Assembly: GCA_026398595.1 (NCBI GenBank)
Contig: JAPLSO010000048.1
Location: 62,001-126,000, forward strand
Reading direction: 5' to 3'
Source: Spirochaetota bacterium
GTDB taxonomy: Bacteria; Spirochaetota; Spirochaetia; Treponematales; Rectinemataceae
DNA: 64,000 nucleotides
A program made the position numbers and the translations under genes. This document shows, piece by piece, positions 1-64,000 of the stretch. Under the pieces are notes generated by a model. It saw only the letters and a list, made by a program, of their open reading frames with translations, searched no databases and was not told the origin of the DNA. How positions within the stretch are numbered: the first letter of the stretch is position 1; each line of letters opens with the position of its first letter.

Positions 1-404
1 AGCGCGTGAGGAAGCTGTCCGTCCGGATAGCCAGCAAGCTCGGCATGGACAAAAAGCAGATTATAGCCCTGGAATACGCGGCTCTTCTTCACGACATCGG
101 CAAGATCGGCATTCCCGAACGTATCCTGAACAAAAAGGGGCCGCTCGACGCCGACGAGATTGAGGTGATGAAGATGCATCCTCTTATCGGCGCACAGATT
201 CTATCTATCGTTGAATTCTTCGCCCCGGCGATAAATGGAGTACGTCACCACCATGAGCGCTGGGATGGCAAGGGCTATCCGGACAAGGTGGCCGGAGAGG
301 ACATCGACCCTCTGGCGCGTCGATCGTCAAGGTGTTTCTCGAGGAGAAGCTCTACGAGGATTACCTCTGAGGCGGGAATGTTCTCCGCGGCTCAGAACCT
401 GTAG
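1..404 (+). pseudogene. HD-GYP domain phosphodiesterase, 3' part, internally deleted
   Basis: The reading frame enters from the left edge of the window, so the 5' part is missing. The visible part is the core of an HD-GYP domain, the family that hydrolyses cyclic di-GMP. It shows the metal-binding LLHDIGKIGIP motif, the H-P-x-x-G-A helix start, the HHERWDGKGYP motif, and then GEDI-PLAR. Family members normally continue with about 45 more residues (a VADAYDAM-type stretch). Here the frame runs into unrelated sequence and stops at 404. From position 317 another frame reads ASIVKVFLEEKLYEDYL and stops at 370, which looks like the genuine C-terminus. The simplest reading is a deletion near 315-320 that also shifts the frame. 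An assembly error is possible. Confidence 0.75.
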
Positions 405-1504
405 ATAAAGCGGCCCGGTACGGTCTCCCCCGACCTATTGAAGAACACGCCTCGTTTGAACCCATAGAGGAGAGCTTTGTCAATCTCCGGGTCTCCCGAA
501 GACTGGAGGATGTCGGCCCCTTTGAGTTGTCTGTCCTTCGTCACGGTAAAACCTATGACCACGGGATTCAGGGTATTGCCTTGGCGGTAATCCGCGTTGG
601 AGGGGTTGTATCCCCCGTCCTCGAGGATCATCCAGAGCGGCTCGCGCTGTTCCAGCGGAACGTCGATTTTCAGCATGTAGGCTGTCCCATCGAACTCATA
701 ATATTGGGAAACGGCTTTCCTTCGCTCCTGAGCCGTGAACTGCATCGTGCCAAAATCGGTTTTCTGATCGGGAATAGCGTTATAGATTGACGCAGGGATC
801 GTTTTCGGCAAGGGAAGGCTATAGTAAATCGGTACATAGATGATTTGCCCGACAGTCCCCTGAGCCCCGCCCAGGTAGGTGTCCGATGCGCTGCCCTTCT
901 CGGTTTTATGAATGGTGACGCCTCCCGTCCAGGGGACTTGGCCCTGGCCAGGCACGTAAATCGAGGATAAGGCACTCTCCTGACGCGAGCCGGGGCCCCT
1001 TTCGCCCGGCACCCAGGGCTCGGCGACGGTGGTTTGCGTCGAGGGGGGCTGGACAGCTGCCGAGGCCGGCGCCTGGACAATGGGTTCTTGGCTCATGGTG
1101 TAGGCCTTATCCTTGGGCTTTACCGGTGCCGCGGACTGAGGCGCCGGGGCAACTTGTTTCGCCGGCTTGGACTCGGCTTTGGCGGCAGGGGCTGAGGCTA
1201 CCTTCGTCGTGTCGGCTTTGGGGGCCTCGGCGGCCTTCGCCGGAGTCTGCGGCGCCGGCTGAGGATTCGGACTTTCCTCGCCTACTTCCGAGGGATGAAG
1301 AGAACCTTGTCCCGGCTCAGGCGCCACGGGCCCGGGAAGGTTGACTATGACCGTCATGTTGGAGAAAATCTGTTCCTGAGGGCGGATGATACCGTACAGG
1401 AGGCTCATCCCGAAAATGAAGCCATACAGGCCCATGGTCATGCCAAAGGAGATGAAACCGCGCTTCTTCTCCTGCTGGTCGGCATAACTCGCCAGGGATT
1501 TCAT
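392..1504 (-). CDS. TonB-like periplasmic energy transducer
   Basis: This is a 370-residue protein with one N-terminal membrane segment (about residues 17-40), then a long Pro/Ala/Lys-rich stretch (about 60-170) and a folded C-terminal domain. This is the architecture of TonB/TolA proteins, which carry energy from an ExbB-ExbD motor across the periplasm. The C-terminal region (VVIGFTVTKDRQL, then a stretch ending in GRFIYRF) resembles the TonB C-terminal fold, where short strands flank a helix, but similarity is weak. It is the last gene of the exbB-exbD-tonB operon: its ATG overlaps the exbD stop by four bases. Its 3' end overlaps the end of the damaged HD-GYP frame on the other strand. Motor coupling is inferred from gene order. 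The outer-membrane partner is not in the window. Confidence 0.75.
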   Translation of the reverse strand: MKSLASYADQQEKKRGFISFGMTMGLYGFIFGMSLLYGIIRPQEQIFSNMTVIVNLPGPVAPEPGQGSLHPSEVGEESPNPQPAPQTPAKAAEAPKADTTKVASAPAAKAESKPAKQVAPAPQSAAPVKPKDKAYTMSQEPIVQAPASAAVQPPSTQTTVAEPWVPGERGPGSRQESALSSIYVPGQGQVPWTGGVTIHKTEKGSASDTYLGGAQGTVGQIIYVPIYYSLPLPKTIPASIYNAIPDQKTDFGTMQFTAQERRKAVSQYYEFDGTAYMLKIDVPLEQREPLWMILEDGGYNPSNADYRQGNTLNPVVIGFTVTKDRQLKGADILQSSGDPEIDKALLYGFKRGVFFNRSGETVPGRFIYRF

Positions 1505-1917
1505 CGTACGGCCTTCTCCTTCTTGGTGATGAGGCCCACGTTTTGCATGCCATTCTGACGGAAGGCATCTAGGACGGAGATGATGAGCTGATACGGCGCA
1601 CCCGAGCGTCCCTCCAGGACAGCCTGTACCGAATTCGCGTCTGAACCCGCCACCCTCTGCTTGAGTATTCCGGGCAGGGCTTGGAGGGAAGTTCGCGTTT
1701 TGTCGACGTAGATCTCGTCCTCGGACATGACGAGGACGCGGATGGCCGAAGACTGGACCGACTGTGCCGTGTTGGAGTTCGGAAGGTCGAGCATGATGCC
1801 GGGGGCCGTCCTGAAGGTCGTCGTGATCATGAAGAAGATAATGAGCTGCAATATGACATCGATGAGCGGCGTCATATTGATTTCTGTCTTCGCGCTGAGC
1901 GCTCGTCGTCTGTTCAT
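1501..1917 (-). CDS. exbD: ExbD/TolR family biopolymer transport protein
   Basis: This is a 138-residue protein with a short cytoplasmic N-terminus, one membrane helix (about residues 15-38) and a periplasmic domain. Just before the helix is the family hallmark INMTPLIDVILQLIIFF, which includes the Asp (LIDV) that carries protons in ExbD/TolR/MotB-type stators. Length is typical for the family. It overlaps exbB upstream and tonB downstream by four bases each, so the three are translationally coupled. With ExbB it should form the inner-membrane proton channel that powers the TonB-like protein. Confidence 0.9.
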   Translation of the reverse strand: MNRRRALSAKTEINMTPLIDVILQLIIFFMITTTFRTAPGIMLDLPNSNTAQSVQSSAIRVLVMSEDEIYVDKTRTSLQALPGILKQRVAGSDANSVQAVLEGRSGAPYQLIISVLDAFRQNGMQNVGLITKKEKAVR

Positions 1918-2558
1918 TTTCCCCCCGAAGGATCCTTGGTGGAGGCCCCGCCGATCGACGCGTTGATCGACTGGACGAGGGTGTTTACCTGGCTCTCGAG
2001 GTTATTGAGGATCATGTTCACCTTGGTCACGAAGTAGTTGTAGAAGAGGGTCGTCGGAACCGCGACGACGATGCCTCCCACCGTCGTGATGAGAGCTTCC
2101 GAAACGCCGCTCGCGAGGGTCGTGGGGTCGCTGACGGCGCCGAACTTCCCGAGGACGCCAAAGGCCCGCATGGTACCCGTTACCGTACCGAGGAGGCCCA
2201 GAAGGGGAGCGATCGTGCAGATGCTCCCGAGCCACCACAAGCCACGCTGCAGTTTAGGCTCCTCCTGGGACGCGGCGTCTCGGATCATCTCCTTCTGGAG
2301 GCTTTCGGGCTGGTCTTTATTCTCGATCCCCGCTTTCAGAAGCGTCGAGAAAGGGGAAAGGTTGTTGTCGCAGATGGCCAGCGCTTCCTGGAAATGCCCT
2401 TGCTGAAGGCTCGTCTTGGCGTACTTGAACAGCTTGTTCTCATCCTTGGAAATGCGCCTGAGATACAGTAGTCGTTCTATGATTATCGCGGTGGCCACCA
2501 AGGCAAGCGCCACGATGAACCACATGACGATGCCACCTCGGACGATAAAATCGATCAT
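1914..2558 (-). CDS. exbB: ExbB/TolQ family proton channel protein
   Basis: This 214-residue integral membrane protein has three predicted helices: one at the N-terminus (about residues 8-28) and two in the C-terminal half around GSICTIAPLLGLLGTVTGTM and ALITTVGGIVVAVPTTLFYN. These two stretches match the conserved MotA/TolQ/ExbB signature that lines the ion path. It is the first gene of the operon and has a clear AAGGAG Shine-Dalgarno six bases before the ATG. The 78 bases upstream contain AT-rich promoter-like sequence (a TTGAGT with several possible -10 boxes), but no single promoter stands out. Whether this motor serves TonB uptake or a Tol-like role cannot be told here. Confidence 0.9.
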   Translation of the reverse strand: MIDFIVRGGIVMWFIVALALVATAIIIERLLYLRRISKDENKLFKYAKTSLQQGHFQEALAICDNNLSPFSTLLKAGIENKDQPESLQKEMIRDAASQEEPKLQRGLWWLGSICTIAPLLGLLGTVTGTMRAFGVLGKFGAVSDPTTLASGVSEALITTVGGIVVAVPTTLFYNYFVTKVNMILNNLESQVNTLVQSINASIGGASTKDPSGGK

Positions 2559-2636
2559 GCCAACTCCTTGGTACGGGAAAATCCCTATACTGTTTATCGG
2601 AAATATATCGCCGTACTCAACGATTATCCACGAAAC

Positions 2637-4118
2637 CTAGTCGCCGCGCTGGTAATTAGGAGCCTCCCTCGTGATCGTGACGTTGTGGGCATGGCTTTCA
2701 GCCAGGCCGGCGTTGGTTATTCTGACAAAGCTGGCTTTTTGGCGAAGGTCGTCGAGGGAGGCGGCCCCGGCGTAGCCGCAGCCCGAGCGCAGGCCGCCGA
2801 CGAGCTGATAGACGAAGTCGGAGAGCTTGCCCTTGTAGGGCACCATGCCTTCCACGCCCTCGGGTACAAGCTTGTCGGAGCCGCCGATGCCCGTGGCGTA
2901 TCGATCCCTGCCGAAGCCCTGGAGGGCGCCTAGTGAACCCATGCCCCGGTACGTCTTGTACTGTCTGCCGTTGAAGAGGACGAGTTCTCCGGGGGACTCC
3001 TCCAGCCCGGCGAAGAGGCTGCCCAGCATGACGGCGTCGGCCCCGGCGGCCAGGGCCTTAACCATATCGCCCGAGTATTTGATGCCTCCATCGGCGATGA
3101 TCGGTATACCGAAACGGGCGGCCGCCCTGGCGCAGTGCCAAATGGCCGAGAGCTGGGGCATGCCGGCGCCGGAGATGATGCGCGTCGTGCAGATCGAGCC
3201 GGCGCCGACCCCGACCTTGACGGCATCGGCGCCGGCCTTCACCAAGGCCTCGACGCCCTCGGGCGTGACGACGTTCCCCGCGATGACGAGGACGCCAGGA
3301 GCGGCCGCCTTGATCCTGCGTAGGGACTCTAGGACGCCTTTGGAGTGGCCGTGGGCTGTGTCGATGACGAGGACGTCGACGCTCTTGGAGACGAGGAGTC
3401 TCACCCTCGTCTCGAGGTCGGCGCCCACGCCGACGGCCGCAGCGACGCGGAGGCGGCCCCCTTCGTCCAGCGCGGCGTTGGGGTAATCGGCCTTCTTGGC
3501 TATGTCCTTGACGGTGATGAGACCCTTGAGCCTCCCCTTCTCGTCGGTGAGGGGGAGTTTTTCGATCCTGTGCTCCTGGAGGATATCCCTGGCCTGAGCG
3601 AGGGTCGTGCCGACGGGCGCGGTAATCAGTCTCTTATGGGTCATGAATTCGCTGACAGGCTTGTCATCGTCTTCGGGGCCGCAGAACCGTATGTCCCTGT
3701 TGGTCAGTATCCCGACGAGCTTCTTCTCGGAACCGCTCGTAATGGGTATTCCCGAGATCCTGAACTTCTCCATAAGTTCATGGGCTTCGGCGAGCATGGC
3801 GTCTTTCTCGAGGCAGACGGGGTCGCTGATCATTCCCGACTCGGAACGCTTCACCTTGTCGACTTCGCCCGCCTGACGCTCGGCGTCCATGTTCCTGTGG
3901 ATGACCCCCATGCCCCCCATCCTGGCCAGGGCTATGGCGAGGGCCGACTCAGTCACGGTATCCATGGCGGCCGAAAGCAGGGGGATATTAAGTCTGATGT
4001 CCCCGGCCACCCTGCCGCGCAGGTCGACATGGGCAGGGAGGATCTCGCTCAGCGCGGGGACGATGAGGATATCGTCGAACGTGAGGGCAGCTTCGCTGGC
4101 GAATAATGCTTCGTTCAT
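2637..4118 (-). CDS. guaB: IMP dehydrogenase
   Basis: This 493-residue enzyme oxidises IMP to XMP with NAD, the first committed step to GMP. It has the TIM barrel interrupted by two CBS domains (about residues 95-215), the active-site loop [10 protein letters not shown] with the nucleophilic Cys, the GGIKYSGD phosphate-binding segment, and a flap with the catalytic Arg-Tyr pair ([10 protein letters not shown]). The CBS pair and full length separate it from GMP reductase. It lies 81 bases downstream of the purine operon on the same strand, so it takes the operon's end product and may be partly co-transcribed with it. A GGAG lies eight bases before the ATG. guaA is not in this window. Confidence 0.96.
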
Positions 4119-4199
4119 CTTGCCATCTCCTGATTCCGGAGCTGAAAGCCCCGCGTCGTTGTATTCTCGCGATCCGTACTCAAATCGCCCGCTTCCCGC

Positions 4200-6428
4200 T
4201 CAATGGCGGAAATGGCGGACGCCCGTGAGGACCATGGCCATGCCCGCTTCGTCGGCCGCCTTGAGCGAGTCCCCATCCCGTATCGATCCGCCCGGATGGG
4301 CTATGGCCGTGACTCCAGCCTTGGCCGCCTCCCCTATCGAGTCCGGGAAGGGGAAGAAGGCGTCCGAGGCCAGGACCGAATCCTTGGCCTTTTCGCCCGC
4401 TCTCGAAGCCGCGATGCGGACGGAGTCTACTCGGTTGGGCTGGCCGCCGCCTATGCCTACCGTGGCCCCGCCTTTAGCGAGGACGATGGCGTTCGACTTA
4501 ACCGACATGCAGGCCTTCCAGGCGAAGGCGAGGTCCTCGAGTTCGGCGGCCGTTGGCTGCCGCCTGGACACGACCTTCCAGTCTATCCCGGCTGGATCGC
4601 CCAAATCGACATCCTGGAGCAGGAAGCCTCCGAGCACGGTTCGCACTTCGCTGGTCTTAATCCCCGTCCCGGGAATGACGAGCCTGAGGTTCTTTCGCGC
4701 GGAAAGGAGGGCGAGGGCCTCATCCGCGAAGGCCGGGGCGGCTATGCACTCGACGAAGAGCTTGCCAAGGGCCTTGACGCAGGGAACGTCGAAAGGCGCG
4801 TTGCAGGCGATGACACTGCCGTACGCCGATACCTGGTCGCAGGCTATCGCTGCGGACAGAGCCTCGGACAGAGTTTGAATGCCGGAACCGCCCCGCCCGC
4901 TGGCCTCGGCGCGCCGATTTACAGCGGCGATGCCGCAGGGCGAAAGATGCTTGACGAGGACGACGGCCGGGCCTTCAAAGCGACCAACAGCGTACCAGGC
5001 AGCGTCGAGGTCGAGGATATTGTTGTAGGAGAGTTCCTTGCCCTGGAGAATCTTTCCGCCCAGAGGCCCCGCCCTTTCCTCGAAGGAATAGAGTTGGGCC
5101 TTCTGGTGGGGATTCTCCCCGTAGCGCAGGTCCAGCGCCTTAAATCCCTTGAGGGTAAACTTTGTAAACGCCGAGGCATCGCCCAGGTCGCTTTCGAGCC
5201 AGGAAGCTATAGCCGCGTCATAGGCGGCCGTCATTCCGAATGCCTTGGCCGCGAGCCTTTTGCGCGTGCCTTCCGAGATCGAACCTGCCCGCGCGAGCTC
5301 CTCGCCCACGGCGCCGTAATCAGTTTGGTCGCAGATGATCGCTACTCTCCCGTGGTTCTTCGCCGCCGCGCGGATCAGGGCCACACCGCCGATGTCGATC
5401 TTCTCGACAATCCCCTCCCGCGTGGAGGAAGGATCCGCGGCCGCCTTTACGAAGGGGTAAAGATCGACGACGACGAGGTCGATAGGGCGGTATCCCAGAC
5501 TCTCGATTTCCCTCAAGTCCCGCTCATCGGCCCGCGCGAGGATGCCGCCGTGGACGGCAGGATGGAGGGTCTTGACCCGACCCCCCAGAATCTCGGGCAC
5601 GCCCGTATAGGCCGAGATCTCCTCGACCTCGAAGCCTGCCTCCTTTAAAGCCTTCGAGGTCCCCCCCGAAGCCAGGAACTTCCAGCCAAGACCGGCCAGG
5701 GTTCTTGCGAATTCGACAAGTCCCTTTTTGTCATATACCGAAAGCAAGGCTGTGGGCATGGCGTGTTCTCCTTCCTTGGGATCCTCCCCCGCCAGAAGAC
5801 GGAGGAGCGTTCTAACGACGATTCGATGTTCGGCCGCGTGCATGTCGGCTTCGAAATCGGTGAAACTTGCGTCCGGCGCGATCCTTACGTATTCAAGATC
5901 GATCAAGGGCCCCGAGTCCATCCCCGCGTCGGGAACGTAGTGAGTCATGACCCCCGAGATGGATGGTCCCCCAGCGCGGCAGGCCTCCCAGGCCCTGGCA
6001 ATCGCGTTCGTGCCCGGAAAGTGTCCGGGTAATGCCGGATGAAGATTGGCGATCTTCCCGCAAAACCTCGACACAAAGGCCTCGCCAAGCAGGCGCATCC
6101 AGCCCAAAAGAAAGATGAAGTCTGGTTTCCAGGCAAGGAGTTCCTCGGCCAGGGCTGAATCATAGGCCGCCCTGGAAGCTTCGGCGCTCAGGCTCCGGTC
6201 GCGGACATAGGGTCTCACGATCTGGGGAATAGCCGCGGCGCCTGCCCTCTCGAGCGCCCTCACACCCGGGTTTGAAGATACGACGAGGATAATTTCGGCA
6301 GGGATTCCCCCCGAGGCAAGGGCGTCGATAAGAGCTTGCAGGTTGCTGCCCTCCCCCGACACGAGAACGACCAGGCGCCGCGCCGGGGCGCTTCCGGCCC
6401 CGCGGCCGAGCCTTCCGTCCGGTCTCAA
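4200..6428 (-). CDS. purN/purH: PurN-PurH fusion: GAR transformylase plus AICAR transformylase/IMP cyclohydrolase
   Basis: This 742-residue fusion covers three reactions of IMP synthesis. Residues 15-215 form a PurN glycinamide ribonucleotide formyltransferase, with the SGEGSNLQAL phosphate loop, the catalytic Asn-x-His (NLHPALPG) and the later Asp (HYVPDAGMDSGPLI). From about residue 223 there is a complete PurH: an MGS-type cyclohydrolase domain (SVYDKKGLVEFARTLAGLG), then the AICAR transformylase with LRYGENPHQ, the KH-x-x-PCG histidine loop and PGGSIRD. The start is TTG, overlapping the TGA of purDM; a GGGGAGG lies seven bases upstream and supports it. It is the last gene of the pur operon. 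No stop or frame change separates the two halves, so the fusion looks genuine. Confidence 0.93.
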   Translation of the reverse strand: MRPDGRLGRGAGSAPARRLVVLVSGEGSNLQALIDALASGGIPAEIILVVSSNPGVRALERAGAAAIPQIVRPYVRDRSLSAEASRAAYDSALAEELLAWKPDFIFLLGWMRLLGEAFVSRFCGKIANLHPALPGHFPGTNAIARAWEACRAGGPSISGVMTHYVPDAGMDSGPLIDLEYVRIAPDASFTDFEADMHAAEHRIVVRTLLRLLAGEDPKEGEHAMPTALLSVYDKKGLVEFARTLAGLGWKFLASGGTSKALKEAGFEVEEISAYTGVPEILGGRVKTLHPAVHGGILARADERDLREIESLGYRPIDLVVVDLYPFVKAAADPSSTREGIVEKIDIGGVALIRAAAKNHGRVAIICDQTDYGAVGEELARAGSISEGTRKRLAAKAFGMTAAYDAAIASWLESDLGDASAFTKFTLKGFKALDLRYGENPHQKAQLYSFEERAGPLGGKILQGKELSYNNILDLDAAWYAVGRFEGPAVVLVKHLSPCGIAAVNRRAEASGRGGSGIQTLSEALSAAIACDQVSAYGSVIACNAPFDVPCVKALGKLFVECIAAPAFADEALALLSARKNLRLVIPGTGIKTSEVRTVLGGFLLQDVDLGDPAGIDWKVVSRRQPTAAELEDLAFAWKACMSVKSNAIVLAKGGATVGIGGGQPNRVDSVRIAASRAGEKAKDSVLASDAFFPFPDSIGEAAKAGVTAIAHPGGSIRDGDSLKAADEAGMAMVLTGVRHFRH

Positions 6429-8815
6429 GGGCGAACCCTCCCCAGGTCCAGAATGGCCCTCCCCTTCCCCGCGGTCAACCGGCCGATCACGAAGAATTCG
6501 GATGCTAAAAGCGAGGTAAAGCGCTTCAGGTTTCCCGGCGACAGAATGACAACCATGCCGATGCCCATGTTGAAGACCCGGTACATCTCCGCAGGAGCGA
6601 CCCCGCCCTTCTCCATGATGAGGTGGAAGAGGGGCGGCATGGGCCAGGAGTTCGCGTCGACCAAGGCATCGAGAACTTCGGGGAGTACTCTCGGGATGTT
6701 GCCCTCGAAGCCGCCCCCCGTGATATGGGCGAGGGCCTTGACGAGACCGGGTTCGGCCTCGAGCAGGGGTTTGAGAGCGCCCAGATAGGACCTATGCGGT
6801 TCAAGAAGGGCATCGATCAGGGGTCTGCCCAGGATTTCCCCATACCTGTCCAGACCGGATTCGCCGAAGATCCGCCGCGCCAGGGAGTAACCGTTGGTGT
6901 GGAGGCCGCTGGAGGGAAGGCCGATAAGCAGGTCGCCGACAAAGAGGTCCGCGCGGGGGAGAAGTTCGTCCCGCTCCGCGACGCCGACGATGGCCCCGGC
7001 GAGGTCGAATTCCCCGGGCAGGTAGACTCCGGGCATCTCGGCTGTCTCGCCGCCTATAAGGGCGCAGCCTGCCTCGCGGCAGGACTCAGCCATGCCTGAC
7101 ACGGCATGGGCCGCCATAGCCGGATCGAGCCTGGAGGTCGCGACATAGTCGAGAAAGAAGAGGGGCCGCGCGCCCTGGACGAGGATGTCGTCGACGCAGT
7201 GATTGACGATGTCTCTGCCTATCCCCTCGTACCTGCCTGAAAGGGCCGCCAGCTTCACCTTGGTGCCCACGCCGTCCGTCGAAGACACGAGGACGGGGTT
7301 TCTCATCTTCCCGAGCGCTTTGGCGTCGTAGACCCCTCCAAAGGAGCCGATGCCCGCGAGGACCTCGGGGCCGTAGGTGGAGCGGACATAGGTCGACATA
7401 AGCTCGACGGCCTTGTCCCCGGCGTCGATGTCCACGCCGGCCGAAGCGTAGAGGGCCGCCGAGAGATCTTGGCTTGGCACGACAACCGATGCCGCTCCCA
7501 CCCCGACGGCTGCTCCGGCCTCCGCCCCGGAAGCCGGGCGGAGGAACTTCCTCCCGGCTCCAATATCCCTTCTGTATCGAGCGTGGGAAATCTCGAGCCT
7601 GGACAATCGCGAATAGGCCAGGTCCACGGCCTCGTCGATCCCCTTCCCCCAGGCTGAGGCGCAAAGAAGCCTCCCTCCTGAGGCCTTGGGCAGGCCGTCG
7701 GCGAGTTTCGTCGCTCCATGGAAAAGGATAGTGTCGGCCGGGCCCCCGAAATCGAAAAAATCCCTCTCGTACTCGTCGTCGGCGATCGTATAGCCCTCGG
7801 AGGCAAGGACGACGCAGGCCGAGGCGGCTTTCTTCCAGCCGATCTCGAGTCCATCGAGTCCTCCAGCCGCGCAGGCAACCAGGATCGGAACGAGGTCGGA
7901 TTCGAGGAGGGGGAGGAGGACTTGAGTCTCCGGGTCGCCGAATCTGCAGTTGTATTCGAGAACCTTGGGACCCTGGGCAGTCATGATCAGGCCGGCGTAG
8001 AGGACCCCAACAAAGGACGAGCCCTCGGCTTCGAGTCCGGCGCTGGCCTTTTCCAGGAAGGCCGTGGAAAGCTCCCTGGCCTTGGCGAGCTGCTCGGGCA
8101 GGGCCGAGGCGATGGCCCCCAGGCCCCCCGTGTTGGGCCCCATTTCCCCCTCGAGCAGGCGCTTGTGATCCTGGCAGAGAGGCATGGGTCGGACGGTCTT
8201 CCCGTCGCAGAAACCGAGAAGGGAGACTTCCTCGCCTGAGAGCCTTTCCTCGATAAGGACCTCGGAGCCTGCCGCGCCAAGCCTACCGTCCATAAGGAGA
8301 CGGCTTAAGACCGACAGGGCCTCCTCCTGATTGTCGGGAATGAATACTCCCTTGCCCGAAGCGAGGCCCGAAGCCTTGATCACATAGGGCCAGGGGGCTT
8401 TCTCAATGAAGCTCTTGGCTTTCTTGAAGGATGAAAAGACGGCGAAATCCGCCGTCGGTATGCCGTATTTTTTCATGAAGGATTTAGAAAAAACTTTGGA
8501 GGATTCTATTCGCGCGGCCGCCGCCGAGGGACCGAAGCAGAGGGGGCCCCTGTCATCGCCCTTCGATGCAAGAGCGTCAACAAGGCCCAGGGAAAGGGGG
8601 AGTTCGGGGCCGACGACAACCAGGTCCACCGACTTCTCGAGGGCGAAAGCGACAAGTCCCTCGATGTCCGAAGCCTCGATGGGCACGTTGGTCCCCAGGG
8701 CGGCCGTGCCCGCGTTGCCAGGGGCGGTATAGATGGTTCCGGCGAGCGGGGATGCCTTCATCTTCCAGGCCAGGGCGTGCTCCCTGGCCCCCGATCCCAC
8801 GAGCAGTATCCTCAT
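6425..8815 (-). CDS. purD/purM: PurD-PurM fusion: GAR synthetase plus AIR synthetase
   Basis: This is a 796-residue fusion. The N-terminal part (about 1-430) is phosphoribosylamine-glycine ligase, with MRILLVGSGAREHALAW, the ATP-grasp core, GPNTGGLGA and EYNCRFGDPETQ. The C-terminal part (about 450-790) is phosphoribosylformylglycinamidine cyclo-ligase, with STDGVGTKVKLA, GGETAEMPG, GLHTNGYSLAR and HITGGGFEGN. These are steps 2 and 5 of the pathway. A longer frame exists upstream, but the ATG at 8815 is preceded by GGAGG at eight bases and begins exactly with the family's conserved strand, so it is preferred. It lies 19 bases after purF. Its stop overlaps the purNH start, so the gene order D-M-N-H mimics the animal GART fusion order D-M-N. 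Confidence 0.94.
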   Translation of the reverse strand: MRILLVGSGAREHALAWKMKASPLAGTIYTAPGNAGTAALGTNVPIEASDIEGLVAFALEKSVDLVVVGPELPLSLGLVDALASKGDDRGPLCFGPSAAAARIESSKVFSKSFMKKYGIPTADFAVFSSFKKAKSFIEKAPWPYVIKASGLASGKGVFIPDNQEEALSVLSRLLMDGRLGAAGSEVLIEERLSGEEVSLLGFCDGKTVRPMPLCQDHKRLLEGEMGPNTGGLGAIASALPEQLAKARELSTAFLEKASAGLEAEGSSFVGVLYAGLIMTAQGPKVLEYNCRFGDPETQVLLPLLESDLVPILVACAAGGLDGLEIGWKKAASACVVLASEGYTIADDEYERDFFDFGGPADTILFHGATKLADGLPKASGGRLLCASAWGKGIDEAVDLAYSRLSRLEISHARYRRDIGAGRKFLRPASGAEAGAAVGVGAASVVVPSQDLSAALYASAGVDIDAGDKAVELMSTYVRSTYGPEVLAGIGSFGGVYDAKALGKMRNPVLVSSTDGVGTKVKLAALSGRYEGIGRDIVNHCVDDILVQGARPLFFLDYVATSRLDPAMAAHAVSGMAESCREAGCALIGGETAEMPGVYLPGEFDLAGAIVGVAERDELLPRADLFVGDLLIGLPSSGLHTNGYSLARRIFGESGLDRYGEILGRPLIDALLEPHRSYLGALKPLLEAEPGLVKALAHITGGGFEGNIPRVLPEVLDALVDANSWPMPPLFHLIMEKGGVAPAEMYRVFNMGIGMVVILSPGNLKRFTSLLASEFFVIGRLTAGKGRAILDLGRVRP

Positions 8816-8834
8816 TGAGCTGACCTCCGAAGCC

Positions 8835-10283
8835 TCAGAACTCGAATCTCTCCTTGGAACCGGAAGCGTCCAGCTCCAAGGGATAGTCACCCGAAAAACA
8901 GGCGGCGCAGTAGTCATCGAGGCCGCCCAGGGCCCTGCCCGCCGACTCCAGGGAGAGGTAGGCGAGCGAATCGGCCCCACTCCAGGCCGCCATGTCCTTG
9001 AGGGGAACGAGGTTGGCCACGAGGTCGCCGGGTTCGCCCATGTCGACCCCCATCATGCAGGGGAAACGTACGGGCGGGCTCGCTACCCTGACATGGACTT
9101 CCCTCGCCCCCGCGCCGCGGAGCAGGGCCACGAGAGGCCGTATTGTATTCCCCCGGACAATGGAGTCGTCGACGACGACGATGCGTTTCCCCGACACGGA
9201 CTGACCGAGGACGTTGTATTTCAGGGAGACTCCCCTCTTTCGCAGGAAGGTTGTCGGTTCGATGAAGGTGCGGCCGATGTACCGGTTCTTCACGAAAGCC
9301 TCGCCGTAGGGGATGCCCGAAGCTCTTGCGAAGCCTATGGCCGCGGAAATGGAGGAATCAGGTACAGGGATGACGAGATCGGCCTCGGCCGGCGACCTTT
9401 TGGCAAGCTCCTCGCCGAAGCGGCGCCGCACCTCGCTGACGGACTGGCCGTTCCACACCGAATCGGGCCGTGAGAAATAGATGAACTCGAAGACACAGGA
9501 GGCTCGTTTCCCTCCCTCGGCGCGCAAGGGATCGGACCAGGAGACTTCTCCCGAGGTCGAGCAGGAGATGATCTGCCCGGGGCCGATCTCGCGGATGCCC
9601 GTGCAGCCAAGGGTTAAGAGGGCGCAGGTCTCGGAAGCCGCAACGAAGGCGCCCTCGGCGTTGAAGCCGCATGCCAGGGGTCGGAAACCCCAGGGGTCGC
9701 GCGCGGCGAAGACTCCCTGGGGCGTGAGGGCGACGAAGGAGAAGGCGCCCTTCCATGTCCTCATCGCCGAGCCTATCCTTTCGGTCCAGTTCGATCCTTC
9801 CGAGCCGGCCAGAGCCATCACCATCAGCTCGGTGTCACTGGCCGAGGTCAGGCCCACGCCCTTCTCGAGAAGGGCCTGCCGTATCACCCTGGCGTTGACG
9901 AGGTTCCCGTTGTGAGCCAGGGCGACGGGCCCGTGCTGCGTATCGATCAGAAAAGGCTGTGCGTTGCGCAGGTTGGAGGACCCTGTCGTCGAATAGCGTG
10001 TATGGCCTATGGCCAGGGAGCCCGAGAGGGATTCCATGTCCGTCTCCGAAAAGACCTGGGAGACAAGGCCCGTGCTCTTACGCGTGTTGATTGCCTTTCC
10101 ATCGAAGGCTGCTATGCCAGCCGACTCCTGTCCACGGTGCTGGAGGGCGAAAAGCCCGTAATACGATAGTCGCGCGGCGTCGCGGTCCGGGGCATAGACG
10201 GCCATGACGCCGCACTCCTCCCGAGCCTCGTCCTCGGCCGCCCAGGGGGCCGCCCGGAGGGCTGCCCAAAGAGCTTCGCTCAC
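8835..10283 (-). CDS. purF: Amidophosphoribosyltransferase
   Basis: This 482-residue enzyme catalyses the first committed step: PRPP plus glutamine gives phosphoribosylamine. A short propeptide (23 residues) precedes the catalytic Cys in REECGVMAV. The glutaminase domain follows (ALQHRGQESAGI, GHTRYSTTG), then the PRPP site IVVVDDSIVRGNT. Cysteines at ASCVFEFIYF, RFPCMMGVD and DDYCAACFSG match the four ligands of the [4Fe-4S] cluster in the Bacillus-type enzyme. The start is taken as GTG at 10283, which overlaps the purE TGA (GTGA) and has GGGAGGG six bases upstream. An in-frame GTG at 10319 would overlap purE more and is less likely. Confidence 0.95.
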   Translation of the reverse strand: MSEALWAALRAAPWAAEDEAREECGVMAVYAPDRDAARLSYYGLFALQHRGQESAGIAAFDGKAINTRKSTGLVSQVFSETDMESLSGSLAIGHTRYSTTGSSNLRNAQPFLIDTQHGPVALAHNGNLVNARVIRQALLEKGVGLTSASDTELMVMALAGSEGSNWTERIGSAMRTWKGAFSFVALTPQGVFAARDPWGFRPLACGFNAEGAFVAASETCALLTLGCTGIREIGPGQIISCSTSGEVSWSDPLRAEGGKRASCVFEFIYFSRPDSVWNGQSVSEVRRRFGEELAKRSPAEADLVIPVPDSSISAAIGFARASGIPYGEAFVKNRYIGRTFIEPTTFLRKRGVSLKYNVLGQSVSGKRIVVVDDSIVRGNTIRPLVALLRGAGAREVHVRVASPPVRFPCMMGVDMGEPGDLVANLVPLKDMAAWSGADSLAYLSLESAGRALGGLDDYCAACFSGDYPLELDASGSKERFEF

Positions 10284-10801
10284 AGCGTCCCTCCCTCGAG
10301 CCTGGTCCTTGCCACGCACCCGCGATTGAGGGAGGCGTCGTCAGCCTCTATCCTCTCCACCTGCTCGGCATGGAAGGCAGCGATCTTCGCGCGCAGCTCG
10401 GGAGAGCCGAGGGCAAAGATCTTGGCGGCGAAGAGGGCGGCATTCCGGGGATCGAGGATGAGGCAGGCCGCGACGCCGGGAGGCATTCTCAGGGACGAGA
10501 AGATATCGGCGCCCCCGAAGGCTTCGCTGGGCGGCGGACAGGAGACGACGGGCCGCGTCGTCGCGAAATCGGCCATGCCCGACAGGGCGTTGGAGAGGCC
10601 GGCCACGGCAATATAGACGAAATTGCCTTCCCTCGTCTCCAGCTCCTTCAGAATCGAAAACAGCTTTTCGGGTGTCTTGTGCGCCGAGGCTATCCTCGTC
10701 TCGTGTGCCACACCGAATCTGTCCAGCCATTCCTCGATACGCGCGGCATGCTCATAATCGACCTTAGAGCCCATGAAGATGACGGCGAGATCTCGGCTCA
10801 T
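10280..10801 (-). CDS. purE: PurE, class II AIR carboxylase
   Basis: This 173-residue protein carries the PurE core: MGSKVDYEHA, the SAHKTPE loop, the SNALSGMADF segment and a CPPPSEAFGGADIFSSLRM block. The SAHKT and CPPPSxxFxGADIxSSLRMP features match what I recall of the Treponema denticola class II enzyme. Class II enzymes carboxylate aminoimidazole ribonucleotide directly with CO2, whereas class I PurE needs N5-CAIR made by PurK. No purK is present in the operon, which fits class II. The ATG overlaps the purC stop by four bases and the stop overlaps the purF GTG. Confidence 0.93.
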   Translation of the reverse strand: MSRDLAVIFMGSKVDYEHAARIEEWLDRFGVAHETRIASAHKTPEKLFSILKELETREGNFVYIAVAGLSNALSGMADFATTRPVVSCPPPSEAFGGADIFSSLRMPPGVAACLILDPRNAALFAAKIFALGSPELRAKIAAFHAEQVERIEADDASLNRGCVARTRLEGGTL

Positions 10802-11772
10802 AGTCTTGCTCCTGTCCTGAATAGATTGTCGACAAGACGCGGGCCCACTGGGTAGGGACCGGGCTTGAAAGCCTTCCCCGTCAGGGCCTCGTATGCCTTC
10901 TGATAGAGCGCTCCGGCCTGCGCCCAGACCGAAGGTGGAAGGGTGGGGATAGGGCCGTCGCCCCGGTAGCCCAGTTCGGCGTACTTGAGGCGGACGAATT
11001 CCTTGTCGAAGATTTCGGGTTCCTTCCCTTCGGCAAGCCTCGCCTCGTAGCTCCCGGCCTTCCAGAACCTGGAGGAATCAGGCGTATGGACCTCGTCGAT
11101 GAGGGTAAGATTGCCCTCCGGACCAAGACCGAATTCATACTTCGTGTCGACGAGGATGATGCCAGCTTCGGCCGCGAGTCGGGAACCCCGCTCGAAGAGG
11201 GAAAGAGCCGCGTCTATCGTTTTTTTCCACAAGACTGCGCCGACAAGACCTCGATCCACGACCTCGGCGCAGGTCAGACGCTCGTCGTGAGCCCCGGCTT
11301 CGGCCTTTGTCGTGGGTGTCACGATCGGTTCAAGCAGCCTTCCGTTCTTCTCGAGCCCTTCGGGAAACGAATAGCCGTAGATGGAGCGATCGCCCTCCGA
11401 GTATCGTCTCCAGAGAGAGGTCGAAGTGACGCCCGTGATGTAGCCTCGGACGACGACCTCGACAGGGAGAGGCTTCGTCTCGAGAACGATCGAGGCGTTG
11501 GGATCGGGTACGGATATAAGGTGATTCGGCACGATGTCCGCGGTCTTCAGATTCCACCAGGCCGAAAGTTCGTTGAGTATCTGGCCTTTCCAGGGCACCG
11601 AGCCTATCACCCGATCGAAGGCCGAGATCCTGTCCGTCGTCACGAGGAGTCTGCGGCCCTCCCCGAGTTCGTACCAGTCCCTCACCTTGCCGGAACGCTT
11701 CCCCGGAATGGAGTCGTCGAGTCCGAGAAAGGTCTTCGCAAGCATAGCCTCGATCACCGCTGGCTCAACCAT
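10798..11772 (-). CDS. purC: SAICAR synthetase
   Basis: This 324-residue enzyme joins CAIR with aspartate using ATP. It has the GKVRDWYELGEGRRLLVTTDRISAFD N-terminal block (quoted here across two adjacent motifs, GKVRDWYEL and TTDRISAFD), the PVEVVVRGYITGVT segment, TPTTKAEAGAHDE, and IDEVHTPDSSRFW near the C-terminus. Its length is closer to the longer eukaryote-like PurC forms than to the 240-residue E. coli type. The ATG at 11772 has GGGAGG seven bases upstream and is preferred over an in-frame ATG at 11826 that would overlap purQ. It shares a four-base overlap with purE. Confidence 0.94.
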   Translation of the reverse strand: MVEPAVIEAMLAKTFLGLDDSIPGKRSGKVRDWYELGEGRRLLVTTDRISAFDRVIGSVPWKGQILNELSAWWNLKTADIVPNHLISVPDPNASIVLETKPLPVEVVVRGYITGVTSTSLWRRYSEGDRSIYGYSFPEGLEKNGRLLEPIVTPTTKAEAGAHDERLTCAEVVDRGLVGAVLWKKTIDAALSLFERGSRLAAEAGIILVDTKYEFGLGPEGNLTLIDEVHTPDSSRFWKAGSYEARLAEGKEPEIFDKEFVRLKYAELGYRGDGPIPTLPPSVWAQAGALYQKAYEALTGKAFKPGPYPVGPRLVDNLFRTGARL

Positions 11773-11809
11773 GGTATATCCTCCCTGCGCCGGTGCCGCC
11801 CCGGAAGCG

Positions 11810-12598
11810 TCATGACTGTTTCGCATAGCGCACGCCGTTTTCGAAGAGGGCGAGGCAGTCGCCTGGCCTTCCGTTCCTGAAGGCCCTGACCTCGGGGCCG
11901 GAATTGTCTTCCGGATGGGGCATGAGGCCGAGGACGTTGCCCTTGAGGTTGCAGATCCCGGCGATGTCGAGGACCGAGCCGTTCGGATTGTCGGGGTAGA
12001 TGCCGTCGCTTGAGCTTCCGTCCGGCTTGACGTAGGTCAGGGCGATGAGCCCCTTATCCAGAAGCGCTTCGGCCTGGGCACTTGTCTTCGTCAGGAATCG
12101 TCCTTCGCCGTGGGTAACGGGGCAGGTCAGAATCTTTTCGATGCCGTCTGTCCAGAGGCAGCCGTTCCTTTGTGCCTTTAAGGAGACCCATCGGCATTCG
12201 AAGCGCCCAGCCTGGTTATCCGCTAGGCTTGCCCAGCGCTCCTCCGCGGCGATTCCGTCCAGGACCCCTTCGCCGGGGAGGATTCCCGCCTTGACCAGGG
12301 TCTGAAAGCCGTTGCAGATCCCGATGACGGGTTTGCCCGAGGCGACGAAGCTCTGTACCTCTTCCCCAAAGAAAGAGGTGAGGTCGAGGGCGAAGAGTCT
12401 TCCGGCACCGAGGGCGTCGGCGTAGGAGAAACCTCCGGGCAGGACAAGGATCGAGCTTTCGCTTAAGAGCCTTCGGTTCTCCTTGAGTTCATTAAGATGG
12501 ACGATCATGGGTTCGGCGCCCGCCAGACCGAGGGCATAGGCCGCGTCCCCGTCCCTGTTCGTGCCGGCCGCGTGGAGAATGAGAGCCTTGGGTTTCAC
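11810..12598 (-). CDS. purQ: FGAM synthase glutaminase subunit
   Basis: This 262-residue class I glutamine amidotransferase supplies ammonia to PurL for step 4. It shows LPGGFSYADALGAGRLFA, the nucleophile elbow GICNGFQTL with the catalytic Cys, and MPHPED with the catalytic His near the C-terminus. The GTG start overlaps the purL stop (GTGA) and has GGAGG six bases upstream. A separate PurQ with a PurS-containing PurL means FGAM synthase is a two-gene complex here. Confidence 0.94.
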   Translation of the reverse strand: MKPKALILHAAGTNRDGDAAYALGLAGAEPMIVHLNELKENRRLLSESSILVLPGGFSYADALGAGRLFALDLTSFFGEEVQSFVASGKPVIGICNGFQTLVKAGILPGEGVLDGIAAEERWASLADNQAGRFECRWVSLKAQRNGCLWTDGIEKILTCPVTHGEGRFLTKTSAQAEALLDKGLIALTYVKPDGSSSDGIYPDNPNGSVLDIAGICNLKGNVLGLMPHPEDNSGPEVRAFRNGRPGDCLALFENGVRYAKQS

Positions 12599-15500
12599 GC
12601 CTCTCCTCCATTCAGGTCATCTTCGGCGTTCAGGCCCGAATACGCTGCCTCGAGGGTCGAAAGCTCCAGTCTCTCGACCGACCCGTCCACATTTCTGAGC
12701 TCAATCATGGGACCGGCAAGAACCTCTGCCGCGATGACCCAGGGAAGGCCGGCGAGGGCGGCCTCGAAGGCTGAACTGTCCTCGGGCGCGACCTCGACGA
12801 GAAGACAGCCGTTCGTCTCGCCGAAGAGGAGGAAAGCGGCGCTCGGATCGGCCTTGCCCGCGGTCACCGAGGTTACTGCCGCCGAAGCCGCGGCTCGCCC
12901 AAGGGCGGCGAGTCCGGCCCTCGCCCCCCTACCCCCGCCCATGCACATCTCGGCCAAGGCGACGCCAAATCCCCCGTCGGAAAGGTCGTGGCAGGCAGAA
13001 ACAAGGCCAGCAGCGACGGCGCGATGGAGGGCCCTGTATAAAACAGGCGCGCCCCTCGAAGGTCTAGGTCCCAGACCCTTGCTCTTTAATTCGAGAGTCT
13101 CGCCCAGAACCGATGCCGAGGTTTCGGGAACGAACTCCCCGACGAGGTAGACGATATCCCCGGCGGCCTTGAGATCTGTCGTCGGCGCCCTGAAAAGGTC
13201 GGGAACGATGCCCATGGCGGATATGAGGAGGGAGGGGGGGATGGAGAGCCGCGATCCGTCAGGCCCCTCAAACTCGTTGTTGAAGGAGTCCTTGCCCGAG
13301 ATGAACGGCGTCCTGTGCGCCAGGGCAGCCTCGCGGCAAGCCATGGCCGAGCGCAGAAGGGTCCAGAGGTTCCCGGGAACGAGAGGGTCGCCCCAACAGA
13401 AATTGTCGACGACGGCGATTCTGTCGGGGTCGGCCCCCGAGGCGACCGCGTTTCTTACCGCCTCGTCGAGGGCTGACCAGGCGGCGTTGTACGTATCCGC
13501 CTCGCCGTAGCGGGGATTGAAGCCGTTGGAGAAGGAAATGGCGCGTAGGCCCCTGGTTTCAAGAGGCTTGAGGACGGCGGCGTCCGATGGGCCCTTTTGC
13601 AGGGGGCCGGCGAAGGGACCTATCCGCGTGGCGCCCTGAACCTCATGGTCATAGCGGCGGACCGCCCATTCTTTCGAGGCGACGGCGGGATGCGAAAGTA
13701 TCCGGGGCAGGAGCGAGGCGGCCGAAGGCAAATCGACTCCCAGGGCCGGACCTTCGCAAAGACTGTTTTTGTCTCCAAGTTCCAGTCCCTGCCCTTTCGC
13801 GGCAACGGGAGGAGCAGCCCTGAGCCTTCTTCTCGGCATGCCTCTATGGAGGAAGCCGCAATCGAGATCGAGGACCTTGGCCCCGCCGTGGCGGACCACG
13901 AGCCGGCCGTCACCGGTGAAGCTGCCCAGATCGCAGTGCTCCACATCGTTGGCGGCGCATAGGGCGGCGAGGGTTTCCATATTCTCGGGAGCGACGGCCA
14001 GGACCATCCGCTCCTGAGCCTCGGAGAGCCAGGTCTCCCAGGGAGAGAGGCCAGGGTATTTCAGCCTCACCGCCTGAAGTTCTACCTCGGCGCCCAGCTC
14101 CAAAGCCATCTCGCCGACGGCCGACGAAAGTCCTCCCGCCCCGCAGTCGGTGATGCCCGTGAAAAGACCTGCGTCCCGGGCGGAGAGCAGGACCTCGGCC
14201 ACCTTCTTTTCCACGATGGGCGCGCCTATCTGGACAGATGAGCCAGCTGTATCGAAGGTAGCACCGTCCATGGTCATCGAAGAGAATGTGGCTCCCCTGA
14301 TGCCGTCGCGTCCGGTTCTTCCCCCTAGGCAAACCAGCCTGTCCCCGACCCGCGGCGCCGAGAAGAAAGCCCCCTTTGGGGCGATGCCTGCGCAGCCGCA
14401 GTAGACCAGGGGATTGGCTGCGTAGTTTTCGTGGTAATGGATGCCCCCGTTGACGGTGGGAATGCCCATCTTGTTGCCGTAATCCTGGACCCCGGCGACG
14501 ACGCCGTTCCGGATATGTTCGGTCCAGAGATCGGCCGCACTGCTTCGGCCCTCGGAAGGGCCGAAGCAGAGGACGTCCGTAACCGCGATGGGCCTCGCCG
14601 AGACGGCCATCACGTCCCTGATGACTCCGCCAACGCCCGTATTCGCGCCTCCGAAGGGCTCGATCGCCGAAGGATGGTTGTGGGTCTCCACCTTGAAGGA
14701 TATGTCAAAGTCCTCGTCGAACTCGATGATGCCAGCATTGTCCTTGAAGGCCGAAACCACCCAGGGAGCATCGATCTCGTCGGTGGCCGACTTCAGGTAG
14801 GTTCGTAGAATGTTGTCGACCTGGGGTGGAAGGCCTCCCTCCTCTCCTCGCTCGACCTCGATCAGGGCTTTGAAGGTCTTGTGGAAGCAGTGCTCGCTCC
14901 AGGTCTGGGCGATGGTCTCGAACTCGACATCGGTGCAGGGCCGCTTTTCTTTTCTGAAATACTGCTGGATAGCCAGCAGTTCCCCAGGATCGAGTGCCGC
15001 CCTCCGCACCAGGTTGAGGGCCGCGAGCCCGGCTTCATCCATGGCCGCAAGGTGGATGGATTCGACCATCGAGGAAGTCTTGGCGCCTGAAGGAAAGGAA
15101 GCCTCGATCGCGCCAAGAGCGAAGGACTGGACGACGGGATTGGCGAGGACCTTCGAGGCGAGGGTCTCGAGCTCGGCGTTCTCGAGCCTCTCCCCCTCGG
15201 CGCAGTCGAATTCGAAACGCTGGCCCGTGGCTGCGGCTAAAAGCCCGGATATGCCCAGTTCGGCGGCCGCTCGCAGGATTTCCTCGGCGACGGGATCCGT
15301 AACTCCCGGATGGTAGGCCACCTCGACTGCCTGATCGCCCAGCTTCGGCGCGGCGGGGCAGGAAGCGATCTCGAAGCTTTGGGTGACAGGATCGGAAAAA
15401 AGAAAACGCCCGAGAAGCTCAAACTCCCCGGGCGCTATATTTCCCCGTAAAAAATAAATCTCCGAGCGCCGGACGGCGCGGACCTTCCCCAGGCCCAGCC

Positions 15501-15606
15501 TCCTGGCCACCCGCAGGATCGCGGCCGCCGACCTCGATCCCGGCCGCAGTTCCCTTATCGTGCAGCGATAAACAGGAATCTGTATATCCATACAAATAAA
15601 TACCAT
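12595..15606 (-). CDS. purL: FGAM synthase large subunit with N-terminal PurS-like region
   Basis: This protein of about 1000 residues contains the PurL ATP-dependent synthetase (WSEHCFHKTFKAL, VETHNHPSAIEPFGGANTG, DCGAGGLSSAVGEMA, and a second AIRS-like half with SGKDSFNNEF and HDLSDGGFGVALAEM). The first 190 residues hold two stretches that look like PurS units (around EIYFLRG and EVAYHPGVTDPVAEEIL, each ending near a VxQSF segment). This would explain why no separate purS gene is present. The start is uncertain: the ATG at 15606 follows AGGAAG too closely, and the ATG at 15591 begins MDIQIPVY, which is more natural but lies far from a Shine-Dalgarno sequence. It is the second gene of the operon, 12 bases after purB. 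Confidence 0.92.
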   Translation of the reverse strand: MVFICMDIQIPVYRCTIRELRPGSRSAAAILRVARRLGLGKVRAVRRSEIYFLRGNIAPGEFELLGRFLFSDPVTQSFEIASCPAAPKLGDQAVEVAYHPGVTDPVAEEILRAAAELGISGLLAAATGQRFEFDCAEGERLENAELETLASKVLANPVVQSFALGAIEASFPSGAKTSSMVESIHLAAMDEAGLAALNLVRRAALDPGELLAIQQYFRKEKRPCTDVEFETIAQTWSEHCFHKTFKALIEVERGEEGGLPPQVDNILRTYLKSATDEIDAPWVVSAFKDNAGIIEFDEDFDISFKVETHNHPSAIEPFGGANTGVGGVIRDVMAVSARPIAVTDVLCFGPSEGRSSAADLWTEHIRNGVVAGVQDYGNKMGIPTVNGGIHYHENYAANPLVYCGCAGIAPKGAFFSAPRVGDRLVCLGGRTGRDGIRGATFSSMTMDGATFDTAGSSVQIGAPIVEKKVAEVLLSARDAGLFTGITDCGAGGLSSAVGEMALELGAEVELQAVRLKYPGLSPWETWLSEAQERMVLAVAPENMETLAALCAANDVEHCDLGSFTGDGRLVVRHGGAKVLDLDCGFLHRGMPRRRLRAAPPVAAKGQGLELGDKNSLCEGPALGVDLPSAASLLPRILSHPAVASKEWAVRRYDHEVQGATRIGPFAGPLQKGPSDAAVLKPLETRGLRAISFSNGFNPRYGEADTYNAAWSALDEAVRNAVASGADPDRIAVVDNFCWGDPLVPGNLWTLLRSAMACREAALAHRTPFISGKDSFNNEFEGPDGSRLSIPPSLLISAMGIVPDLFRAPTTDLKAAGDIVYLVGEFVPETSASVLGETLELKSKGLGPRPSRGAPVLYRALHRAVAAGLVSACHDLSDGGFGVALAEMCMGGGRGARAGLAALGRAAASAAVTSVTAGKADPSAAFLLFGETNGCLLVEVAPEDSSAFEAALAGLPWVIAAEVLAGPMIELRNVDGSVERLELSTLEAAYSGLNAEDDLNGGEA

Positions 15607-15618
15607 CTTCCTGGATTT

Positions 15619-17016
15619 TTAGTCAAGGGCCGCTGCTTTGCTCCTCAGGACCAGCGCGAACCTTTTGGCACGCGCGGCCGAATCGCCCAGATAGGCTCGC
15701 GCGTCCATGAGGGCGGGGATCTGCCCGGCGCCGAGGCGGTCCGAAAAGAATTCGTCGGATGCCATCCGCGCAACAAGGGGATTCTCTTCGCCCCGTCTTA
15801 TCGCCTCCCAGGACGCAAGGGCGTGCAGCCTCAGGCGTTCGTGGGTTTCCTGCCTGTCCGCTCCCGCCTTGGCCATCGCCATCAGGACCCGTTCTGTGCA
15901 GGCGAAGGGAGCATAGCGGGCGAAGGTTCGCTTTACGGCGCTCTCGTCCACGACGAAGCCTTCAACTATTTTTTTGGCTGTTCCGATCAGCTCGTCGCTG
16001 GCAAGGAAAGCCTCGGGGAGAATGGTTCTCCGGTTCGCTGAGTCATCCAGAGTGCGTTCGAGAAGGGAGAGGGCTGCGTTGCTCCAGGCCGTCTGGGAAT
16101 AGGAGGAGAGAAGCCGCGCCAAGGAATCTATCTTCTCGGCCTCGATGGGGTTGCGTTTGAAGGGCATAGCCGAGGATCCGACCTGCTTCCTTCCGAAGGG
16201 CTCGGAGAATTCCCCGATGGGCGGGGACTGGAGGATACGGAAATCGAAAGCCATCTTGTGGAGGGCGGCGCCCAGGGCAGACAGGGCTGAAAGCACCCTG
16301 TATTCCTGGAGGCGACTCGCCGTCTGTGTCGTAACAGGGAAGAATTCGAGCCCGAGTTCCTTGGACATAGCCGCTTCAAAGGCAGGCAGATTCTTAAGGC
16401 CCAGGAGTTCGGCGTATGAGGCCGAAGTCCCCACCGCTCCCTTGAAGCCCTTTCCCCTCAGCGATGCCCTCGCCTCCTCGATCTGTTCAAAGGAGATGAG
16501 GATATCCTGGGCCCAGACCGAACAGCGATAGCCCAGACTCGTCGGTTCGGCCGGCTGGAGGTGGGTGAAGGCCATGACAGGCAGGTCGACCAGGGCTTCG
16601 ATCCTATCGGCGAAAATGACGAGGAGTTCCCTGAGGCCGGCCATGACGAGATCGAGCGACTCGCGGATGCGTAGCGTATCGGCGTTGTCCTCGATGTCCA
16701 TCGAGGTGGCTCCCAGATGGATGACCCCTCCCGCAAGGGGGCAAAGCTCGGCGAAAGCCCGTATTTCGGCCATGAGGTCATGTCGTATCTCGGCCTCGAT
16801 TGCCAGGGAGCGTTCCATGTCGACAAAGGGAGCCCGGGCTTCGAGTTCGGCGACTTGGGCATCGCTGACGAGGCCGAATCCCGATTCCACCCTCGCGAGG
16901 GAAACCCAGAGCTGCCGCCAAAGTTCGCGCTTGTGGATTTCGCTCCACAGAGCTCTCATCTGGGCCCCACCATAGCGCCACGAGAAAGGGGAAAGATAAC
17001 CGGAATAATCAACCAT
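15619..17016 (-). CDS. purB: Adenylosuccinate lyase
   Basis: This 465-residue lyase acts twice in purine synthesis: it releases fumarate from SAICAR and from adenylosuccinate. Signatures are RYGGAQMRALWSE near the start, IHLGATSMDIEDNADTLRI, THLQPAEPTSLG with its catalytic His, and the flexible signature loop GSSAMPFKRNPIEAEKI. The ATG at 17016 is preferred because it begins MVDYSGYLSPFSWRYG as expected for this family. A GTG at 17058 lies upstream of the likely promoter. There is no Shine-Dalgarno sequence; the -10 box ends six bases before the ATG. It is the first gene of the pur operon and is transcribed divergently from ssb. Confidence 0.95.
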   Translation of the reverse strand: MVDYSGYLSPFSWRYGGAQMRALWSEIHKRELWRQLWVSLARVESGFGLVSDAQVAELEARAPFVDMERSLAIEAEIRHDLMAEIRAFAELCPLAGGVIHLGATSMDIEDNADTLRIRESLDLVMAGLRELLVIFADRIEALVDLPVMAFTHLQPAEPTSLGYRCSVWAQDILISFEQIEEARASLRGKGFKGAVGTSASYAELLGLKNLPAFEAAMSKELGLEFFPVTTQTASRLQEYRVLSALSALGAALHKMAFDFRILQSPPIGEFSEPFGRKQVGSSAMPFKRNPIEAEKIDSLARLLSSYSQTAWSNAALSLLERTLDDSANRRTILPEAFLASDELIGTAKKIVEGFVVDESAVKRTFARYAPFACTERVLMAMAKAGADRQETHERLRLHALASWEAIRRGEENPLVARMASDEFFSDRLGAGQIPALMDARAYLGDSAARAKRFALVLRSKAAALD

Positions 17017-17022
17017 ATCTGG

Positions 17023-17051
17023 ACTATAGCAGAAGTGCCCCCTCCTGGAAA
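17023..17051 (-). promoter_or_regulatory. Probable pur operon promoter, leaderless
   Basis: Reading the minus strand, TTTCCA and TATAGT are separated by 17 bases, and TG-C precedes the -10 (an extended -10). Only six bases separate the -10 from the purB ATG, so the transcript would begin at or next to the start codon. No PurR-type box or purine riboswitch was seen in the 185-base gap. Confidence 0.45.
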
Positions 17052-17201
17052 TACGCACCCAGCCCGACAGACCAAACCGCGCCGCGCATTTGGAGGCTCA
17101 TTCTTTGAATCGACGGGCGACGGCTGGAGCGTTTCTACTGTGCAGGGCTGAATACCGGGACGCGGCCGGTTTCAAGTCCGCGAGGCAAACAAGGAGGAAG
17201 C

Positions 17202-17576
17202 ATGAATTCTCTCAATTCGATTCTCGTCGAAGGAAATCTCGTGAAGGACCCGGCAACGAAAACCTTGCCTTCGGGCAATCAGGTCTGCGCTTTCACGCTG
17301 GCGACGAACCGCTATTACAAGGCAGGGGAGCAGGGTATGGAAGAGGAAGTCTCCTATTTCGACGTCGAGGCATGGTCAAGGCTGGGAACAACCTGCGCCC
17401 AGTACCTGAAGAAAGGGCGGGGCGTCCGGGTCGTGGGGAGGCTGAAGGCCAAGGTCAAGATCGTGGCCGAACATGTCGAGTTCAGCCCCAAGAAACAGTC
17501 GGGCAAGGGAGGAGGGCCCCTGCAGGCCGAGGGTCAGACCGAGGTGGAGGCTTCGGCCGAAGCGGTCGTGTTCTGA
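17202..17576 (+). CDS. ssb: Single-stranded DNA-binding protein, shortened OB fold
   Basis: This 124-residue SSB binds single-stranded DNA during replication and repair. The N-terminal OB-fold strands are clear (NSILVEGNLVKDPATKTLPS, CAFTLATNRYY, YFDVEAWSRLG, GRGVRVVGRLK, VKIVAEHVEF). Two things are odd. Relatives carry about 14 more residues between VVGRLK and VKIVAEHVEF (a KQxRW hairpin), which are absent here in frame. The C-terminal tail is acidic but ends AVVF instead of the usual DDDIPF-like tip that recruits partner proteins. The start has AAGGAGG six bases upstream. Its last 43 bases overlap the convergent IclR gene. Confidence 0.88.
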   Translation: MNSLNSILVEGNLVKDPATKTLPSGNQVCAFTLATNRYYKAGEQGMEEEVSYFDVEAWSRLGTTCAQYLKKGRGVRVVGRLKAKVKIVAEHVEFSPKKQSGKGGGPLQAEGQTEVEASAEAVVF

Positions 17577-18331
17577 TTGAAATTTCGGGGGCTTATGGCC
17601 CGCAGCGCTTCTTCGGTAGCCGTCTTAAGAAGGCCGAGGAAGCGCTCCTTGGCCCCCGGTATCCTCATCCTGCCCGAAGGGCCAGAGACACTCACGGCTC
17701 CAGCGAAATCCGATCCGGGAAGGCGGAGGGGCATGGCTATGCAGGTGAGGCCGACCTCGTATTCCTCGCGGTCGACGCCGTAGCCCAATTCCCTCGCGCG
17801 CCTCGCCTCCCTGATCACGTCCTCGGGCTCGGTGAGGGTAGAGTCATTTATCTTGGGAAGGGGCGCTGAGCCGAGTATGGCTCGGATCCTCTCCTCGGGA
17901 AGCTGGGAGAGAATGGCTTTGCCGACACCCGTACAGTAGAGGGGAAGCCTGTCGCCGGGCACTGACCTCATCCGTAACGAGCGGTTATTGGCCTCGGCTC
18001 TGTCCAGATAGATGGCGCTATCGCCGGCAAGGCAGGCGAGATTGGCCGATTCCCCGGATTCCCTGGCCAGTATTTCGATGATCGGCCTCACCTTATCGAC
18101 GACCAGGGCCCGGACTGGGACCTTGCTCCCCAGTTCGAAAAGCGCGATGCCAAGGGACCAGCCGCCCGACCTGCGTTCGACAACGCCTTTGGATTCAAGG
18201 ACTGCGAGGTAGCGGAGGGCAGTCGCCTTGTTGACACCCGTGTCTTTCGACATACGGGCCAAGCTGACTTCATCTCCGACCTTGGCGAGGTAGAAGAGTA
18301 TGTCCAAAGCCTTGCCGGCCGATTCGCTCAT
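17534..18331 (-). CDS. IclR family transcriptional regulator
   Basis: This 265-residue regulator has an N-terminal winged helix (about residues 5-65, with KALDILFYLAKVGDEVSLA and TGVNKATALRYLAVLESKGV as recognition helix) and a C-terminal IclR effector domain. The latter has the characteristic LPLYCTGVGKAILSQLP and the ARELGYGVDREEYEVGLTCI segment (quoted as its central part). The ligand cannot be predicted. The ATG at 18331 has AAGGA six bases upstream; an upstream in-frame start at 18364 is less likely. It follows the U32 gene on the same strand with a 112-base gap and converges on ssb. No obvious target operon is adjacent. Confidence 0.9.
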   Translation of the reverse strand: MSESAGKALDILFYLAKVGDEVSLARMSKDTGVNKATALRYLAVLESKGVVERRSGGWSLGIALFELGSKVPVRALVVDKVRPIIEILARESGESANLACLAGDSAIYLDRAEANNRSLRMRSVPGDRLPLYCTGVGKAILSQLPEERIRAILGSAPLPKINDSTLTEPEDVIREARRARELGYGVDREEYEVGLTCIAMPLRLPGSDFAGAVSVSGPSGRMRIPGAKERFLGLLKTATEEALRAISPRNFNQNTTASAEASTSV

Positions 18332-18443
18332 GACGATTCCTTTTCGTTTCCGGCGTCGCGTCAAAGTGCGCTTCGCAGTTTGAATATTGTTAAGTCAGGA
18401 TATAGCTGGCCGGGGAAGGCGTCAAGGCAAGAAGCTGTCCGAT

Positions 18444-20558
18444 CTATGTCCCCTTTAAGGGGCGTTCGAAAGGCCTTAAGTCCTTGCCGCGGACTTCTCT
18501 GCCCTTGCCGGCCTCTTCATCGTTATAGAAGCCATCCTTCCAGTTGAAGCGCGAAGCCTCGGGTAGAATCCTCGCCTCCGCGGCCGCCTTGGCGATGTCG
18601 CGGAAGAAGCCTTTGGCGGGATTGGCGTTCGACAGATCGAGGATGAACTTGTCCAGCCCCTCCTTTTTCAGAAAGGGCGTCCTGTCAATTATTGAGAAGG
18701 GCTGCTCAGGTACGACGACATCGTAATCTCGTCTGCCATGCAGGGAGTAGGAGCTTCCATCCCTGTCCAGGAAGGTCGTTGAGTCGTATTTCGCGCTCAA
18801 ATCCCCTCGTATCCTGAATAGCTGGGGGTACGAAAAGACGATGGGGAAGGCAGCCTGCGGGGCTATTCCCTCGAGTATCCTCATGAAGTTCTGTTTCGAT
18901 ATCTCAAGAGGCGGGATCAAATATCGGCAGCCCTGGTCGAAGAGGAAACCCGCCGCCCAGGAGTTGAAGGCATAGAGCCAAGGTCCTGCGATAAGCTTCA
19001 CGTCCTTCGCCCTGAGCAGGGAGAAGTGACCCAGGTTGTTGGCGACGATCCATTTCACGCCCTTTGAGATCCAGTACTCGAGATCGGCCTCCAGCCAGGA
19101 AGCGTCTGCCTCGGGAAAATATGGGTCAAGCCAGAGCACAAGTCTGTCCCGCTTGTAGGGTATGGTTGACTCGTTCTTCCTCAACGCCTCGGCGTTGACC
19201 TTGTCGAAGAGGATCATGGCCTTCTGGGGATTGGCGGCAAGGACGGCGTGGAGGTTGGCGACTTTTCCCACCAGAGCATAGAAACCGGGCTGGAGACCTT
19301 TAGGATCCCTTTTCGGAGGCGAGGTGAAGCGGGGAGCCGGAGCCGAATCCCTCGAGGGAAAGGCGCGATAGCGGTCGAGGCTGTGAGGGAGTATGGGTTT
19401 GTAGCGTCGCGTCATGGATGCTGTCTGGACGAGATAGACGTCGTCGTTCTGCCGCCAGTCCCCCTCGAATTTCAGGAGCATGCCGTTCAGCTGGTACTTC
19501 ACACCCTTTATCTTGGCCGTTATCCGTCCCGAATCGTCGGAACGGTGAATACGCACCGAATCGCCTTCAGCGATCCCCCCGTAGGAGTTCAGGAGGGCCC
19601 AGCGTTCGTCGTCCAGTGCGCGTACGTCCTTGATGCGCCCCAGGGCTATGCCTGTACCGCCAGCCTGATCGGGATGGACGAAGTCGGGGTTCCCTCCCTC
19701 CATGAAAAAGGTCGTCTTCCTCCGGGCGAAGTCCGACTGGAGGATAGCCCTGGCTTTGGCCAGTGAGCCCTCCCGGTCGGCAGCCCAGTGGTCGATCAGA
19801 TAGCGGTAGGCGGATACGACGGTACCGACGTATTCTGCAGACTTCATCCTCCCTTCGATCTTGAAGGAATCCACGCCGGCTTCGATGAGGTCAGGGACAT
19901 AGTCGATGAGCTGGAGATCGTCGGGGGAGAAAAAATAACCCTTCTGCGATTCGGACTCGTAAAGCCGCCTGCAGGCCTGGGTGCAGGCTCCCCTGTTGGC
20001 GCTTTTGCCTCCCAGGTAGGAGGAAAAAAGACAGAGGCCAGAGGCCGAGACGCAGAGGGCGCCGTGGACGAAGACCTCGAGTTCGAGGCTCGTGTTCTGC
20101 CTCACCGTCTTGATCTCCTCGGCTGAGAGTTCCCGGGCGAGGACAGCCCTTTTAAATCCATTTCTGGACAGGAAGTTGCATCCTCTCGCCGAGGCGACGT
20201 TCATCTGGGTGGAGGCGTGGAGGGCCAGGTTGGGGAAGTTGTCCCTCGCCATCTTGAGGATGCCCAGGTCCTGGACGATGATCCCGTCGGCCTTGAGCCT
20301 GTCCAGGAACTGGAGGAGCTGGTAGACTCTGTCCGTCTCTCTCTCCTCGAAGACAGTGTTGACGGTGACATAGGCTTTCTTGCCCTTTTCGTGGATGACC
20401 TGGAGGCCGGCCTCGAACTGATTGAAGGCGAAGTTGGCGCTGCGCATGCGAGCGTTGAAGGAACGAAGACCCAGGTATACGGCGTCGGCGCCTTCGGCCA
20501 AGGCCGCGTTGAGGGCCTCGGGAGAACCGGCGGGGGCAAGCAATTCTATTCTTTTCAC
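18444..20558 (-). CDS. U32 family peptidase / RlhA-like protein
   Basis: This 704-residue member of the U32 family has the signature KIEGRMKSAEYV (about residue 245) and the cysteine cluster around VHGALCVSASGLC, NRGACTQACRR. These cysteines coordinate an iron-sulfur centre in the RNA-modifying members. In E. coli the members RlhA and TrhP/TrhO-pathway proteins hydroxylate cytidine or uridine in rRNA or tRNA. The length with a C-terminal extension is closest to RlhA (YdcP). The GTG start at 20558 begins VKRIELLAPAGSPE, the conserved family N-terminus. The -10 box lies six bases upstream, so the mRNA is probably leaderless. The substrate is inferred, not shown. Confidence 0.85.
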   Translation of the reverse strand: MKRIELLAPAGSPEALNAALAEGADAVYLGLRSFNARMRSANFAFNQFEAGLQVIHEKGKKAYVTVNTVFEERETDRVYQLLQFLDRLKADGIIVQDLGILKMARDNFPNLALHASTQMNVASARGCNFLSRNGFKRAVLARELSAEEIKTVRQNTSLELEVFVHGALCVSASGLCLFSSYLGGKSANRGACTQACRRLYESESQKGYFFSPDDLQLIDYVPDLIEAGVDSFKIEGRMKSAEYVGTVVSAYRYLIDHWAADREGSLAKARAILQSDFARRKTTFFMEGGNPDFVHPDQAGGTGIALGRIKDVRALDDERWALLNSYGGIAEGDSVRIHRSDDSGRITAKIKGVKYQLNGMLLKFEGDWRQNDDVYLVQTASMTRRYKPILPHSLDRYRAFPSRDSAPAPRFTSPPKRDPKGLQPGFYALVGKVANLHAVLAANPQKAMILFDKVNAEALRKNESTIPYKRDRLVLWLDPYFPEADASWLEADLEYWISKGVKWIVANNLGHFSLLRAKDVKLIAGPWLYAFNSWAAGFLFDQGCRYLIPPLEISKQNFMRILEGIAPQAAFPIVFSYPQLFRIRGDLSAKYDSTTFLDRDGSSYSLHGRRDYDVVVPEQPFSIIDRTPFLKKEGLDKFILDLSNANPAKGFFRDIAKAAAEARILPEASRFNWKDGFYNDEEAGKGREVRGKDLRPFERPLKGT

Positions 20559-20564
20559 GGTAAT

Positions 20565-20594
20565 GTTATAGAAGAAATTGCCTCTTCGTTGCAA
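20565..20594 (-). promoter_or_regulatory. Probable leaderless promoter of the U32 gene
   Basis: On the minus strand TTGCAA and TATAAC are 18 bases apart, and six bases separate the -10 from the GTG start. There is no Shine-Dalgarno sequence. Confidence 0.45.
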
Positions 20595-20619
20595 GACCTC
20601 GGCGATTCACGGCTTCTGG

Positions 20620-20649
20620 TTGAAAACTTCTCCTTTTCTTGTATATACT
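20620..20649 (+). promoter_or_regulatory. Promoter of EF-G2 gene
   Basis: TTGAAA at 20620-20625 and TATACT at 20644-20649 are 18 bases apart, close to the housekeeping consensus. The start codon with its own Shine-Dalgarno sequence follows 35 bases later, so this is an ordinary leadered promoter. Confidence 0.6.
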
Positions 20650-20684
20650 GTCATCCGTTACAAACGCAGCCCCCGGAGCAATAG

Positions 20685-22712
20685 ATGAATCTTCGCACGA
20701 CACGCAACATCGGCATCATGGCCCATATAGACGCAGGAAAGACGACGACGACGGAACGGATTCTCTACTATTCCGGGAAAACCTATAAAATCGGCGAAGT
20801 CGACGACGGCGAAGCCACCATGGATTGGATGGACCAGGAGCAGGAACGAGGGATCACCATACAGAGCGCCGCCACCACCACCTATTGGCGGAACCATCAG
20901 ATCAACATCATCGACACACCGGGACACGTGGATTTCACGGCCGAGGTCGAGCGTTCCCTGCGCGTCCTCGACGGGGCAGTCGCCGTTTTCAGCGCCGTGG
21001 ACGGAGTCCAACCCCAGTCCGAGACCGTCTGGCACCAGGCCGACCGATACAAGGTTCCCTGCCTGGCTTACGTGAACAAGATGGACAGGCCCGGCGCCGA
21101 CTTCGACGCCGTGATGGCCGACATGAGGGCCAAGCTCGGCGCCTCGCCCATCGCCGTCAACTCCCCCATCGGCACGGCTGGCAACTTCGAGGGCGTCATC
21201 GACATCATCGCCCGGAAGGAACTGCGCTGGGACGACGATGGACAAGAGATGACCGAGTCTCCCATAGCCACCGAGCGCGAGGCTGAGGCCAAGGCTCGGA
21301 GGGAAACCCTCATCGATGCCCTCTCCGCCCATTCCGACACCATCACCGGACTCTATCTCGAGGGCAAGGACATTCCTGACGATCTCATCCGCTCCGAACT
21401 GAGGAAGGCCTGCATAGCGAGGAGCCTCGTGCCCGCTCTCTGCGGTGCCTCGCGGCGCAACATAGGCGTTCAGCCTCTCATCGACGCCGTCGTCGATTAT
21501 CTTCCCGCTCCGGACGAAGTCGTGCCAGCCAAGGCTTTCCATGCCAAAAAGGAAACGGAAATTGAGGTTCCCTGCAAGGTCTCGGGCTACCCCCTGGGCC
21601 TCGTCTTCAAGGTACAGTGGGACAGGGAGGCCGGCCCGCTCTGCTATGTCAGGATGTACTCGGGAATTATCCACAACGCCTCGGTCATCTACAACGTCTC
21701 CAAGAAGAAGAGGGAACGTATCACCCGCCTTTTACGCATGCACGCCAACAAGAGCGAGCCCCTGGATTCGGTCGAGGCCGGAGACATCGCTGTCCTGGTG
21801 GGCCTGAAGACTGCCCAGACTGGCGACACCATAGGCACCGAAGGATGGCCCGTCGTTCTGGAGCGCATGCATTTTCCCGAGCCTGTCATCTCCGTGTCCA
21901 TCGAGCCCAAGACCCTCTCGGACAGGGAGAAGCTCAAGGACACGCTCGAGATACTGTCCAGAGAAGACCCCACCTTCACCACCAGGGATAACGAGGAGAC
22001 GGGCCAACTCATCATCTCGGGCATGGGTGAACTACACATCGATGTCCTCGTGACGCGGATGATCCGCGACTTCAAGGTGCAGGCGAAGGTGGGCAACCCC
22101 CAGGTCACCTACCGCGAATCGATTACAAGGACACTTGAGCACACGGAAGAGTACCGGCGCGTTCTCGCCGGCAAGGAGAACATCGCCAAGCTGACCCTGC
22201 GCGCCGAGCCTCTGGCCAGAGGAACAGGCAATCAGTACAGGAAAGCCGTCAGGGTCCCGAATGTCCCGGATGAAATCTTCGACGCGGTAGAACGCGGCAT
22301 CGCTTCAGCATTCGGCTCGGGCATACAGTTCGGCTACCCGGCTGTCGACATCGGCATCAGTCTCATTGGCATAGACTACGACGAACTCTCCTCGACCCCC
22401 TTCGCGTTCGAAGCCTGCGCCAACATGGCCTACGACGCCGTCTGCAGAGCCGCCGGTCCCGTCCTCCTCGAACCCATCATGAAGGTGGACATCCTGACAC
22501 CCAAGGACTTCGTCGGCGAGGTCATGAGCCTCGTCTCCCAGCGCGGCGGCCTCATCAATGGTTCCGACTCGAAGCCGATTACCGAGGTGGTCCACGCGGA
22601 AGCTCCGCTCTCCACCATGTTCGGCTTCACGACGAGCTTGCGCTCGGTGAGCCAGGGAAGAGCGTCATTCACCATGGAGTTCAGCCATTTCCAGCCTAAG
22701 GCTCCGAGGTGA
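20685..22712 (+). CDS. fusA: Elongation factor G, spirochaete EF-G2 type
   Basis: This 675-residue translational GTPase has all G-domain motifs (AHIDAGKTT, switch I before QEQERGITI, DTPGHVDF, NKMDRPGADF) and domains II-V, ending with a GRASFTMEFSHF segment. The length and the N-terminus MNLRTTRNIGIMAHIDAGKT resemble what I recall of Borrelia EF-G2. That spirochaete branch was reported to act in ribosome recycling rather than translocation, so a second EF-G elsewhere in the genome is expected. GGAG lies six bases before the ATG. The gene stands alone, not in a str operon, which also fits a paralogue. Confidence 0.9.
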   Translation: MNLRTTRNIGIMAHIDAGKTTTTERILYYSGKTYKIGEVDDGEATMDWMDQEQERGITIQSAATTTYWRNHQINIIDTPGHVDFTAEVERSLRVLDGAVAVFSAVDGVQPQSETVWHQADRYKVPCLAYVNKMDRPGADFDAVMADMRAKLGASPIAVNSPIGTAGNFEGVIDIIARKELRWDDDGQEMTESPIATEREAEAKARRETLIDALSAHSDTITGLYLEGKDIPDDLIRSELRKACIARSLVPALCGASRRNIGVQPLIDAVVDYLPAPDEVVPAKAFHAKKETEIEVPCKVSGYPLGLVFKVQWDREAGPLCYVRMYSGIIHNASVIYNVSKKKRERITRLLRMHANKSEPLDSVEAGDIAVLVGLKTAQTGDTIGTEGWPVVLERMHFPEPVISVSIEPKTLSDREKLKDTLEILSREDPTFTTRDNEETGQLIISGMGELHIDVLVTRMIRDFKVQAKVGNPQVTYRESITRTLEHTEEYRRVLAGKENIAKLTLRAEPLARGTGNQYRKAVRVPNVPDEIFDAVERGIASAFGSGIQFGYPAVDIGISLIGIDYDELSSTPFAFEACANMAYDAVCRAAGPVLLEPIMKVDILTPKDFVGEVMSLVSQRGGLINGSDSKPITEVVHAEAPLSTMFGFTTSLRSVSQGRASFTMEFSHFQPKAPR

Positions 22713-22729
22713 GGGAGATCGGTGAGAAG

Positions 22730-22927
22730 CTATTTTACCTGGTCGATGAAGAGCTGGACATCTTCAAGCTGGAAAAGCCTTTCTGAAACCTGGGCTCCGG
22801 ACGTTGCATCAAAGATATAGTACAGATGTTCTTCGGACTCCATATCCCGCCCCAGGTTCAAGAGTTCGAAACCGAGGCTTTTAAGCTGTGACTCACATAT
22901 CGACACGAGGTCTAGTGATGCGGTCAT
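22730..22927 (-). CDS. Small conserved-looking hypothetical protein, 65 residues
   Basis: This is a 65-residue protein of unknown function. It is acidic, without membrane segments or signal peptide, and contains EEHLYYIFDA and a C-terminal helix QLEDVQLFIDQV. Support for it being real comes from its own promoter (TTGAAA and TAGAAT, 16 bases apart, at 22956-22983), a GGA-rich stretch before the ATG, and codon use like its neighbours. It converges on the EF-G gene with a 17-base gap. I do not recognise the family. Confidence 0.62.
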   Translation of the reverse strand: MTASLDLVSICESQLKSLGFELLNLGRDMESEEHLYYIFDATSGAQVSERLFQLEDVQLFIDQVK

Positions 22928-22955
22928 GCATTTTTTCCACGAACTCTTACCGTGA

Positions 22956-22983
22956 ATTCTAGGCGAGATTAAGGCGATTTCAA
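22956..22983 (-). promoter_or_regulatory. Promoter of the 65-residue protein gene
   Basis: On the minus strand, TTGAAA and TAGAAT are spaced by 16 bases and precede a leader of about 22 bases. Fifteen bases further upstream lies the perfect palindrome ATTTCGCGAAAT (22998-23009), followed by a second partial copy, TCGCGAA; it could be an operator. Confidence 0.45.
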
Positions 22984-23094
22984 GTTTTTACCGCATTATT
23001 TCGCGAAATCGCGAATGGCTCTTCGTTTATTGCTGTTTTAGAGAGACAGATTTCCCGATCCATGCTGTTTCGGAGGTGTCAGTTTTTTTAACGT

Positions 23095-23679
23095 TCAGAA
23101 ACAGGAGAGGATGTAGGCCCCGAGAAGCGTCTCGAGCCTGAAGAGCTGGTCCTTATCGGCTATTTCCGTGGTTGAGCGCATCTGCATTTCGAGTTCGCCG
23201 ACGTACCAGAAGAAGAGACCAAACTTGGGATCGATCCTGAAGGCATACTCGAGGAAGTCGGGTGCCCTGCCCGCGGAGCCGAAAAAGAGGGTGGGAATGG
23301 CACGAGTGATGCTTACAAAACGCCTAAAGGCCGAGGATATTCTGCCGGCCCGGTAATCCTCGATGAAAACCTTGAGGTCCTCGAAGAGTATCTGGTTGGT
23401 TTTCTCGTCCGCCTCGTTGACCCAGGTCTTGTGGACGAGCAACTCCACGTTCTCCCTGAACACCCTCAACAGATGGAAGGTGCGGATGAGACGCTGATCC
23501 TCCGTGCAGGTGATGTAGAAGCCCAATTCGCCTGGATTGCCGAGGAGGTCGGCAAGCTGCACGGCCTTTTCTTCCCGCTTTGCGCCCGCGGCGGCGACCA
23601 TCTCGCTGAAAAGCTCCAGCACCCTTCTATCGGAGTCGCTGAGGTAGGAATCCAGCGCGGATGCATCGGCATAATCCAT
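23095..23679 (-). CDS. Hypothetical protein, 194 residues
   Basis: This 194-residue, mainly helical soluble protein is of unknown function. No signal peptide, membrane helix or catalytic motif is evident. It has mixed charges and several aromatic stretches (RAIPTLFFGSAG, FGLFFWYVGELEMQM). The ATG at 23679 starts MDYADASALDSYL. A longer frame begins with TTG at 23715, but that TTG lies inside the likely -35 (TTGACC). A weak -10 (CATCGT) ends six bases before the ATG, again suggesting a leaderless message. It is divergent from the DUF4954 gene with only 126 bases between them, so the two may be co-regulated. Confidence 0.7.
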   Translation of the reverse strand: MDYADASALDSYLSDSDRRVLELFSEMVAAAGAKREEKAVQLADLLGNPGELGFYITCTEDQRLIRTFHLLRVFRENVELLVHKTWVNEADEKTNQILFEDLKVFIEDYRAGRISSAFRRFVSITRAIPTLFFGSAGRAPDFLEYAFRIDPKFGLFFWYVGELEMQMRSTTEIADKDQLFRLETLLGAYILSCF

Positions 23680-23770
23680 AGCGCTACGATGTCGAAAATC
23701 CGCCCTTTTGGTCAAGGGGGTACCAAAACAGACAGTTTCCCCCTCAGCTGCGCCCTAAAAAGATCCGTAC

Positions 23771-23799
23771 TTGCGGCGGCAAACCAAATACCGCATACT
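23771..23799 (+). promoter_or_regulatory. Probable leaderless promoter of DUF4954 gene
   Basis: TTGCGG (23771-23776) and CATACT (23794-23799) are 17 bases apart, and six bases separate the -10 from the GTG start at 23806. There is no Shine-Dalgarno sequence before the GTG. Confidence 0.4.
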
Positions 23800-23805
23800 T
23801 TCTTC

Positions 23806-26016
23806 GTGAAAAACGACATCAAAGTAAGCGGCGATCCGCAAGTGGGTACTGGCTTCGTGCCTCCTCAGTACCTTAAGCCCGGCGAGGACGAATACAGGAT
23901 CCGCAACGCCCAGCTTCTGGCCGGAGGCGTCGACCCCGCCGGCTTCAGGCCCCTTCTCCCCTTCGAACTTGAAGCCCTGGTACGCAACCATAACACCTGT
24001 TCGGACTGGTCCTCATTTCTTGTTTCGGACCCTTTCACGCCCGAACTCGTTCAGAGCAGCGCCTTTTCGGGCCTCGTCCGCATCGGGCGCCTCGAACGCC
24101 TGACCCTGGAGCATCACGATCTCCAGCTCTCAGCCGGGATCTTGAATTCGCGCATCATCGCCTGCGACATTGGCGATAACTGCGTCATCAGCAACTGTAG
24201 CTACATCACGCATTATATCATCGGCCGCAACTGCATCCTCATCGACAATGGCGAGATCCACGTATCGAACCATTCCAAATTCGGCTCGGGCTGCGTCATC
24301 GAGGGCGAAGACCAGGATGTCAGGATCACGATCGATATCATGAACGAGGCTGGCGGCCGTGGTATTTATCCCTTCGAGGGGATTAACTGCGCCGATGCCT
24401 ACCTCTGGGCCAGGTACAGGGACAGAAAGAAGCTGATGTCCCGGTTCGAGGAGATGACGGATGCTTCCTTCGACTCCCGCCGGGGCAAGTACGGCACCAT
24501 CGGCGATGGCTCTGTCCTTAAGTCGAATGGGGTGATCAAGGATGTCGCCATCGGGGAGAGCGCCTATATTAAAGGCTCGAACAAGCTCAAAAACCTGCGC
24601 ATCAACTCGAAGGAGACGGCACGCACCCAGATAGGCGAGGGAGTGGAACTGGTCAACGGGATCATCGGCTACGGCTGCAAGGTATTCTATGGCTGCAAAG
24701 CCGTCCGCTTTGTCATGTGCGACAATTCGACGCTCAAGTACGGAGCGCGACTCATCCACTCCGTCCTGGGAGAGAACTCGACGGTCTCCTGCTGCGAAAT
24801 GCTGAATAACCTCATCTTCCCCGCCCACGAACAGCACCACAACACCAGTTTCCTCATCGCCAGCCTCGTCAAAGGCCAATCCAACGTGGCCGCGGGCGCC
24901 ACCATCGGCTCCAACCACAACTCGAGGGGTCCCGATGGTGAAATCGAGGCGGGAAGAGGTTTCTGGCCCGGGCTCTGCACTTCGGTCAAGCATTCATCCC
25001 GCTTCGCCTCCTTCTGCCTCCTCGCCAAGGGGGATTACCGCTATGAACTCGACATCCCCTTCCCTTTCTGCCTCGTCGACAACGACTTCGCGGCCGACAG
25101 GCTCATCCTCTCGCCGGCCTACTGGTGGACAAGCAACACCTATGCCCTCATGAGAAACGAGGCCAAGTTCAAGGCACGCGACAACAGGACGGATAAAAGC
25201 CTGAATCTGGAATTCTCTCCCTTCGCCCCCGATACTGCCTCGGAGATCGCGGCCGCCCTGTCCTGCCTCGAGGAGGCGACAGGCTTGGCCGGGACGGGGA
25301 AAAAAGAAGGAGCTCGGGAGGCTGGCCACGCGCTTCTCTCCTCATCCCTCGATCCCCTGCCCTTCGTGGTGAAAGTCCTCGGGGTCGAAAATTCCTCGCG
25401 TGACTGCGTCGTCCGAAAACCCGCACGGGCGTGGAAGGCATACAGGGAGATGCTCCTCTGGTTTGCCGGCAATGAAGTTCTCTCCTACGCCTCATCTCTT
25501 CCTGAAGGCGAGAAAGGCCTCGGCGACGTCGCCAGGGCGCTCGAACAGGAGAGGAACTGCCCCGTCGATGAAGGCTGGGAAAACCTGGGCGGTCTGCTCG
25601 TTCCACGTTCCCGGGTCGATGAACTCCTGAAGCGGACAGAGGCCGGGGAGTACCTCTCCTGGGATGCTCTCCACGGCGCCTATCGCGAACTCTCCCTCTC
25701 CTACCCCCGCGACAGACGCTGCTGCGCCTGGTCGGTCCTGGGCTACCTCTATCCCTCGCCAGGACGACGGGGTCCTTCAGCCGCAGGACTCGCCGCCGCC
25801 TTCAGGGACCTGGCCAAGGTCGGCGACTACATCGAAGCGGCTGTCTATAACAGCAGGGCCAAGGACTGGACCAACCCGTTCAGGAAGGCGACCTTCCGCT
25901 CCGAAGCGGAAATGCAGGCCGTGCTGGGGCTTCCCGAGGACAACGGATTTATCAGGAAGACAAAGGCCGATATGGCGGCGCTGAGGGTCGAGCTGGCGCG
26001 GTTCGCCTCGGCTTAG
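23806..26016 (+). CDS. DUF4954 family left-handed beta-helix protein
   Basis: This 736-residue protein belongs to the DUF4954 family, known from spirochaetes and Bacteroidetes. After a start of about 90 residues (PPQYLKPGEDEYRIRNAQLL, PLLPFELEALVRN) it shows imperfect hexapeptide repeats, for example SRIIACDIGDNCVISNCSYI-like runs, VNGIIGYGCKVFYGCKAV, LGENSTVSCCEML and GATIGSNHNSRG. These are typical of the left-handed beta-helix of acyltransferases and sugar-nucleotide enzymes. The start is GTG at 23806; the longer frame upstream lacks conserved sequence. The reaction is unknown; a nucleotidyl- or acyl-transferase role would be inference from the fold only. Its stop overlaps the hutU stop by a few bases, tail to tail. 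Confidence 0.82.
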   Translation: MKNDIKVSGDPQVGTGFVPPQYLKPGEDEYRIRNAQLLAGGVDPAGFRPLLPFELEALVRNHNTCSDWSSFLVSDPFTPELVQSSAFSGLVRIGRLERLTLEHHDLQLSAGILNSRIIACDIGDNCVISNCSYITHYIIGRNCILIDNGEIHVSNHSKFGSGCVIEGEDQDVRITIDIMNEAGGRGIYPFEGINCADAYLWARYRDRKKLMSRFEEMTDASFDSRRGKYGTIGDGSVLKSNGVIKDVAIGESAYIKGSNKLKNLRINSKETARTQIGEGVELVNGIIGYGCKVFYGCKAVRFVMCDNSTLKYGARLIHSVLGENSTVSCCEMLNNLIFPAHEQHHNTSFLIASLVKGQSNVAAGATIGSNHNSRGPDGEIEAGRGFWPGLCTSVKHSSRFASFCLLAKGDYRYELDIPFPFCLVDNDFAADRLILSPAYWWTSNTYALMRNEAKFKARDNRTDKSLNLEFSPFAPDTASEIAAALSCLEEATGLAGTGKKEGAREAGHALLSSSLDPLPFVVKVLGVENSSRDCVVRKPARAWKAYREMLLWFAGNEVLSYASSLPEGEKGLGDVARALEQERNCPVDEGWENLGGLLVPRSRVDELLKRTEAGEYLSWDALHGAYRELSLSYPRDRRCCAWSVLGYLYPSPGRRGPSAAGLAAAFRDLAKVGDYIEAAVYNSRAKDWTNPFRKATFRSEAEMQAVLGLPEDNGFIRKTKADMAALRVELARFASA

Positions 26017-28022
26017 GACCTGCCCAGGACCTGGTCGAGGACGCCCTCGGCCAGGGGAAAAGGCAGGGTAATCAAGCCCAAGTCCCCATGCTTTTCGTTG
26101 TATTCGGCGCAGATCGCGACGGAATGGGGGTTTCGGGCCCAGGATCGGCGCGCCACGCCGCCCATCACGTCCCAGGGCATGGCTATCCCGATCACCGAAT
26201 CGACCCGCTCTGAACCGTCGAGGACGAGGCCGAAGCCGCCGTTGATGGCCTTCCCTATGCCCACGCCTCCCCCGTTGTGCAGTGCGATGAGACTCATCCC
26301 CCTGGCCGCATCGCCGGCGAAATTCTGGACTGCCATGTCCGCCATGACGTTGGATCCGTCCTTGATATTGGAGGTCTCCCTGAAAGGACTGTCCGTTCCC
26401 CCCGTGTCATGGTGATCCCTGCCCAGCATGACAGGTCCAATCTCGCCTGAGCGCACCATCGCGTTGAATCGGAGAGCTATCCTGGTTCGGCCCGGGGCGT
26501 CCTGGTAAAGAATTCTGGCCTGAGTGCCGACGACTAGGCCATTCTTCTCCGCGTCCCGTATCCAAATCCAATTGTCTTTATCCTGCCCGCGCCGGCCGGG
26601 ATCGATGCAGTCCATCGCCGCGGCGTCCGTCTTCACGAGGTCTTCATGTCTTCCCGAGAGACAGACCCAGCGGAAGGGCCCGTAGCCATAGTCGAAAAGT
26701 TCGGGGCCGAGGATATCCTCGACGTAGCTCGGATAGATGAAGCCATCCTTTTCATCGATCCCATTCCGCGAGACCTCTTTTACCCCGGCGTCGAAAACCG
26801 CCTTAAGAAAGGCGTTGCCATAGTCGAAGAAATAAGTCCCCTGGACGAAAAGCCTGCCTATGGCCTCAAAATGCCTGCAAAGGGAGGCATCGACGAGAGT
26901 TCTGAACCTTGCCCTGTCCTCGTCAAGGAGCCTTGTCCTTTCCTCGAAACTGACGCCGACGGGGCAGTAGCCCCCGTCGTAAGGAACATGGCAACTCGTC
27001 TGGTCCGAGAGCAGGTCGATGTGGCAGCCTTTGGCCGCGGCCCGCTCCAGGAGGTCGACTACGTTCCCATGATAGGCGACAGCTATGGGCCTGTCTGAGG
27101 CCGCCGCCTGATAGGCGAGAAAGAAGGCCTCGTCGATGGAATCGGTGGCGCAGGAGACCCAGCCCTGCGCCAGTCGCGTCTTGATCCGCGAGGCGTCCAC
27201 CTCGGCGATAATAGAAGCGGCTCCCGCTATGATGGCAGCCTTGCCCTGGGCTCCCGACATCCCGCCCAAGCCCGAGGACACGAAGAGCTTCCCCGTCAGG
27301 TCGGTGTCCCTCGAAAGGCCCAGTTTGAGGCGGCCCGCGTTGAGGAGGGTGTTGTAGGTGCCATGCACGATACCCTGGGGACCGATGTACATCCAACCGC
27401 CGGCCGTCATCTGGCCGTAGTTGGCCACGCCCATCGCCGCCGCGATGTTGAAGTCCTTCTGGTTGTCGAACATGCCCACCATGAGGCCGTTCGTCACGAT
27501 GACCCGGGGTGCCATGGGGTGGCTGGCGAACAGGCCGAGGGGATGGCCCGACTCGACGACGAGGGTCGAATCTTGATCCAGAAGCTCGAGGTACTTGCAG
27601 ATCAGGCGATACTGCATCCAGTTCTGGCAGACCTGTCCCGTCTCGCCGTAGGTTACGAGTTCGTAGGGATAGAGGGCTATCTCGAAATCGAGGTTGTTGT
27701 CGATCATCACCCGCAGGGCTCTTCCCTCGACACAGGCGCCCGGATAGGCGTCTATGGGTAGGCCGCATATCCGCCCCTCGGGCCTGAAGCGATAGGCGTA
27801 GATCCTGCCGAAATTCCTCAGTTCGGAAAGAAACTCAGGAGCCAGGATTTCCTGCCATTCGGGCGGAACGTAGCGCAGGGCGTTCGAGAGCGCCTGTCTC
27901 TCCTGGACTGGGCTCAAGGAAGCCTCCCTCCGGGGCGCGCGGCGTACGCCCGGCTGGAATGAAGGAAGGGGAGGCAGCGCGCCTGTGGCGGTCATGAGGT
28001 CGATCGTCGTCTTCGCTTCCAT
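26013..28022 (-). CDS. hutU: Urocanate hydratase
   Basis: This 669-residue urocanase converts urocanate to imidazolone propionate with tightly bound NAD+, the second step of histidine breakdown. Landmarks are MVGMFDNQKDFNIAAAMG, YGQMTAGGWMYIGPQGIVHG, SSGLGGMSGAQGKAA, DQTSCHVPYDGGYCPVG with conserved Cys and His, and HNGGGVGIGKAINGGFG. It is longer than the 550-residue proteobacterial form but matches the variant common in Firmicutes, Bacteroidetes and spirochaetes. The ATG at 28022 has AGGAGGTG five bases upstream and beats the GTG at 28028. No other hut gene is nearby, so it is regulated on its own or supplied by genes elsewhere. Confidence 0.94.
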   Translation of the reverse strand: MEAKTTIDLMTATGALPPLPSFQPGVRRAPRREASLSPVQERQALSNALRYVPPEWQEILAPEFLSELRNFGRIYAYRFRPEGRICGLPIDAYPGACVEGRALRVMIDNNLDFEIALYPYELVTYGETGQVCQNWMQYRLICKYLELLDQDSTLVVESGHPLGLFASHPMAPRVIVTNGLMVGMFDNQKDFNIAAAMGVANYGQMTAGGWMYIGPQGIVHGTYNTLLNAGRLKLGLSRDTDLTGKLFVSSGLGGMSGAQGKAAIIAGAASIIAEVDASRIKTRLAQGWVSCATDSIDEAFFLAYQAAASDRPIAVAYHGNVVDLLERAAAKGCHIDLLSDQTSCHVPYDGGYCPVGVSFEERTRLLDEDRARFRTLVDASLCRHFEAIGRLFVQGTYFFDYGNAFLKAVFDAGVKEVSRNGIDEKDGFIYPSYVEDILGPELFDYGYGPFRWVCLSGRHEDLVKTDAAAMDCIDPGRRGQDKDNWIWIRDAEKNGLVVGTQARILYQDAPGRTRIALRFNAMVRSGEIGPVMLGRDHHDTGGTDSPFRETSNIKDGSNVMADMAVQNFAGDAARGMSLIALHNGGGVGIGKAINGGFGLVLDGSERVDSVIGIAMPWDVMGGVARRSWARNPHSVAICAEYNEKHGDLGLITLPFPLAEGVLDQVLGRS

Positions 28023-28103
28023 ATCCACCTCCTCTCGTCTTCGGGATCAGCCACAGTATACAGCACTTTCTTGGGGCGGGGACGGGGATTTGCCGTCCGG
28101 GGC

Positions 28104-28132
28104 TTGCCGATTCACAATATATATGATATTCT
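28104..28132 (+). promoter_or_regulatory. Promoter of trxA
   Basis: TTGCCG (28104-28109) and TATTCT (28127-28132) are separated by 17 AT-rich bases. The AAGGAG Shine-Dalgarno sequence follows directly downstream. Confidence 0.5.
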
Positions 28133-28153
28133 TAATATAAGGAGCCAACGGAA

Positions 28154-28510
28154 ATGCAGCATCTGACCACGAGCGAGTTCAAGTCCAAAGTCTTCGACTA
28201 TGAAAAATCCAAGGAATGGAAGTATTCAGGGCATCTCCCCGCGATCATAGATTTCTACGCGGAATGGTGCGGCCCCTGCAAGATGGTGGGGCCCGTGCTC
28301 GAATCCCTCGCCGAGGAATACGCAGGTAAGCTCCAGATCTACAAGGTGGATACCGACAAGGAACCCGAACTCTCGGCCGTCTTTGGCATCCAGAGCGTTC
28401 CCTCCCTCCTCTTCGTCCCTCTTCAGGGTCAGCCCCGCATGGCCATGGGAGCCCTTCCCAAGGCTAGTTTCAAATCGGCCATCAAGGATGTCTTGGGCGT
28501 CGAGGCTTGA
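28154..28510 (+). CDS. trxA: Thioredoxin
   Basis: This is a 118-residue cytoplasmic thioredoxin, a disulfide reductant. It has the active site YAEWCGPCKMVGP and the cis-proline loop SVPSLLFV. Slightly longer than E. coli Trx, it has about ten extra residues at the N-terminus, a feature also seen in Bacteroidetes/spirochaete thioredoxins. AAGGAG lies nine bases before the ATG. A promoter at 28104-28132 serves it alone. Thioredoxin reductase is not adjacent. Confidence 0.93.
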   Translation: MQHLTTSEFKSKVFDYEKSKEWKYSGHLPAIIDFYAEWCGPCKMVGPVLESLAEEYAGKLQIYKVDTDKEPELSAVFGIQSVPSLLFVPLQGQPRMAMGALPKASFKSAIKDVLGVEA

Positions 28511-28587
28511 ACGCGTCGTTCCGTCCTCGCAGCCGACCTCAACCGGCCCCTATTTTCAGCCTATCGCCGGTCTTCCATAAAAAACCT

Positions 28588-28616
28588 TTGCCAGTCGATA
28601 ACAATTGGACTATACT
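28588..28616 (+). promoter_or_regulatory. Promoter of Ldh2-family dehydrogenase gene
   Basis: TTGCCA (28588-28593) and TATACT (28611-28616) have an ideal 17-base spacing. The start codon lies 56 bases beyond. Confidence 0.6.
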
Positions 28617-28672
28617 CGCACTGCATATCAATAACATCGGGACATCCGGGTCCCTAAGCAAAGGAGCATTCC

Positions 28673-29779
28673 ATGAACGAGGACGTCACCTGGTGGAAAT
28701 TCGACGAGGTTGAAGCTTTCATGCGCGCCGGCTTCGAGGCCATAGGTGTGCCGGCCGAGGAAGCTGCCGTCTGCGCCAATGTACTCATAGCCGCCGACAA
28801 ACGCGGCGTGGATTCCCACGGCGTAGGGCGCTTCAAGCCCATTTACCTCGACAGGATCTGGGCCGGCACCCAGCTCCCCAAGACCAATTTCGAAATCATC
28901 AGGGAGACGCCTACCACCGCCGTTATCGACGGCCACAACGGCATGGGCCACTATATAGCCAAACGCTCCATGCAGATGGCCATCGACAAGGCCGAAAAGA
29001 ATGGTCTCGGCATGGTGGTCGTCCGCAACTCCACTCATTATGGCGCCGCCTTCTACTACTCCAACATGGCCGTCGAGCGCGGCATGATTGGCATGACCAC
29101 CACGTCGGCCCGGCCCTCCATCGCTCCCACCTGGGGCGTCGAGCCCATGATCGGCACCAATCCCATGACCTGGGGCATGCCTTCGGACGAACCCTTCCCC
29201 TTCATGCCCGACTACGCGACCTCGGTTACCCAGCGCGGCAAAATCGAACTCTATGACCGCCTCGGCAAGGATCTTCCCGACGGTTGGGTCATCGGCGAGG
29301 ATGGCCACTATCGCCACGACACGCACCAGGTGCTCATTGACCTCACCAAGGACAAGGCGGCACTCACCCCCGTCGGCGGCCTCGGCGAAGATCTCGGCGG
29401 ATACAAAGGCTACGGCAATTCGATGGTCGTGGAACTTCTGTCCTCGGCGCTTTCTCAGGCCAATTTCATGAAGGCCCTAATCGGCATCGGCAAGGACGGC
29501 AAGCCCTGCTCCATCGAACTCGGCCACTCCTTCCTGGCCATCAGTATCGAGGCCTTCTGCGACCTTGAGGCCTTCAAGCACCAGGTCGGCGAGATCTCCC
29601 GTCAGCTCCGCGCCTCCAAGAAAGCCCCCGGCGCCAAGCGCATCTGGACCCCGGGCGAAAAGGAGTATGAGACCTGGCTCTACAGGAAGAATAAAGGCGT
29701 ACCCTTCAACGAGTCCCTCAAGAATTCTTTCAGAACGGTAAAGGAAAAACTCGGCCTGCCGAATCCCCTGCCTTTCTGA
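28673..29779 (+). CDS. Malate/L-lactate dehydrogenase (Ldh2) family oxidoreductase
   Basis: This 368-residue NAD(P)-dependent 2-hydroxyacid dehydrogenase is of the Ldh2/YlbC/malate-sulfolactate type, which is unrelated in fold to classic LDH. It shows DKRGVDSHGVGRF near the N-terminus, DGHNGMGHYIAKRSMQMAI, the VRNSTHYGAAFYYSNMA segment and GTNPMTWGMPSDE. Members use malate, ureidoglycolate, sulfolactate or 2,3-diketo-gulonate, and the sequence alone does not choose among them. AAAGGAG lies six bases before the ATG. It is monocistronic: its own promoter lies upstream and a strong terminator follows its stop. Confidence 0.9.
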   Translation: MNEDVTWWKFDEVEAFMRAGFEAIGVPAEEAAVCANVLIAADKRGVDSHGVGRFKPIYLDRIWAGTQLPKTNFEIIRETPTTAVIDGHNGMGHYIAKRSMQMAIDKAEKNGLGMVVVRNSTHYGAAFYYSNMAVERGMIGMTTTSARPSIAPTWGVEPMIGTNPMTWGMPSDEPFPFMPDYATSVTQRGKIELYDRLGKDLPDGWVIGEDGHYRHDTHQVLIDLTKDKAALTPVGGLGEDLGGYKGYGNSMVVELLSSALSQANFMKALIGIGKDGKPCSIELGHSFLAISIEAFCDLEAFKHQVGEISRQLRASKKAPGAKRIWTPGEKEYETWLYRKNKGVPFNESLKNSFRTVKEKLGLPNPLPF

Positions 29780-29797
29780 ACCGAATATCCCAGTATC

Positions 29798-29834
29798 AAA
29801 TAAGCGGGAGGCGCGAAACGCCTCCCGCTTATTT
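29798..29834 (+). terminator. Intrinsic terminator after the Ldh2 gene
   Basis: A 16-base-pair perfect stem (29798-29813 with 29819-29834) surrounds a five-base loop CGAAA. The GC-rich core is flanked by A's on the left and T's on the right (TTATTT), so it can act in both directions. Confidence 0.85.
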
Positions 29835-30044
29835 ATTGGAATCCGAAGCCGCTCCTTTTTGAATTGACAAGGGACTGTGCCGAATCTTCCCCGACCTAGG
29901 GGACAGACTCCACGAAGTCAGATGAATTCGACAATCAAGCGCCACGAAGCCCAGGGCTTCGTGGAGGGTCAGCAAGACCCTCCATTACGTCCGAAGGCTC
30001 CAAAGGGTTTCTGGCCGGGCTCGTAGAACCCTCGATCTCGGCGA
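29835..30044. repeat. Hairpin-rich gap with repeated short motifs
   Basis: There is no gene here. Two adjoining inverted repeats are present: an 11-base-pair stem at 29942-29964 (CCACGAAGCCC with its complement) and an 8-base-pair stem at 29963-29983 (GGAGGGTC, loop AGCAA). CCACGAAG also occurs at 29910-29917, just after GGGGACAGACT; a related GGGACTGT lies about 35 bases before that. The arrangement resembles REP-type or transposon-end debris, which would suit the damaged ABC gene that follows. No transposase is visible. Confidence 0.35.
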
Positions 30045-30326
30045 GTGGAGGATATTCTTGCGCGTAACCCTTTCATTCGCGCGGGCCCTGGGGGCGGAGG
30101 CGCCGATCTGATGGTGACGGTCAATATCGCAGGCAAAAGGCCCCAGGCTATCCCGCTCGCATTCTACGGCACCCTCGACCGGCGCACCAAGACCGATGTA
30201 TATAAAGAGTTCCTGGCCCTGCGCGGTGAACTGGCCATGAGCGTCATCCTCGTGTCGCACGACAGGATTCTGGAAGTTGAGGACGGCAACGCCGTCGCCT
30301 TGGAAACCCAAGGAATGGAGTTCTGA
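30045..30326 (+). pseudogene. Remnant of an ABC transporter ATPase
   Basis: This open frame of 93 residues ends one codon before the xdhC-like gene. Its second half reads TLDRRTKTDVYKEF, then ALRGELAMSVILVSHD. This closely matches the stretch of ABC ATPases after the Walker B box (ALDxxTRxDVYxEF, LxxELxxxxxLVSHD). In front, NIAGKRPQAIPLAFYG resembles an eroded LSGG-x-QRxALARA signature, but the Walker B LLLDEPFS block is missing. The 5' half of the gene is absent. Molybdate- or tungstate-type importers often sit beside xdhC genes, so it may have been a modC-like gene. The identification is by eye and tentative. Confidence 0.42.
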
Positions 30327-31328
30327 ATGGATAGGGAAATGTTGGAAAAAACAGCCGCTTCTCGAACCCCCTTCGTCCTTGTCACGATCGTGGAGGTGAA
30401 AGGTTCGGCGCCCCGCCATCCGGGCTCGTCGATGCTCGTCCGCCCATCGGGCGACCCTTCGGGCGCGATCGAAGGCACGATCGGGGGTGGAAAGGGCGAG
30501 GCCAGGGCCATCGAGGCCGCCCTCACCGCCATCAAGGACAAGAAATCCTCTTTCATCGAAGTAAAGATGTTGAGCGACGACCCGGAGGGCAAGGAACTCA
30601 TCTGTGGGGGAGTGAACCGGATGCTCGTCGAATACATTGGCGACACGGCACTTTACGCAGCGGCGGCCAAGGCCGTTTCCTCGGGCAAGCGGGTGGTGTT
30701 CACCAAGGATCTGAAGGATCTGGGAAAAGGTGTAGTTCGTATCGCCGTGAGGAAAGAAGGGTTCGAGTTCATTGAAGAGAGCGCGGCCAAGGCTCTTCTC
30801 TCCGGTGCCGCCGCCTTCCTCGAAAGCGAGTCGCTCTTCTTGGATCCAGCCCTGCCCGAGGAAAAGCTTCTCATCCTGGGAGCTGGCCATGTCGGAAAGG
30901 CGCTGGCCAAGGCGGCGAATGGACTGGGCTGGGCGATCACGGTCGCCGACGACCGGGAGGAATTCGCGTCGAGGGAGCGCTTCGATCCGGAGATAGCTGT
31001 CCGTCTCGGCGGCTACGAGGAAGTGATCGAGTCCTTCCCCTTCGACCCTGCCACCTATGCCGTCATCCTGTCACGGGGCCATCTCTTCGACCTCGAGTGC
31101 GCGCGGGCCGTGCTGAAGCGAACCTATCGCTACCTCGGCCTCATCGGCTCAAAACGGAAGGTAGCCCTCCTCAGAGAGCAGTTGGCCAAGGACGGCTTCG
31201 ACGAGAAGACCGTCGCCACCCTCCACGCCCCCATCGGGATCGATATCGGTGCCGAAACGCCCGGGGAGATAGCCATCTCGATACTGGCCGAAATGATAGC
31301 GGTCAGACGACAAACCCAAATCCATTAA
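30327..31328 (+). CDS. XdhC/CoxI family molybdoenzyme maturation protein
   Basis: This 333-residue XdhC-family protein helps insert sulfurated molybdenum cofactor into xanthine dehydrogenase-type hydroxylases. The N-terminal XdhC_CoxI part has VTIVEVKGSAPRHPGSSMLV and EGTIGGGKGEA. The C-terminal Rossmann part has LLILGAGHVGKALAKAA, SRGHLFDLECARAVL, YLGLIGSKRK and APIGIDIGAETPGEIAISI. The ATG directly follows the stop of the ABC remnant, and GGAG lies six bases upstream within that frame. No hydroxylase gene is in the window. It converges on serC with a four-base overlap. Confidence 0.92.
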   Translation: MDREMLEKTAASRTPFVLVTIVEVKGSAPRHPGSSMLVRPSGDPSGAIEGTIGGGKGEARAIEAALTAIKDKKSSFIEVKMLSDDPEGKELICGGVNRMLVEYIGDTALYAAAAKAVSSGKRVVFTKDLKDLGKGVVRIAVRKEGFEFIEESAAKALLSGAAAFLESESLFLDPALPEEKLLILGAGHVGKALAKAANGLGWAITVADDREEFASRERFDPEIAVRLGGYEEVIESFPFDPATYAVILSRGHLFDLECARAVLKRTYRYLGLIGSKRKVALLREQLAKDGFDEKTVATLHAPIGIDIGAETPGEIAISILAEMIAVRRQTQIH

Positions 31329-32428
31329 TGGATTTTGCCGTGGCGCTTTCGGAAATCCTCCATGAAGGCGACCGCGGCCTTCGCGTTGTCCACGAGGTTG
31401 GCGTTGTAGATGGAGAAGCGGATGCCGCCGGTGGAGCGGTGTCCCTTGACGCCGATGATGCCCGCAGCCTTGGCTTCCTTGACGAAGAGTTCCTCCGACG
31501 CCTCGTCCTTTAGGTGGAACACAACGTTCATCAGTGAGCGCGAATCCTTCTGCACGGGACCGCGGTAGTAGCCGTCCGAGGAATCGATCGCCCCGTAGAT
31601 GACCTTGGCCTTTTCCTCGTTGATCTTGGCCATGGCATCGAGGCCTCCCCTCTTGAGGAGCCACTTCATGGTCAGGTCGAGCACGTAGATGGAGAAGCAG
31701 GGCGGCGTGTTGTAGAGGGAATTCTCGTCGCCGTGGGTGCGATAGGACAGCATGGTGGGGATCTTCGCGGCTTCAATCGCCTTTTCGTAGAAAGAGTCAC
31801 GTACCGCGACGACCGTGACGCCGGAGGGGCCGAGGTTCTTCTGGGCGCCTGCGTAGACAAGGGAGAACTTGTCGACCGGAAAGGGGCGGGAGAAGATGTC
31901 CGAGGACATATCGGCCATGAGGGGCACGGAGCCGACCTCGGGCCAGGTCTGCCATTGTGTTCCGAATAGGGTATTGTTGCTGGTCATGTGGACGTAGGTC
32001 GAGGCGGGATCGACCTTGATCTCGGACTGGGTCAGGATGCGGGTGAAGGTCCCGTCGGGGTTCTCGGTGCTTGCCGCGTCGCAGGAGCCGAAGCGCTTGG
32101 CCTCCTTGAGGGCCTTCTTGGCCCAGGATCCGGTTACGAGGTAGGAAGCCTTGCGTCCCTCGAATAGATAGTTCATGGGCAGCATGAAGAACTGGGTCGA
32201 AGCCCCTCCTGTCAGGAAGAGGATCTTCCACTCCGGACCCATGCCCGCCAGTTTCCTGAAGAGTTCCTGGGCCTCGTTGTGCATCGCCTCGTATTCCTTG
32301 GAGCGGTGCGACACTTCCATGACCGACATCCCCGTGCCCTGCCAGTCCAGCATCTCCGCCTGGGCCGTCTCGAGGACCTCGAGCGGCATGGCAGCCGGAC
32401 CCGCGTTGAAATTGATGACTCTCTTCAT
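31325..32428 (-). CDS. serC: Phosphoserine aminotransferase
   Basis: This 367-residue PLP enzyme converts 3-phosphohydroxypyruvate plus glutamate to phosphoserine. It shows NFNAGPAAMPLEVLE at the start, LTGGASTQFFMLPMN, MTSNNTLFGTQW, and the PLP lysine in YAGAQKNLGPSGV. It is downstream of serA and overlaps it by four bases (ATGA), so both enzymes of this branch are made together. serB is not in the window. Confidence 0.96.
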   Translation of the reverse strand: MKRVINFNAGPAAMPLEVLETAQAEMLDWQGTGMSVMEVSHRSKEYEAMHNEAQELFRKLAGMGPEWKILFLTGGASTQFFMLPMNYLFEGRKASYLVTGSWAKKALKEAKRFGSCDAASTENPDGTFTRILTQSEIKVDPASTYVHMTSNNTLFGTQWQTWPEVGSVPLMADMSSDIFSRPFPVDKFSLVYAGAQKNLGPSGVTVVAVRDSFYEKAIEAAKIPTMLSYRTHGDENSLYNTPPCFSIYVLDLTMKWLLKRGGLDAMAKINEEKAKVIYGAIDSSDGYYRGPVQKDSRSLMNVVFHLKDEASEELFVKEAKAAGIIGVKGHRSTGGIRFSIYNANLVDNAKAAVAFMEDFRKRHGKIH

Positions 32429-33318
32429 GTTTTTACTCCATCCCGTTTACGGACGACATAGCTTCGGACCCGGTTCTCTATCGAGTCGCCGAGCCGCAGG
32501 AGGTTCTCTTCGGTGGAGGCGCCCAGATGGGGCGTCATGATAACCTTGGGGGCTGAAAGCAGGGGCGAGCCCTCCGGCGGCTCCTTGTCGTAGACATCGG
32601 TTGCGTAGCCTGCCAGCTTGCCCGAGACGAGGGCGGCGGCGATGTCGGCTTCGACCACGACCGGGCCTCTACAGGTGTTGATCAGCCTTGCGCCCTTCTT
32701 CATCTTGGCTATCGCGGAAGCGCAGATCATACCCCGGGTCTCATCGGTGAGGGGGGTATGGAGGCTAATGTAGTCGGCTCGGGCGTAGAGTTCGTCGAGC
32801 GCGACCATCTCGGCCGCATTCGAGATGGGCACATACTTGTCGTAGGCTATGACTTTCATGCCGAAGGCCTTGGCCCTGGCCGCCACCTCGCGGGCTATCC
32901 GCCCAATGCCGACAAGACCGAGCGTCTTGCCGCAAAGTTCGGTGCGCTCCAGTTCTTTCTTGAGCCACTTGCCCTCCTTCATCGAGGAGTCGGCGAGCGT
33001 CAGGTTGTTGGGCAGGGCGAGCATCAGGGCGAAGGCCAGCTCGGCGACGGCGAGGCTCGATGCCTCGGGTGTGTTGTCCACGAGTATCTTCTTGGACGTG
33101 GCGTACTCGACATCGATGGTGTCGACACCGACGCCGCCGCGGATGATGTACTTGAGGCGGGGGCTTGAGTCGATCATCGCCGCGTTGACCTTGGTCTTGG
33201 AACGGACGATGAGTATCTCGGCTTCGGCGAGCCTCGAAAGGTCGGTGACGACCTCTCCTGAGTCGGCCAGACGCTTGGGCAGGTCGGACGCGAATGCGTC
33301 CGCCAACAGAATTACCAT
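32425..33318 (-). CDS. serA: D-3-phosphoglycerate dehydrogenase, short form
   Basis: This 297-residue NAD-dependent 2-hydroxyacid dehydrogenase starts serine synthesis. It has GGVGVDTIDVEYA, the Rossmann motif GLVGIGRIAREVAARAKAFG, the catalytic Arg in NTCRGPVV, Glu in the segment around KEPPEGSPL, and His in TPHLGASTEEN. It lacks the C-terminal ACT domain of the E. coli enzyme and so would not be serine-inhibited in that way. The ATG at 33318 has GAGGAGG four to five bases upstream. Upstream ATGs at 33384 and 33336 lie in or just after the promoter. serC follows directly. Confidence 0.93.
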   Translation of the reverse strand: MVILLADAFASDLPKRLADSGEVVTDLSRLAEAEILIVRSKTKVNAAMIDSSPRLKYIIRGGVGVDTIDVEYATSKKILVDNTPEASSLAVAELAFALMLALPNNLTLADSSMKEGKWLKKELERTELCGKTLGLVGIGRIAREVAARAKAFGMKVIAYDKYVPISNAAEMVALDELYARADYISLHTPLTDETRGMICASAIAKMKKGARLINTCRGPVVVEADIAAALVSGKLAGYATDVYDKEPPEGSPLLSAPKVIMTPHLGASTEENLLRLGDSIENRVRSYVVRKRDGVKT

Positions 33319-33382
33319 GGGATCCTCCTCTCGCATGAAACAGGGCAGAAAGGGGCCGAAGCGCTCCTTTTTAAGATTTTTC

Positions 33383-33410
33383 ATAGTACCACGTCCCTCC
33401 TGAGTGTCAA
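33383..33410 (-). promoter_or_regulatory. serA: Promoter of serA-serC
   Basis: On the minus strand TTGACA and TACTAT are 16 bases apart, with TG-G before the -10 (extended). The in-frame ATG at 33384 lies inside this -10 box, which rules it out as the serA start. Confidence 0.6.
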
Positions 33411-33442
33411 GTTTTGCCGTTTCAAGGGAGTCATGCTTATGC

Positions 33443-34810
33443 CTAAAGAACGATCCGCCTTGCTTCCATGTAAAAACGCTTTTCGGGTGCCTCGCCCATC
33501 GAGAAAGTCTTCCGCGGCATCACGCCGCTCTGTATCACGGTCCGGAAAAATGAAGCCTTATCCACGGGCGGCAGGTAGAGACCAAGGTTGCCCGGCTTGG
33601 CGGCGAGGGTCTCGAGGCTTCCCGAGCCGTGGATATAATCGATAGAGGTCAGCGGATGACGCTTCAGATAGGGGTCGAGGAAAGCTTGAACGGTCCCCGC
33701 CGCGAGGGTCTGTGTCGGTTTCGGAAAATGGATGAGGCCCGAGCCGCCGCATCTGGTGAAAGCGACTGTATGGCCGGATTTCTCGCCTGCCGCCTCGCCT
33801 GCGGCGTCACAGACTTCGAATGCTTCCCGTGCCGAGCCCTTCCTCGAGAGCTCCGCCCCAGCCGCCTTCAGTTCCGTGAAAAGCTCGGATTCATCCACAC
33901 CGAATAAGAGTCTGTGAATTGGGTGGAAGGGAAGACCTTCGTCGTAGACATTGAGCAGTTCGACGAGGGCAAAACGCGCGGGGTGGTTCTCCAGGATCTC
34001 AGGCGTGCCGCCCTCAGCCTTTACCTTCGCCTTCACCTCTTCCCAGACGGCCTTGGCCGTAGCCAGGGAGTGATTGCCGTCGCCGACGGCGAAAAGGAGG
34101 AGATCCGATTTTCCGTAGTTCGTCGCGAACGCGGCTGAATCGGCCAAACGCTCGAGACCGGCGGCAAGAAAGGCGAAGCGTTCATCACCCTCCACTTTCC
34201 AGGCCCTTACGTGACCGGATCCTTCCATGAGCTCGAAATCGTAAAGGCTGTGCAGATAGCTTCTCTGTCTATAGAGCGGCTCTATCAAGCTCCGCGCCGG
34301 ATCATCGACGAGGACCATGATGTGGGGAAGTTCGAGGGGCGCGCCTCGCCGTATCGCCATCCTGGGGGGCAGCCGCTCGACGATAGTGCCTTCGGTCGGC
34401 CGTATAAGGCTTGCAGCATCGGCTCCGTAGCCGTACTTCTCGAGGTCCACCGCTATCATCAGGCCCAGGCGCGGCGATCGCTCGTAAGGGGTGGAACGCT
34501 CGACGAGGACGAAACCCCTTCCGATCGACCCGAGGATGCCCTCGGCGAGGTAGCTGGACATTGAAGCCTGGATGCGCCCGATCCTCTCGGCTTTGTCCCC
34601 GTCCTCGAGGTAGCATTCAGGAAAGATGAGCTTGAGGGTCGAAGGCCGGGTTCCTACCTTGCCCGCCACTCTTTCCCAGTACTCGCGCTCCGATGAGTAT
34701 TGATCGCAGGCGACGACGGCCCAGGAAGCAAGATGGACCTTCGACGTCGGAAGCAGGATCTCGGGTATTTCCACGCCGAGAGCACGGAGTCTGTCGCGGG
34801 TTTCATTCAT
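33443..34810 (-). CDS. DUF1015 family protein
   Basis: This 455-residue protein is of the DUF1015 family (SpoOJ/ParA-ParB-linked in some annotations, function unknown). Typical segments are SWAVVACDQYSSEREYWERV, a lipid- or nucleotide-like core around PHIMVLVDDP, and the conserved FAVGDGNHSLATAKAVWEE and HPARFALVELLNVYD. The family often sits next to serA and serC, as here, which suggests a link with serine or phosphoserine metabolism. The ATG at 34810 has GAGGGG seven bases upstream. It ends a four-gene minus-strand run (nif3, lspA, small membrane protein, this gene), 124 bases before serA. Confidence 0.88.
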   Translation of the reverse strand: MNETRDRLRALGVEIPEILLPTSKVHLASWAVVACDQYSSEREYWERVAGKVGTRPSTLKLIFPECYLEDGDKAERIGRIQASMSSYLAEGILGSIGRGFVLVERSTPYERSPRLGLMIAVDLEKYGYGADAASLIRPTEGTIVERLPPRMAIRRGAPLELPHIMVLVDDPARSLIEPLYRQRSYLHSLYDFELMEGSGHVRAWKVEGDERFAFLAAGLERLADSAAFATNYGKSDLLLFAVGDGNHSLATAKAVWEEVKAKVKAEGGTPEILENHPARFALVELLNVYDEGLPFHPIHRLLFGVDESELFTELKAAGAELSRKGSAREAFEVCDAAGEAAGEKSGHTVAFTRCGGSGLIHFPKPTQTLAAGTVQAFLDPYLKRHPLTSIDYIHGSGSLETLAAKPGNLGLYLPPVDKASFFRTVIQSGVMPRKTFSMGEAPEKRFYMEARRIVL

Positions 34811-34821
34811 GACGGAACCCC

Positions 34822-35088
34822 TCACTTGCCTGGCTTCATCCCCAGCCAGGCGTCGAGTTTTCCGTCCTTCTGCAAAAGGGCGAGGAGTTTTTTGTAGACG
34901 AGCACCGCCCCGACCAGGCTGAGAACGAAGCAGATCATGAGGACCCAGATCACGGCGTCGGGGGGAAGGATCTTGGCCAAGGTCAGGGAATATAAACCGA
35001 GGAGGGCGATGAATAGCAGGCCCGTCACCGCTATGTTCGCCAAGGAAGCCAGGGCCATGAAGACGGCGACTCTAGCGCCTTTGGACAT
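34822..35088 (-). CDS. Small two-helix membrane protein
   Basis: This is an 88-residue protein with two membrane helices (about residues 8-32 and 45-68) and a short basic C-terminal tail ending MKPGK. No family is recognised. It starts inside the 3' end of lspA (17-base overlap) and its stop lies 12 bases before the DUF1015 start, so it is clearly part of that operon. Inner-membrane location is inferred from hydrophobicity. Confidence 0.8.
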   Translation of the reverse strand: MSKGARVAVFMALASLANIAVTGLLFIALLGLYSLTLAKILPPDAVIWVLMICFVLSLVGAVLVYKKLLALLQKDGKLDAWLGMKPGK

Positions 35089-35632
35089 TTTTCCCTCCCT
35101 TGTCCAAGAGAAGACCGCTGATCAGGATCAATCCCGCCCCTACCGTGACGCAGTTGTCGGCGATATTGAAGGTCGGAAACCTGTCGAACCCGAAGATGCC
35201 AAAGAGTGAAAAGGAGAGAAAATCGACGACTCCGTCGGGCCTGAAGATGCGGTCGATGAGGTTGCCAAGTCCTCCCCCCGCGACGATGGCTATGGCCACC
35301 CGCTGAAACTTGTTCAGCGATTTGGATTTGAGGCAGAAAACGAAGGCGACGACAAGAAAGCATGAAGGCAGAACGATGAAGAAGCCGATCCGAATCAGCC
35401 TGGACAAACCTTCGCCGATAGAAAACGCTATCCCGAGGTTTCGTGTGTGGACGATCCATAGCCAATCGTTCCAGAGCCGCACTCCCACCGTATCGAGTGG
35501 AATCTGCCGTACCACGATGGCTTTGACGAGTTGGTCGGCGAGAGCTATGCCGAGGCTTATCGACAGGACCAGGACAGCCCTCCCGATATAGGTCCGGCTA
35601 TCTGCGGTGCTGTTTTCTTTCGATTCTTCCAT
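35072..35632 (-). CDS. lspA: Lipoprotein signal peptidase
   Basis: This 186-residue inner-membrane aspartyl protease removes the signal peptides of prolipoproteins. It has four hydrophobic segments, ALADQLVKAIV in the first, HTRNLGIAFSIGE, and the two catalytic Asp motifs GGLGNLIDRI and FNIADNCVTVG. Lipoproteins in this window that would be substrates include MglB and the M48 peptidase. It is two bases downstream of nif3 and overlaps the next gene. Confidence 0.94.
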   Translation of the reverse strand: MEESKENSTADSRTYIGRAVLVLSISLGIALADQLVKAIVVRQIPLDTVGVRLWNDWLWIVHTRNLGIAFSIGEGLSRLIRIGFFIVLPSCFLVVAFVFCLKSKSLNKFQRVAIAIVAGGGLGNLIDRIFRPDGVVDFLSFSLFGIFGFDRFPTFNIADNCVTVGAGLILISGLLLDKGGKNVQRR

Positions 35633-35634
35633 GA

Positions 35635-36393
35635 TTATAGTCCTGTGGGGAGGTCGATGAAGCAGGTTTCGATACCCAGCTCCGAGTTTGCCTTGGCCGC
35701 TACCGCCTTGACGCCCCAGACCTCGGTGGCGTAATGGCCTGCGGCAATGAAGTCGAGACCTGCCTCTACCACAAGATGGTAGACGGAGTGGGAAGGCTCC
35801 CCCGTGATAAAGACATCAATGGCTTTGTCGAAGGCCTGAAGCGCTTCGAAGGGGGCTCCGCCCGACACGATGGCCGCCGTGGAGAGCTTCCCCTTGCCCG
35901 AAGATATAAGGACCTTGGGGCGGCTCAAGTCCGGTAGAATCTTGGCGACTATCTCGTCCATGCTCAGAGGCACGGGGAATCTGCCCGAGACGCCGATCTC
36001 CACACTATGGTAGGAACCGAAGGGCTGGCGCTCACCCAGGGACAAAAGGTCGGCGAGAACCGCGTTGTTCCCGACTTCGGGGTGCATATCGAGAGGGAGA
36101 TGGCAGGCGTAAAGTCCCAGATCGGCTTCGAGAAGAAGCCGCAGCCGTTCGCGCAGGGGACCGGAGACCCTCTCGGGTTTACCCCAGAAAATACCGTGGT
36201 GGACGAAGAGAATATCGGCGCCGGCGTCGACAGCCCTTCGTATGGATTCGGCGCAGGCATCGACGGCAAAGGCCGCCTTCCTGATCTGTCTGCCGCATTC
36301 GACTTGTATGCCGTTGAGGGAATCATCGATGTCGGAAAGCGCTTCGATCTTGAGGAAAGACCTGCACCAGGCATCGAACGCTCTGATATCCAT
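35635..36393 (-). CDS. Nif3-like dinuclear metal-centre protein
   Basis: This 252-residue Nif3/YqfO/GTP cyclohydrolase I type 2-like protein forms a hexamer around a two-metal site in known structures. Metal ligands are in the FVHHGIFWG motif, the H-x-x-x-D of ACHLPLDMHPEVGNN, and the late AAGHYATEVWG with its GH and E. The cellular role of the family is unclear. It is first in the nif3-lspA-membrane protein-DUF1015 group. No Shine-Dalgarno sequence is seen. A TATACT box ends eight bases before the ATG, directly behind the terminator of the upstream small transcript. Confidence 0.88.
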   Translation of the reverse strand: MDIRAFDAWCRSFLKIEALSDIDDSLNGIQVECGRQIRKAAFAVDACAESIRRAVDAGADILFVHHGIFWGKPERVSGPLRERLRLLLEADLGLYACHLPLDMHPEVGNNAVLADLLSLGERQPFGSYHSVEIGVSGRFPVPLSMDEIVAKILPDLSRPKVLISSGKGKLSTAAIVSGGAPFEALQAFDKAIDVFITGEPSHSVYHLVVEAGLDFIAAGHYATEVWGVKAVAAKANSELGIETCFIDLPTGL

Positions 36394-36407
36394 GGATATG
36401 CAGTATA

Positions 36408-36521
36408 AAATAAAAGAGCCTTCCGGGGAAGGAGGCTAACCCTGGAAGGCTCAAGACAGCTAGAAACTGCCAAAGGACTTCTATGACGCCGTTTCGCCTT
36501 CGTCGCCATAGTGTTATCTTC
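36408..36521 (-). ncRNA. Candidate small RNA or attenuated leader
   Basis: A promoter on the minus strand (TTGACA, 18 bases, TATGTT at 36528-36557) would start a transcript near 36521. About 70 bases on comes a stem of GAGCCTTCC with its complement (36444-36452 and 36416-36424), followed by TTTTATTTT, which is a convincing intrinsic terminator. In between is a second hairpin around 36481-36511 (CTATGGCG-type arm). The motif GCTAGAAAC occurs twice (36459-36467 and 36522-36530). A 114-base RNA of unknown type is the simplest reading. It could also be a regulated leader of the nif3 operon. Confidence 0.45.
36416..36452 (-). terminator. Intrinsic terminator before nif3
   Basis: There is a nine-base-pair stem with a 19-base loop, and a T-rich tail (TTTTATTTT) on the minus strand at 36407-36415. 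It would end the candidate small RNA just before the nif3 -10 box. Confidence 0.6.
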
Positions 36522-36527
36522 GCTAGA

Positions 36528-36557
36528 AACATACTGAATTCAAAACCCATATGTCAA
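36528..36557 (-). promoter_or_regulatory. Promoter of the candidate small RNA
   Basis: On the minus strand a consensus TTGACA is followed after 18 bases by TATGTT. It lies 29 bases after the stop codon of the 40-residue ORF, in the gap before nif3. Confidence 0.5.
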
Positions 36558-36585
36558 GCGTATCCAACTACGTTTTTTTGAAGAT

Positions 36586-36708
36586 TTAAGAAAACTTCGC
36601 AAAGAATCCATCTGCCTTGACAGGCTTAAGGTACTGAACAAGGGCGCTGATTGCTGCATAGATGCTGGCCGGGGAGCCCACAGGCTCGCCGAAACGCTGA
36701 TTCTCCAT
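36586..36708 (-). CDS. Possible 40-residue protein
   Basis: This short frame encodes MENQRFGEPVGSPASIYAAI followed by SALVQYLKPVKADGFFAKFS and then TAA. Codon choice is like the neighbouring genes, and the middle forms an amphipathic helix. It has a strong promoter of its own (TTGATA and TATAGA, 17 bases apart, at 36729-36757). No good Shine-Dalgarno sequence precedes the ATG. Its promoter overlaps, back to back, the promoter of the MotA-like gene. No family is recognised, and it could be missed by routine annotation because of its size. Confidence 0.5.
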   Translation of the reverse strand: MENQRFGEPVGSPASIYAAISALVQYLKPVKADGFFAKFS

Positions 36709-36736
36709 TGCCAGGCCGGCCGAAGAATTCTATAGT
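36708..36736 (+). promoter_or_regulatory. Promoter of the MotA-like/FliG-like gene pair
   Basis: TTGCCA (36708-36713) and TATAGT (36731-36736) are 17 bases apart. The -10 overlaps the -10 of the opposite-facing promoter at 36729-36757, so RNA polymerase can bind in only one direction at a time. Confidence 0.6.
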
Positions 36737-36757
36737 AGGATGAAATACTCCTATCAA
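36729..36757 (-). promoter_or_regulatory. Promoter of the 40-residue ORF
   Basis: On the minus strand TTGATA and TATAGA are 17 bases apart. It shares six bases with the -10 region of the plus-strand promoter. Confidence 0.5.
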
Positions 36758-36777
36758 GTAGACAAGAGGAAAACCTG

Positions 36778-37194
36778 ATGATTCTTTGGAACGCCGAACT
36801 GACAAAAAGGCTCGCTTGCAGCGAGAGGGAGAAAGCCCTTCTTCCCTCGCTGATCGGCGGACTCCTCGGCCTCTGCGATTCGGCCAAAACTGAAGGCTTC
36901 AAATCCCTCGCCCAGTCCGAGGATTCAACCCGGCGTCCCTTCATGGCCTATGGACTCAGGCTCATCGCCGAGGGACTTTCATCCGAGACCATCGAGGAAA
37001 TCCTTGCCATCTACCTCGCCACATCGCCCCTTTCAGGGTATGAGTTCCTGAGTCAGTGCGTATGCGCCGAAGCCCTCCTGTCACTGGCCGCCGGCGATCC
37101 TCGCGACCTGATGCTCCGCAAGCTCGCCCCCTACGCCGGCGCACAGGCGGCCACCGACCTTCTCGAAACCCTTGGCACAGGTAGCGAGTTCTAG
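36778..37194 (+). CDS. Soluble protein resembling the MotA cytoplasmic domain
   Basis: This is a 138-residue protein with no membrane helix. Its pattern follows the cytoplasmic part of flagellar stator protein MotA: a helix with LxxLCDSAKTEGFKSLAQSE (MotA: LAExARREGLLALE), then FMAYGLRLIAEGLSSETIEEI (MotA: FLxxGLxLVVDGxDPExIxxI), and a late ALLSLAAGDPRDLMLRKLAPY (MotA: GxLAIxxGDNPRxIxxxLxAY). The ion-conducting helices are missing. Start and length are supported by the promoter at 36708-36736 and AGAGGA seven bases before the ATG. It is followed five bases later by a composite MotA/FliG-like gene. The resemblance is by eye; the function is unknown. Confidence 0.72.
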   Translation: MILWNAELTKRLACSEREKALLPSLIGGLLGLCDSAKTEGFKSLAQSEDSTRRPFMAYGLRLIAEGLSSETIEEILAIYLATSPLSGYEFLSQCVCAEALLSLAAGDPRDLMLRKLAPYAGAQAATDLLETLGTGSEF

Positions 37195-37199
37195 AAGCC

Positions 37200-38390
37200 A
37201 TGATTGTCAACGCCCTCTGCAGAACCTACGACGCGCTCCACCAGCCCAAGCCTGCGAAGACAATACAGCCGGGAGAGAAGTCCGGGGACACGATCTTCGG
37301 CCTCAGCGCACGAAGGATTACTTCCGCGTTCGAAACCGCGAAGAAATTCGTATCCGCCCTCATCACTATCAGGGAAGGCGGAAAGGAGCGGCTCTCCGAG
37401 ATCCTCCAAAACGAGAAGAAGAAATCCCTGAAATTCTCCCTCTCCCTCCTCGCCTCGCCACTGCCCGAGGAGAAGATACGCGGGGCCTACGCCGAGGCCG
37501 GACTTGCGGGCAGTGATGACCGTGCTGAAGAGTGCGAGAACGTTATGCTCATGACAGGAGTCAGGCTCGCGGTCGGGAACGCCCACCCCATAACCATCAT
37601 GAGGGCCATGACGGCGTATCTAGGTTTTGGTGTCTTCGACGCGGCCGAGACCTGGCTCCTCCAGCGCTTTGCCCCACAGGTCGACGAAGAAGAGGACTTG
37701 ATCGTCCCCGGAGAACTTCCCGACCTCGTAGCCGAACTCGACGGGAACCCTGGACTGCTCTCCCAAGGCTTCAGACTGGCAGGGCCCAAGCTCATCGCGG
37801 CCGCCCTCGCAGGCTGTCCCAAGGAGACTAACGAGGTCATGAAGAGCGCAGCCTTGAGCCGTCTTGGTTGTCTCCTTCTGGATGCGGAGATCATCGACGC
37901 GCGGAACAGGCTCTCCTCGGACGAACTCGCCGACGCCCAGGACGCGTTCTGCGCCCTCCTGAACTCGCTCAATAAGCCAGGGCATCACCTCGAAGGAACC
38001 GAAGAGGAATGGGGCAAGCGTGTGGACAAGAGTGTGGACAAGAATCTGGTTTCGGATCTGACCGAGCTGATCATGGAACTGGACAGGAAGTCCCTGCGGA
38101 CGGTGATGACGGGGCTCGAACCCGATCTCGCTGCCACTCTTATCCAGACTATGACACCTGTCGCCCACGACAGGCTCTTCTCGGTGATACCGCAGAGCCG
38201 CAGCAAGCGGATACTGGATGCCCTCGAGGCAGCCTCACCATTGAGCGCCGTCGAACTCACCCGCAGCGCCCAGCTTTTTGCCCAGAAAGTCCTGGCCGAG
38301 CTGGTGCCCAAGACCAAGTCACTCGGAAAAGCCCTGCCCCTGCCGGCCAAACTGCGGCAGGCCCTCACCGCTATCCTGAGCAGGGAGTGA
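37200..38390 (+). CDS. Composite protein with MotA-like and FliG-like regions
   Basis: This is a 396-residue soluble protein. Residues about 35-145 again follow the MotA cytoplasmic pattern (FVSALITIREGGKERLSEIL, then MLMTGVRLAVGNAHPITIMR and AMTAYLG). Residues about 180-265 and 290-380 each resemble a FliG middle/C-terminal unit; the second reads LEPDLAATLIQTMTPVAHDR, LFSVIPQSRSKRILDALEAA and SPLSAVELTRSAQLFAQKVL. This is the FliG layout of ALKGAxxELRxKILxNMSxRAA, then GPVRLxDVExAQxxIV. Flagellar FliG has no MotA-like part. The torque-generating charged residues of FliG cannot be confirmed here. The gene is linked with the MotA-like protein and converges on proC. Confidence 0.7.
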   Translation: MIVNALCRTYDALHQPKPAKTIQPGEKSGDTIFGLSARRITSAFETAKKFVSALITIREGGKERLSEILQNEKKKSLKFSLSLLASPLPEEKIRGAYAEAGLAGSDDRAEECENVMLMTGVRLAVGNAHPITIMRAMTAYLGFGVFDAAETWLLQRFAPQVDEEEDLIVPGELPDLVAELDGNPGLLSQGFRLAGPKLIAAALAGCPKETNEVMKSAALSRLGCLLLDAEIIDARNRLSSDELADAQDAFCALLNSLNKPGHHLEGTEEEWGKRVDKSVDKNLVSDLTELIMELDRKSLRTVMTGLEPDLAATLIQTMTPVAHDRLFSVIPQSRSKRILDALEAASPLSAVELTRSAQLFAQKVLAELVPKTKSLGKALPLPAKLRQALTAILSRE

Positions 38391-38417
38391 TGCCTCGAAG
38401 TCTCGCGGTACTCGGTT

Positions 38418-39227
38418 TTATTTATGGAGCAGTTGCCTCGAGCGCTCCGTGGCCTTTACCACGGCTTTGATGAGTGCCACCCTCAGCCCGCCTTCCTCGA
38501 GTTCCAGGATCCCGTCGATCGTCACTCCAGCGGGGGTCGTGACCTGGTCCTTGAGCTTGGCTGGATGCTCACCCGTCATGAGGACGGTCTTGGCTGCCCC
38601 CAGGACGGTCTGGGCGGCAAGATGGATAGCCACGTCCCGGGGAAGTCCCATTTTCACTCCCCCATCGGCCAGGGATTCAATGACGATGTATATATAGGCC
38701 GGGCCCGATCCCGAGAGCCCAGTCACCGCATCCATATGGGTTTCATCAAGGGTCACGACTCCGCCGACCGCCCCGAAAAGCCCTTCGGTGAGACTCATGC
38801 CTTCGTCGGAAACGTTCCTGCCCCTCGAGAGGGCTGTCATGCCTTCGCCGACCGACACGGCCAGGTTGGGCATCGTGCGCACGACGCCCACGAAGCTGGG
38901 CACACAGGGCTCGATCAAATCGATGGGGACGCCCGCGGCCGTGGAGATAAGGAGCGTGCCGGGCTTTAAGTGCCCGCTTATCGAGTTGAGTACCTCGACG
39001 ATGGATTTGGGCTTGACGGCGAGGAGGATCACCGGCGAATTCTCGGCGACGGCCTTATTGTCCAAGGTAGCGACGATGCCGTACTTCCGCTCGAGATCCT
39101 GGCGATGGAGTTCGGAACGCACCGAGAGGATCACCTCCTTGGGAGTGTAGAGACCCTTCGCAAGGGCTCCGGCCAGGATGGCTTCCCCAATCTTCCCTGC
39201 CCCAATGATGCCCAGAGTATACTTCAA
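38418..39227 (-). CDS. proC: Pyrroline-5-carboxylate reductase
   Basis: This 269-residue NAD(P)H enzyme makes proline from pyrroline-5-carboxylate. The N-terminal Rossmann motif is GIIGAGKIGEAILAGAL, then AVKPKSIVEVL, VVRTMPNLAVSVGEGMTAL, and the C-terminal signature GLSGSGPAYIYIVIESLADGG followed by LKDQVTTPAGVTIDGI. The start is TTG at 39227, with GGGAG five bases upstream and 15 bases after the dapD stop. As the distal gene of the lysine operon it should be controlled with it, which is unusual. Confidence 0.94.
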   Translation of the reverse strand: MKYTLGIIGAGKIGEAILAGALAKGLYTPKEVILSVRSELHRQDLERKYGIVATLDNKAVAENSPVILLAVKPKSIVEVLNSISGHLKPGTLLISTAAGVPIDLIEPCVPSFVGVVRTMPNLAVSVGEGMTALSRGRNVSDEGMSLTEGLFGAVGGVVTLDETHMDAVTGLSGSGPAYIYIVIESLADGGVKMGLPRDVAIHLAAQTVLGAAKTVLMTGEHPAKLKDQVTTPAGVTIDGILELEEGGLRVALIKAVVKATERSRQLLHK

Positions 39228-39242
39228 CTTCGCTCCCTTTCG

Positions 39243-40046
39243 TCAGCGCAGGGCGGCCTCGAGGCTAACCGAGGCATCCGTGCCTGAGTCCCTGTATTTT
39301 ACAATGATGGGAGCCTGGAGGGATAGGCCGCCCGCCTGGGCGAACATCCCTTTCGCCGGCCGGGCCCCGGGAACGACGACGGCATTCTCGGGAACGACGC
39401 CTGTCCATTGCTTTTCCAGGGTGAGGTCGAAGATGGGGGTCGAGCCAGAGAGGATGAGGCCGGGGGCTAGAACGGCATTCCTGCACACGACGATGCCTTC
39501 GAAGATGCCGCAGAGCCCGCCGACGAAAACGCCGTCCTCGATGACGACGGGCCGTGCCTGTGGAGGCTCGAGGACTCCCCCGATCTGGGCCCCGGCCGAG
39601 AGATGGACCCCCTCCCCTATTCTCGCGCAGGAACCGACGAGGACGTGGCTGTCCACCATGGTACCGGCGCCAATGTATGCTCCCACGTTTATATATGAAG
39701 GCGGCATGACGACGACGCCTGGAGCCAGGTAAGCGCCGCGCCGGGCTGAGCTTCCTCCAGGAACGATGCGCACGCCATCAATCAAGCCGAACCGCCTGGG
39801 CGGAAAAGCCGGCCTGTCCACGGCGCCGCCCGGCCAATCCCAGGCTACCGCCCCTCCGGCTTTAAAACCCGACAGGATCGCCTTCTTAACCCAGGTGACA
39901 GCCTGCCAATTGCCCTCGGCGTTCCTCGATGTCGCCGCGAGCTCCCCTGACTCAAGCGCCGAGAGAAAATCCTCCCATTCCTTAGGGTCGAAAGCTCCCG
40001 TCTCGGCGAATCGGGCCTTAAGGAGCCGCGATCGTTCTCCATCCAT
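39243..40046 (-). CDS. dapD: Tetrahydrodipicolinate N-succinyltransferase
   Basis: This 267-residue acyltransferase transfers succinyl from succinyl-CoA to tetrahydrodipicolinate. It has a helical N-terminus and a left-handed beta-helix with hexapeptide repeats (GAYIGAGTMVDSHVLVGSCA, IGEGVHLSAGAQIGGVLEP, VVIEDGVFVGGLCGI), then the C-terminal GARPAKGMFAQAGGL. It shows that the organism uses the succinylase route to diaminopimelate. Two adjacent ATGs (40049 and 40046) are possible. GGGAGG lies at three and six bases, so the second was chosen; the first would overlap the dapB stop. Confidence 0.92.
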   Translation of the reverse strand: MDGERSRLLKARFAETGAFDPKEWEDFLSALESGELAATSRNAEGNWQAVTWVKKAILSGFKAGGAVAWDWPGGAVDRPAFPPRRFGLIDGVRIVPGGSSARRGAYLAPGVVVMPPSYINVGAYIGAGTMVDSHVLVGSCARIGEGVHLSAGAQIGGVLEPPQARPVVIEDGVFVGGLCGIFEGIVVCRNAVLAPGLILSGSTPIFDLTLEKQWTGVVPENAVVVPGARPAKGMFAQAGGLSLQAPIIVKYRDSGTDASVSLEAALR

Positions 40047-40771
40047 CATCGACCTCCCTGAGTGCCGAAAGTATCGGAAGCGAAGTCGTCCATCGTGAAG
40101 ACACCTTTTCTTCCCCACACCCAGAGGGCAGCCTTCATGGCCCCGGAAGCGAAGACTCTTCTATCCTTTGCCCTGTGGGTTATCGTGAGGGATTCGAGGG
40201 GGGAATCGAGAATCAGTTCATGCCTGCCTATTTCGAATCCCGAGCGCAGCGAGGCGATGTTGATCTTGTCCTTCTCCCAGGATCCAATCTTCCAGCCTGT
40301 ATAGCGGGGGCAGGATGCCGCGACGGCATCGGCAAGGCTGATGGCCGTCCCCGAGGGGGAGTCGGCCTTCATCTTATGGTGGTGCTCGACGATGCCCAGG
40401 TCGGCCTCGAGATCCAGGGCCGCGTAGGTGCCCAGGAAGGCGGCCAGCTTCCGCACGAGGGCAACCCCTGTGCTCAGGTTGGGAGCGACAAGAACACCGA
40501 TCCTGCCGCCGACCCTCTCGGTCAGGTCGGGTATCTTCCATCCCGTCGCGGCTATCACCAGGTCTGTACCGGTTTTGACAGCCCAGTCGATATGGCCTTC
40601 GACCGCGGACGCCGCGCTCGCATCGATCGCAACCTCTACCCTGGACCGGGGCCCTGCTTCCCTGCCCTCCGTCCAGACGAGTTCGAGAGCATCGGGTGAG
40701 GCCGTATATTTGGCGATTTCCATGGCAATGGCTCCGCCGAGACGACCTCTTCCGAAGATGCCCAGTCTCAT
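40046..40771 (-). CDS. dapB: 4-hydroxy-tetrahydrodipicolinate reductase
   Basis: This 241-residue NAD(P)H reductase has the N-terminal nucleotide loop GIFGRGRLGGAIAMEIA (the second Gly-rich turn is GRGRLG rather than GxxGRMG), ATGWKIPDLTERVGGRIGVL, the active-site EHHHKMKADSPSGTAISLAD with catalytic His and Lys, and a C-terminal dimerisation part with GAMKAALWVWGRKGVFTMDD. It is slightly shorter than the E. coli enzyme. It overlaps lysC by four bases and dapD by one or a few bases. Confidence 0.92.
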   Translation of the reverse strand: MRLGIFGRGRLGGAIAMEIAKYTASPDALELVWTEGREAGPRSRVEVAIDASAASAVEGHIDWAVKTGTDLVIAATGWKIPDLTERVGGRIGVLVAPNLSTGVALVRKLAAFLGTYAALDLEADLGIVEHHHKMKADSPSGTAISLADAVAASCPRYTGWKIGSWEKDKINIASLRSGFEIGRHELILDSPLESLTITHRAKDRRVFASGAMKAALWVWGRKGVFTMDDFASDTFGTQGGR

Positions 40772-42168
40772 GTGGGCGCTCCGCCAGAATCAGGACCGCC
40801 GGCGCCGCCGAAGAAGGCGGCGTGGAGCCGTTCGACGGCTGTTTCGGCCGACTCGGCGGCGAGGACGAAGCTCAGATTGATGCCGTTGGCTCCCATGCTG
40901 ACCATGTCGATCGCAAGGTCGCCGATGGCATCGAAGGCGTTGCGCAGGAGAGCCGGCGTCTCCCGCAGAAGGCCTCCCACGATGGCGACGACGGCCCTGT
41001 CCTTCACCACCTCTACAGCCCCCAGCTCGGCAAGTTCAAAGGCTATCTTCTCGAGCGGAGCCTCCATGTCGAGGGAGACGGAGACGCAGACCTCGGAAGT
41101 CGCAACGAGGTCGACAGAGACGCCCAGCCGCCCGAACGCGGCGAAAAGCCGGGCAAGGAAGCCCGCCTGATCGGTCATGAGTTCCTGCCGGACGTTGACT
41201 ACGGCCACGTTCCGTCGCATGGCGATAGCTGCCACAGGCTTGCCGGAAGAGGCTCGAGGCTTGATCGTGGTGAACAGACCCTCGGGATGGGCGGCGCTCC
41301 GCACAGTCACGGTGATCCCCGCCTCCAGAGCGGGCCGGATGGCGGCCGGATGAAGAGATTTCGCGCCGTAAGCGACCAGTTCGGCGGCCTCATCGAATCC
41401 GAGAAGCTCTACGGTGCGTGCCTGCGGCACGACGGTTGGATCGCAGGTGGGGATGCCCTCCGCCTCTGTCCATATCCGAATCTCTGATGCCCCAAGGGCC
41501 GCCCCGAAAAGGCTAGCCGAATAGTCCGAACCTCCCCTTCCGAAAGTTGTCGTGCTCCCCAGGCTGTCCGAGCCGATGCAGCCCTGGGTCACCGCTATCC
41601 TGCCCGGGCCGAGGAGGGGAAGCAGCCTTTCGGCCACCAGCCTCGCGGTAGCTGCCTGATCGACCCTCGCCCTCCCGAAGCGCGAATCGGTGCGCACAAG
41701 CATCCGTGCGTCGAGACAGGGAGCTCCAAGGGCGAGCGCAAAAAGGAGGGCGCTCAGTCTCTCCCCCGTAGCCGCTATCTCGTCCATGCTTCGGTCGGAG
41801 AGTTCGCCCACCAGGCGAACTCCCTGAAGCCTCGAGTCGAGGGCCGCCAGTATGGACTCGATTTCGATCTCCGTCTCCGCGCAGCCTTCAGGGGCGAGGG
41901 CTCGGGCGGCAGCGAGATGTCTTCCCCTGAGTTCGGAGCAGACCCTCTTGGCTACCGACAGATCGGCGTCTTGGGCAGCGGTGGCGGCGGAAAAGAGGGC
42001 ATCCGTCACTCCGGGCATGGCGGAAACCACGGCTAACACACTGTCCTGTGGCCTAGTGCCCTCGCGTGTTCCACGGCCGGCGGCCTCGCGCGCCAATTCG
42101 GTCGAGGCGCGGATCCTTTCGACATCGGAAACGGCGCTGGCGCCGAATTTCATCACGAGGATGCCCAT
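40768..42168 (-). CDS. lysC: Aspartate kinase
   Basis: This 466-residue kinase phosphorylates aspartate, the entry to lysine, threonine and methionine synthesis. The catalytic domain shows VMKFGASAVSDVERI, GERLSALLFALALG, VTQGCIGSDSLGSTTTFGRG and GSDYSASLFGAALGASEIRI. Two ACT domains follow (about residues 305-460), for example VAVVNVRQELMTDQAGFLAR, likely sites of feedback control. The N-terminal signature is usually KFGGTSV; here it is KFGASAV. The ATG at 42168 has AAGGAGGTG five bases upstream. It overlaps asd by 16 bases. Confidence 0.92.
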   Translation of the reverse strand: MGILVMKFGASAVSDVERIRASTELAREAAGRGTREGTRPQDSVLAVVSAMPGVTDALFSAATAAQDADLSVAKRVCSELRGRHLAAARALAPEGCAETEIEIESILAALDSRLQGVRLVGELSDRSMDEIAATGERLSALLFALALGAPCLDARMLVRTDSRFGRARVDQAATARLVAERLLPLLGPGRIAVTQGCIGSDSLGSTTTFGRGGSDYSASLFGAALGASEIRIWTEAEGIPTCDPTVVPQARTVELLGFDEAAELVAYGAKSLHPAAIRPALEAGITVTVRSAAHPEGLFTTIKPRASSGKPVAAIAMRRNVAVVNVRQELMTDQAGFLARLFAAFGRLGVSVDLVATSEVCVSVSLDMEAPLEKIAFELAELGAVEVVKDRAVVAIVGGLLRETPALLRNAFDAIGDLAIDMVSMGANGINLSFVLAAESAETAVERLHAAFFGGAGGPDSGGAPT

Positions 42169-43241
42169 TTCAGCACCTCCTTGGCGTAGGCGAGTTCGGC
42201 ATTGAGGACAGAGGCTCCGGCCGCGCCGCGTTCGGTATTATGGCCGAGAGCAATGAACTTGATGCCGAGGATGGGGCAGAGTCTCACCCTGCCCACGGTG
42301 ATGCGCATGCCCCCGTCCACCTCGACATCCTTCTTGGGCTGAGGCCGGTCGGGCTCGTCGGCCACGACGATGAATTTAGACGGGGCGCTGTGGAGGCCGA
42401 GGCCGTAGGTATCGGACACGAAGCTCTCGAAGGCTTTTTCGACGGCCTGGACCGAGGGATTGCCCTTCAGCCGGACCGAGACCGCGATAGTGTGGCCTTC
42501 TATCACGGGGACCCTCGTACAGGTGGCCGAGACGATAAAAGGCGCCGGCGCCTGCCGCGCCGACAGGCCGCCGCCCTGAAGGGTGCCGAGGATCTTATTC
42601 GCCTCGGATTCAACCTTGGGCTCCTCGTTTCGGATAAGGGGTATGACGTTGCCCATGATGTCCAAAGCGCTGACGCCCGGATAGCCCGCACCCGAAATCG
42701 CCTGCATGCTCGTCATCATGACGGCTTCGATGCCAAAGGCCCGGTCCAGGGGGGCGAGAGCGCTCGCGAGGACGACGGTCGTGCAGTTGGGGTTCGTGAC
42801 GATGGCGCCTTTCCAGCCGCGTTCCGCACGCTGGCGTTCGAGGATACCCAAATGGGCTGAGTTGAGTTCCGGGATGAGAAGAGGAACGTTCGGATCCATG
42901 CGGTAGGCCGAGGCGTTGGAGAAGACGAAGGCGCCCGAGCGTGCATAGTCCGCCTCGATGCGCAGAGCGGCGTCGGCGTCCAGGGCGGAAAAGGCCACGG
43001 GGGCCGGGGCCTCGCTGGGATCGCAGGCTCGGACGACCATGTTGCCGCATCCGGCATACGGTTCACCGCTTAAGTGCCAGGTGCAGGCGTCGCGGTACTT
43101 CTTGCCCGCCGAGCGGTCGCTCGCCGCCAGATACGCCACTTCGAAGATCGGGTGACAAGCCAGCCGCCTCAGGAACCTCTGTCCTACCACGCCTGTCGCG
43201 CCTAGGATGACCACGGGAATTTTTCGTCGTTCTGCTGCCAT
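42153..43241 (-). CDS. asd: Aspartate-semialdehyde dehydrogenase
   Basis: This 362-residue enzyme reduces aspartyl phosphate to the semialdehyde. It has the NADP loop VVILGATGVVGQRFLRRL, the catalytic Cys in VTNPNCTTVVLA, and MQAISGAGYPGVSALDIMGN. The size and the NPNCTT context match the archaeal/fungal-type enzyme rather than the 335-residue enterobacterial one. The ATG at 43241 has GGAG six bases upstream, and that GGAG is locked into a hairpin. It is first in the asd-lysC-dapB-dapD-proC operon and is preceded by a long leader with a lysine riboswitch. Confidence 0.94.
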   Translation of the reverse strand: MAAERRKIPVVILGATGVVGQRFLRRLACHPIFEVAYLAASDRSAGKKYRDACTWHLSGEPYAGCGNMVVRACDPSEAPAPVAFSALDADAALRIEADYARSGAFVFSNASAYRMDPNVPLLIPELNSAHLGILERQRAERGWKGAIVTNPNCTTVVLASALAPLDRAFGIEAVMMTSMQAISGAGYPGVSALDIMGNVIPLIRNEEPKVESEANKILGTLQGGGLSARQAPAPFIVSATCTRVPVIEGHTIAVSVRLKGNPSVQAVEKAFESFVSDTYGLGLHSAPSKFIVVADEPDRPQPKKDVEVDGGMRITVGRVRLCPILGIKFIALGHNTERGAAGASVLNAELAYAKEVLKWASS

Positions 43242-43245
43242 ATTC

Positions 43246-43266
43246 GTCTCCATGTATGATGGAGAC
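43246..43266 (-). promoter_or_regulatory. Hairpin hiding the asd ribosome-binding site
   Basis: GTCTCCAT, five bases and ATGGAGAC form a perfect eight-base-pair stem. The second arm contains the GGAG Shine-Dalgarno of asd. It is a natural off-state of the riboswitch upstream, implying translational control. Confidence 0.7.
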
Positions 43267-43372
43267 CTTCGTTTCGTCGCTTCTTGAAGGGGGCCCCATC
43301 GACGCCCAAAGGGCGGTAGGATCGGCCTTTCGGTCACTCCCAAGGGGATTCAAAAGAAGAAGGCGTACGTCA

Positions 43373-43545
43373 GGCGCTCCGCGGGATCTCGGATCCCACG
43401 ACAGCCGCCGGGTATTAGCCCGGTCGTCCAAGACGGAAGCTGGGGTATACCCTCCGCCCTTCGGCGATTCTCCCCTTTCTGGCAGCATCTACGGGTCCCC
43501 GCCCTCAGCCGCCGTACTGATGGGAATCGCTCCTCCATCGGTTTC
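43373..43545 (-). promoter_or_regulatory. Lysine riboswitch
   Basis: The leader of asd contains the L-box aptamer. In minus-strand order there are GGAGGAGCG near 43536, AGTACGGCGGCTGAGG, the strongly conserved AGGGGAGAATCGCCGAAG (43459-43476), CCGGGCTAATACCCGG as a hairpin, and GGCTGTCGTGGGATC with its complement GATCCC, ending GGAGCGCC at 43373. These follow the Bacillus lysC leader motif by motif (AGAGGUGC, AGUA, GGGGAGCGUCGCCGAAG, GGCUGUC, GGAGGGC). The closing helix P1 is not obvious to the eye. High lysine should switch off asd, lysC, dapB, dapD and probably proC. Confidence 0.87.
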
Positions 43546-43549
43546 AGCG

Positions 43550-43578
43550 AAGCTAACATATCGATTTCATAGCTGCAA
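43550..43578 (-). promoter_or_regulatory. Promoter of the lysine operon leader
   Basis: On the minus strand TTGCAG and TAGCTT are 17 bases apart, with TG-T in front of the -10 (extended). Transcription would start just before the riboswitch. Confidence 0.45.
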
Positions 43579-43680
43579 GAGGAGGAGGGCGAAAATCGCT
43601 CTATTTTGCAGATAAATAAGGATTTCCCGGTTCTTTCGTCATTTTTCCGGGAAAGCCGGGACCTCAGCTCTGGAATTATT

Positions 43681-43700
43681 TACATATATGTAGGAATATG
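43681..43700. promoter_or_regulatory. Operator-like site before the sigma-54 activator gene
   Basis: The perfect palindrome TACATATATGTA (43681-43692) runs into TGTAGGAATAT (43689-43699). The same elements occur behind the activator gene at 45286-45319. It lies 19 bases before the likely GTG start, so autoregulation is plausible. Confidence 0.5.
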
Positions 43701-43718
43701 TACCGAAGGAGAAGGACC

Positions 43719-45290
43719 GTGACAGCTTTCAGTCCCCTCAGGAAGGAGCCGGGAACCCAGGCCCTGCCTACGCTCTTCGCGATACAGCGAAACCTCAGCC
43801 TCCACGGCGACGTTGTTTCCGCCTTCTCTTCCTGCGTCAAGAAGCTTGCCGAGAATTCGGCCGCTCTTGAAGTCTTCATCGCCTTCGCCGAAGGCAGCGA
43901 CCAGGGTATGAGGCTTGCCGCCGTCTGGCCTGAAGGCGCAGATGCCGGCATCGAGGGCGGCCAGGTACGGATGGGCAGAACTCCCTGCGGCCTCGCCCTT
44001 GAAAAAGAAGATTTCGTGAGCCAAGGGAACGAGGGTGGACTCCTTGACCTCGAGGCTCCCATATGGAGTGAAAAAAGCATCGCCGGAATTGTCGCCCTCG
44101 TCCTTCCAGCCGCCGCCCCGATGGAAGCTGTGGATCTCGCCTCCGAACTCCTGCGCTGGACGGCCTTCCTGATCGAGGAGGCCCTGGGGCTGAGATCGGC
44201 GATAGCCCAGAGGCTCAGAAATACGGAGAGGGAGGCAAGCTGGGACTTGTCGGGCAAGGGTTCGACCTACCTCTCGGCCGGAGCCGAAACCAAGACCGTA
44301 GAAGGCGAGACCCCTGGCGGCGAGGAGATGTCCTACTGCGGCATCCTGGGCAGTTCAACCGCCATGAAGGAAGTCTTCACCCTCATAGAGCAAGTGGCGG
44401 GTACCGAAGCCACCGTCCTCGTGACGGGTGAGAGCGGCACGGGAAAGGAGCTCGTGGCCAAGGCCATCCACGAAAAAAGCACGGCCTCCAAGGGCCCCTT
44501 CGTGGCCGTAAACTGCTCGGCCCTCCCCGAGACCATCATCGAGAGCGAACTCTTCGGCCACGAAAAAGGTTCCTTTACCGGGGCGACGACATCGCGGCTC
44601 GGGCGTTTTGAAGCCGCCAAGGACGGCTCCCTCTTCCTGGACGAGATCGGGGACCTCTCCCCCACAGTCCAGGTAAAGCTCCTGCGCATCCTCCAGGAGC
44701 GAAGCTTCGAGCGGGTCGGAGGCAACAGGGTGATACGGACGAACGCGCGGATTATAGCGGCCACCCACCGCGACCTCACGACCGAGGTCGAAAAAGGCAG
44801 CTTCCGCGAAGACCTTTTTTTCAGACTCAACGTCTTCCCCATCCATCTGCCTCCTCTGCGGGAGAGAGGCGCCGATATTCTTCTCCTCGCCGATTACTTC
44901 ATCGAAAAACTCGGAACCTCCACAGGCCAAAGGATCAAACGCATATCCAGCCCGGCCCTCGATCTCCTCATGGTCTACCATTGGCCGGGAAACGTTAGGG
45001 AACTGGAGAACTGCATTGCCCGCGCCATCATCCTGAGCACGGACGGCGTCATCCACTCCTACAATCTGCCGCCCAGCCTCCAGTCGGCCACTTCGACGGG
45101 CACTGAACCCTTGTCCAGCTTTGACGGGGCCATTGCCCGGCTGGAGAAGGAGCTTCTCGTCGAAGCGCTTAAAATTGAGCGAGGCAATTCGGCCCTGGCC
45201 GCGCGAAGGCTGGGCGTGACCGAGCGGCGGTTTCGATTCGCCTTGCAGAAGTATAAACTGGATTTCCGAAGTTACAGGACAAAATTGTAG
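43719..45290 (+). CDS. Sigma-54-dependent activator, GAF-AAA+-Fis architecture
   Basis: This is a 523-residue NifA/NtrC-like enhancer-binding protein. The N-terminal 180 residues resemble a GAF sensor. The AAA+ core (about residues 205-440) has Walker A VTGESGTGKELVAKAIHE, the sigma-54 contact loop GSFTGA, Walker B GSLFLDEIGDL, and RHWPGNVRELEN-like HWPGNVRELENC. The C-terminus is a Fis-type helix-turn-helix (ALAARRLGVTERRFRFALQK). It lacks a response-regulator receiver, so the signal is probably a small molecule. The GTG at 43719 has AAGGAG seven bases upstream and is preferred over ATG at 43698, which lies in the operator-like site. The gene is followed by a sigma-54 promoter and glutamine synthetase. 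Confidence 0.92.
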   Translation: MTAFSPLRKEPGTQALPTLFAIQRNLSLHGDVVSAFSSCVKKLAENSAALEVFIAFAEGSDQGMRLAAVWPEGADAGIEGGQVRMGRTPCGLALEKEDFVSQGNEGGLLDLEAPIWSEKSIAGIVALVLPAAAPMEAVDLASELLRWTAFLIEEALGLRSAIAQRLRNTEREASWDLSGKGSTYLSAGAETKTVEGETPGGEEMSYCGILGSSTAMKEVFTLIEQVAGTEATVLVTGESGTGKELVAKAIHEKSTASKGPFVAVNCSALPETIIESELFGHEKGSFTGATTSRLGRFEAAKDGSLFLDEIGDLSPTVQVKLLRILQERSFERVGGNRVIRTNARIIAATHRDLTTEVEKGSFREDLFFRLNVFPIHLPPLRERGADILLLADYFIEKLGTSTGQRIKRISSPALDLLMVYHWPGNVRELENCIARAIILSTDGVIHSYNLPPSLQSATSTGTEPLSSFDGAIARLEKELLVEALKIERGNSALAARRLGVTERRFRFALQKYKLDFRSYRTKL

Positions 45291-45319
45291 GAATATTCCA
45301 GTAATACTACATATTTGTA
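45286..45319. promoter_or_regulatory. Probable enhancer site for the sigma-54 activator
   Basis: TGTAGGAATAT (repeated from 43689), the palindrome GGAATATTCC (45290-45299) and TACATATTTGTA (45308-45319) lie about 130 bases before the sigma-54 promoter of glnA, a normal enhancer distance. The TGTAG and CTACA arms face each other. Confidence 0.5.
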
Positions 45320-45447
45320 ACTTACTGTGCTATTTACCAACTTGGAATCTCCATAAATCCTTCACCAAGTCCGGCTTCAGTTCCCTTATCTTCTTTTGCT
45401 TATTGGGGTTCCAAAACTCGATCGTATTTTCCGATTATTTTCTATAT

Positions 45448-45464
45448 TTGGCATAGTTTTTGCA
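45448..45464 (+). promoter_or_regulatory. Sigma-54 promoter of glutamine synthetase
   Basis: TTGGCATAGTTTTTGCA matches the -24/-12 consensus (TGGCAC, five bases, TTGC). The invariant GG and GC are ten bases apart. The start codon follows 44 bases later with AAGGAG five bases upstream. Confidence 0.75.
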
Positions 45465-45508
45465 TATATATACGTAAATTCCTCCAATTCAATATTCAAG
45501 GAGCTGTC

Positions 45509-47074
45509 ATGAATAGGACAATAGCGAAATACTCGGAACGCGGAGGTGGGCTGGCTGAGATCTACGGCAGCCACTGCTTTTCAAACGAGGTAATGCGCGA
45601 GCGACTGCCCCACTCGATCTATTCCGAAATCCTCCTTGTTCAGAATGGAAAGAAGGAGCTCACCCTTGAAGTAGCCGAGGTGGTTTCGGCCGCCATGAAG
45701 GAATGGGCCTCTGAACATGGGGCTACCCACTACACCCACTGGTTCCATCCTCTGTCGGGCCTTACGGCTGAGAAGCAGGAGTCCTTTGTCTCCCCCCTTC
45801 CCAACGGCGGGGTTATCGTCGAGTTCTCGGGCAAGGAACTCATTAAAGGTGAACCCGACGCCTCGAGCTTCCCCTCGGGGGGCCTGAGGGCCACGTTCGA
45901 GGCGCGGGGCTATACGGCATGGGATGTCACGAGTCCGGCTTTCCTCAAGGCCAACCCGAGCGGGATAACGCTCTGCATTCCTACAGCCTTCGTCTCGTAT
46001 TATGGACACGCCCTCGACAAGAAAGTGCCCCTCCTCCGATCGATGGACGCCCTCAATAAGTCGGCGGTCAGAATCCTCCACATTCTCGGCGACGGTGACG
46101 TTGAGCGGGTTATCCCCACGGTCGGTCCGGAACAGGAGTACTTCCTTGTCAACGCCGGTCTGTACCGGAAGAGACCCGACCTGGTGCTGACGGGAAGGAC
46201 GGTATTCGGCTCCATGCCTGCCAAGGGCCAGGAGCTCGAGGACCATTACTTCGGGGCCATCGAGGAAAAGGTTGCCGCCTTCATGAGCGAGCTCAACGCA
46301 GAACTCTGGTCCATGGGGGTGGCGGCGAAAACTCAGCACAACGAGGTCGCTCCCAACCAGTTCGAGATCGCCTGCATCTTCTCCCAGGCCAACATAGCCG
46401 CCGACGCCAACCAACTTGTCATGGAAACGCTGAGGAAGGTGGCTGAACGCCACGGCATGGCTGCCCTTCTCCATGAAAAACCCTTCGACGGCATCAACGG
46501 CTCAGGCAAGCACGTGAACTGGTCCATGAGTACCAATACGGGGATAAACCTCCTCGAACCTCCCAAATCCCTCTCCGAAGAAGAACAGGACGAGGCGTCG
46601 AGGGCCGTGGCACGATTCATCTTCTTCACGATGAGCGTGATACAGGCTGTCGACAAGCGGGCAGCCCTGATCCGCGCCTCAGCCTCGACCGCGGGCAACG
46701 ACAGAAGGCTGGGAGGCAACGAGGCGCCGCCTACCATCATCTCCGTCTTCCTGGGCGAGCCCCTGGCCGACCTCTTCGATGCTATGTCGAATGGCAAGAA
46801 CAGGTTCAGCCTCGATTCAGGTATCCTCGAACTGGGCGCGAAGAGCCTTCCCAAGCTGCCCAAGGATTTCACGGACAGGAACCGGACCAGCCCCTTCGCC
46901 TTCACGGGCAACAAGTTCGAGTTCAGGATGGTCGCCTCCTCCCAGTCGGCGGCCACACCGGCGACCGTCCTCAATGCCGCCGTCGCCGAGTCATTGAACG
47001 AGTTCGGCGACCTCCTTGGAAGGCACACAAGCGTATCGTTTTCGATGGAAACGGCTATTCGCCTGAATGGATAA
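45509..47074 (+). CDS. glnN: Glutamine synthetase type III, N-terminal part of an interrupted gene
   Basis: This 521-residue frame is type III glutamine synthetase, which makes glutamine from glutamate, ammonia and ATP in a dodecamer. Recognisable are [70 protein letters not shown] (quoted part), [20 protein letters not shown] and [20 protein letters not shown]. The frame is right up to about 47015 and then reads into [14 protein letters not shown] and stops. The true continuation is in the next frame from 47023. A block of perhaps 20-40 residues seems missing at the junction. If the lesion is real, the enzyme is truncated after the catalytic residues. Confidence 0.88.
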
Positions 47075-47613
47075 AGGAAGCGGCCGCGCGGGGCCTTCCC
47101 CTCTTCCACTCCGCCGTCGAAGCCATCCCAGAATTCATGAAGGAATCGAACGTCCAGATGTTCGCCAAACTCGGGATCTTCACCAAGGAAGAAGCCGAGT
47201 CGCGCTGCATCATCTATCTTGAACGCTACGCCAAACAGATCAACATCGAGGCGGGAGTCGCCCTCGACCTGTCCCGGCGCTATATCTTCCCGGCGGCGTC
47301 GCGGAGCGCCGCGGCGTATGCCCGTGACGCGTCGAGCCTGGCCGCGGTGGGCGCGCCCAGCGTTGCGCAGGAACAGAAAGCCCGGAGGATAGCCTCGCTC
47401 ACGGGCCGCCTCATCGAGGAGGCGGACAGGCTGGAAATCGCCTTGAGCGATGCTCAGCGGGTGGAGGATCCCCTCGCCGGCGCCCAGTCCTACCGCGATG
47501 CCGTCGTCCCCAGAATGGACAACTTGCGTCTCGTTTGCGACGAACTCGAGAAACTGATGCCCAAAGCCGATTGGCCGATGCCGAACTACGAAGATCTGCT
47601 GTACTCACTGTAA
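47023..47613 (+). pseudogene. C-terminal piece of glutamine synthetase III in a shifted frame
   Basis: From 47023 the frame reads [40 protein letters not shown] and on to GAQSYRDAVVPRMDNLRLVC, ending DLLYSL. This is the normal C-terminal helical domain of type III glutamine synthetase (RIIFNGNGYS, RGLPN, YRDxVxPxMxxLR). It has no good start of its own; an ATG at 47137 falls within it. It shows the gene was intact recently or that the break is technical. Confidence 0.82.
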
Positions 47614-47633
47614 ACCGCTTATTGAGAATCGCA

Positions 47634-47662
47634 GCAAAGGGGCCCTTTACGGGCCCCTTTGC
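47634..47662. terminator. Terminator after glutamine synthetase
   Basis: GCAAAGGGGCCC and its exact complement form a 12-base-pair stem with a TTTAC loop, flanked by AAAG and CTTT. It can end transcription in both directions. Confidence 0.75.
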
Positions 47663-47701
47663 ATTCTCCAAGGCCCTTGGCTGGCACCAAGCCTCAAGTT
47701 T

Positions 47702-47710
47702 TGCTATACT
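47702..47710 (+). promoter_or_regulatory. Extended -10 promoter of the beta-lactamase-fold gene
   Basis: TG-C-TATACT ends seven bases before the ATG. No clear -35 and no Shine-Dalgarno sequence are present, so the mRNA is probably leaderless. Confidence 0.45.
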
Positions 47711-47717
47711 CTCGGCG

Positions 47718-49241
47718 ATGCGCTGGTTCCGTAAACTGATTCCCTATATCGTCACACTCGCGGCAGCCGCTGTCGTCATCTACCTTCCCGACCTCAGCCC
47801 TGAGCGCTATTCCAAATATGACGATCTCTTTACGCATGAGCGGCAGCGCCAGGCCAACACGGGTTTTTCGGTCACCATCGTCAAATCCGGCAAACTGATC
47901 TACCAACGGACTTTCGGCACGGACGGCTTGAAACAGGCGCTGGACAAGGACACGCCTATGTATCTCGGCCCCAGTTCGGAGGTAATTTCGGGCGCCCTCC
48001 TCTCATCCCTCGCTCTGACCGGGGAAATCGACCTCGACAAAGATCTTTCCTACTACCTGCCCCGCCGGCTGGTCCTGGCCGATCCCGGGTTTGGTCCGGA
48101 CGCAGGGCAGAATGTCATTGCCGCGCCGCCAACCGCCGAGGCCGGCCTCACGCTGCGACAGCTTGCCTCATATTCTACCAAGATTGACCAGCCGGCCTTC
48201 AGGGACTATAGGGCAAAAACCCTGGGTCTCGAGGCAGGGGAACTCGACCCGGGTCTTCTCATCCAATCGCGTCTGGAAAAGGGCAGAATTCCGAGGAGCA
48301 GGCTGGTCTACAGGATTCTGGGTTCCGTGATGGAGCAGGCTGCGGGATCCAGCTTTGACGAGATTCTTCAGTCGAGGATACTCATCCCCCTAGGCATGCA
48401 CGGCACAACATCCCGGCCCGACTCCCTCCAGGGTGTCGCCGTTGGTTCTGGCCTTTTCTTTGGGCTTTCTTTTCCCTACGAAGCCAGAGTGCCTTCCATC
48501 GCAGCCCCCGCCGACGGCATCGTCACGACAGCCGGGGACCTCGGGAAGTTCCTGGCCTGCATCACTGGTCCGACCACCATGAGGTCGGATACCGCTGGGG
48601 CCCTCAGACTTTCCGTGGCTTCCCTCCATGAGCCCCTCCTGCCTAAAGGGGATACGGGTTTTGGATGGCGTATTCCCAAACCGGGCAATCGGAAGATGGT
48701 ATACCAGGGCGGCTCGGTCGAAGGTTTCTGTTCCAGGATTGTTCTCTGGCCCGATGACAAGGCTGGTATAGCCATCCTCTGCTCTCAGGGCGGAGCGATC
48801 CAGTCCAACATCGTCTTGCCGCTGTTGACCCAGGCCGCCGAAAATATACTCTTCACCGGCTCAACTCCCAGGCTTCCGCCCCTGGGGAGGATCCTCGTCT
48901 TATTGGGCATAGCTATATTGGTTTACCTCCTCAGCATCTTTTTCCAGACCCTGACCGCCCTCTCCTGGGCCAAAGCCCTGCGCGACAAAAAGGAAACCGG
49001 CAAGGGGGATTTCTATCTCGGCGCTATCCTGACACGGACTATCCTGGGATTGATCGGAAGGGTGGCTATCATCGTCGCTACACCCTTGCTCGTCGGCTTC
49101 GTTGTCGGCACCAACCTGGAATACCATGACCTCCTCGTCATCGAGCCGGGCGCGACAACCTTCCTGCTCTTCGTCATGCTCGTGGGCTGTATGCGGAACG
49201 TTGTGCGCCTCGTCTGGCATATCCATATCTCCAGATGCTGA
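47718..49241 (+). CDS. Beta-lactamase-fold membrane protein, probably inactive
   Basis: This 507-residue protein has an N-terminal membrane anchor (residues 7-25), a class C beta-lactamase/penicillin-binding fold (about 30-375) and three C-terminal membrane helices. The fold is recognisable from LTGEIDLDKDLSYYLPRR, GLTLRQLASYSTKI, ILIPLGMHGTTSRPD and PADGIVTTAGDLGKFLACIT. The three catalytic motifs are lost: SxxK reads SSEV, YxN reads YRI, and the HxG position reads YQGG. It may therefore bind rather than cleave peptidoglycan-like ligands. The start at 47718 follows an extended -10 by seven bases. Confidence 0.78.
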   Translation: MRWFRKLIPYIVTLAAAAVVIYLPDLSPERYSKYDDLFTHERQRQANTGFSVTIVKSGKLIYQRTFGTDGLKQALDKDTPMYLGPSSEVISGALLSSLALTGEIDLDKDLSYYLPRRLVLADPGFGPDAGQNVIAAPPTAEAGLTLRQLASYSTKIDQPAFRDYRAKTLGLEAGELDPGLLIQSRLEKGRIPRSRLVYRILGSVMEQAAGSSFDEILQSRILIPLGMHGTTSRPDSLQGVAVGSGLFFGLSFPYEARVPSIAAPADGIVTTAGDLGKFLACITGPTTMRSDTAGALRLSVASLHEPLLPKGDTGFGWRIPKPGNRKMVYQGGSVEGFCSRIVLWPDDKAGIAILCSQGGAIQSNIVLPLLTQAAENILFTGSTPRLPPLGRILVLLGIAILVYLLSIFFQTLTALSWAKALRDKKETGKGDFYLGAILTRTILGLIGRVAIIVATPLLVGFVVGTNLEYHDLLVIEPGATTFLLFVMLVGCMRNVVRLVWHIHISRC

Positions 49242-49302
49242 GACCTTGATATGACAACATGGCTGATCAATAAAAAACGCACTATTCCCGTGACCGATAT
49301 CT

Positions 49303-49330
49303 GGACAATAGGAACGTCAACCGATAGACT
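49303..49330 (+). promoter_or_regulatory. Probable mglBAC promoter
   Basis: TGGACA (49303-49308) and TAGACT (49325-49330) are 16 bases apart. The operator palindrome begins three bases after the -10, where transcription would start. Confidence 0.45.
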
Positions 49331-49333
49331 TCG

Positions 49334-49359
49334 CTTTGTGCGTTGTACAACGCACAAAG
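49334..49359. promoter_or_regulatory. 26-bp perfect palindrome, operator before mglB
   Basis: CTTTGTGCGTTGT is followed at once by its exact reverse complement, giving a 26-base perfect inverted repeat. It sits between the promoter and the AGGAGG of mglB, covering the expected transcription start. A dimeric repressor of the sugar system (LacI/GalR or ROK type) is a likely ligand, but no such gene is adjacent. Confidence 0.75.
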
Positions 49360-49376
49360 TGAATAGGAGGAAGAAG

Positions 49377-50372
49377 ATGAAAAAGCTTCTTGTCGTTCTC
49401 GCAGTATTTGCAATTCTCCTCGCCAGCTGCGGCGGCGCTGCGAGCGGAAAGCCCAAGATTGGTGTCGCGATCTATAAATTCGACGACACCTTCATGTCCT
49501 ATGTCCGTAACGCAATTACCGAAAACGCGAAGGACAAGGCCGAAGTCGAAGTCGTGGACAGCCAGAACGCCCAGCCCACCCAGAACGACCAGGTCGATGC
49601 CTTCCTCTCAAAGAAGATGAAGTCTATCGCCATCAACCCCGTCGACCGCACCGCTGCCGCTGCCATCATCGCCAAGGCCAAGGCCAAGAAGACCCCCGTC
49701 GTGTTCTTCAACCGCGAGCCCCTGCCCGAAGACATGAAGTCCTGGGATAAGGTCTACTACGTCGGCGCCAAGGCCGAGCAGTCCGGAACCATGCAGGGCT
49801 CGATCGTTGTCGACTACTGGAAGGCCAACCCCGCCGCCGACAAGAACAAGGACGGTAAAATCCAGTACATCATGCTCAAGGGCGAGCCGGGACACCAGGA
49901 CGCCGAGCTCCGCACCCAGTTCTCCATCAAGGCTGTAACCGATGCCGGCATCGAAGTGGACAAGCTCGCCGAAGACACCGCTTACTGGGATCGCCCCAAG
50001 GCCTTCGAGAAGATGAAAGCCTTCCTCGCCAAATTCAAGGACAAGATCGAAGTTGTGTTCTGCAACAACGACGACATGGCCCTCGGCGTCATCGAAGCCC
50101 TCAAGGCCGATGGATACTTCACCGGCAAGAAGCAGATCGTGGTCGTCGGCGTTGACGCCACCGCCCCCGCTCTCCAGGCCGTCGAAGAGGGCACCCTCCT
50201 CGGAACTGTCCTGAACGACGCGAAGAACCAGGGCAAGGCCACCTTCGACCTGGCCTACGCCCTCGCCAAGGGCACCGACGTTACCAAGGCCGGATGGGAA
50301 ATCACCGACGGCAAGTACGTCTGGGTTCCCTACCAGAAGGTCACGAAGGAAAACTACACGCAGTTCAAATGA
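49377..50372 (+). CDS. mglB: Galactose/glucose-binding lipoprotein MglB
   Basis: This 331-residue periplasmic sugar-binding protein is attached as a lipoprotein (signal peptide with lipobox LLASC, Cys about residue 18). The mature part is a type 1 periplasmic binding fold: KIGVAIYKFDDTFMSYVRNA, NPVDRTAAAAIIAKAKA, PVVFFNREP, EVVFCNNDDMALGVIEALKA and VVVGVDATAPALQAVEEGTL. These match the MglB/GGBP family; spirochaete MglB was studied in Treponema pallidum as a lipoprotein. The ATG has AGGAGG six bases upstream. Substrate assignment (glucose or galactose) is by family. Confidence 0.9.
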   Translation: MKKLLVVLAVFAILLASCGGAASGKPKIGVAIYKFDDTFMSYVRNAITENAKDKAEVEVVDSQNAQPTQNDQVDAFLSKKMKSIAINPVDRTAAAAIIAKAKAKKTPVVFFNREPLPEDMKSWDKVYYVGAKAEQSGTMQGSIVVDYWKANPAADKNKDGKIQYIMLKGEPGHQDAELRTQFSIKAVTDAGIEVDKLAEDTAYWDRPKAFEKMKAFLAKFKDKIEVVFCNNDDMALGVIEALKADGYFTGKKQIVVVGVDATAPALQAVEEGTLLGTVLNDAKNQGKATFDLAYALAKGTDVTKAGWEITDGKYVWVPYQKVTKENYTQFK

Positions 50373-50388
50373 CAAAAGTTCGGTGACT

Positions 50389-50419
50389 CGCCAATTCCGG
50401 ACTCAGTCCGGAATTGGCG
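50389..50419 (+). repeat. Stable hairpin after mglB
   Basis: A 14-base-pair perfect stem with a three-base loop lies 16 bases after the mglB stop. Without a T-tract it is more likely an mRNA-stabilising hairpin that keeps binding-protein mRNA abundant. Confidence 0.6.
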
Positions 50420-50427
50420 TACCGGAG

Positions 50428-50468
50428 ACGGGCAACCGGAGTTGAATCTGGTTGCCCGTTTTCTTTTT
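50428..50468 (+). terminator. Partial terminator between mglB and mglA
   Basis: ACGGGCAACC pairs with GGTTGCCCGT, followed by TTTTCTTTTT. It should end part of the transcripts and give more MglB than MglA and MglC. A TTGACA at 50467-50472 may serve a weak internal promoter. Confidence 0.65.
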
Positions 50469-50532
50469 GACATGATATTCTTTATCTGGTCAATTTTAAC
50501 CTGCATCTGTTCAGCGTCGAGGGAGGTCGCGA

Positions 50533-52047
50533 ATGAGCGACTTGGAATACGTCCTTGAAATGCATAACATCTCCAAGAGCTTCCCGGGAGTCAAAGCCTT
50601 GGACGACGTCAGCGTGAAGGTAAAGCCGGGCACCGTCCACGCCCTGATGGGAGAGAACGGGGCCGGTAAATCCACCCTCATGAAGTGCCTCTTCGGGATC
50701 TACGTCCCCGACGAAGGCGATATCCTTTTAGACGGCAAGCCGATGCATTTTACCGGTTCCCGTCAGGCCTTGGACGCGGGAATCTCGATGATCCATCAGG
50801 AGCTTCTTCCCGTCCCGTTCAGGCCTGTCATGGAAAACCTCTGGCTCGGCAGGGTACCCGTCAAGCAGATCGGCCCCTTCAAGTTCGTCGACCAGAAGAA
50901 GATGCTCAAGGATACGGTGGATATTTTCAAATCCATGCGACTGGAGATCGACCCCAAGGTCTGGGTACGCAATCTCTCGGTGTCCAAGATCCAGTCCCTC
51001 GAGATCGCCAAGGCCATATCCTACAATTCCCGAGTCATCATCATGGACGAGCCCACTTCCTCCCTGACGCAGATCGAGGTAGCCCAGCTCTTCAGGATCA
51101 TCAGGGAACTCAGGGCCAAGGGTGTCGCGATTATTTATATTTCCCATAAAATGGAAGAGATCCTCGAGATATCGGACGAGGTTTCGATCATGCGGGACGG
51201 CCGCCACGTGGGAACCTATCTCTCGAAGGATCTCACGATGGACCTTATCATCTCCAAGATGGTGGGCCGCGACCTCACGCACCGCTTCCCGCCCAAGTCG
51301 AACGTCCCTGGCGAAGTAGTCCTCAAGATCGAGCATCTCTATTCGGCCGAGAGCAAATCCTTCCAGGACGTTTCCTTCGAACTGCATCGGGGCGAGATCC
51401 TCGGCATCGGCGGCCTTGTGGGCGCCAAGCGCACCGAACTCGTCGAATCCATCTTCGGACTTCGTCCTCTCGAGTCGGGTTCCATCGAGCTCAATGGCAA
51501 GCCAGTCGTGATCAGCTCGGCATCAAGCGCCATCTCCAAGCGCATGGCCCTCCTCACGGAAGAGAGGCGTGTGACTGGCATCGTTCCCATGCTCTCCGTC
51601 CTGGACAACACGATTTTGGCCAACCTGCCCAGGTACGTCGGAAAACTAGGTCTCCTCGATGAAAAGCGGGCTGATAAGGATGTGAGGAAGAGCATAGAAC
51701 AGCTCAGCGTCAAGACGCCCTCGCCCAAGACCAGGATGAAGGACCTTTCGGGCGGAAACCAGCAGAAAGTGCTGTTTGCGCGCTGGCTGCTCACGGAACC
51801 AGATATCCTCATCCTCGACGAACCAACGCGCGGCATCGATGTCGGCGCGAAATACGAAATCTACACAATCATCGCGGACCTCGCCGCGAAGGGCAAATCC
51901 ATACTCATGATCTCCTCGGAGATGCCTGAACTCATCGGCATGTCAGACAGGATCATGGTGATGTGCGAGGGAAGACTGACGGGCATTCTGGACGGGAAAT
52001 CGGCCGACCAGGAAACCATCATGCGGCTCGCCACGCAGTTCATGTGA
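50533..52047 (+). CDS. mglA: Sugar ABC transporter ATPase MglA
   Basis: This 504-residue protein has two fused ABC ATPase domains, as in MglA/RbsA. The first has Walker A GENGAGKSTLMKCLFG, signature region NLSVSKIQSLEIAKAISYNS and Walker B RVIIMDEPTSSLT. The second has the degenerate Walker A usual in this family (GLVGAKRTELVESIFG), signature LSGGNQQKVLFARWL and ILILDEPTRGIDVGAKYEIY. It drives uptake of the sugar delivered by MglB. It lies 160 bases after mglB across a partial terminator and 10 bases before mglC. Confidence 0.94.
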   Translation: MSDLEYVLEMHNISKSFPGVKALDDVSVKVKPGTVHALMGENGAGKSTLMKCLFGIYVPDEGDILLDGKPMHFTGSRQALDAGISMIHQELLPVPFRPVMENLWLGRVPVKQIGPFKFVDQKKMLKDTVDIFKSMRLEIDPKVWVRNLSVSKIQSLEIAKAISYNSRVIIMDEPTSSLTQIEVAQLFRIIRELRAKGVAIIYISHKMEEILEISDEVSIMRDGRHVGTYLSKDLTMDLIISKMVGRDLTHRFPPKSNVPGEVVLKIEHLYSAESKSFQDVSFELHRGEILGIGGLVGAKRTELVESIFGLRPLESGSIELNGKPVVISSASSAISKRMALLTEERRVTGIVPMLSVLDNTILANLPRYVGKLGLLDEKRADKDVRKSIEQLSVKTPSPKTRMKDLSGGNQQKVLFARWLLTEPDILILDEPTRGIDVGAKYEIYTIIADLAAKGKSILMISSEMPELIGMSDRIMVMCEGRLTGILDGKSADQETIMRLATQFM

Positions 52048-52057
52048 GGAGACAGCT

Positions 52058-53113
52058 ATGACAGAGAAAAAGAGCATGGAAGATTTCCAGTACAGATCTC
52101 TCACACGCCAGAAAGCGATCAAGGATTTCTCCCTCAAGTATGCCATCTACCTCGTATTCCTGGCCCTCATCATCGGGATAACCATTAACTCCCCGGACTT
52201 CCTCTCCATACAGAACTTGCGGAACATTCTGTCGATGTCGGCAACGAGGATCATCATAGCCATGGGCATCGGCGGCATCCTGATCACGGGAGGCACAGAC
52301 CTGTCAGCCGGCAGGCAGGTCGGCCTTGCGGCTGTCGTATCAGCCTCCCTCCTCCAGTTTGTGACCTATCCGCGGCGCATGTACCCCAACATGCCCGAAC
52401 TGCCTATCTGGATCCCTATTCTTATTGCGATAGCGGCCTGCGCCGTTCTCGGCATGCTGAACGGAGTCATTGTCGCTTACCTCAAAGTGCCCCCCTTCAT
52501 AACGACCCTCGGCACCATGGTCGCGACCTACGGCATCACCTCCATATACTTCGACAGGCCGCCCTACGGCGCCCAGCCGATCGGCGGACTCCGCAAGGAT
52601 CTGACGACCTTGGGCTCGGGCTATGTAGGCTTCGACGGCACCTACTCCATTCCATACATCGTCATCATTGCCCTCGTCGTGGCGGCTGTGATATGGGTCC
52701 TGCACAACAAGACCCGTTTCGGAAAGAACATCTACGCTATCGGCGGCAACACCGACGCGGCCAAGGTCTCCGGTGTGCCTGTGCCCAAGAACCTCATCGT
52801 CGTCTACAGCATCGCTGGAGCCCTCTACGGCCTGGCTGGCACGCTCGAGGCTGCCAGAACAGGCGGGGCGACCAACAACTACGGCAACGGTTACGAGCTG
52901 GACGCCATAGCGGCCTGCGTCGTCGGCGGCGTCTCCACCTCGGGCGGCATAGGCACGGTTCCCGGCATGATCATCGGCGTCCTCATCTTCAGCATCATCT
53001 CCTACGGCCTCACCTTCATCAACATGAACCCCTACTGGCAGCAGATTATCAAAGGTTTGATCATCATCGCCGCCGTCGCCCTCGATATAAGGAAGTACCT
53101 GGCTAAGCGATGA
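52058..53113 (+). CDS. mglC: Sugar ABC transporter permease MglC
   Basis: This is a 351-residue inner-membrane permease with about ten hydrophobic helices. It carries the family motif ITGGTDLSAGRQVGLAAVVS (normally GGIDLSVGxxxxL), the EAA-like region GNTDAAKVSGVPVPKNLIVV, and GNGYELDAIAACVVGGVSTS. It belongs to the BPD_transp_2 family with MglC and RbsC. GGAG-type sequence precedes the ATG, and the stop overlaps the flavoprotein gene by four bases, so the operon continues. Confidence 0.92.
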   Translation: MTEKKSMEDFQYRSLTRQKAIKDFSLKYAIYLVFLALIIGITINSPDFLSIQNLRNILSMSATRIIIAMGIGGILITGGTDLSAGRQVGLAAVVSASLLQFVTYPRRMYPNMPELPIWIPILIAIAACAVLGMLNGVIVAYLKVPPFITTLGTMVATYGITSIYFDRPPYGAQPIGGLRKDLTTLGSGYVGFDGTYSIPYIVIIALVVAAVIWVLHNKTRFGKNIYAIGGNTDAAKVSGVPVPKNLIVVYSIAGALYGLAGTLEAARTGGATNNYGNGYELDAIAACVVGGVSTSGGIGTVPGMIIGVLIFSIISYGLTFINMNPYWQQIIKGLIIIAAVALDIRKYLAKR

Positions 53114-54432
53114 ACAACTACTACGATATTGTCGTGGTGGGTTCGGGTCCGGCGGGTCTAGGCGCCGCCTTCGGCCTTCTTGGGGCTGACCTGGCCAAGA
53201 TCGGCCTGGCCAAGGTCGGCCGGCCCGAACCCTCCCTCCTCCTCCTGGACAAGAATGAAGTCTCCTCGGGGGGGTTGCGCAACGACTGCAAGATGAATTT
53301 TTCATGGCCCATCGGCTTTCCTGAAGCCTGCTGGACCAAAGACCAGGCCGAAGCCTACCTCGGGCGCGTCGAAGCATTCCTGTCCCCGGTCATACTGGAA
53401 AAAAGGAACCTGGACTTGTACTCAAAGAGGGCCGAGAAACTGGGCGTATCCCTCCTCTCGATCCGCCAGTCCCACCTGGGGACGGACGGAGGCCTGGAGC
53501 TTATTGGAAGGCTCACGGCGAAGCTCAAGGGCCTGGGAGCCGAACTGGTCCTCGGCGAGAAGATGTTGAGCCTCGACGCCAAAAAAAAGATACTGATTAC
53601 GGATAAGCGCGAAATCCAGTACAGGGATCTCGTCCTTGCCCCCGGACGGGGAGGCTTTGCCTTCCTCCAGGGGATTATGAACGGAGCGGACATTCCCTAC
53701 CGCGACAACGTGGTGGACATAGGCGTGCGCGTCGAGACAAAAGAAGAGCGCTACCCCATCGTCAAGGACTACTACGACCCAAAGTTCCTTTTCCCCAAGA
53801 AGACGCGGACCTTCTGCACCAACTCGCGATCGGCCTATGTCGTGCAGGAGCGCTACGGCGAGCCCGAAACCGGATACTGGTATTCCGTCAACGGCCACGC
53901 CTGGTCGACTTCCCGGCCGGCGAACGGTCTGGTCAATTTTGCTCTCCTCAAGACCGTGACCCTGACGGCCCCCCTCGCCTCGGGACAGGCCTTTGCCCGC
54001 ATGCTGGGCATGCAGGCGGCACTTCTGGGCGGGGGCAGACCTATCATGCAGCGGATCGGGGACTTCAAGCTGGGCAAGCGCTCATTCTCTGAGTCTTTTT
54101 TGGGCGATCTTTACGACTTCGAGCCCACCCTCCCCTCATGTACTCCGGGCGATATAGGCCTTTCAGCCCCGGCCAAGATATTGAACGCGCTCTGGAACGG
54201 GATGAAACTCCTCGACTCGATCGTCCCGGGCCTCCTCCACCCATCCACCATCATGTACTACCCGGAGATCAAACTGTATGCCAACAGGCCGGCCTATATC
54301 GACGGACATTTCCGGTCGGCCGAGGGCCTCTATCTCGCGGGCGATGGAGCCGGCACTTCAAGGGGCATCACCGCGGCCTGGGCTTCGGGTCTGAGGGTTG
54401 CCGACGGCATCCTCGAGGCGAGATTCGCATGA
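53110..54432 (+). CDS. FAD-dependent dehydrogenase (COG2509-like)
   Basis: This 440-residue flavoprotein has an N-terminal dinucleotide motif DIVVVGSGPAGLGAAFGLL and a C-terminal FAD site GLYLAGDGAGTSRGITAAWA. The middle carries APGRGGFAFLQGIM and FCTNSRSAYVVQERYGEP. It resembles uncharacterised FAD-dependent dehydrogenases (COG2509), relatives of HI0933/BaiN-type proteins. The substrate is unknown. A four-base overlap with mglC and another with the CDF gene place it inside the mgl transcript, though it has no evident role in sugar import. It has no membrane segment. Confidence 0.82.
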   Translation: MNNYYDIVVVGSGPAGLGAAFGLLGADLAKIGLAKVGRPEPSLLLLDKNEVSSGGLRNDCKMNFSWPIGFPEACWTKDQAEAYLGRVEAFLSPVILEKRNLDLYSKRAEKLGVSLLSIRQSHLGTDGGLELIGRLTAKLKGLGAELVLGEKMLSLDAKKKILITDKREIQYRDLVLAPGRGGFAFLQGIMNGADIPYRDNVVDIGVRVETKEERYPIVKDYYDPKFLFPKKTRTFCTNSRSAYVVQERYGEPETGYWYSVNGHAWSTSRPANGLVNFALLKTVTLTAPLASGQAFARMLGMQAALLGGGRPIMQRIGDFKLGKRSFSESFLGDLYDFEPTLPSCTPGDIGLSAPAKILNALWNGMKLLDSIVPGLLHPSTIMYYPEIKLYANRPAYIDGHFRSAEGLYLAGDGAGTSRGITAAWASGLRVADGILEARFA

Positions 54433-55355
54433 ATGCAGCATCGGAAAGAACCACCACCATCCAGAAAGCCTCCTGGATAGCCCTATGCGGCAACACCATC
54501 CTTGCCGCCGCGAAAATCATTGTAGGAATGATATCAGGAAGCCTTTCCGTCCTCTCGGACGGCCTCGACTCGGCGACCGACGTTCTCATCGCCGCCCTCA
54601 CCCTCTTCGCCGCCAAGATATCCTCCAAACCGGGAGACCCCGAACATCCCTACGGACACGGCAGGGCGGAAACAGTCTCGACAGCCCTCATCTCCCTCGT
54701 CATCTTCTTCGCGGGCGGCCAAATCTTCATAAGCGCCCTCAAGGGCATCTTTGGAAGTCGGGCCCCGGCCCTGCCTTCGGCCCTGGCACTCTGGGTGACC
54801 CTCCTGTCCATCGGCGGCAAACTCTTCCTCGCCTGGAGCCAGTTCCATTTCGGCAAGAAGAGCGGTTCGTCCATGCTCATCGCCAACGGCAAGAACATGC
54901 GAGGGGACGTTGTCACCTCAGCCGCCGTCCTACTCGGCCTCATACTGACCTTCCTCACCGGCGTGCCCGTCCTGGACAAGATCTTCGCCGCCCTTGTCTC
55001 GCTCTGGATTCTGAGGAACGCCGTCGGCATCTTCCTCGAGGCCAACACCGAACTGATGGATGGTACGAAGGACAGAGGGATCTACGAGGAACTCTTCAGC
55101 GCCATAGCCAAGATACCCGAGGCGGGCAACCCGCACAGAGTCCGTCTGAGAAGGCTCGGCTCCTTCTACGTCGTCGACCTCGACATCGAGGTTGAGCCCG
55201 AGATGAGCGTCCGGCGCTCCCACCTGATAGCAGTGTCCGTGGAGAAGGCGATCAAGGTCAGTCTGCCCGACATCTACGACGTCATTGTCCATGTCGAACC
55301 TAAAGGCAACATTGAGGAAGAGAAATTCGGCCTGTCGTCGAAGCATACAGACTAG
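54429..55355 (+). CDS. Cation diffusion facilitator family transporter
   Basis: This 308-residue efflux protein has six hydrophobic helices followed by a cytoplasmic domain. Metal-site residues appear in SVLSDGLDSATDVLIA and again in ANGKNMRGDVVTSAAVLLGL (normally HxxxD; here N/D variants, which may alter metal choice). The family landmark HPYGHGRAETVS is present. Members export Zn, Mn, Fe or Cd in exchange for protons. The ATG at 54429 overlaps the flavoprotein stop. It is the last gene of the mgl run. Confidence 0.88.
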   Translation: MNAASERTTTIQKASWIALCGNTILAAAKIIVGMISGSLSVLSDGLDSATDVLIAALTLFAAKISSKPGDPEHPYGHGRAETVSTALISLVIFFAGGQIFISALKGIFGSRAPALPSALALWVTLLSIGGKLFLAWSQFHFGKKSGSSMLIANGKNMRGDVVTSAAVLLGLILTFLTGVPVLDKIFAALVSLWILRNAVGIFLEANTELMDGTKDRGIYEELFSAIAKIPEAGNPHRVRLRRLGSFYVVDLDIEVEPEMSVRRSHLIAVSVEKAIKVSLPDIYDVIVHVEPKGNIEEEKFGLSSKHTD

Positions 55356-55422
55356 CTCAACCCCGACGAATGGGGATGAGGGAATTAACGACTCTTGTCG
55401 GGTCTGTCGGCTCAGGCGGGCC

Positions 55423-57054
55423 TCAGGGCTGGCGCGTCAGTTGGCGAGCCCTCGGACCGCCGCGTCCGGGTCGGATCTCGATCAGCCTCGGCTTGGGCCT
55501 GCTGCCCCGAACGACAGCCTTTAAGTCCAGCATCAGAGGACTCTCGACGAGGTCGAGGGGATAGCTGAGTTCGAAGCATGATTGTTCGCCTTCCGCAAAG
55601 GCTCTGGACCATGCCCCATAGTACCTGACGAGATCGAGGGCGGCCGGAAGGAGCTTTTCGATATCCCATGCCCTGTACATCCTTTCGATATGGGCGCACT
55701 GGATGGCCTCTATCCGCCTATGATTGGGCTCTGTTTCCACTCCCAACAGATCCAGCTCGCCGAGGAAGGTTGAGGGACTCATGCCCAGCGGCTTTACGAC
55801 AGCCCTGAACCAAGGCACGGCTCTCCCCTTGGAATAGAAAAGTCCGGTCGACGCGGAGAGAGCTTTTGCCGCAGCCATGTCGGTCTTGGAAAAGCCGGGA
55901 TTGCTCCTGAGGAGATAGGGGGGGTCGGTCTGACAATCGAGGAGGAGTTCTTTTCTTTTCTCGAAGAGGGTCGTCCCCGGCAGGACGGCGAGGGGGAAGA
56001 TGTCGAGATGGTTAGGCGCGAGAAAGAGGGCAAAGTCGAGGCTCTCCTTGAACCCGCCGAGAGTATCCCCTGGAAGACCATAGATGAGATCGAAGCCGTA
56101 GATGAGGTTCGCTTCGTCGAGGATCCTCACCTTCGAGGCGAATTGCTTCCTGTCCAGGCTCCGTCCTATGGTAGCGAGGACTTTTGGATCGGCGCTCTGG
56201 AGGCCGATCTGCAGAGAGCAGGATAGGCGAGCGAAAGCCTTCGCTTGAGCCCTGTCCACGAGTTCGGCCCGGATCTCGAAATTCCAGTGTATCTCCCCGC
56301 CGCGTTCAGCCAATAAAGCGAGGATGGACAAAGATTTTCCGCTTTCGGCGTTGAAGGTGGGATCGAGGACGAAGACCTCCGCTGCCTTGGCTTTCTTGAG
56401 GATCTCGAGTTCGGCCTCTACCCGCTTTAGAGGCAGGGGGCGTATGCCGGCAAGGCCCCTCCCCTCGTAACAATAGGCGCAACGGTAGGGGCAGCCTCTC
56501 GCGAGTTCCCAGGCGACAGTGCCGCCCGCCACGGGCCGGATGATACCCTCGATCCAGGGCGAGGGCAAATCGACCGCGTCGGAAACGGGGCCGCGCAGGA
56601 CAGCAGGGATGGAGCTATCTTGACCTTTCCCGCCCCCTAAAAGTGTGGAGTCAAGCCAGGCTGGGAAAGAACGTTCGGCTTCGCCCAGAAAGATGGCATC
56701 GAAATATAAAGGAGGCTGAGCCGCATAGGCCAGTCCTTCGGCATCGGGCCCACCGGCGATGATGAGGAGTCCAGGCTGGATTTTCCTCAACCTGGAAGCG
56801 ATGCGCAGAAGGCGTCTTGAGTTCCACAGATAGAGCGAAAAACCCACGAGATCGGGCTTGAAGGCCGTCAGGGCTTCGAGAACCGTATCGTCGGACCTTG
56901 CCTTGCCGGCGTCGAGGAGAAGGATCTCGTCCTTGGCGGCGAGACCCATTTTCAAGAGGGACGCGGCGACGCAGCCCGCTCCCAAGGGCGGCGAAGCTTC
57001 CGCCCCGGGGGCCGAAGAATAAATGAAGACACTGCGCAGGTTTCCAGGCGGCAT
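55423..57054 (-). CDS. B12-binding-type radical SAM protein
   Basis: This is a 543-residue protein. Residues 1-140 form a Rossmann-like cobalamin-binding domain (VGFSLYLWNSRRLLRIA, IIAGGPDAEG), without a clear DxHxxG motif, as is common in this group. The radical SAM core follows with the Fe-S triad CPYRCAYC (about residue 190), then QIGLQSADPKVLATIGR and FDLIYGLPGDTLGGFKESLD. A C-terminal extension of about 150 residues resembles DUF4080. Members modify RNA, lipids or small molecules, so the substrate is unknown. The TTGCCC/TAGGCT promoter ends nine bases before the ATG. It is divergent from bioY. Confidence 0.87.
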   Translation of the reverse strand: MPPGNLRSVFIYSSAPGAEASPPLGAGCVAASLLKMGLAAKDEILLLDAGKARSDDTVLEALTAFKPDLVGFSLYLWNSRRLLRIASRLRKIQPGLLIIAGGPDAEGLAYAAQPPLYFDAIFLGEAERSFPAWLDSTLLGGGKGQDSSIPAVLRGPVSDAVDLPSPWIEGIIRPVAGGTVAWELARGCPYRCAYCYEGRGLAGIRPLPLKRVEAELEILKKAKAAEVFVLDPTFNAESGKSLSILALLAERGGEIHWNFEIRAELVDRAQAKAFARLSCSLQIGLQSADPKVLATIGRSLDRKQFASKVRILDEANLIYGFDLIYGLPGDTLGGFKESLDFALFLAPNHLDIFPLAVLPGTTLFEKRKELLLDCQTDPPYLLRSNPGFSKTDMAAAKALSASTGLFYSKGRAVPWFRAVVKPLGMSPSTFLGELDLLGVETEPNHRRIEAIQCAHIERMYRAWDIEKLLPAALDLVRYYGAWSRAFAEGEQSCFELSYPLDLVESPLMLDLKAVVRGSRPKPRLIEIRPGRGGPRARQLTRQP

Positions 57055-57063
57055 GGCGCGTAA

Positions 57064-57092
57064 AGCCTAACACGGCACCGGCCCCTGGGCAA
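57064..57092 (-). promoter_or_regulatory. Promoter of the radical SAM gene, near-leaderless
   Basis: On the minus strand TTGCCC and TAGGCT are 17 bases apart, with TG-T before the -10. Nine bases then separate the -10 from the ATG. Confidence 0.45.
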
Positions 57093-57113
57093 CCGAGGCC
57101 CGGGTCGCCGTTC

Positions 57114-57143
57114 TTGACTACTTTTCTCGATCAATGGTAGCTT
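57114..57143 (+). promoter_or_regulatory. Promoter of bioY, near-leaderless
   Basis: TTGACT (57114-57119) and TAGCTT (57138-57143) are 18 bases apart with TG-G before the -10. The ATG at 57152 follows eight bases later. An in-frame ATG at 57134 lies inside the promoter and is rejected as a start. Confidence 0.45.
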
Positions 57144-57151
57144 CGCGAATC

Positions 57152-57712
57152 ATGGAGACCAATGCCAGCGAGTTGACGAAGGCCGTGCTTTCCTGCCTTT
57201 TCGCCGCCCTCATCTCGATCGGGGCCTATATAGCTCTGCCCCTGCCGGGTACGCCCGTGCCCATAGTCCTCCAGAATCTGTTCATCATCATGGCAGCCGC
57301 TGTCCTCGGCCCGGGGTGGGGCTTTCTCTCCGTCGTCATCTACCTCATCTTCGGCCTTGTCGGCATGCCTGTCTTCTCGGGAGGAACCGGTGGCATCGCC
57401 AAGTTTCTCGGCCCGACGGGAGGCTACCTCGTCGGCTACCTTCCCGCCTCCTTTGTCATCGGGCTCATCGCCGACCGCGGAAAGCGTACCTTTCTCTCCC
57501 TAATTTTCGCCGGCTTCGCGGGGATGACCATCGTCTATTGTTTCGGCATAACCTGGATCAAGCTCTCCGTCGGCCTTCCCTGGGGCAAGGCCCTTGCATC
57601 AGGCCTGATCCCCTTCCTGCCCGGCGATCTGGCAAAGATCCTGCTTGCCGCCTTTCTCGTCCCCAGGATCAGGGCAGGCATGGACGCCCTCAATACCTCG
57701 GCCAATGACTGA
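57152..57712 (+). CDS. bioY: Biotin transporter substrate-binding component BioY
   Basis: This is a 186-residue membrane protein with about six helices. It carries BioY hallmarks: AYIALPLPGTPVPIVLQNLF, IYLIFGLVGMPVFSGGTGGI, LGPTGGYLVGYLPASFVIG and, near the end, FLPGDLAKILLAAFL. It captures biotin and works with the energy-coupling module encoded next. The ATG at 57152 is chosen because the upstream ATG lies in the promoter. The ATPase gene starts within its last codons. Confidence 0.93.
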   Translation: METNASELTKAVLSCLFAALISIGAYIALPLPGTPVPIVLQNLFIIMAAAVLGPGWGFLSVVIYLIFGLVGMPVFSGGTGGIAKFLGPTGGYLVGYLPASFVIGLIADRGKRTFLSLIFAGFAGMTIVYCFGITWIKLSVGLPWGKALASGLIPFLPGDLAKILLAAFLVPRIRAGMDALNTSAND

Positions 57713-58460
57713 GCTTCTGAAGACCGAAGCCCTGCGGCACATCTTTGCGGATGGGACCGAAGGACTCGGAGGCATCGATCTGACGGTCGGGAAGGGCGAT
57801 TTTCTCCTCATCGCAGGCAGGAACGGCTCGGGCAAGACGCTTCTTGCCCGCCACCTTGTCGGGCTCTCACTCCCTAGTTCGGGAAAAGTGTTGTTCAAGG
57901 GCGAGCCTCTAGGCAGGGACTTGCGGGCGCTGAGGCGATCCGTAGGCTATGTTTTCCAGGATACAGACTGCCAGATTCTCGGCCAAACCGTAGAGGAGGA
58001 CGTCGCCTTCGGACCTGCCAACCTCGGTTTTCCCCCGGTTGAAATACACAAGCGCGTGAACGAAGCCCTCGACGAGGTAAGGTTAGGGAATGCGGCCGCG
58101 CGGAGGCCTGAAACTCTCTCGGGAGGGGAAAAACGCCGTCTCGCCATAGCCGGCGTCCTCGCCATGGGGTCGGAGTGCCTCATCCTGGACGAACCCTTCG
58201 CCAACCTGGACTACGAGTCCGCCCTCGACCTCGCAGCCCTCTGCCTCGACCTCAAGGCGGGGGGAAAGACCCTCGTCGTCGTCACGCACGAGCTTGAAAA
58301 GATCCTGCACCTGGCCGACAGACTCGTCGTCCTCGAGGGAGGGCTCAAGATCTACGATGGAGATCCCCAAGACCCCGATCCCGGATTCTTCCCCGCCCAC
58401 GGCCTCGCCTGCCCCTATGAAATCCGCCGAATCTGGTCTCCTGAAACCATAGAGAGATGA
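57705..58460 (+). CDS. bioM: ECF transporter ATPase (BioM/EcfA)
   Basis: This 251-residue ABC ATPase energises the biotin transporter. Walker A is AGRNGSGKTLLARHLVG, the Q-loop VFQDTDCQILGQTVEEDVAF, the signature LSGGEKRRLAIAGVLA, Walker B CLILDEPFANLDY and the switch His VVTHELEK. VFQ-x-xDxQ and EDVAFGPxNLG are typical of EcfA/CbiO-type ATPases. The ATG lies inside the bioY stop region and the stop overlaps bioN by four bases. Confidence 0.92.
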   Translation: MTELLKTEALRHIFADGTEGLGGIDLTVGKGDFLLIAGRNGSGKTLLARHLVGLSLPSSGKVLFKGEPLGRDLRALRRSVGYVFQDTDCQILGQTVEEDVAFGPANLGFPPVEIHKRVNEALDEVRLGNAAARRPETLSGGEKRRLAIAGVLAMGSECLILDEPFANLDYESALDLAALCLDLKAGGKTLVVVTHELEKILHLADRLVVLEGGLKIYDGDPQDPDPGFFPAHGLACPYEIRRIWSPETIER

Positions 58461-59218
58461 CGAATCCCTTCGCGTACCGGGAGGCTTCGAACCCCCTTTC
58501 CCACCTCTCTGCCGGGCCGAAAGCCCTCTTCCTCCTCTGTTCGACCGCGGCCTCCATGGCCTTTGGCCCTCCTGCGCTGGTTCTGCTTCTGGCCGGCGGC
58601 CTTGCCCTCCATGCGTTTTCGAGGATCTCCATCCGTGAATCGAAAGCCGCCTTTCTCTTTATTCTTGGAATTTCAACGGCGGCCGCCCTCTTCCGAGGCC
58701 TTGCGCCAGACGACGAGAGGATATTCGCCGTCGAAACCTTGGGCCCCTCGGTCATCTATGCCGTCCGCCTTGCGGTTGTCTACCTCTATGCCCGCATTTT
58801 CTACGTTAGCACACGCGTCTCCCGGCTGGGTGATTCGCTGACCCAGGTTATAAGGAAGTTGGCGCCGGGGAAAGAAGGCCGATCGATCCTCTTCGACCCA
58901 GGGCTCCTCGTCACTTTGACCCTGCTCTTTCTGCCACGGGTCTTCGACGACGTGATCCGCGTGAAGGAGGCGGCCGCCCTACGCTGCTATGGTTTGGGCA
59001 GAAAGAATCTGGGCAGGGAGCTGGCCATGATCGCCACGATCGTCTTTGTCGCCGTGAAGGGCGGGCTTCGCGCGGCTGGCGCCCTCGAAGCGCGGGCCTA
59101 CTCGAGTTCACGTACAATTGAAACTCTGAAATGGAGTATGGCCGATTGGCTCGTTGCGGCGGCCGGGCCCTTCCTCTTCGCCCTTGGGGTAGCGGCCGGC
59201 GCCGGAAGCCATTTCTAG
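58457..59218 (+). CDS. bioN: ECF transporter transmembrane component (BioN/EcfT)
   Basis: This is a 253-residue EcfT protein with about six membrane helices. Two coupling motifs of the Ala-Arg-x type appear in AAALRCYGLG and ALEARAYSSS; these helices transmit ATPase movement to BioY. The start DPFxYRxxNPLxxLSAGPKALFL-like stretch (NPLSHLSAGPKALFLL) is typical. With BioY and BioM it completes a dedicated biotin importer. The stop is followed by 10 bases and then the convergent cyclase gene. Confidence 0.9.
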   Translation: MTNPFAYREASNPLSHLSAGPKALFLLCSTAASMAFGPPALVLLLAGGLALHAFSRISIRESKAAFLFILGISTAAALFRGLAPDDERIFAVETLGPSVIYAVRLAVVYLYARIFYVSTRVSRLGDSLTQVIRKLAPGKEGRSILFDPGLLVTLTLLFLPRVFDDVIRVKEAAALRCYGLGRKNLGRELAMIATIVFVAVKGGLRAAGALEARAYSSSRTIETLKWSMADWLVAAAGPFLFALGVAAGAGSHF

Positions 59219-59228
59219 GTAATCTTGA

Positions 59229-61166
59229 TCAGAGCTGAACGCCGTCCGCCGGCCTTGTCTTTATAAGACAGGACTTTTCGCCTTCCCAGGGGAGTACGGA
59301 CGAGAAGGTCCCTCCAGCGTTACGCGGCTCCCACACTTCGACGGGACCCTTCCTTCCATCGACGATGACGCGACCCAGACGTCGGAATTCCAGCCGGCCT
59401 GAGGCCGCCCTGTCCCCGACGGGATCAAGAGGGCCAGCGCAAGCCTCCACCGTGGCGGACGACACGAGCACGGAACCCCCGACCACCTTGTTGGCCTCCT
59501 CCAGCCTGCTCGCCGTGTTGACCACGTCGCCCAGAGCCGTGTAGTTGAAGCGCGAGGGAGAGCCCATGTTGCCTACGGCTGCCTTGCCCGTATGCAGCCC
59601 GATGCGGGTGAAGGGAAGCCCGGCGCCAAGGGCGGTGAAGGCCTCCTTCGCCGCCTCGATGGCGGGACCGCAGGCCAGGGCCGCTCGGACCGCTCGAGCC
59701 GCATGGTCGGGCTGTTCCAGGGGAGCGTTCCAGAAAGCGACCACGGCGTCGCCTATGTACTTGTCCACGGTTCCACCCTCGTCGAGGATGGCCTGGGTGA
59801 TGGTGGATAGGTAGAGATTCATGAATTCAGCCAGGCGGTCAGGGCTCATCGACTCCGAGATCGACGAAAAACCCCTGACATCGGAGAAGAAGAGCGTCAT
59901 AACCCGTTCTTCGCCGCCCAGACTGAGGCGATTCGGGTTTCTCACCAGCTGATCGATGACCGTGGGGGAAAGATACTGGGAGAAACTTCGCCTTAGGAAA
60001 GCCCGCTTCCTGCCCTCGGCGACGTAGGAGAGAACGATGCCCGTGACGTAGGCGAAGATGCCGCCACCCAGCCCCGCACCCACGGGCGCTACCAGGCCCT
60101 GGGCCAGAAAAACCCAGCTAAGTCCTGTTGGTGCCAGGACGAAGAAGAAGGCGGCGGCAGCCAGTGGGGCGGGTTTCCCCACGAGAACGGAGACCGCGAC
60201 AGCGGCAAGGATGAAGATGAGAGCTATCAGGTCGACGGCAACGGGAGAAAGAGCGCGCGCCAGCGTACTATCCAAGCTGTCAGCCGCGAAGGTCGCGTGG
60301 ATCTCGGCGCCTGGCATGGCCTGATCCGTGGGTACAGCCTGCCGGTCCAGGAGACCGGGGGCGGAGAACCCGATGAAGATATACTTTCCGCTGAAATCCC
60401 GGGGAGAGAGGCCGCCCGATCCGCCCAGCGCCGCGGAGATGATCTCGGCGGCGTTGCGCGCGGGGAAGCTAGGGGATTTGCCCCTGAACTCAAGGTAGAG
60501 TTCCTTCGGAAGCGAGGCCAGGTCGGGAGCATCCCCGCCCGATTCGAGGGCGGCGAGACCCAGGGAAGAGCCCTGGCCCATGCCGCTTTCCGAGAAAGGC
60601 CGGTAGCGCCGCAGGACGCCATCACGGTCCACCAGACCCTTCACCGACCCGTACCGCGTCCGTTTCAGGGGAAGAGGAGCAAGCCTCTCCCTTCCGGACG
60701 GATCAAGAGCCTCGGCGACAACGACGTTGCCCGCCTTGTCCATGGCTTCGGCACATCGCCGGTCATCCTCGGGTCCGTAGGGCGAGGCTTCCGTGAAGAG
60801 AATGTCATAGGACTGGGCTTTGGCCCCGGCGAGGAAGGAAGCCATGATGCCGTAGATCTCTCTGGGCCACGGCCAGGAATAGCCGAGGTTCTTCTCCACC
60901 CAGGTCAAACTGTACTGATCAACATAGACGAGTTCGACGCTCCCAGCCGAGGGTCTCTTGTCCTTCCGCGCCGAAAGCATCAACGTGGTGCTACGCGAGG
61001 CGCCGACACGCGCCGCGGAGTCGTAGAGGGCCAGGTCGAGCTTTTGGGCCAGGCCTGAGATGCCTAAAAGCAGGGCGAAAAGGATGCCTGAGCCGAGGGC
61101 GAACAGGAAACGATTCCGGAGTGAAAGTGCCGCTTCGACGTTTCCCCCGGCCTTGACGGGTTTCAA
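59229..61166 (-). CDS. CHASE2-domain adenylate cyclase
   Basis: This is a 645-residue membrane-bound class III cyclase. After an N-terminal membrane helix (about 20-42) comes an extracytoplasmic CHASE2 sensor (about 45-310, with YSWPWPREIYGIMASFLAG, YDILFTEASPYGPEDD and YIFIGFSAPGLLDRQAVPTD), then three membrane helices (about 318-395) and the catalytic domain. The latter has LFFSDVRGFSSISE and GDAVVAFWNAP for metal binding, DKYIGD with the purine-binding Lys, GLHTGKAAVGNMGSPSRFNY and LGDVVNTASRLEEAN. cAMP rather than cGMP is likely. The TTG start overlaps the M48 gene stop and has GAGGG seven bases upstream. The three minus-strand genes form an operon. Confidence 0.9.
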   Translation of the reverse strand: MKPVKAGGNVEAALSLRNRFLFALGSGILFALLLGISGLAQKLDLALYDSAARVGASRSTTLMLSARKDKRPSAGSVELVYVDQYSLTWVEKNLGYSWPWPREIYGIMASFLAGAKAQSYDILFTEASPYGPEDDRRCAEAMDKAGNVVVAEALDPSGRERLAPLPLKRTRYGSVKGLVDRDGVLRRYRPFSESGMGQGSSLGLAALESGGDAPDLASLPKELYLEFRGKSPSFPARNAAEIISAALGGSGGLSPRDFSGKYIFIGFSAPGLLDRQAVPTDQAMPGAEIHATFAADSLDSTLARALSPVAVDLIALIFILAAVAVSVLVGKPAPLAAAAFFFVLAPTGLSWVFLAQGLVAPVGAGLGGGIFAYVTGIVLSYVAEGRKRAFLRRSFSQYLSPTVIDQLVRNPNRLSLGGEERVMTLFFSDVRGFSSISESMSPDRLAEFMNLYLSTITQAILDEGGTVDKYIGDAVVAFWNAPLEQPDHAARAVRAALACGPAIEAAKEAFTALGAGLPFTRIGLHTGKAAVGNMGSPSRFNYTALGDVVNTASRLEEANKVVGGSVLVSSATVEACAGPLDPVGDRAASGRLEFRRLGRVIVDGRKGPVEVWEPRNAGGTFSSVLPWEGEKSCLIKTRPADGVQL

Positions 61167-62176
61167 AAATAGACCCTCATGGCCTCAAAGCGGAGCGCCT
61201 TAGCCCTCGCCGCGTCCGCCTCCTGGTCAGGGCCCCCCCGAACCCCGCTTGCCGCTTCAGCTACCTTGGTGGATGGAAGGACCCTGCCGAAGAGTTCCTG
61301 ACCCTTGGCCTCCTTCACCGAGGCGCCGATGGCCTCAAGGCGGGTAGCCGGCGCTGGGTGGGTCAGGGCGAAGCCCGCCGCCCCCGATGCCCCCGTCGAC
61401 TCCTTCGAGGGGATCCTGGCGATGAGCCGGGAAAGGGCTTCGGTATCCCGACCCGATGCCTTCAGGACAAGGTAGGCTTCCCAGTCCGCCTGAAATTCGA
61501 AGGTCTGGGAATAGCCCGAGACGATGAGTATCTTGGCGAGGTCGGCTATGGCGTCACCAAAGGTAGAGGTGAAGAGGGCGGCTTCGCCACCTTCGGAGAG
61601 ACCGGCGTTCAAGGCATACTCCGAAGCTATGCGGGCGAAACGGGCGCCGTGGACCGAGGCAAGGCCGTGGCCTAGAGCCACGTGGGCAATCTCGTGGGCA
61701 AGGACGGCGGCAAGCTCGTCCTCGTCTCTCGCGAGGCTCACAAGACCGCGCGTCACGAGGATATGCCCCCCCGGCGTCGCGAAGGCGTTGACCTCAGGAC
61801 TATCGAGGGCGAAGAAGCGGTAGCCCGAATAGATCTCGGGCCGGATGGAATAAAGCGCGAGGCCCTGCCCAAGCTTGTTGAGGTAGGCGTTGAGCTCCGG
61901 CCTGTCATAGGGAGGGTAACTCTGGAAGATCGACGCCGCGACGGCCCTTCCGACGTAGTAATCGTCTTCGGGGCTCAGGCGGTTCTCGGCTTCGACGGCT
62001 GCCGCCGCGGCCCGCTTCAACATGGCCGCCTGGTAGTCGGTCAGGAGCCCCTGGTCGAGGCTTCGCGTGGCAAGGAGGTCCATGCTTTGGGCGAGGGTGA
62101 GGCAAGAGGATAGGAGAACCGTCGCGGTCAGGGCCGCGGCGGCCGCGAGGAACCAGGCGCTCCTAGCCTTCCTCAC
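61163..62176 (-). CDS. M48 family metalloprotease lipoprotein
   Basis: This 337-residue zinc protease is related to BepA/LoiP/HtpX. A signal peptide ends in the lipobox LLSSC (Cys about 24). The zinc motif HEIAHVALGHG and the third ligand in FEFQADWEAYLVL are both present, so it should be active. Such proteins act in outer-membrane quality control. The GTG at 62176 overlaps the stop of the SH3 gene (GTGA), with GGGAG nine bases upstream. The long N-terminal extension of the same open frame is out-of-frame sequence of the SH3 gene. Confidence 0.9.
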   Translation of the reverse strand: MRKARSAWFLAAAAALTATVLLSSCLTLAQSMDLLATRSLDQGLLTDYQAAMLKRAAAAAVEAENRLSPEDDYYVGRAVAASIFQSYPPYDRPELNAYLNKLGQGLALYSIRPEIYSGYRFFALDSPEVNAFATPGGHILVTRGLVSLARDEDELAAVLAHEIAHVALGHGLASVHGARFARIASEYALNAGLSEGGEAALFTSTFGDAIADLAKILIVSGYSQTFEFQADWEAYLVLKASGRDTEALSRLIARIPSKESTGASGAAGFALTHPAPATRLEAIGASVKEAKGQELFGRVLPSTKVAEAASGVRGGPDQEADAARAKALRFEAMRVYF

Positions 62177-62652
62177 CTGTCGTCGCTCCCTTCGAGGAAG
62201 CGGAGGCAGGCTTCGGGCGTGTAGGCGAGTTTTTCCATCTTGTCCACCCAGACGAAATCGACATGGGTCTTCTGGCGGTACTGATCCTCCAGGCTCTGGT
62301 CGAAGCCCTTGCCCGCGAGGGAAATCTCGGTCTCCGAAACACCCTGAACGGCTGCTCCGGGGACGGTCACCGGTATTGTCTTGGCGGTCAGCGCCGAGGC
62401 GAAAATGTAGCCGTAGCGCGACGAACCGGGCACTCTCACTTTCGTCCATCCGTCCATCGTCCCAAACACGAAGAGTTTCTGTCGGTAGGCCACCGATTCT
62501 ATGATGGGCGCCGCCACCGAAGGAGCCTTGCGTATCTGGCTCATGGCCACCTGGACGGACATAGCCGTCATCTCGGTCTGGCCCTGGGCCCGCAGAGGAA
62601 GGAAGATCAGGAACATGAGGGCCCAGGCCCCCGCGCGAAGGTAAATTCTCAT
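62173..62652 (-). CDS. Secreted SH3-like domain protein
   Basis: This 159-residue protein has an N-terminal signal peptide (about residues 1-22, cleavage after LRAQG) and a bacterial SH3 domain (about 28-95: VQVAMSQIRKAPSVAAPIIE, VAYRQKLFVFGTMDGWTKVR, GYIFASALT). SH3b domains bind cell wall or proteins. It is first in an operon with the M48 lipoprotein and the cyclase, which suggests envelope sensing or maintenance. AGGTGG lies six bases before the ATG. A TATAAT box lies 27 bases upstream. Confidence 0.85.
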   Translation of the reverse strand: MRIYLRAGAWALMFLIFLPLRAQGQTEMTAMSVQVAMSQIRKAPSVAAPIIESVAYRQKLFVFGTMDGWTKVRVPGSSRYGYIFASALTAKTIPVTVPGAAVQGVSETEISLAGKGFDQSLEDQYRQKTHVDFVWVDKMEKLAYTPEACLRFLEGSDDR

Positions 62653-62679
62653 CTGACACCACCTGGGGCGAAAAACCCC

Positions 62680-62685
62680 ATTATA
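62680..62685 (-). promoter_or_regulatory. -10 box for the SH3-M48-cyclase operon
   Basis: On the minus strand a perfect TATAAT precedes a leader of 27 bases with a GGGG/CCCC hairpin. No clear -35 is seen. Confidence 0.4.
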
Positions 62686-62716
62686 ACTATAGCGCGATTT
62701 GGCTTAGGCGACCGAC

Positions 62717-64000
62717 TCAGTCTCCCCTATCGAGGAGCATGGCCTCGAGCTGGGCCTTCCAGTCGAGGAGGGCATGGACGATGGCCCGCTGGGGGGCTGG
62801 CATGTCGGGGTCAGTCATCTCGCGCTCGACAAGCAGATTGTAGTCGCCAAGTTCGGCGCTCCCCTCGGCGGCCGGAAGCTGAATCCGCCTGACGCAGTTC
62901 TCCCTCCAGCTCAAACGCTCCGAGGGACTCAAGGTTTCAGGAAAATTCCGGGCAAAAAGCCTTCCGAGGAGGCGGGGAATCCTGTCGTCCAGGAATTTGG
63001 CTTTTTTGAAGGATTCCTTGACTTCGGCGAGGGCCGCGCTGTTTCCCCGTGCCGCGGCTGTCTTTTCGTGGAAGCGGGAGAGCTTCTCCCTGTCACGGTC
63101 GGGGAAAAAACCGCCCGAGTACAGGCAGAGTTCAGGGTCGTCGGAAGGAGGAGGAGGCAGGGCTTCTTCGAAGACGGCCGCGAGTTTCTGGGCCAGACCC
63201 GGATTTCTTTTTATGAAGGCGAGTCTTTGTCCGCAGAGTTCCTTGTTCAGTCCGAGTCTTTCTCCCGACTCGCGGCTGAGCGTCGAAACCGGGGCGATGA
63301 AGGGGCAGTGGTTGAGCCGTATCCGTGTGAGGGGAACGCGCGGCTTCGTCCTCTCCTCCGCCTTGACGAAGACGCGCTGGCGTATCTCCTCGACCGTGAG
63401 TGACTGGAGTTCGGCCGGGTCGAATCGGAGGTCGATGGCGATCAACTGGCTCCGGTTCACCGCGTCCATGCCCACGGGTGCGACGATGGTCGTGCAGCCG
63501 GCGGGCGACGTGTACTCCGAGGCAGTGTGGAGGAGCATCTTGCCCGCCGGCAGATCGATGAGGGGCTTAAGGCTCTCGCGCTTCCTGTGGGCGTAATACC
63601 AGGCATAGAGTTTCCCCTGTTTGCTTTTAATGAGCCGGGCGAAGGCAATGGAAGCCCGTATGTCGCTTAGGGCGTCATGGGCCGAATCGTGTTCAAGGCC
63701 GTTCGCCTTGGCCAGGGCCTCAAGCTTGAAGAGGGGCTTGCCCTCCCCGTCCATCGGCCAGACTATCCCTTCCGGACGCAAGTCATGGGCGGCTCTGCCC
63801 AGGTTGACGATGTCCCAGCGCGAGTTGCCGTGGGCGTATTCCCGCTCGTAGGGGTCGAAGAGATTGCGGTAGAGAAGGTTCCGGATGAACTCTTCGTCGA
63901 ACTGTATGGAGTTGTAGCCGGCGGCTGTCGTCCCCGGCCTCGAAAACTCGGAAAGTAGCCGGAGAGCGAAATCGTACTCGCCGAGGCCGAGTTCGTAGGC
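62717..64000 (-). CDS. sbcB: Exodeoxyribonuclease I, 5' end beyond the window
   Basis: At least 427 codons of a 3'-5' exonuclease specific for single-stranded DNA are present. The start is off the right edge. The DEDD exonuclease part shows GYNSIQFDEEFIRNLLYRNL, FDPYEREYAHGNSRWDIVNL and HDALSDIRASIAFARLIK (ExoIII motif with the catalytic Asp). The SH3-like and helical ExoI regions follow (HTASEYTSPAGCTTIVAPVG, LNHCPFIAPVSTL). This closely follows E. coli ExoI in motif order. It is transcribed toward the SH3 gene with a 64-base gap that holds that operon's promoter. Confidence 0.93.
   Translation of the reverse strand, partial: AYELGLGEYDFALRLLSEFSRPGTTAAGYNSIQFDEEFIRNLLYRNLFDPYEREYAHGNSRWDIVNLGRAAHDLRPEGIVWPMDGEGKPLFKLEALAKANGLEHDSAHDALSDIRASIAFARLIKSKQGKLYAWYYAHRKRESLKPLIDLPAGKMLLHTASEYTSPAGCTTIVAPVGMDAVNRSQLIAIDLRFDPAELQSLTVEEIRQRVFVKAEERTKPRVPLTRIRLNHCPFIAPVSTLSRESGERLGLNKELCGQRLAFIKRNPGLAQKLAAVFEEALPPPPSDDPELCLYSGGFFPDRDREKLSRFHEKTAAARGNSAALAEVKESFKKAKFLDDRIPRLLGRLFARNFPETLSPSERLSWRENCVRRIQLPAAEGSAELGDYNLLVEREMTDPDMPAPQRAIVHALLDWKAQLEAMLLDRGD

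Follow-up and report, generated by a model that had tools for sequence, protein, structure and literature searches.

The analysed window, a 64,000-nt stretch of a Spirochaetota genome of the family Rectinemataceae, contains two genes that are arranged head to tail on the forward strand with a gap of 5 nt. Both open reading frames of this adjacent pair, which had been proposed in the initial annotation, were confirmed. The upstream gene P1 (36778-37194, +) encodes a soluble MotA-like protein of 138 aa, and the downstream gene P2 (37200-38390, +) encodes a soluble protein of 396 aa with a MotA-like domain and two FliG_C-like domains. A Shine-Dalgarno-like motif read from the sequence, AAGAGGA (36764-36770, +), is located 7 nt 5' of the P1 ATG. 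In addition, a consensus scan yielded a weak sigma-70-like promoter, TTGCCA-17-TATAGT (36708-36736, +), which has a score of 10/12 and a 3'-end 41 nt before the P1 start codon. Three sites of this quality were found in the region, compared to 0.7 expected by chance, so that this site, described as good in the initial annotation, is weak evidence for a promoter. The pair is flanked by asd-lysC-dapB-dapD-proC on one side and by Nif3-lspA on the other side, and the same arrangement was found in other members of the family that lack flagellar genes. This synteny demonstrates a native locus rather than contamination. In the flagellated members the flanking genes are different. The neighbors in the non-flagellated members are housekeeping genes and gave no hint to a pathway: asd, lysC, dapB, dapD, and proC form a cluster for lysine and proline biosynthesis, and a lysine riboswitch (RF00168, Rfam, 81 bits; 43366-43545, -) is situated just 5' of asd.

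MotA and FliG are textbook proteins with a single job, which meet at the membrane to turn the flagellum. Using P1 as a single sequence, a search of the PDB retrieved two MotA structures (E 7e-5). When a profile of 28 P1 orthologues was compared with 177,635 PDB sequences, the ten best matches were MotA or PomA (best E 3e-11), and beyond them there were two non-significant others with E-values up to 1. NCBIfam MotA models were matched by 26 of the 28 orthologues (best 1.2e-13). HHalign aligned P1 residues 15-123 with residues 69-250 of a spirochaete MotA (97.7%, E 2.4e-12) in one alignment that skipped TM3-TM4. The match consists of two blocks in the same order as in MotA. P1 residues 15-80 (36820-37017, +) are equivalent to the cytoplasmic loop between TM2 and TM3 (A1 profile columns 23-85, corresponding to MotA 75-137), and residues 86-123 (37033-37146, +) are equivalent to the C-terminal tail after TM4 (columns 86-120, corresponding to MotA 214-248). 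The AF2 model of P1 (pLDDT 89, pTM 0.84) had MotA or PomA as the top 12 Foldseek matches. Because the individual E-values were only 0.08 or higher, the weight of the MotA likeness is carried by the sequence comparisons. Hydropathy analysis did not reveal a membrane segment in either protein: the Kyte-Doolittle maxima over 19 residues were 1.10 for P1 and 1.16 for P2, compared to 1.88-2.61 for true MotAs, in agreement with the earlier view that both proteins are soluble and lack the membrane parts. Taken together, these comparisons establish P1 as the counterpart of the cytoplasmic part of MotA, from which the TM1-TM2 and TM3-TM4 parts are absent. The two proteins thus share a collinear loop and tail with the same predicted fold, but P1 is half as long and lacks the ion pathway and the four transmembrane helices of MotA.

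For P2, the single-sequence search of the PDB gave only noise, and a profile was needed to retrieve FliG (E 1.3e-6). The first domain, D1 (residues 36-160; 37305-37679, +), is a paralogue of the P1 domain, with HHalign values of 96.7% to P1 and 80.5% to MotA. The MotA cytoplasmic pattern that had been noticed by eye in both proteins was therefore recovered in both. The following two domains are FliG_C-like: D2 (residues 173-258; 37716-37973, +) aligned with FliG 270-350 at 73.5%, and D3 (residues 268-368; 38001-38303, +) aligned with FliG 250-338 at 91.1% and contains the Pfam FliG_C match at residues 289-361. In the window P2 this match scored 27.6 bits, above the cut-off of 23.3, and the model was matched by 22 of 29 P2 orthologues (best 7e-16). 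With the AF2 model of P2 (pLDDT 86, pTM 0.62), the best Foldseek match was FliG; for the FliG_C structure 1qc7_B the TM-score was 0.81 by target length, with an rmsd of 1.4. The FliG_M model was matched by only one of 29 P2 members at a non-significant E-value of 0.11, FliG_N had no match in any of the 29, their N-terminus being MotA-like, and a Pfam search did not detect PilZ in P1 or P2. P2 is thus built, as judged from profile alignments, of a MotA-like domain paralogous to that of P1, followed by two domains of the FliG_C type, and the proposed occurrence of MotA and FliG patterns in one chain was verified. Of the middle and C-terminal FliG domains that had been suggested to be present twice, the two units of the C-terminal kind were found, but not the middle kind. 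P2 shares with FliG the fold of the C-terminal torque domain, in two copies, but FliG has in addition FliG_N and FliG_M, of which P2 contains no FliG_N and no significant FliG_M. Because defining features of each were absent when tested, P1 does not qualify as a MotA, nor does P2 as a FliG.

The distribution of the pair was compared with that of flagellar genes in 30 genomes of the family, most of which are draft MAGs. The pair was present in 29 of them. FliM was found in 10 genomes and FlhA, FliMN_C, and PilZ in 11 genomes each, all within the same 11 genomes. In the remaining 19 genomes, including that of the window, the protein-family searches on which the absence of flagellar genes rests detected no FliM, FliN, FlhA, or PilZ; nine of these genomes have a completeness of 90% or higher and no more than 5% contamination. 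In the window genome, FliMN_C, FliG_M, chemoreceptors, and a recognizable MotA were likewise not found, and the other 18 non-flagellated genomes have at most one chemoreceptor each, compared to 21 to 46 in the flagellated ones. Weak FliG_M matches in two genomes (G010 and G021) were disregarded as evidence of flagella, as they belong to frames of 460-475 aa that could encode MgtE, the N domain of which resembles FliG. The pair occurred in 18 of the 19 non-flagellated genomes, and these 18 span seven genera, so that orthologues are not limited to flagellated spirochaetes. The only exception (G089) is a draft that is 87% complete, and a congener (G099) has the pair. Environmental spirochaetes of the Rectinema kind have been reported to be rod-shaped, non-motile, and devoid of flagella (PMC6052044), and the missing genes in the window genome and its 18 relatives fit this report. 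The lack of flagellar switch and export genes in these 19 genomes strongly supports the initial designation of the pair as a non-flagellar relative of the motor.

The residues of the torque contact, which we take to be R90 and E98 in E. coli MotA and K264, R281, D288, D289, and R297 in E. coli FliG, were compared between the two lineages. The E98 equivalent of P1 is Glu in 11 of 11 flagellated members, but in none of 17 non-flagellated members, and the R90 equivalent is Arg in 10 of 11 versus 6 of 17. The window P1 has K at the R90 position and A at the E98 position, so that both residues are replaced. Elsewhere, the E98 position is occupied by Glu in 11 of 13 soluble relatives and in all MotAs but one, which has Asp, and therefore the loss of E98 is a derived state. 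The tree of P1 and P2 alone does not separate gain from loss, and the direction was read from MotA and the fusion proteins described below as outgroup. In D2 of P2, 11 of 11 flagellated members carry the acidic pair corresponding to FliG D288/D289, which for the most part is replaced in the non-flagellated ones; both residues are kept only in flagellated D2. The full charged set of FliG is not retained in P2. K264 is replaced throughout, by A in D2 or Q in D3 and also by R, and R297 has been lost in most cases, flagellated members included, which means that the classical torque contact is already incomplete there. The torque contact appears to have decayed together with the flagellum; this is a correlation, as the residue differences track a single evolutionary split.

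Further soluble relatives were found in other spirochaete families. A single-sequence search of the other families of the order (167 genomes) gave one weak match (L030, E 2e-4), which was rejected as an orthologue because it belongs to a protein of about 600 residues and its alignment is limited to the surroundings of the linker that precedes the last FliG_C-like domain. A profile search, which was confined to the spirochaete phylum, retrieved full-length soluble relatives with a patchy distribution. Among them are soluble proteins of 240-350 aa that contain the MotA loop and tail and FliG_C in one chain; for one of them, L107, the E-values were 4e-21 with the MotP model, 1e-18 with MotA, and 1e-29 with FliG_C. 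Four such fusions (L106, L107, L112, and L113) resemble the pair in domain content and in the lack of a membrane part, but they are encoded by a single gene, have one FliG_C, and have kept R90/E98 and most of the FliG torque residues. The family model of the Leptospira protein LIC10244 (NCBIfam NF047717) matched residues 10-122 of P1 (E 9e-6, 25.3 bits); its curated cut-off of 475 bits was reached by none of the proteins. Another MotA-FliG_C fusion, L117, matched this model almost end to end (residues 9-241 of 252), and LIC10244 thus appears to be such a soluble fusion itself. In the literature, LIC10244 is listed as a 'hypothetical protein' in a table of PerRA/PerRB mutants of Leptospira (PMC8638967). 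The family, which is named 'PerRA/PerRB upregulated protein', has about 250 aa in one chain, whereas the window system consists of two genes.

Several additional arrangements were noted. An 805-aa protein (L196, 8272-10689, -; G016:C1) combines FliG_C (1.8e-13), a leucine-rich-repeat-like stretch, and two MotA-like domains (2e-21 and 4e-11), and frames in its vicinity were, by eye, HNH-nuclease-like and FliM-like. In a genome of the same order as the window (L186, 1932-5712, -; G130:C3), two FliG-like proteins of 243 and 224 aa (FliG_C 1.6e-34 and 8.6e-28) flank a soluble MotA-like protein of 151 aa and a PcfJ-like protein. Another locus of this order (L187, 7085-14681, -; G072:C12) contains three soluble MotA-like ORFs, one of which is fused to a stretch with weak similarity to the DNA polymerase beta clamp; nearby are LRR proteins of the BspA type, and an L[TS]QDEID motif resembling the FliM N-terminus occurs in two further proteins. 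A flagellated relative (L035, 9460-12790; G065:C42) has a second MotA-like protein that is soluble; next to it come a divergent FliM-like protein and an open frame of about 670 residues with a FliG-like C-terminal part, ahead of MCP and CheW genes, and this group reads as a second, partly soluble switch set. Lastly, one frame with 678 aa between stops (L036, 8049-9941, -; G003:C27) resembles FliM in its N-terminal part and FliG in its C-terminal part; standard FliM and FliG proteins are encoded in this genome as well.

The initial annotation had considered a cytoplasmic modulator of the motor, a brake, or an assembly factor. For the 11 flagellated relatives such a role is possible, but in the organism of the window, the genome of which lacks a motor by family searches, a role of the pair in motor control is excluded. 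A related explanation would be that the pair, by analogy with YcgR, has no role other than that of a flagellar brake, clutch, or assembly factor, and that the missing flagellar genes are an assembly gap. The retention of the MotA R90/E98 and FliG D288/D289 equivalents in flagellated relatives, and of most torque residues in the single-chain relatives of other families, would fit this explanation. However, it is unlikely, because FliM, FlhA, FliMN_C, and PilZ are jointly missing from all 19 genomes, including the nine of high completeness and low contamination, because non-motile, flagellum-less rods were described in the Rectinema study (PMC6052044), and because the pair is under purifying selection in the non-flagellated genomes. 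For the window genome it is already contradicted.

Alternatively, the pair could work with a remaining ion-driven motor of the ExbB/TolQ type, as a soluble partner that replaces the flagellar rotor. A MotA_ExbB protein is indeed found in 29 of the 30 genomes, including that of the window, and thus an ion-driven relative of MotA persists. However, the only such protein of the window genome (1914-2558) adjoins exbD- and tonB-like genes, as expected for an ordinary energizer, and its gene is about 34 kb away from the pair, without a visible link, so that we regard this explanation as improbable. The ExbB-, ExbD-, and TonB-like genes lie in a row at 392-2558 (-).

In 27 of 27 relatives checked, the P1 and P2 genes either abut or share a short overlap, in most cases of 4 or 11 nt, and the two genes are translationally coupled and inherited together. 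In non-flagellated lineages, dN/dS values of 0.05-0.14 were obtained for both P1 and P2, indicating purifying selection. A tree of P1 and P2 showed one split between flagellated and non-flagellated members (support 100/100). A tree of the domains placed every P1 and P2 N-domain in one family-specific group (100/99), in which both kinds of domain were represented by flagellated as well as non-flagellated members. The nearest neighbors of this group were short soluble treponemal proteins, followed by the fusions; MotA served as an imperfect outgroup. The duplication thus preceded both the split of the two lineages and the loss of the flagellum. These data bear on the possibility that the pair is a decaying relic left after flagellum loss. 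The erosion of the torque-contact residues in the non-flagellated lineage would be in accord with decay, as would dN/dS values (about 0.1) that are about 2-3 times higher than those of the neighboring proC (0.03-0.04). However, these values are far from neutral, the frames are open and the coupling is intact in 18 non-flagellated genomes of seven genera, and many pairwise comparisons are close to saturation at synonymous sites, so that the retention is old; decay is therefore highly improbable. In two non-flagellated genera, a gene situated directly 5' of P1 encodes a P-loop protein (LGPMASGKTSLC or TGPRGSGKTSFC) with a length of 185-206 aa (L003 3110-3667, -; L004 262-882, +; L005 3214-3804, -; L006 3214-3804, -). 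It was dropped as a functional clue, as it is absent beside the pair of the window.

Profile and fold searches had been set as the test of the proposed homologies, and both returned MotA and FliG, but no HEAT, TPR, or similar helical-repeat proteins for either P1 or P2. HHalign controls with shuffled columns, 30 for each of three comparisons, reached a maximum probability of 1.1%. That P1 and P2 are generic helical-repeat proteins with a convergent likeness to MotA and FliG can practically be dismissed: all-helical proteins can match by chance and the Foldseek E-values were modest (3e-3 for P2, 8e-2 for P1), but only MotA rose above noise among the PDB sequences, its match is collinear across both separated segments, the controls stayed low, and intermediates with both domains in one chain (about E 1e-21 for MotP/MotA and 1e-29 for FliG_C) refute convergence.

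The best explanation, to which we assign a probability of roughly 0.55, is that the pair is a soluble complex that derives from the stator-rotor interface of the flagellum and has a function that outlived it. As the pair is under selection in spirochaetes without flagella, it must serve something other than swimming, and of the roles suggested at the outset, the evidence favors a repurposed system. In such a complex, P1 and the N-domain of P2 would pack together, as neighboring MotA subunits do, and the old MotA-FliG contact would fix the FliG_C-like domains to them, either in cis or in trans, possibly resulting in a rigid cytosolic adaptor. The coupling of the two genes in all 27 relatives lends indirect support to a contact of P1 with P2. 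In the flagellated relatives, which kept torque-contact residues, the pair probably still engages the motor, and it might do so by competing with or bridging FliG and MotA, by analogy with YcgR. After the loss of the flagellum, the torque charges of the pair would have decayed, but the complex may have kept a role as a scaffold or regulator that does not depend on a motor.

YcgR, a motor brake of the PilZ type, acts at the MotA-FliG interface (PMC11800159). The parallel to the pair is confined to function at this interface, as YcgR binds c-di-GMP with its PilZ domain, whereas P1 and P2 have no such domain and PilZ is absent from all non-flagellated members. A search of the open-access literature found no description of a soluble MotA-FliG protein, which agrees with the initial statement that no system of this form was known; the domains were known already, but no account of their arrangement was found there. 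We tentatively consider, with somewhat less than even confidence, that copies of the stator-rotor interface, detached and soluble, may serve spirochaetes as a module for general use in the cytosol, in the form of pairs, fusions, and a FliG_C-LRR-MotA-MotA protein, and that this module might have been carried into functions other than motility, including an independent system in flagellum-less rods. If the soluble motor-domain proteins form one functional class, they would deserve more than the status of variants, and the pair gives a testable idea for the unannotated LIC10244 family of Leptospira and similar proteins. In Rectinemataceae, contact surfaces of the motor are no longer tied to the membrane but are combined in soluble proteins, which were retained long after the flagellum was lost. 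The presence of the pair in flagellated and flagellum-less sister lineages represents a clean evolutionary experiment, in which it is possible to distinguish the residues required for torque from those required for the other function.
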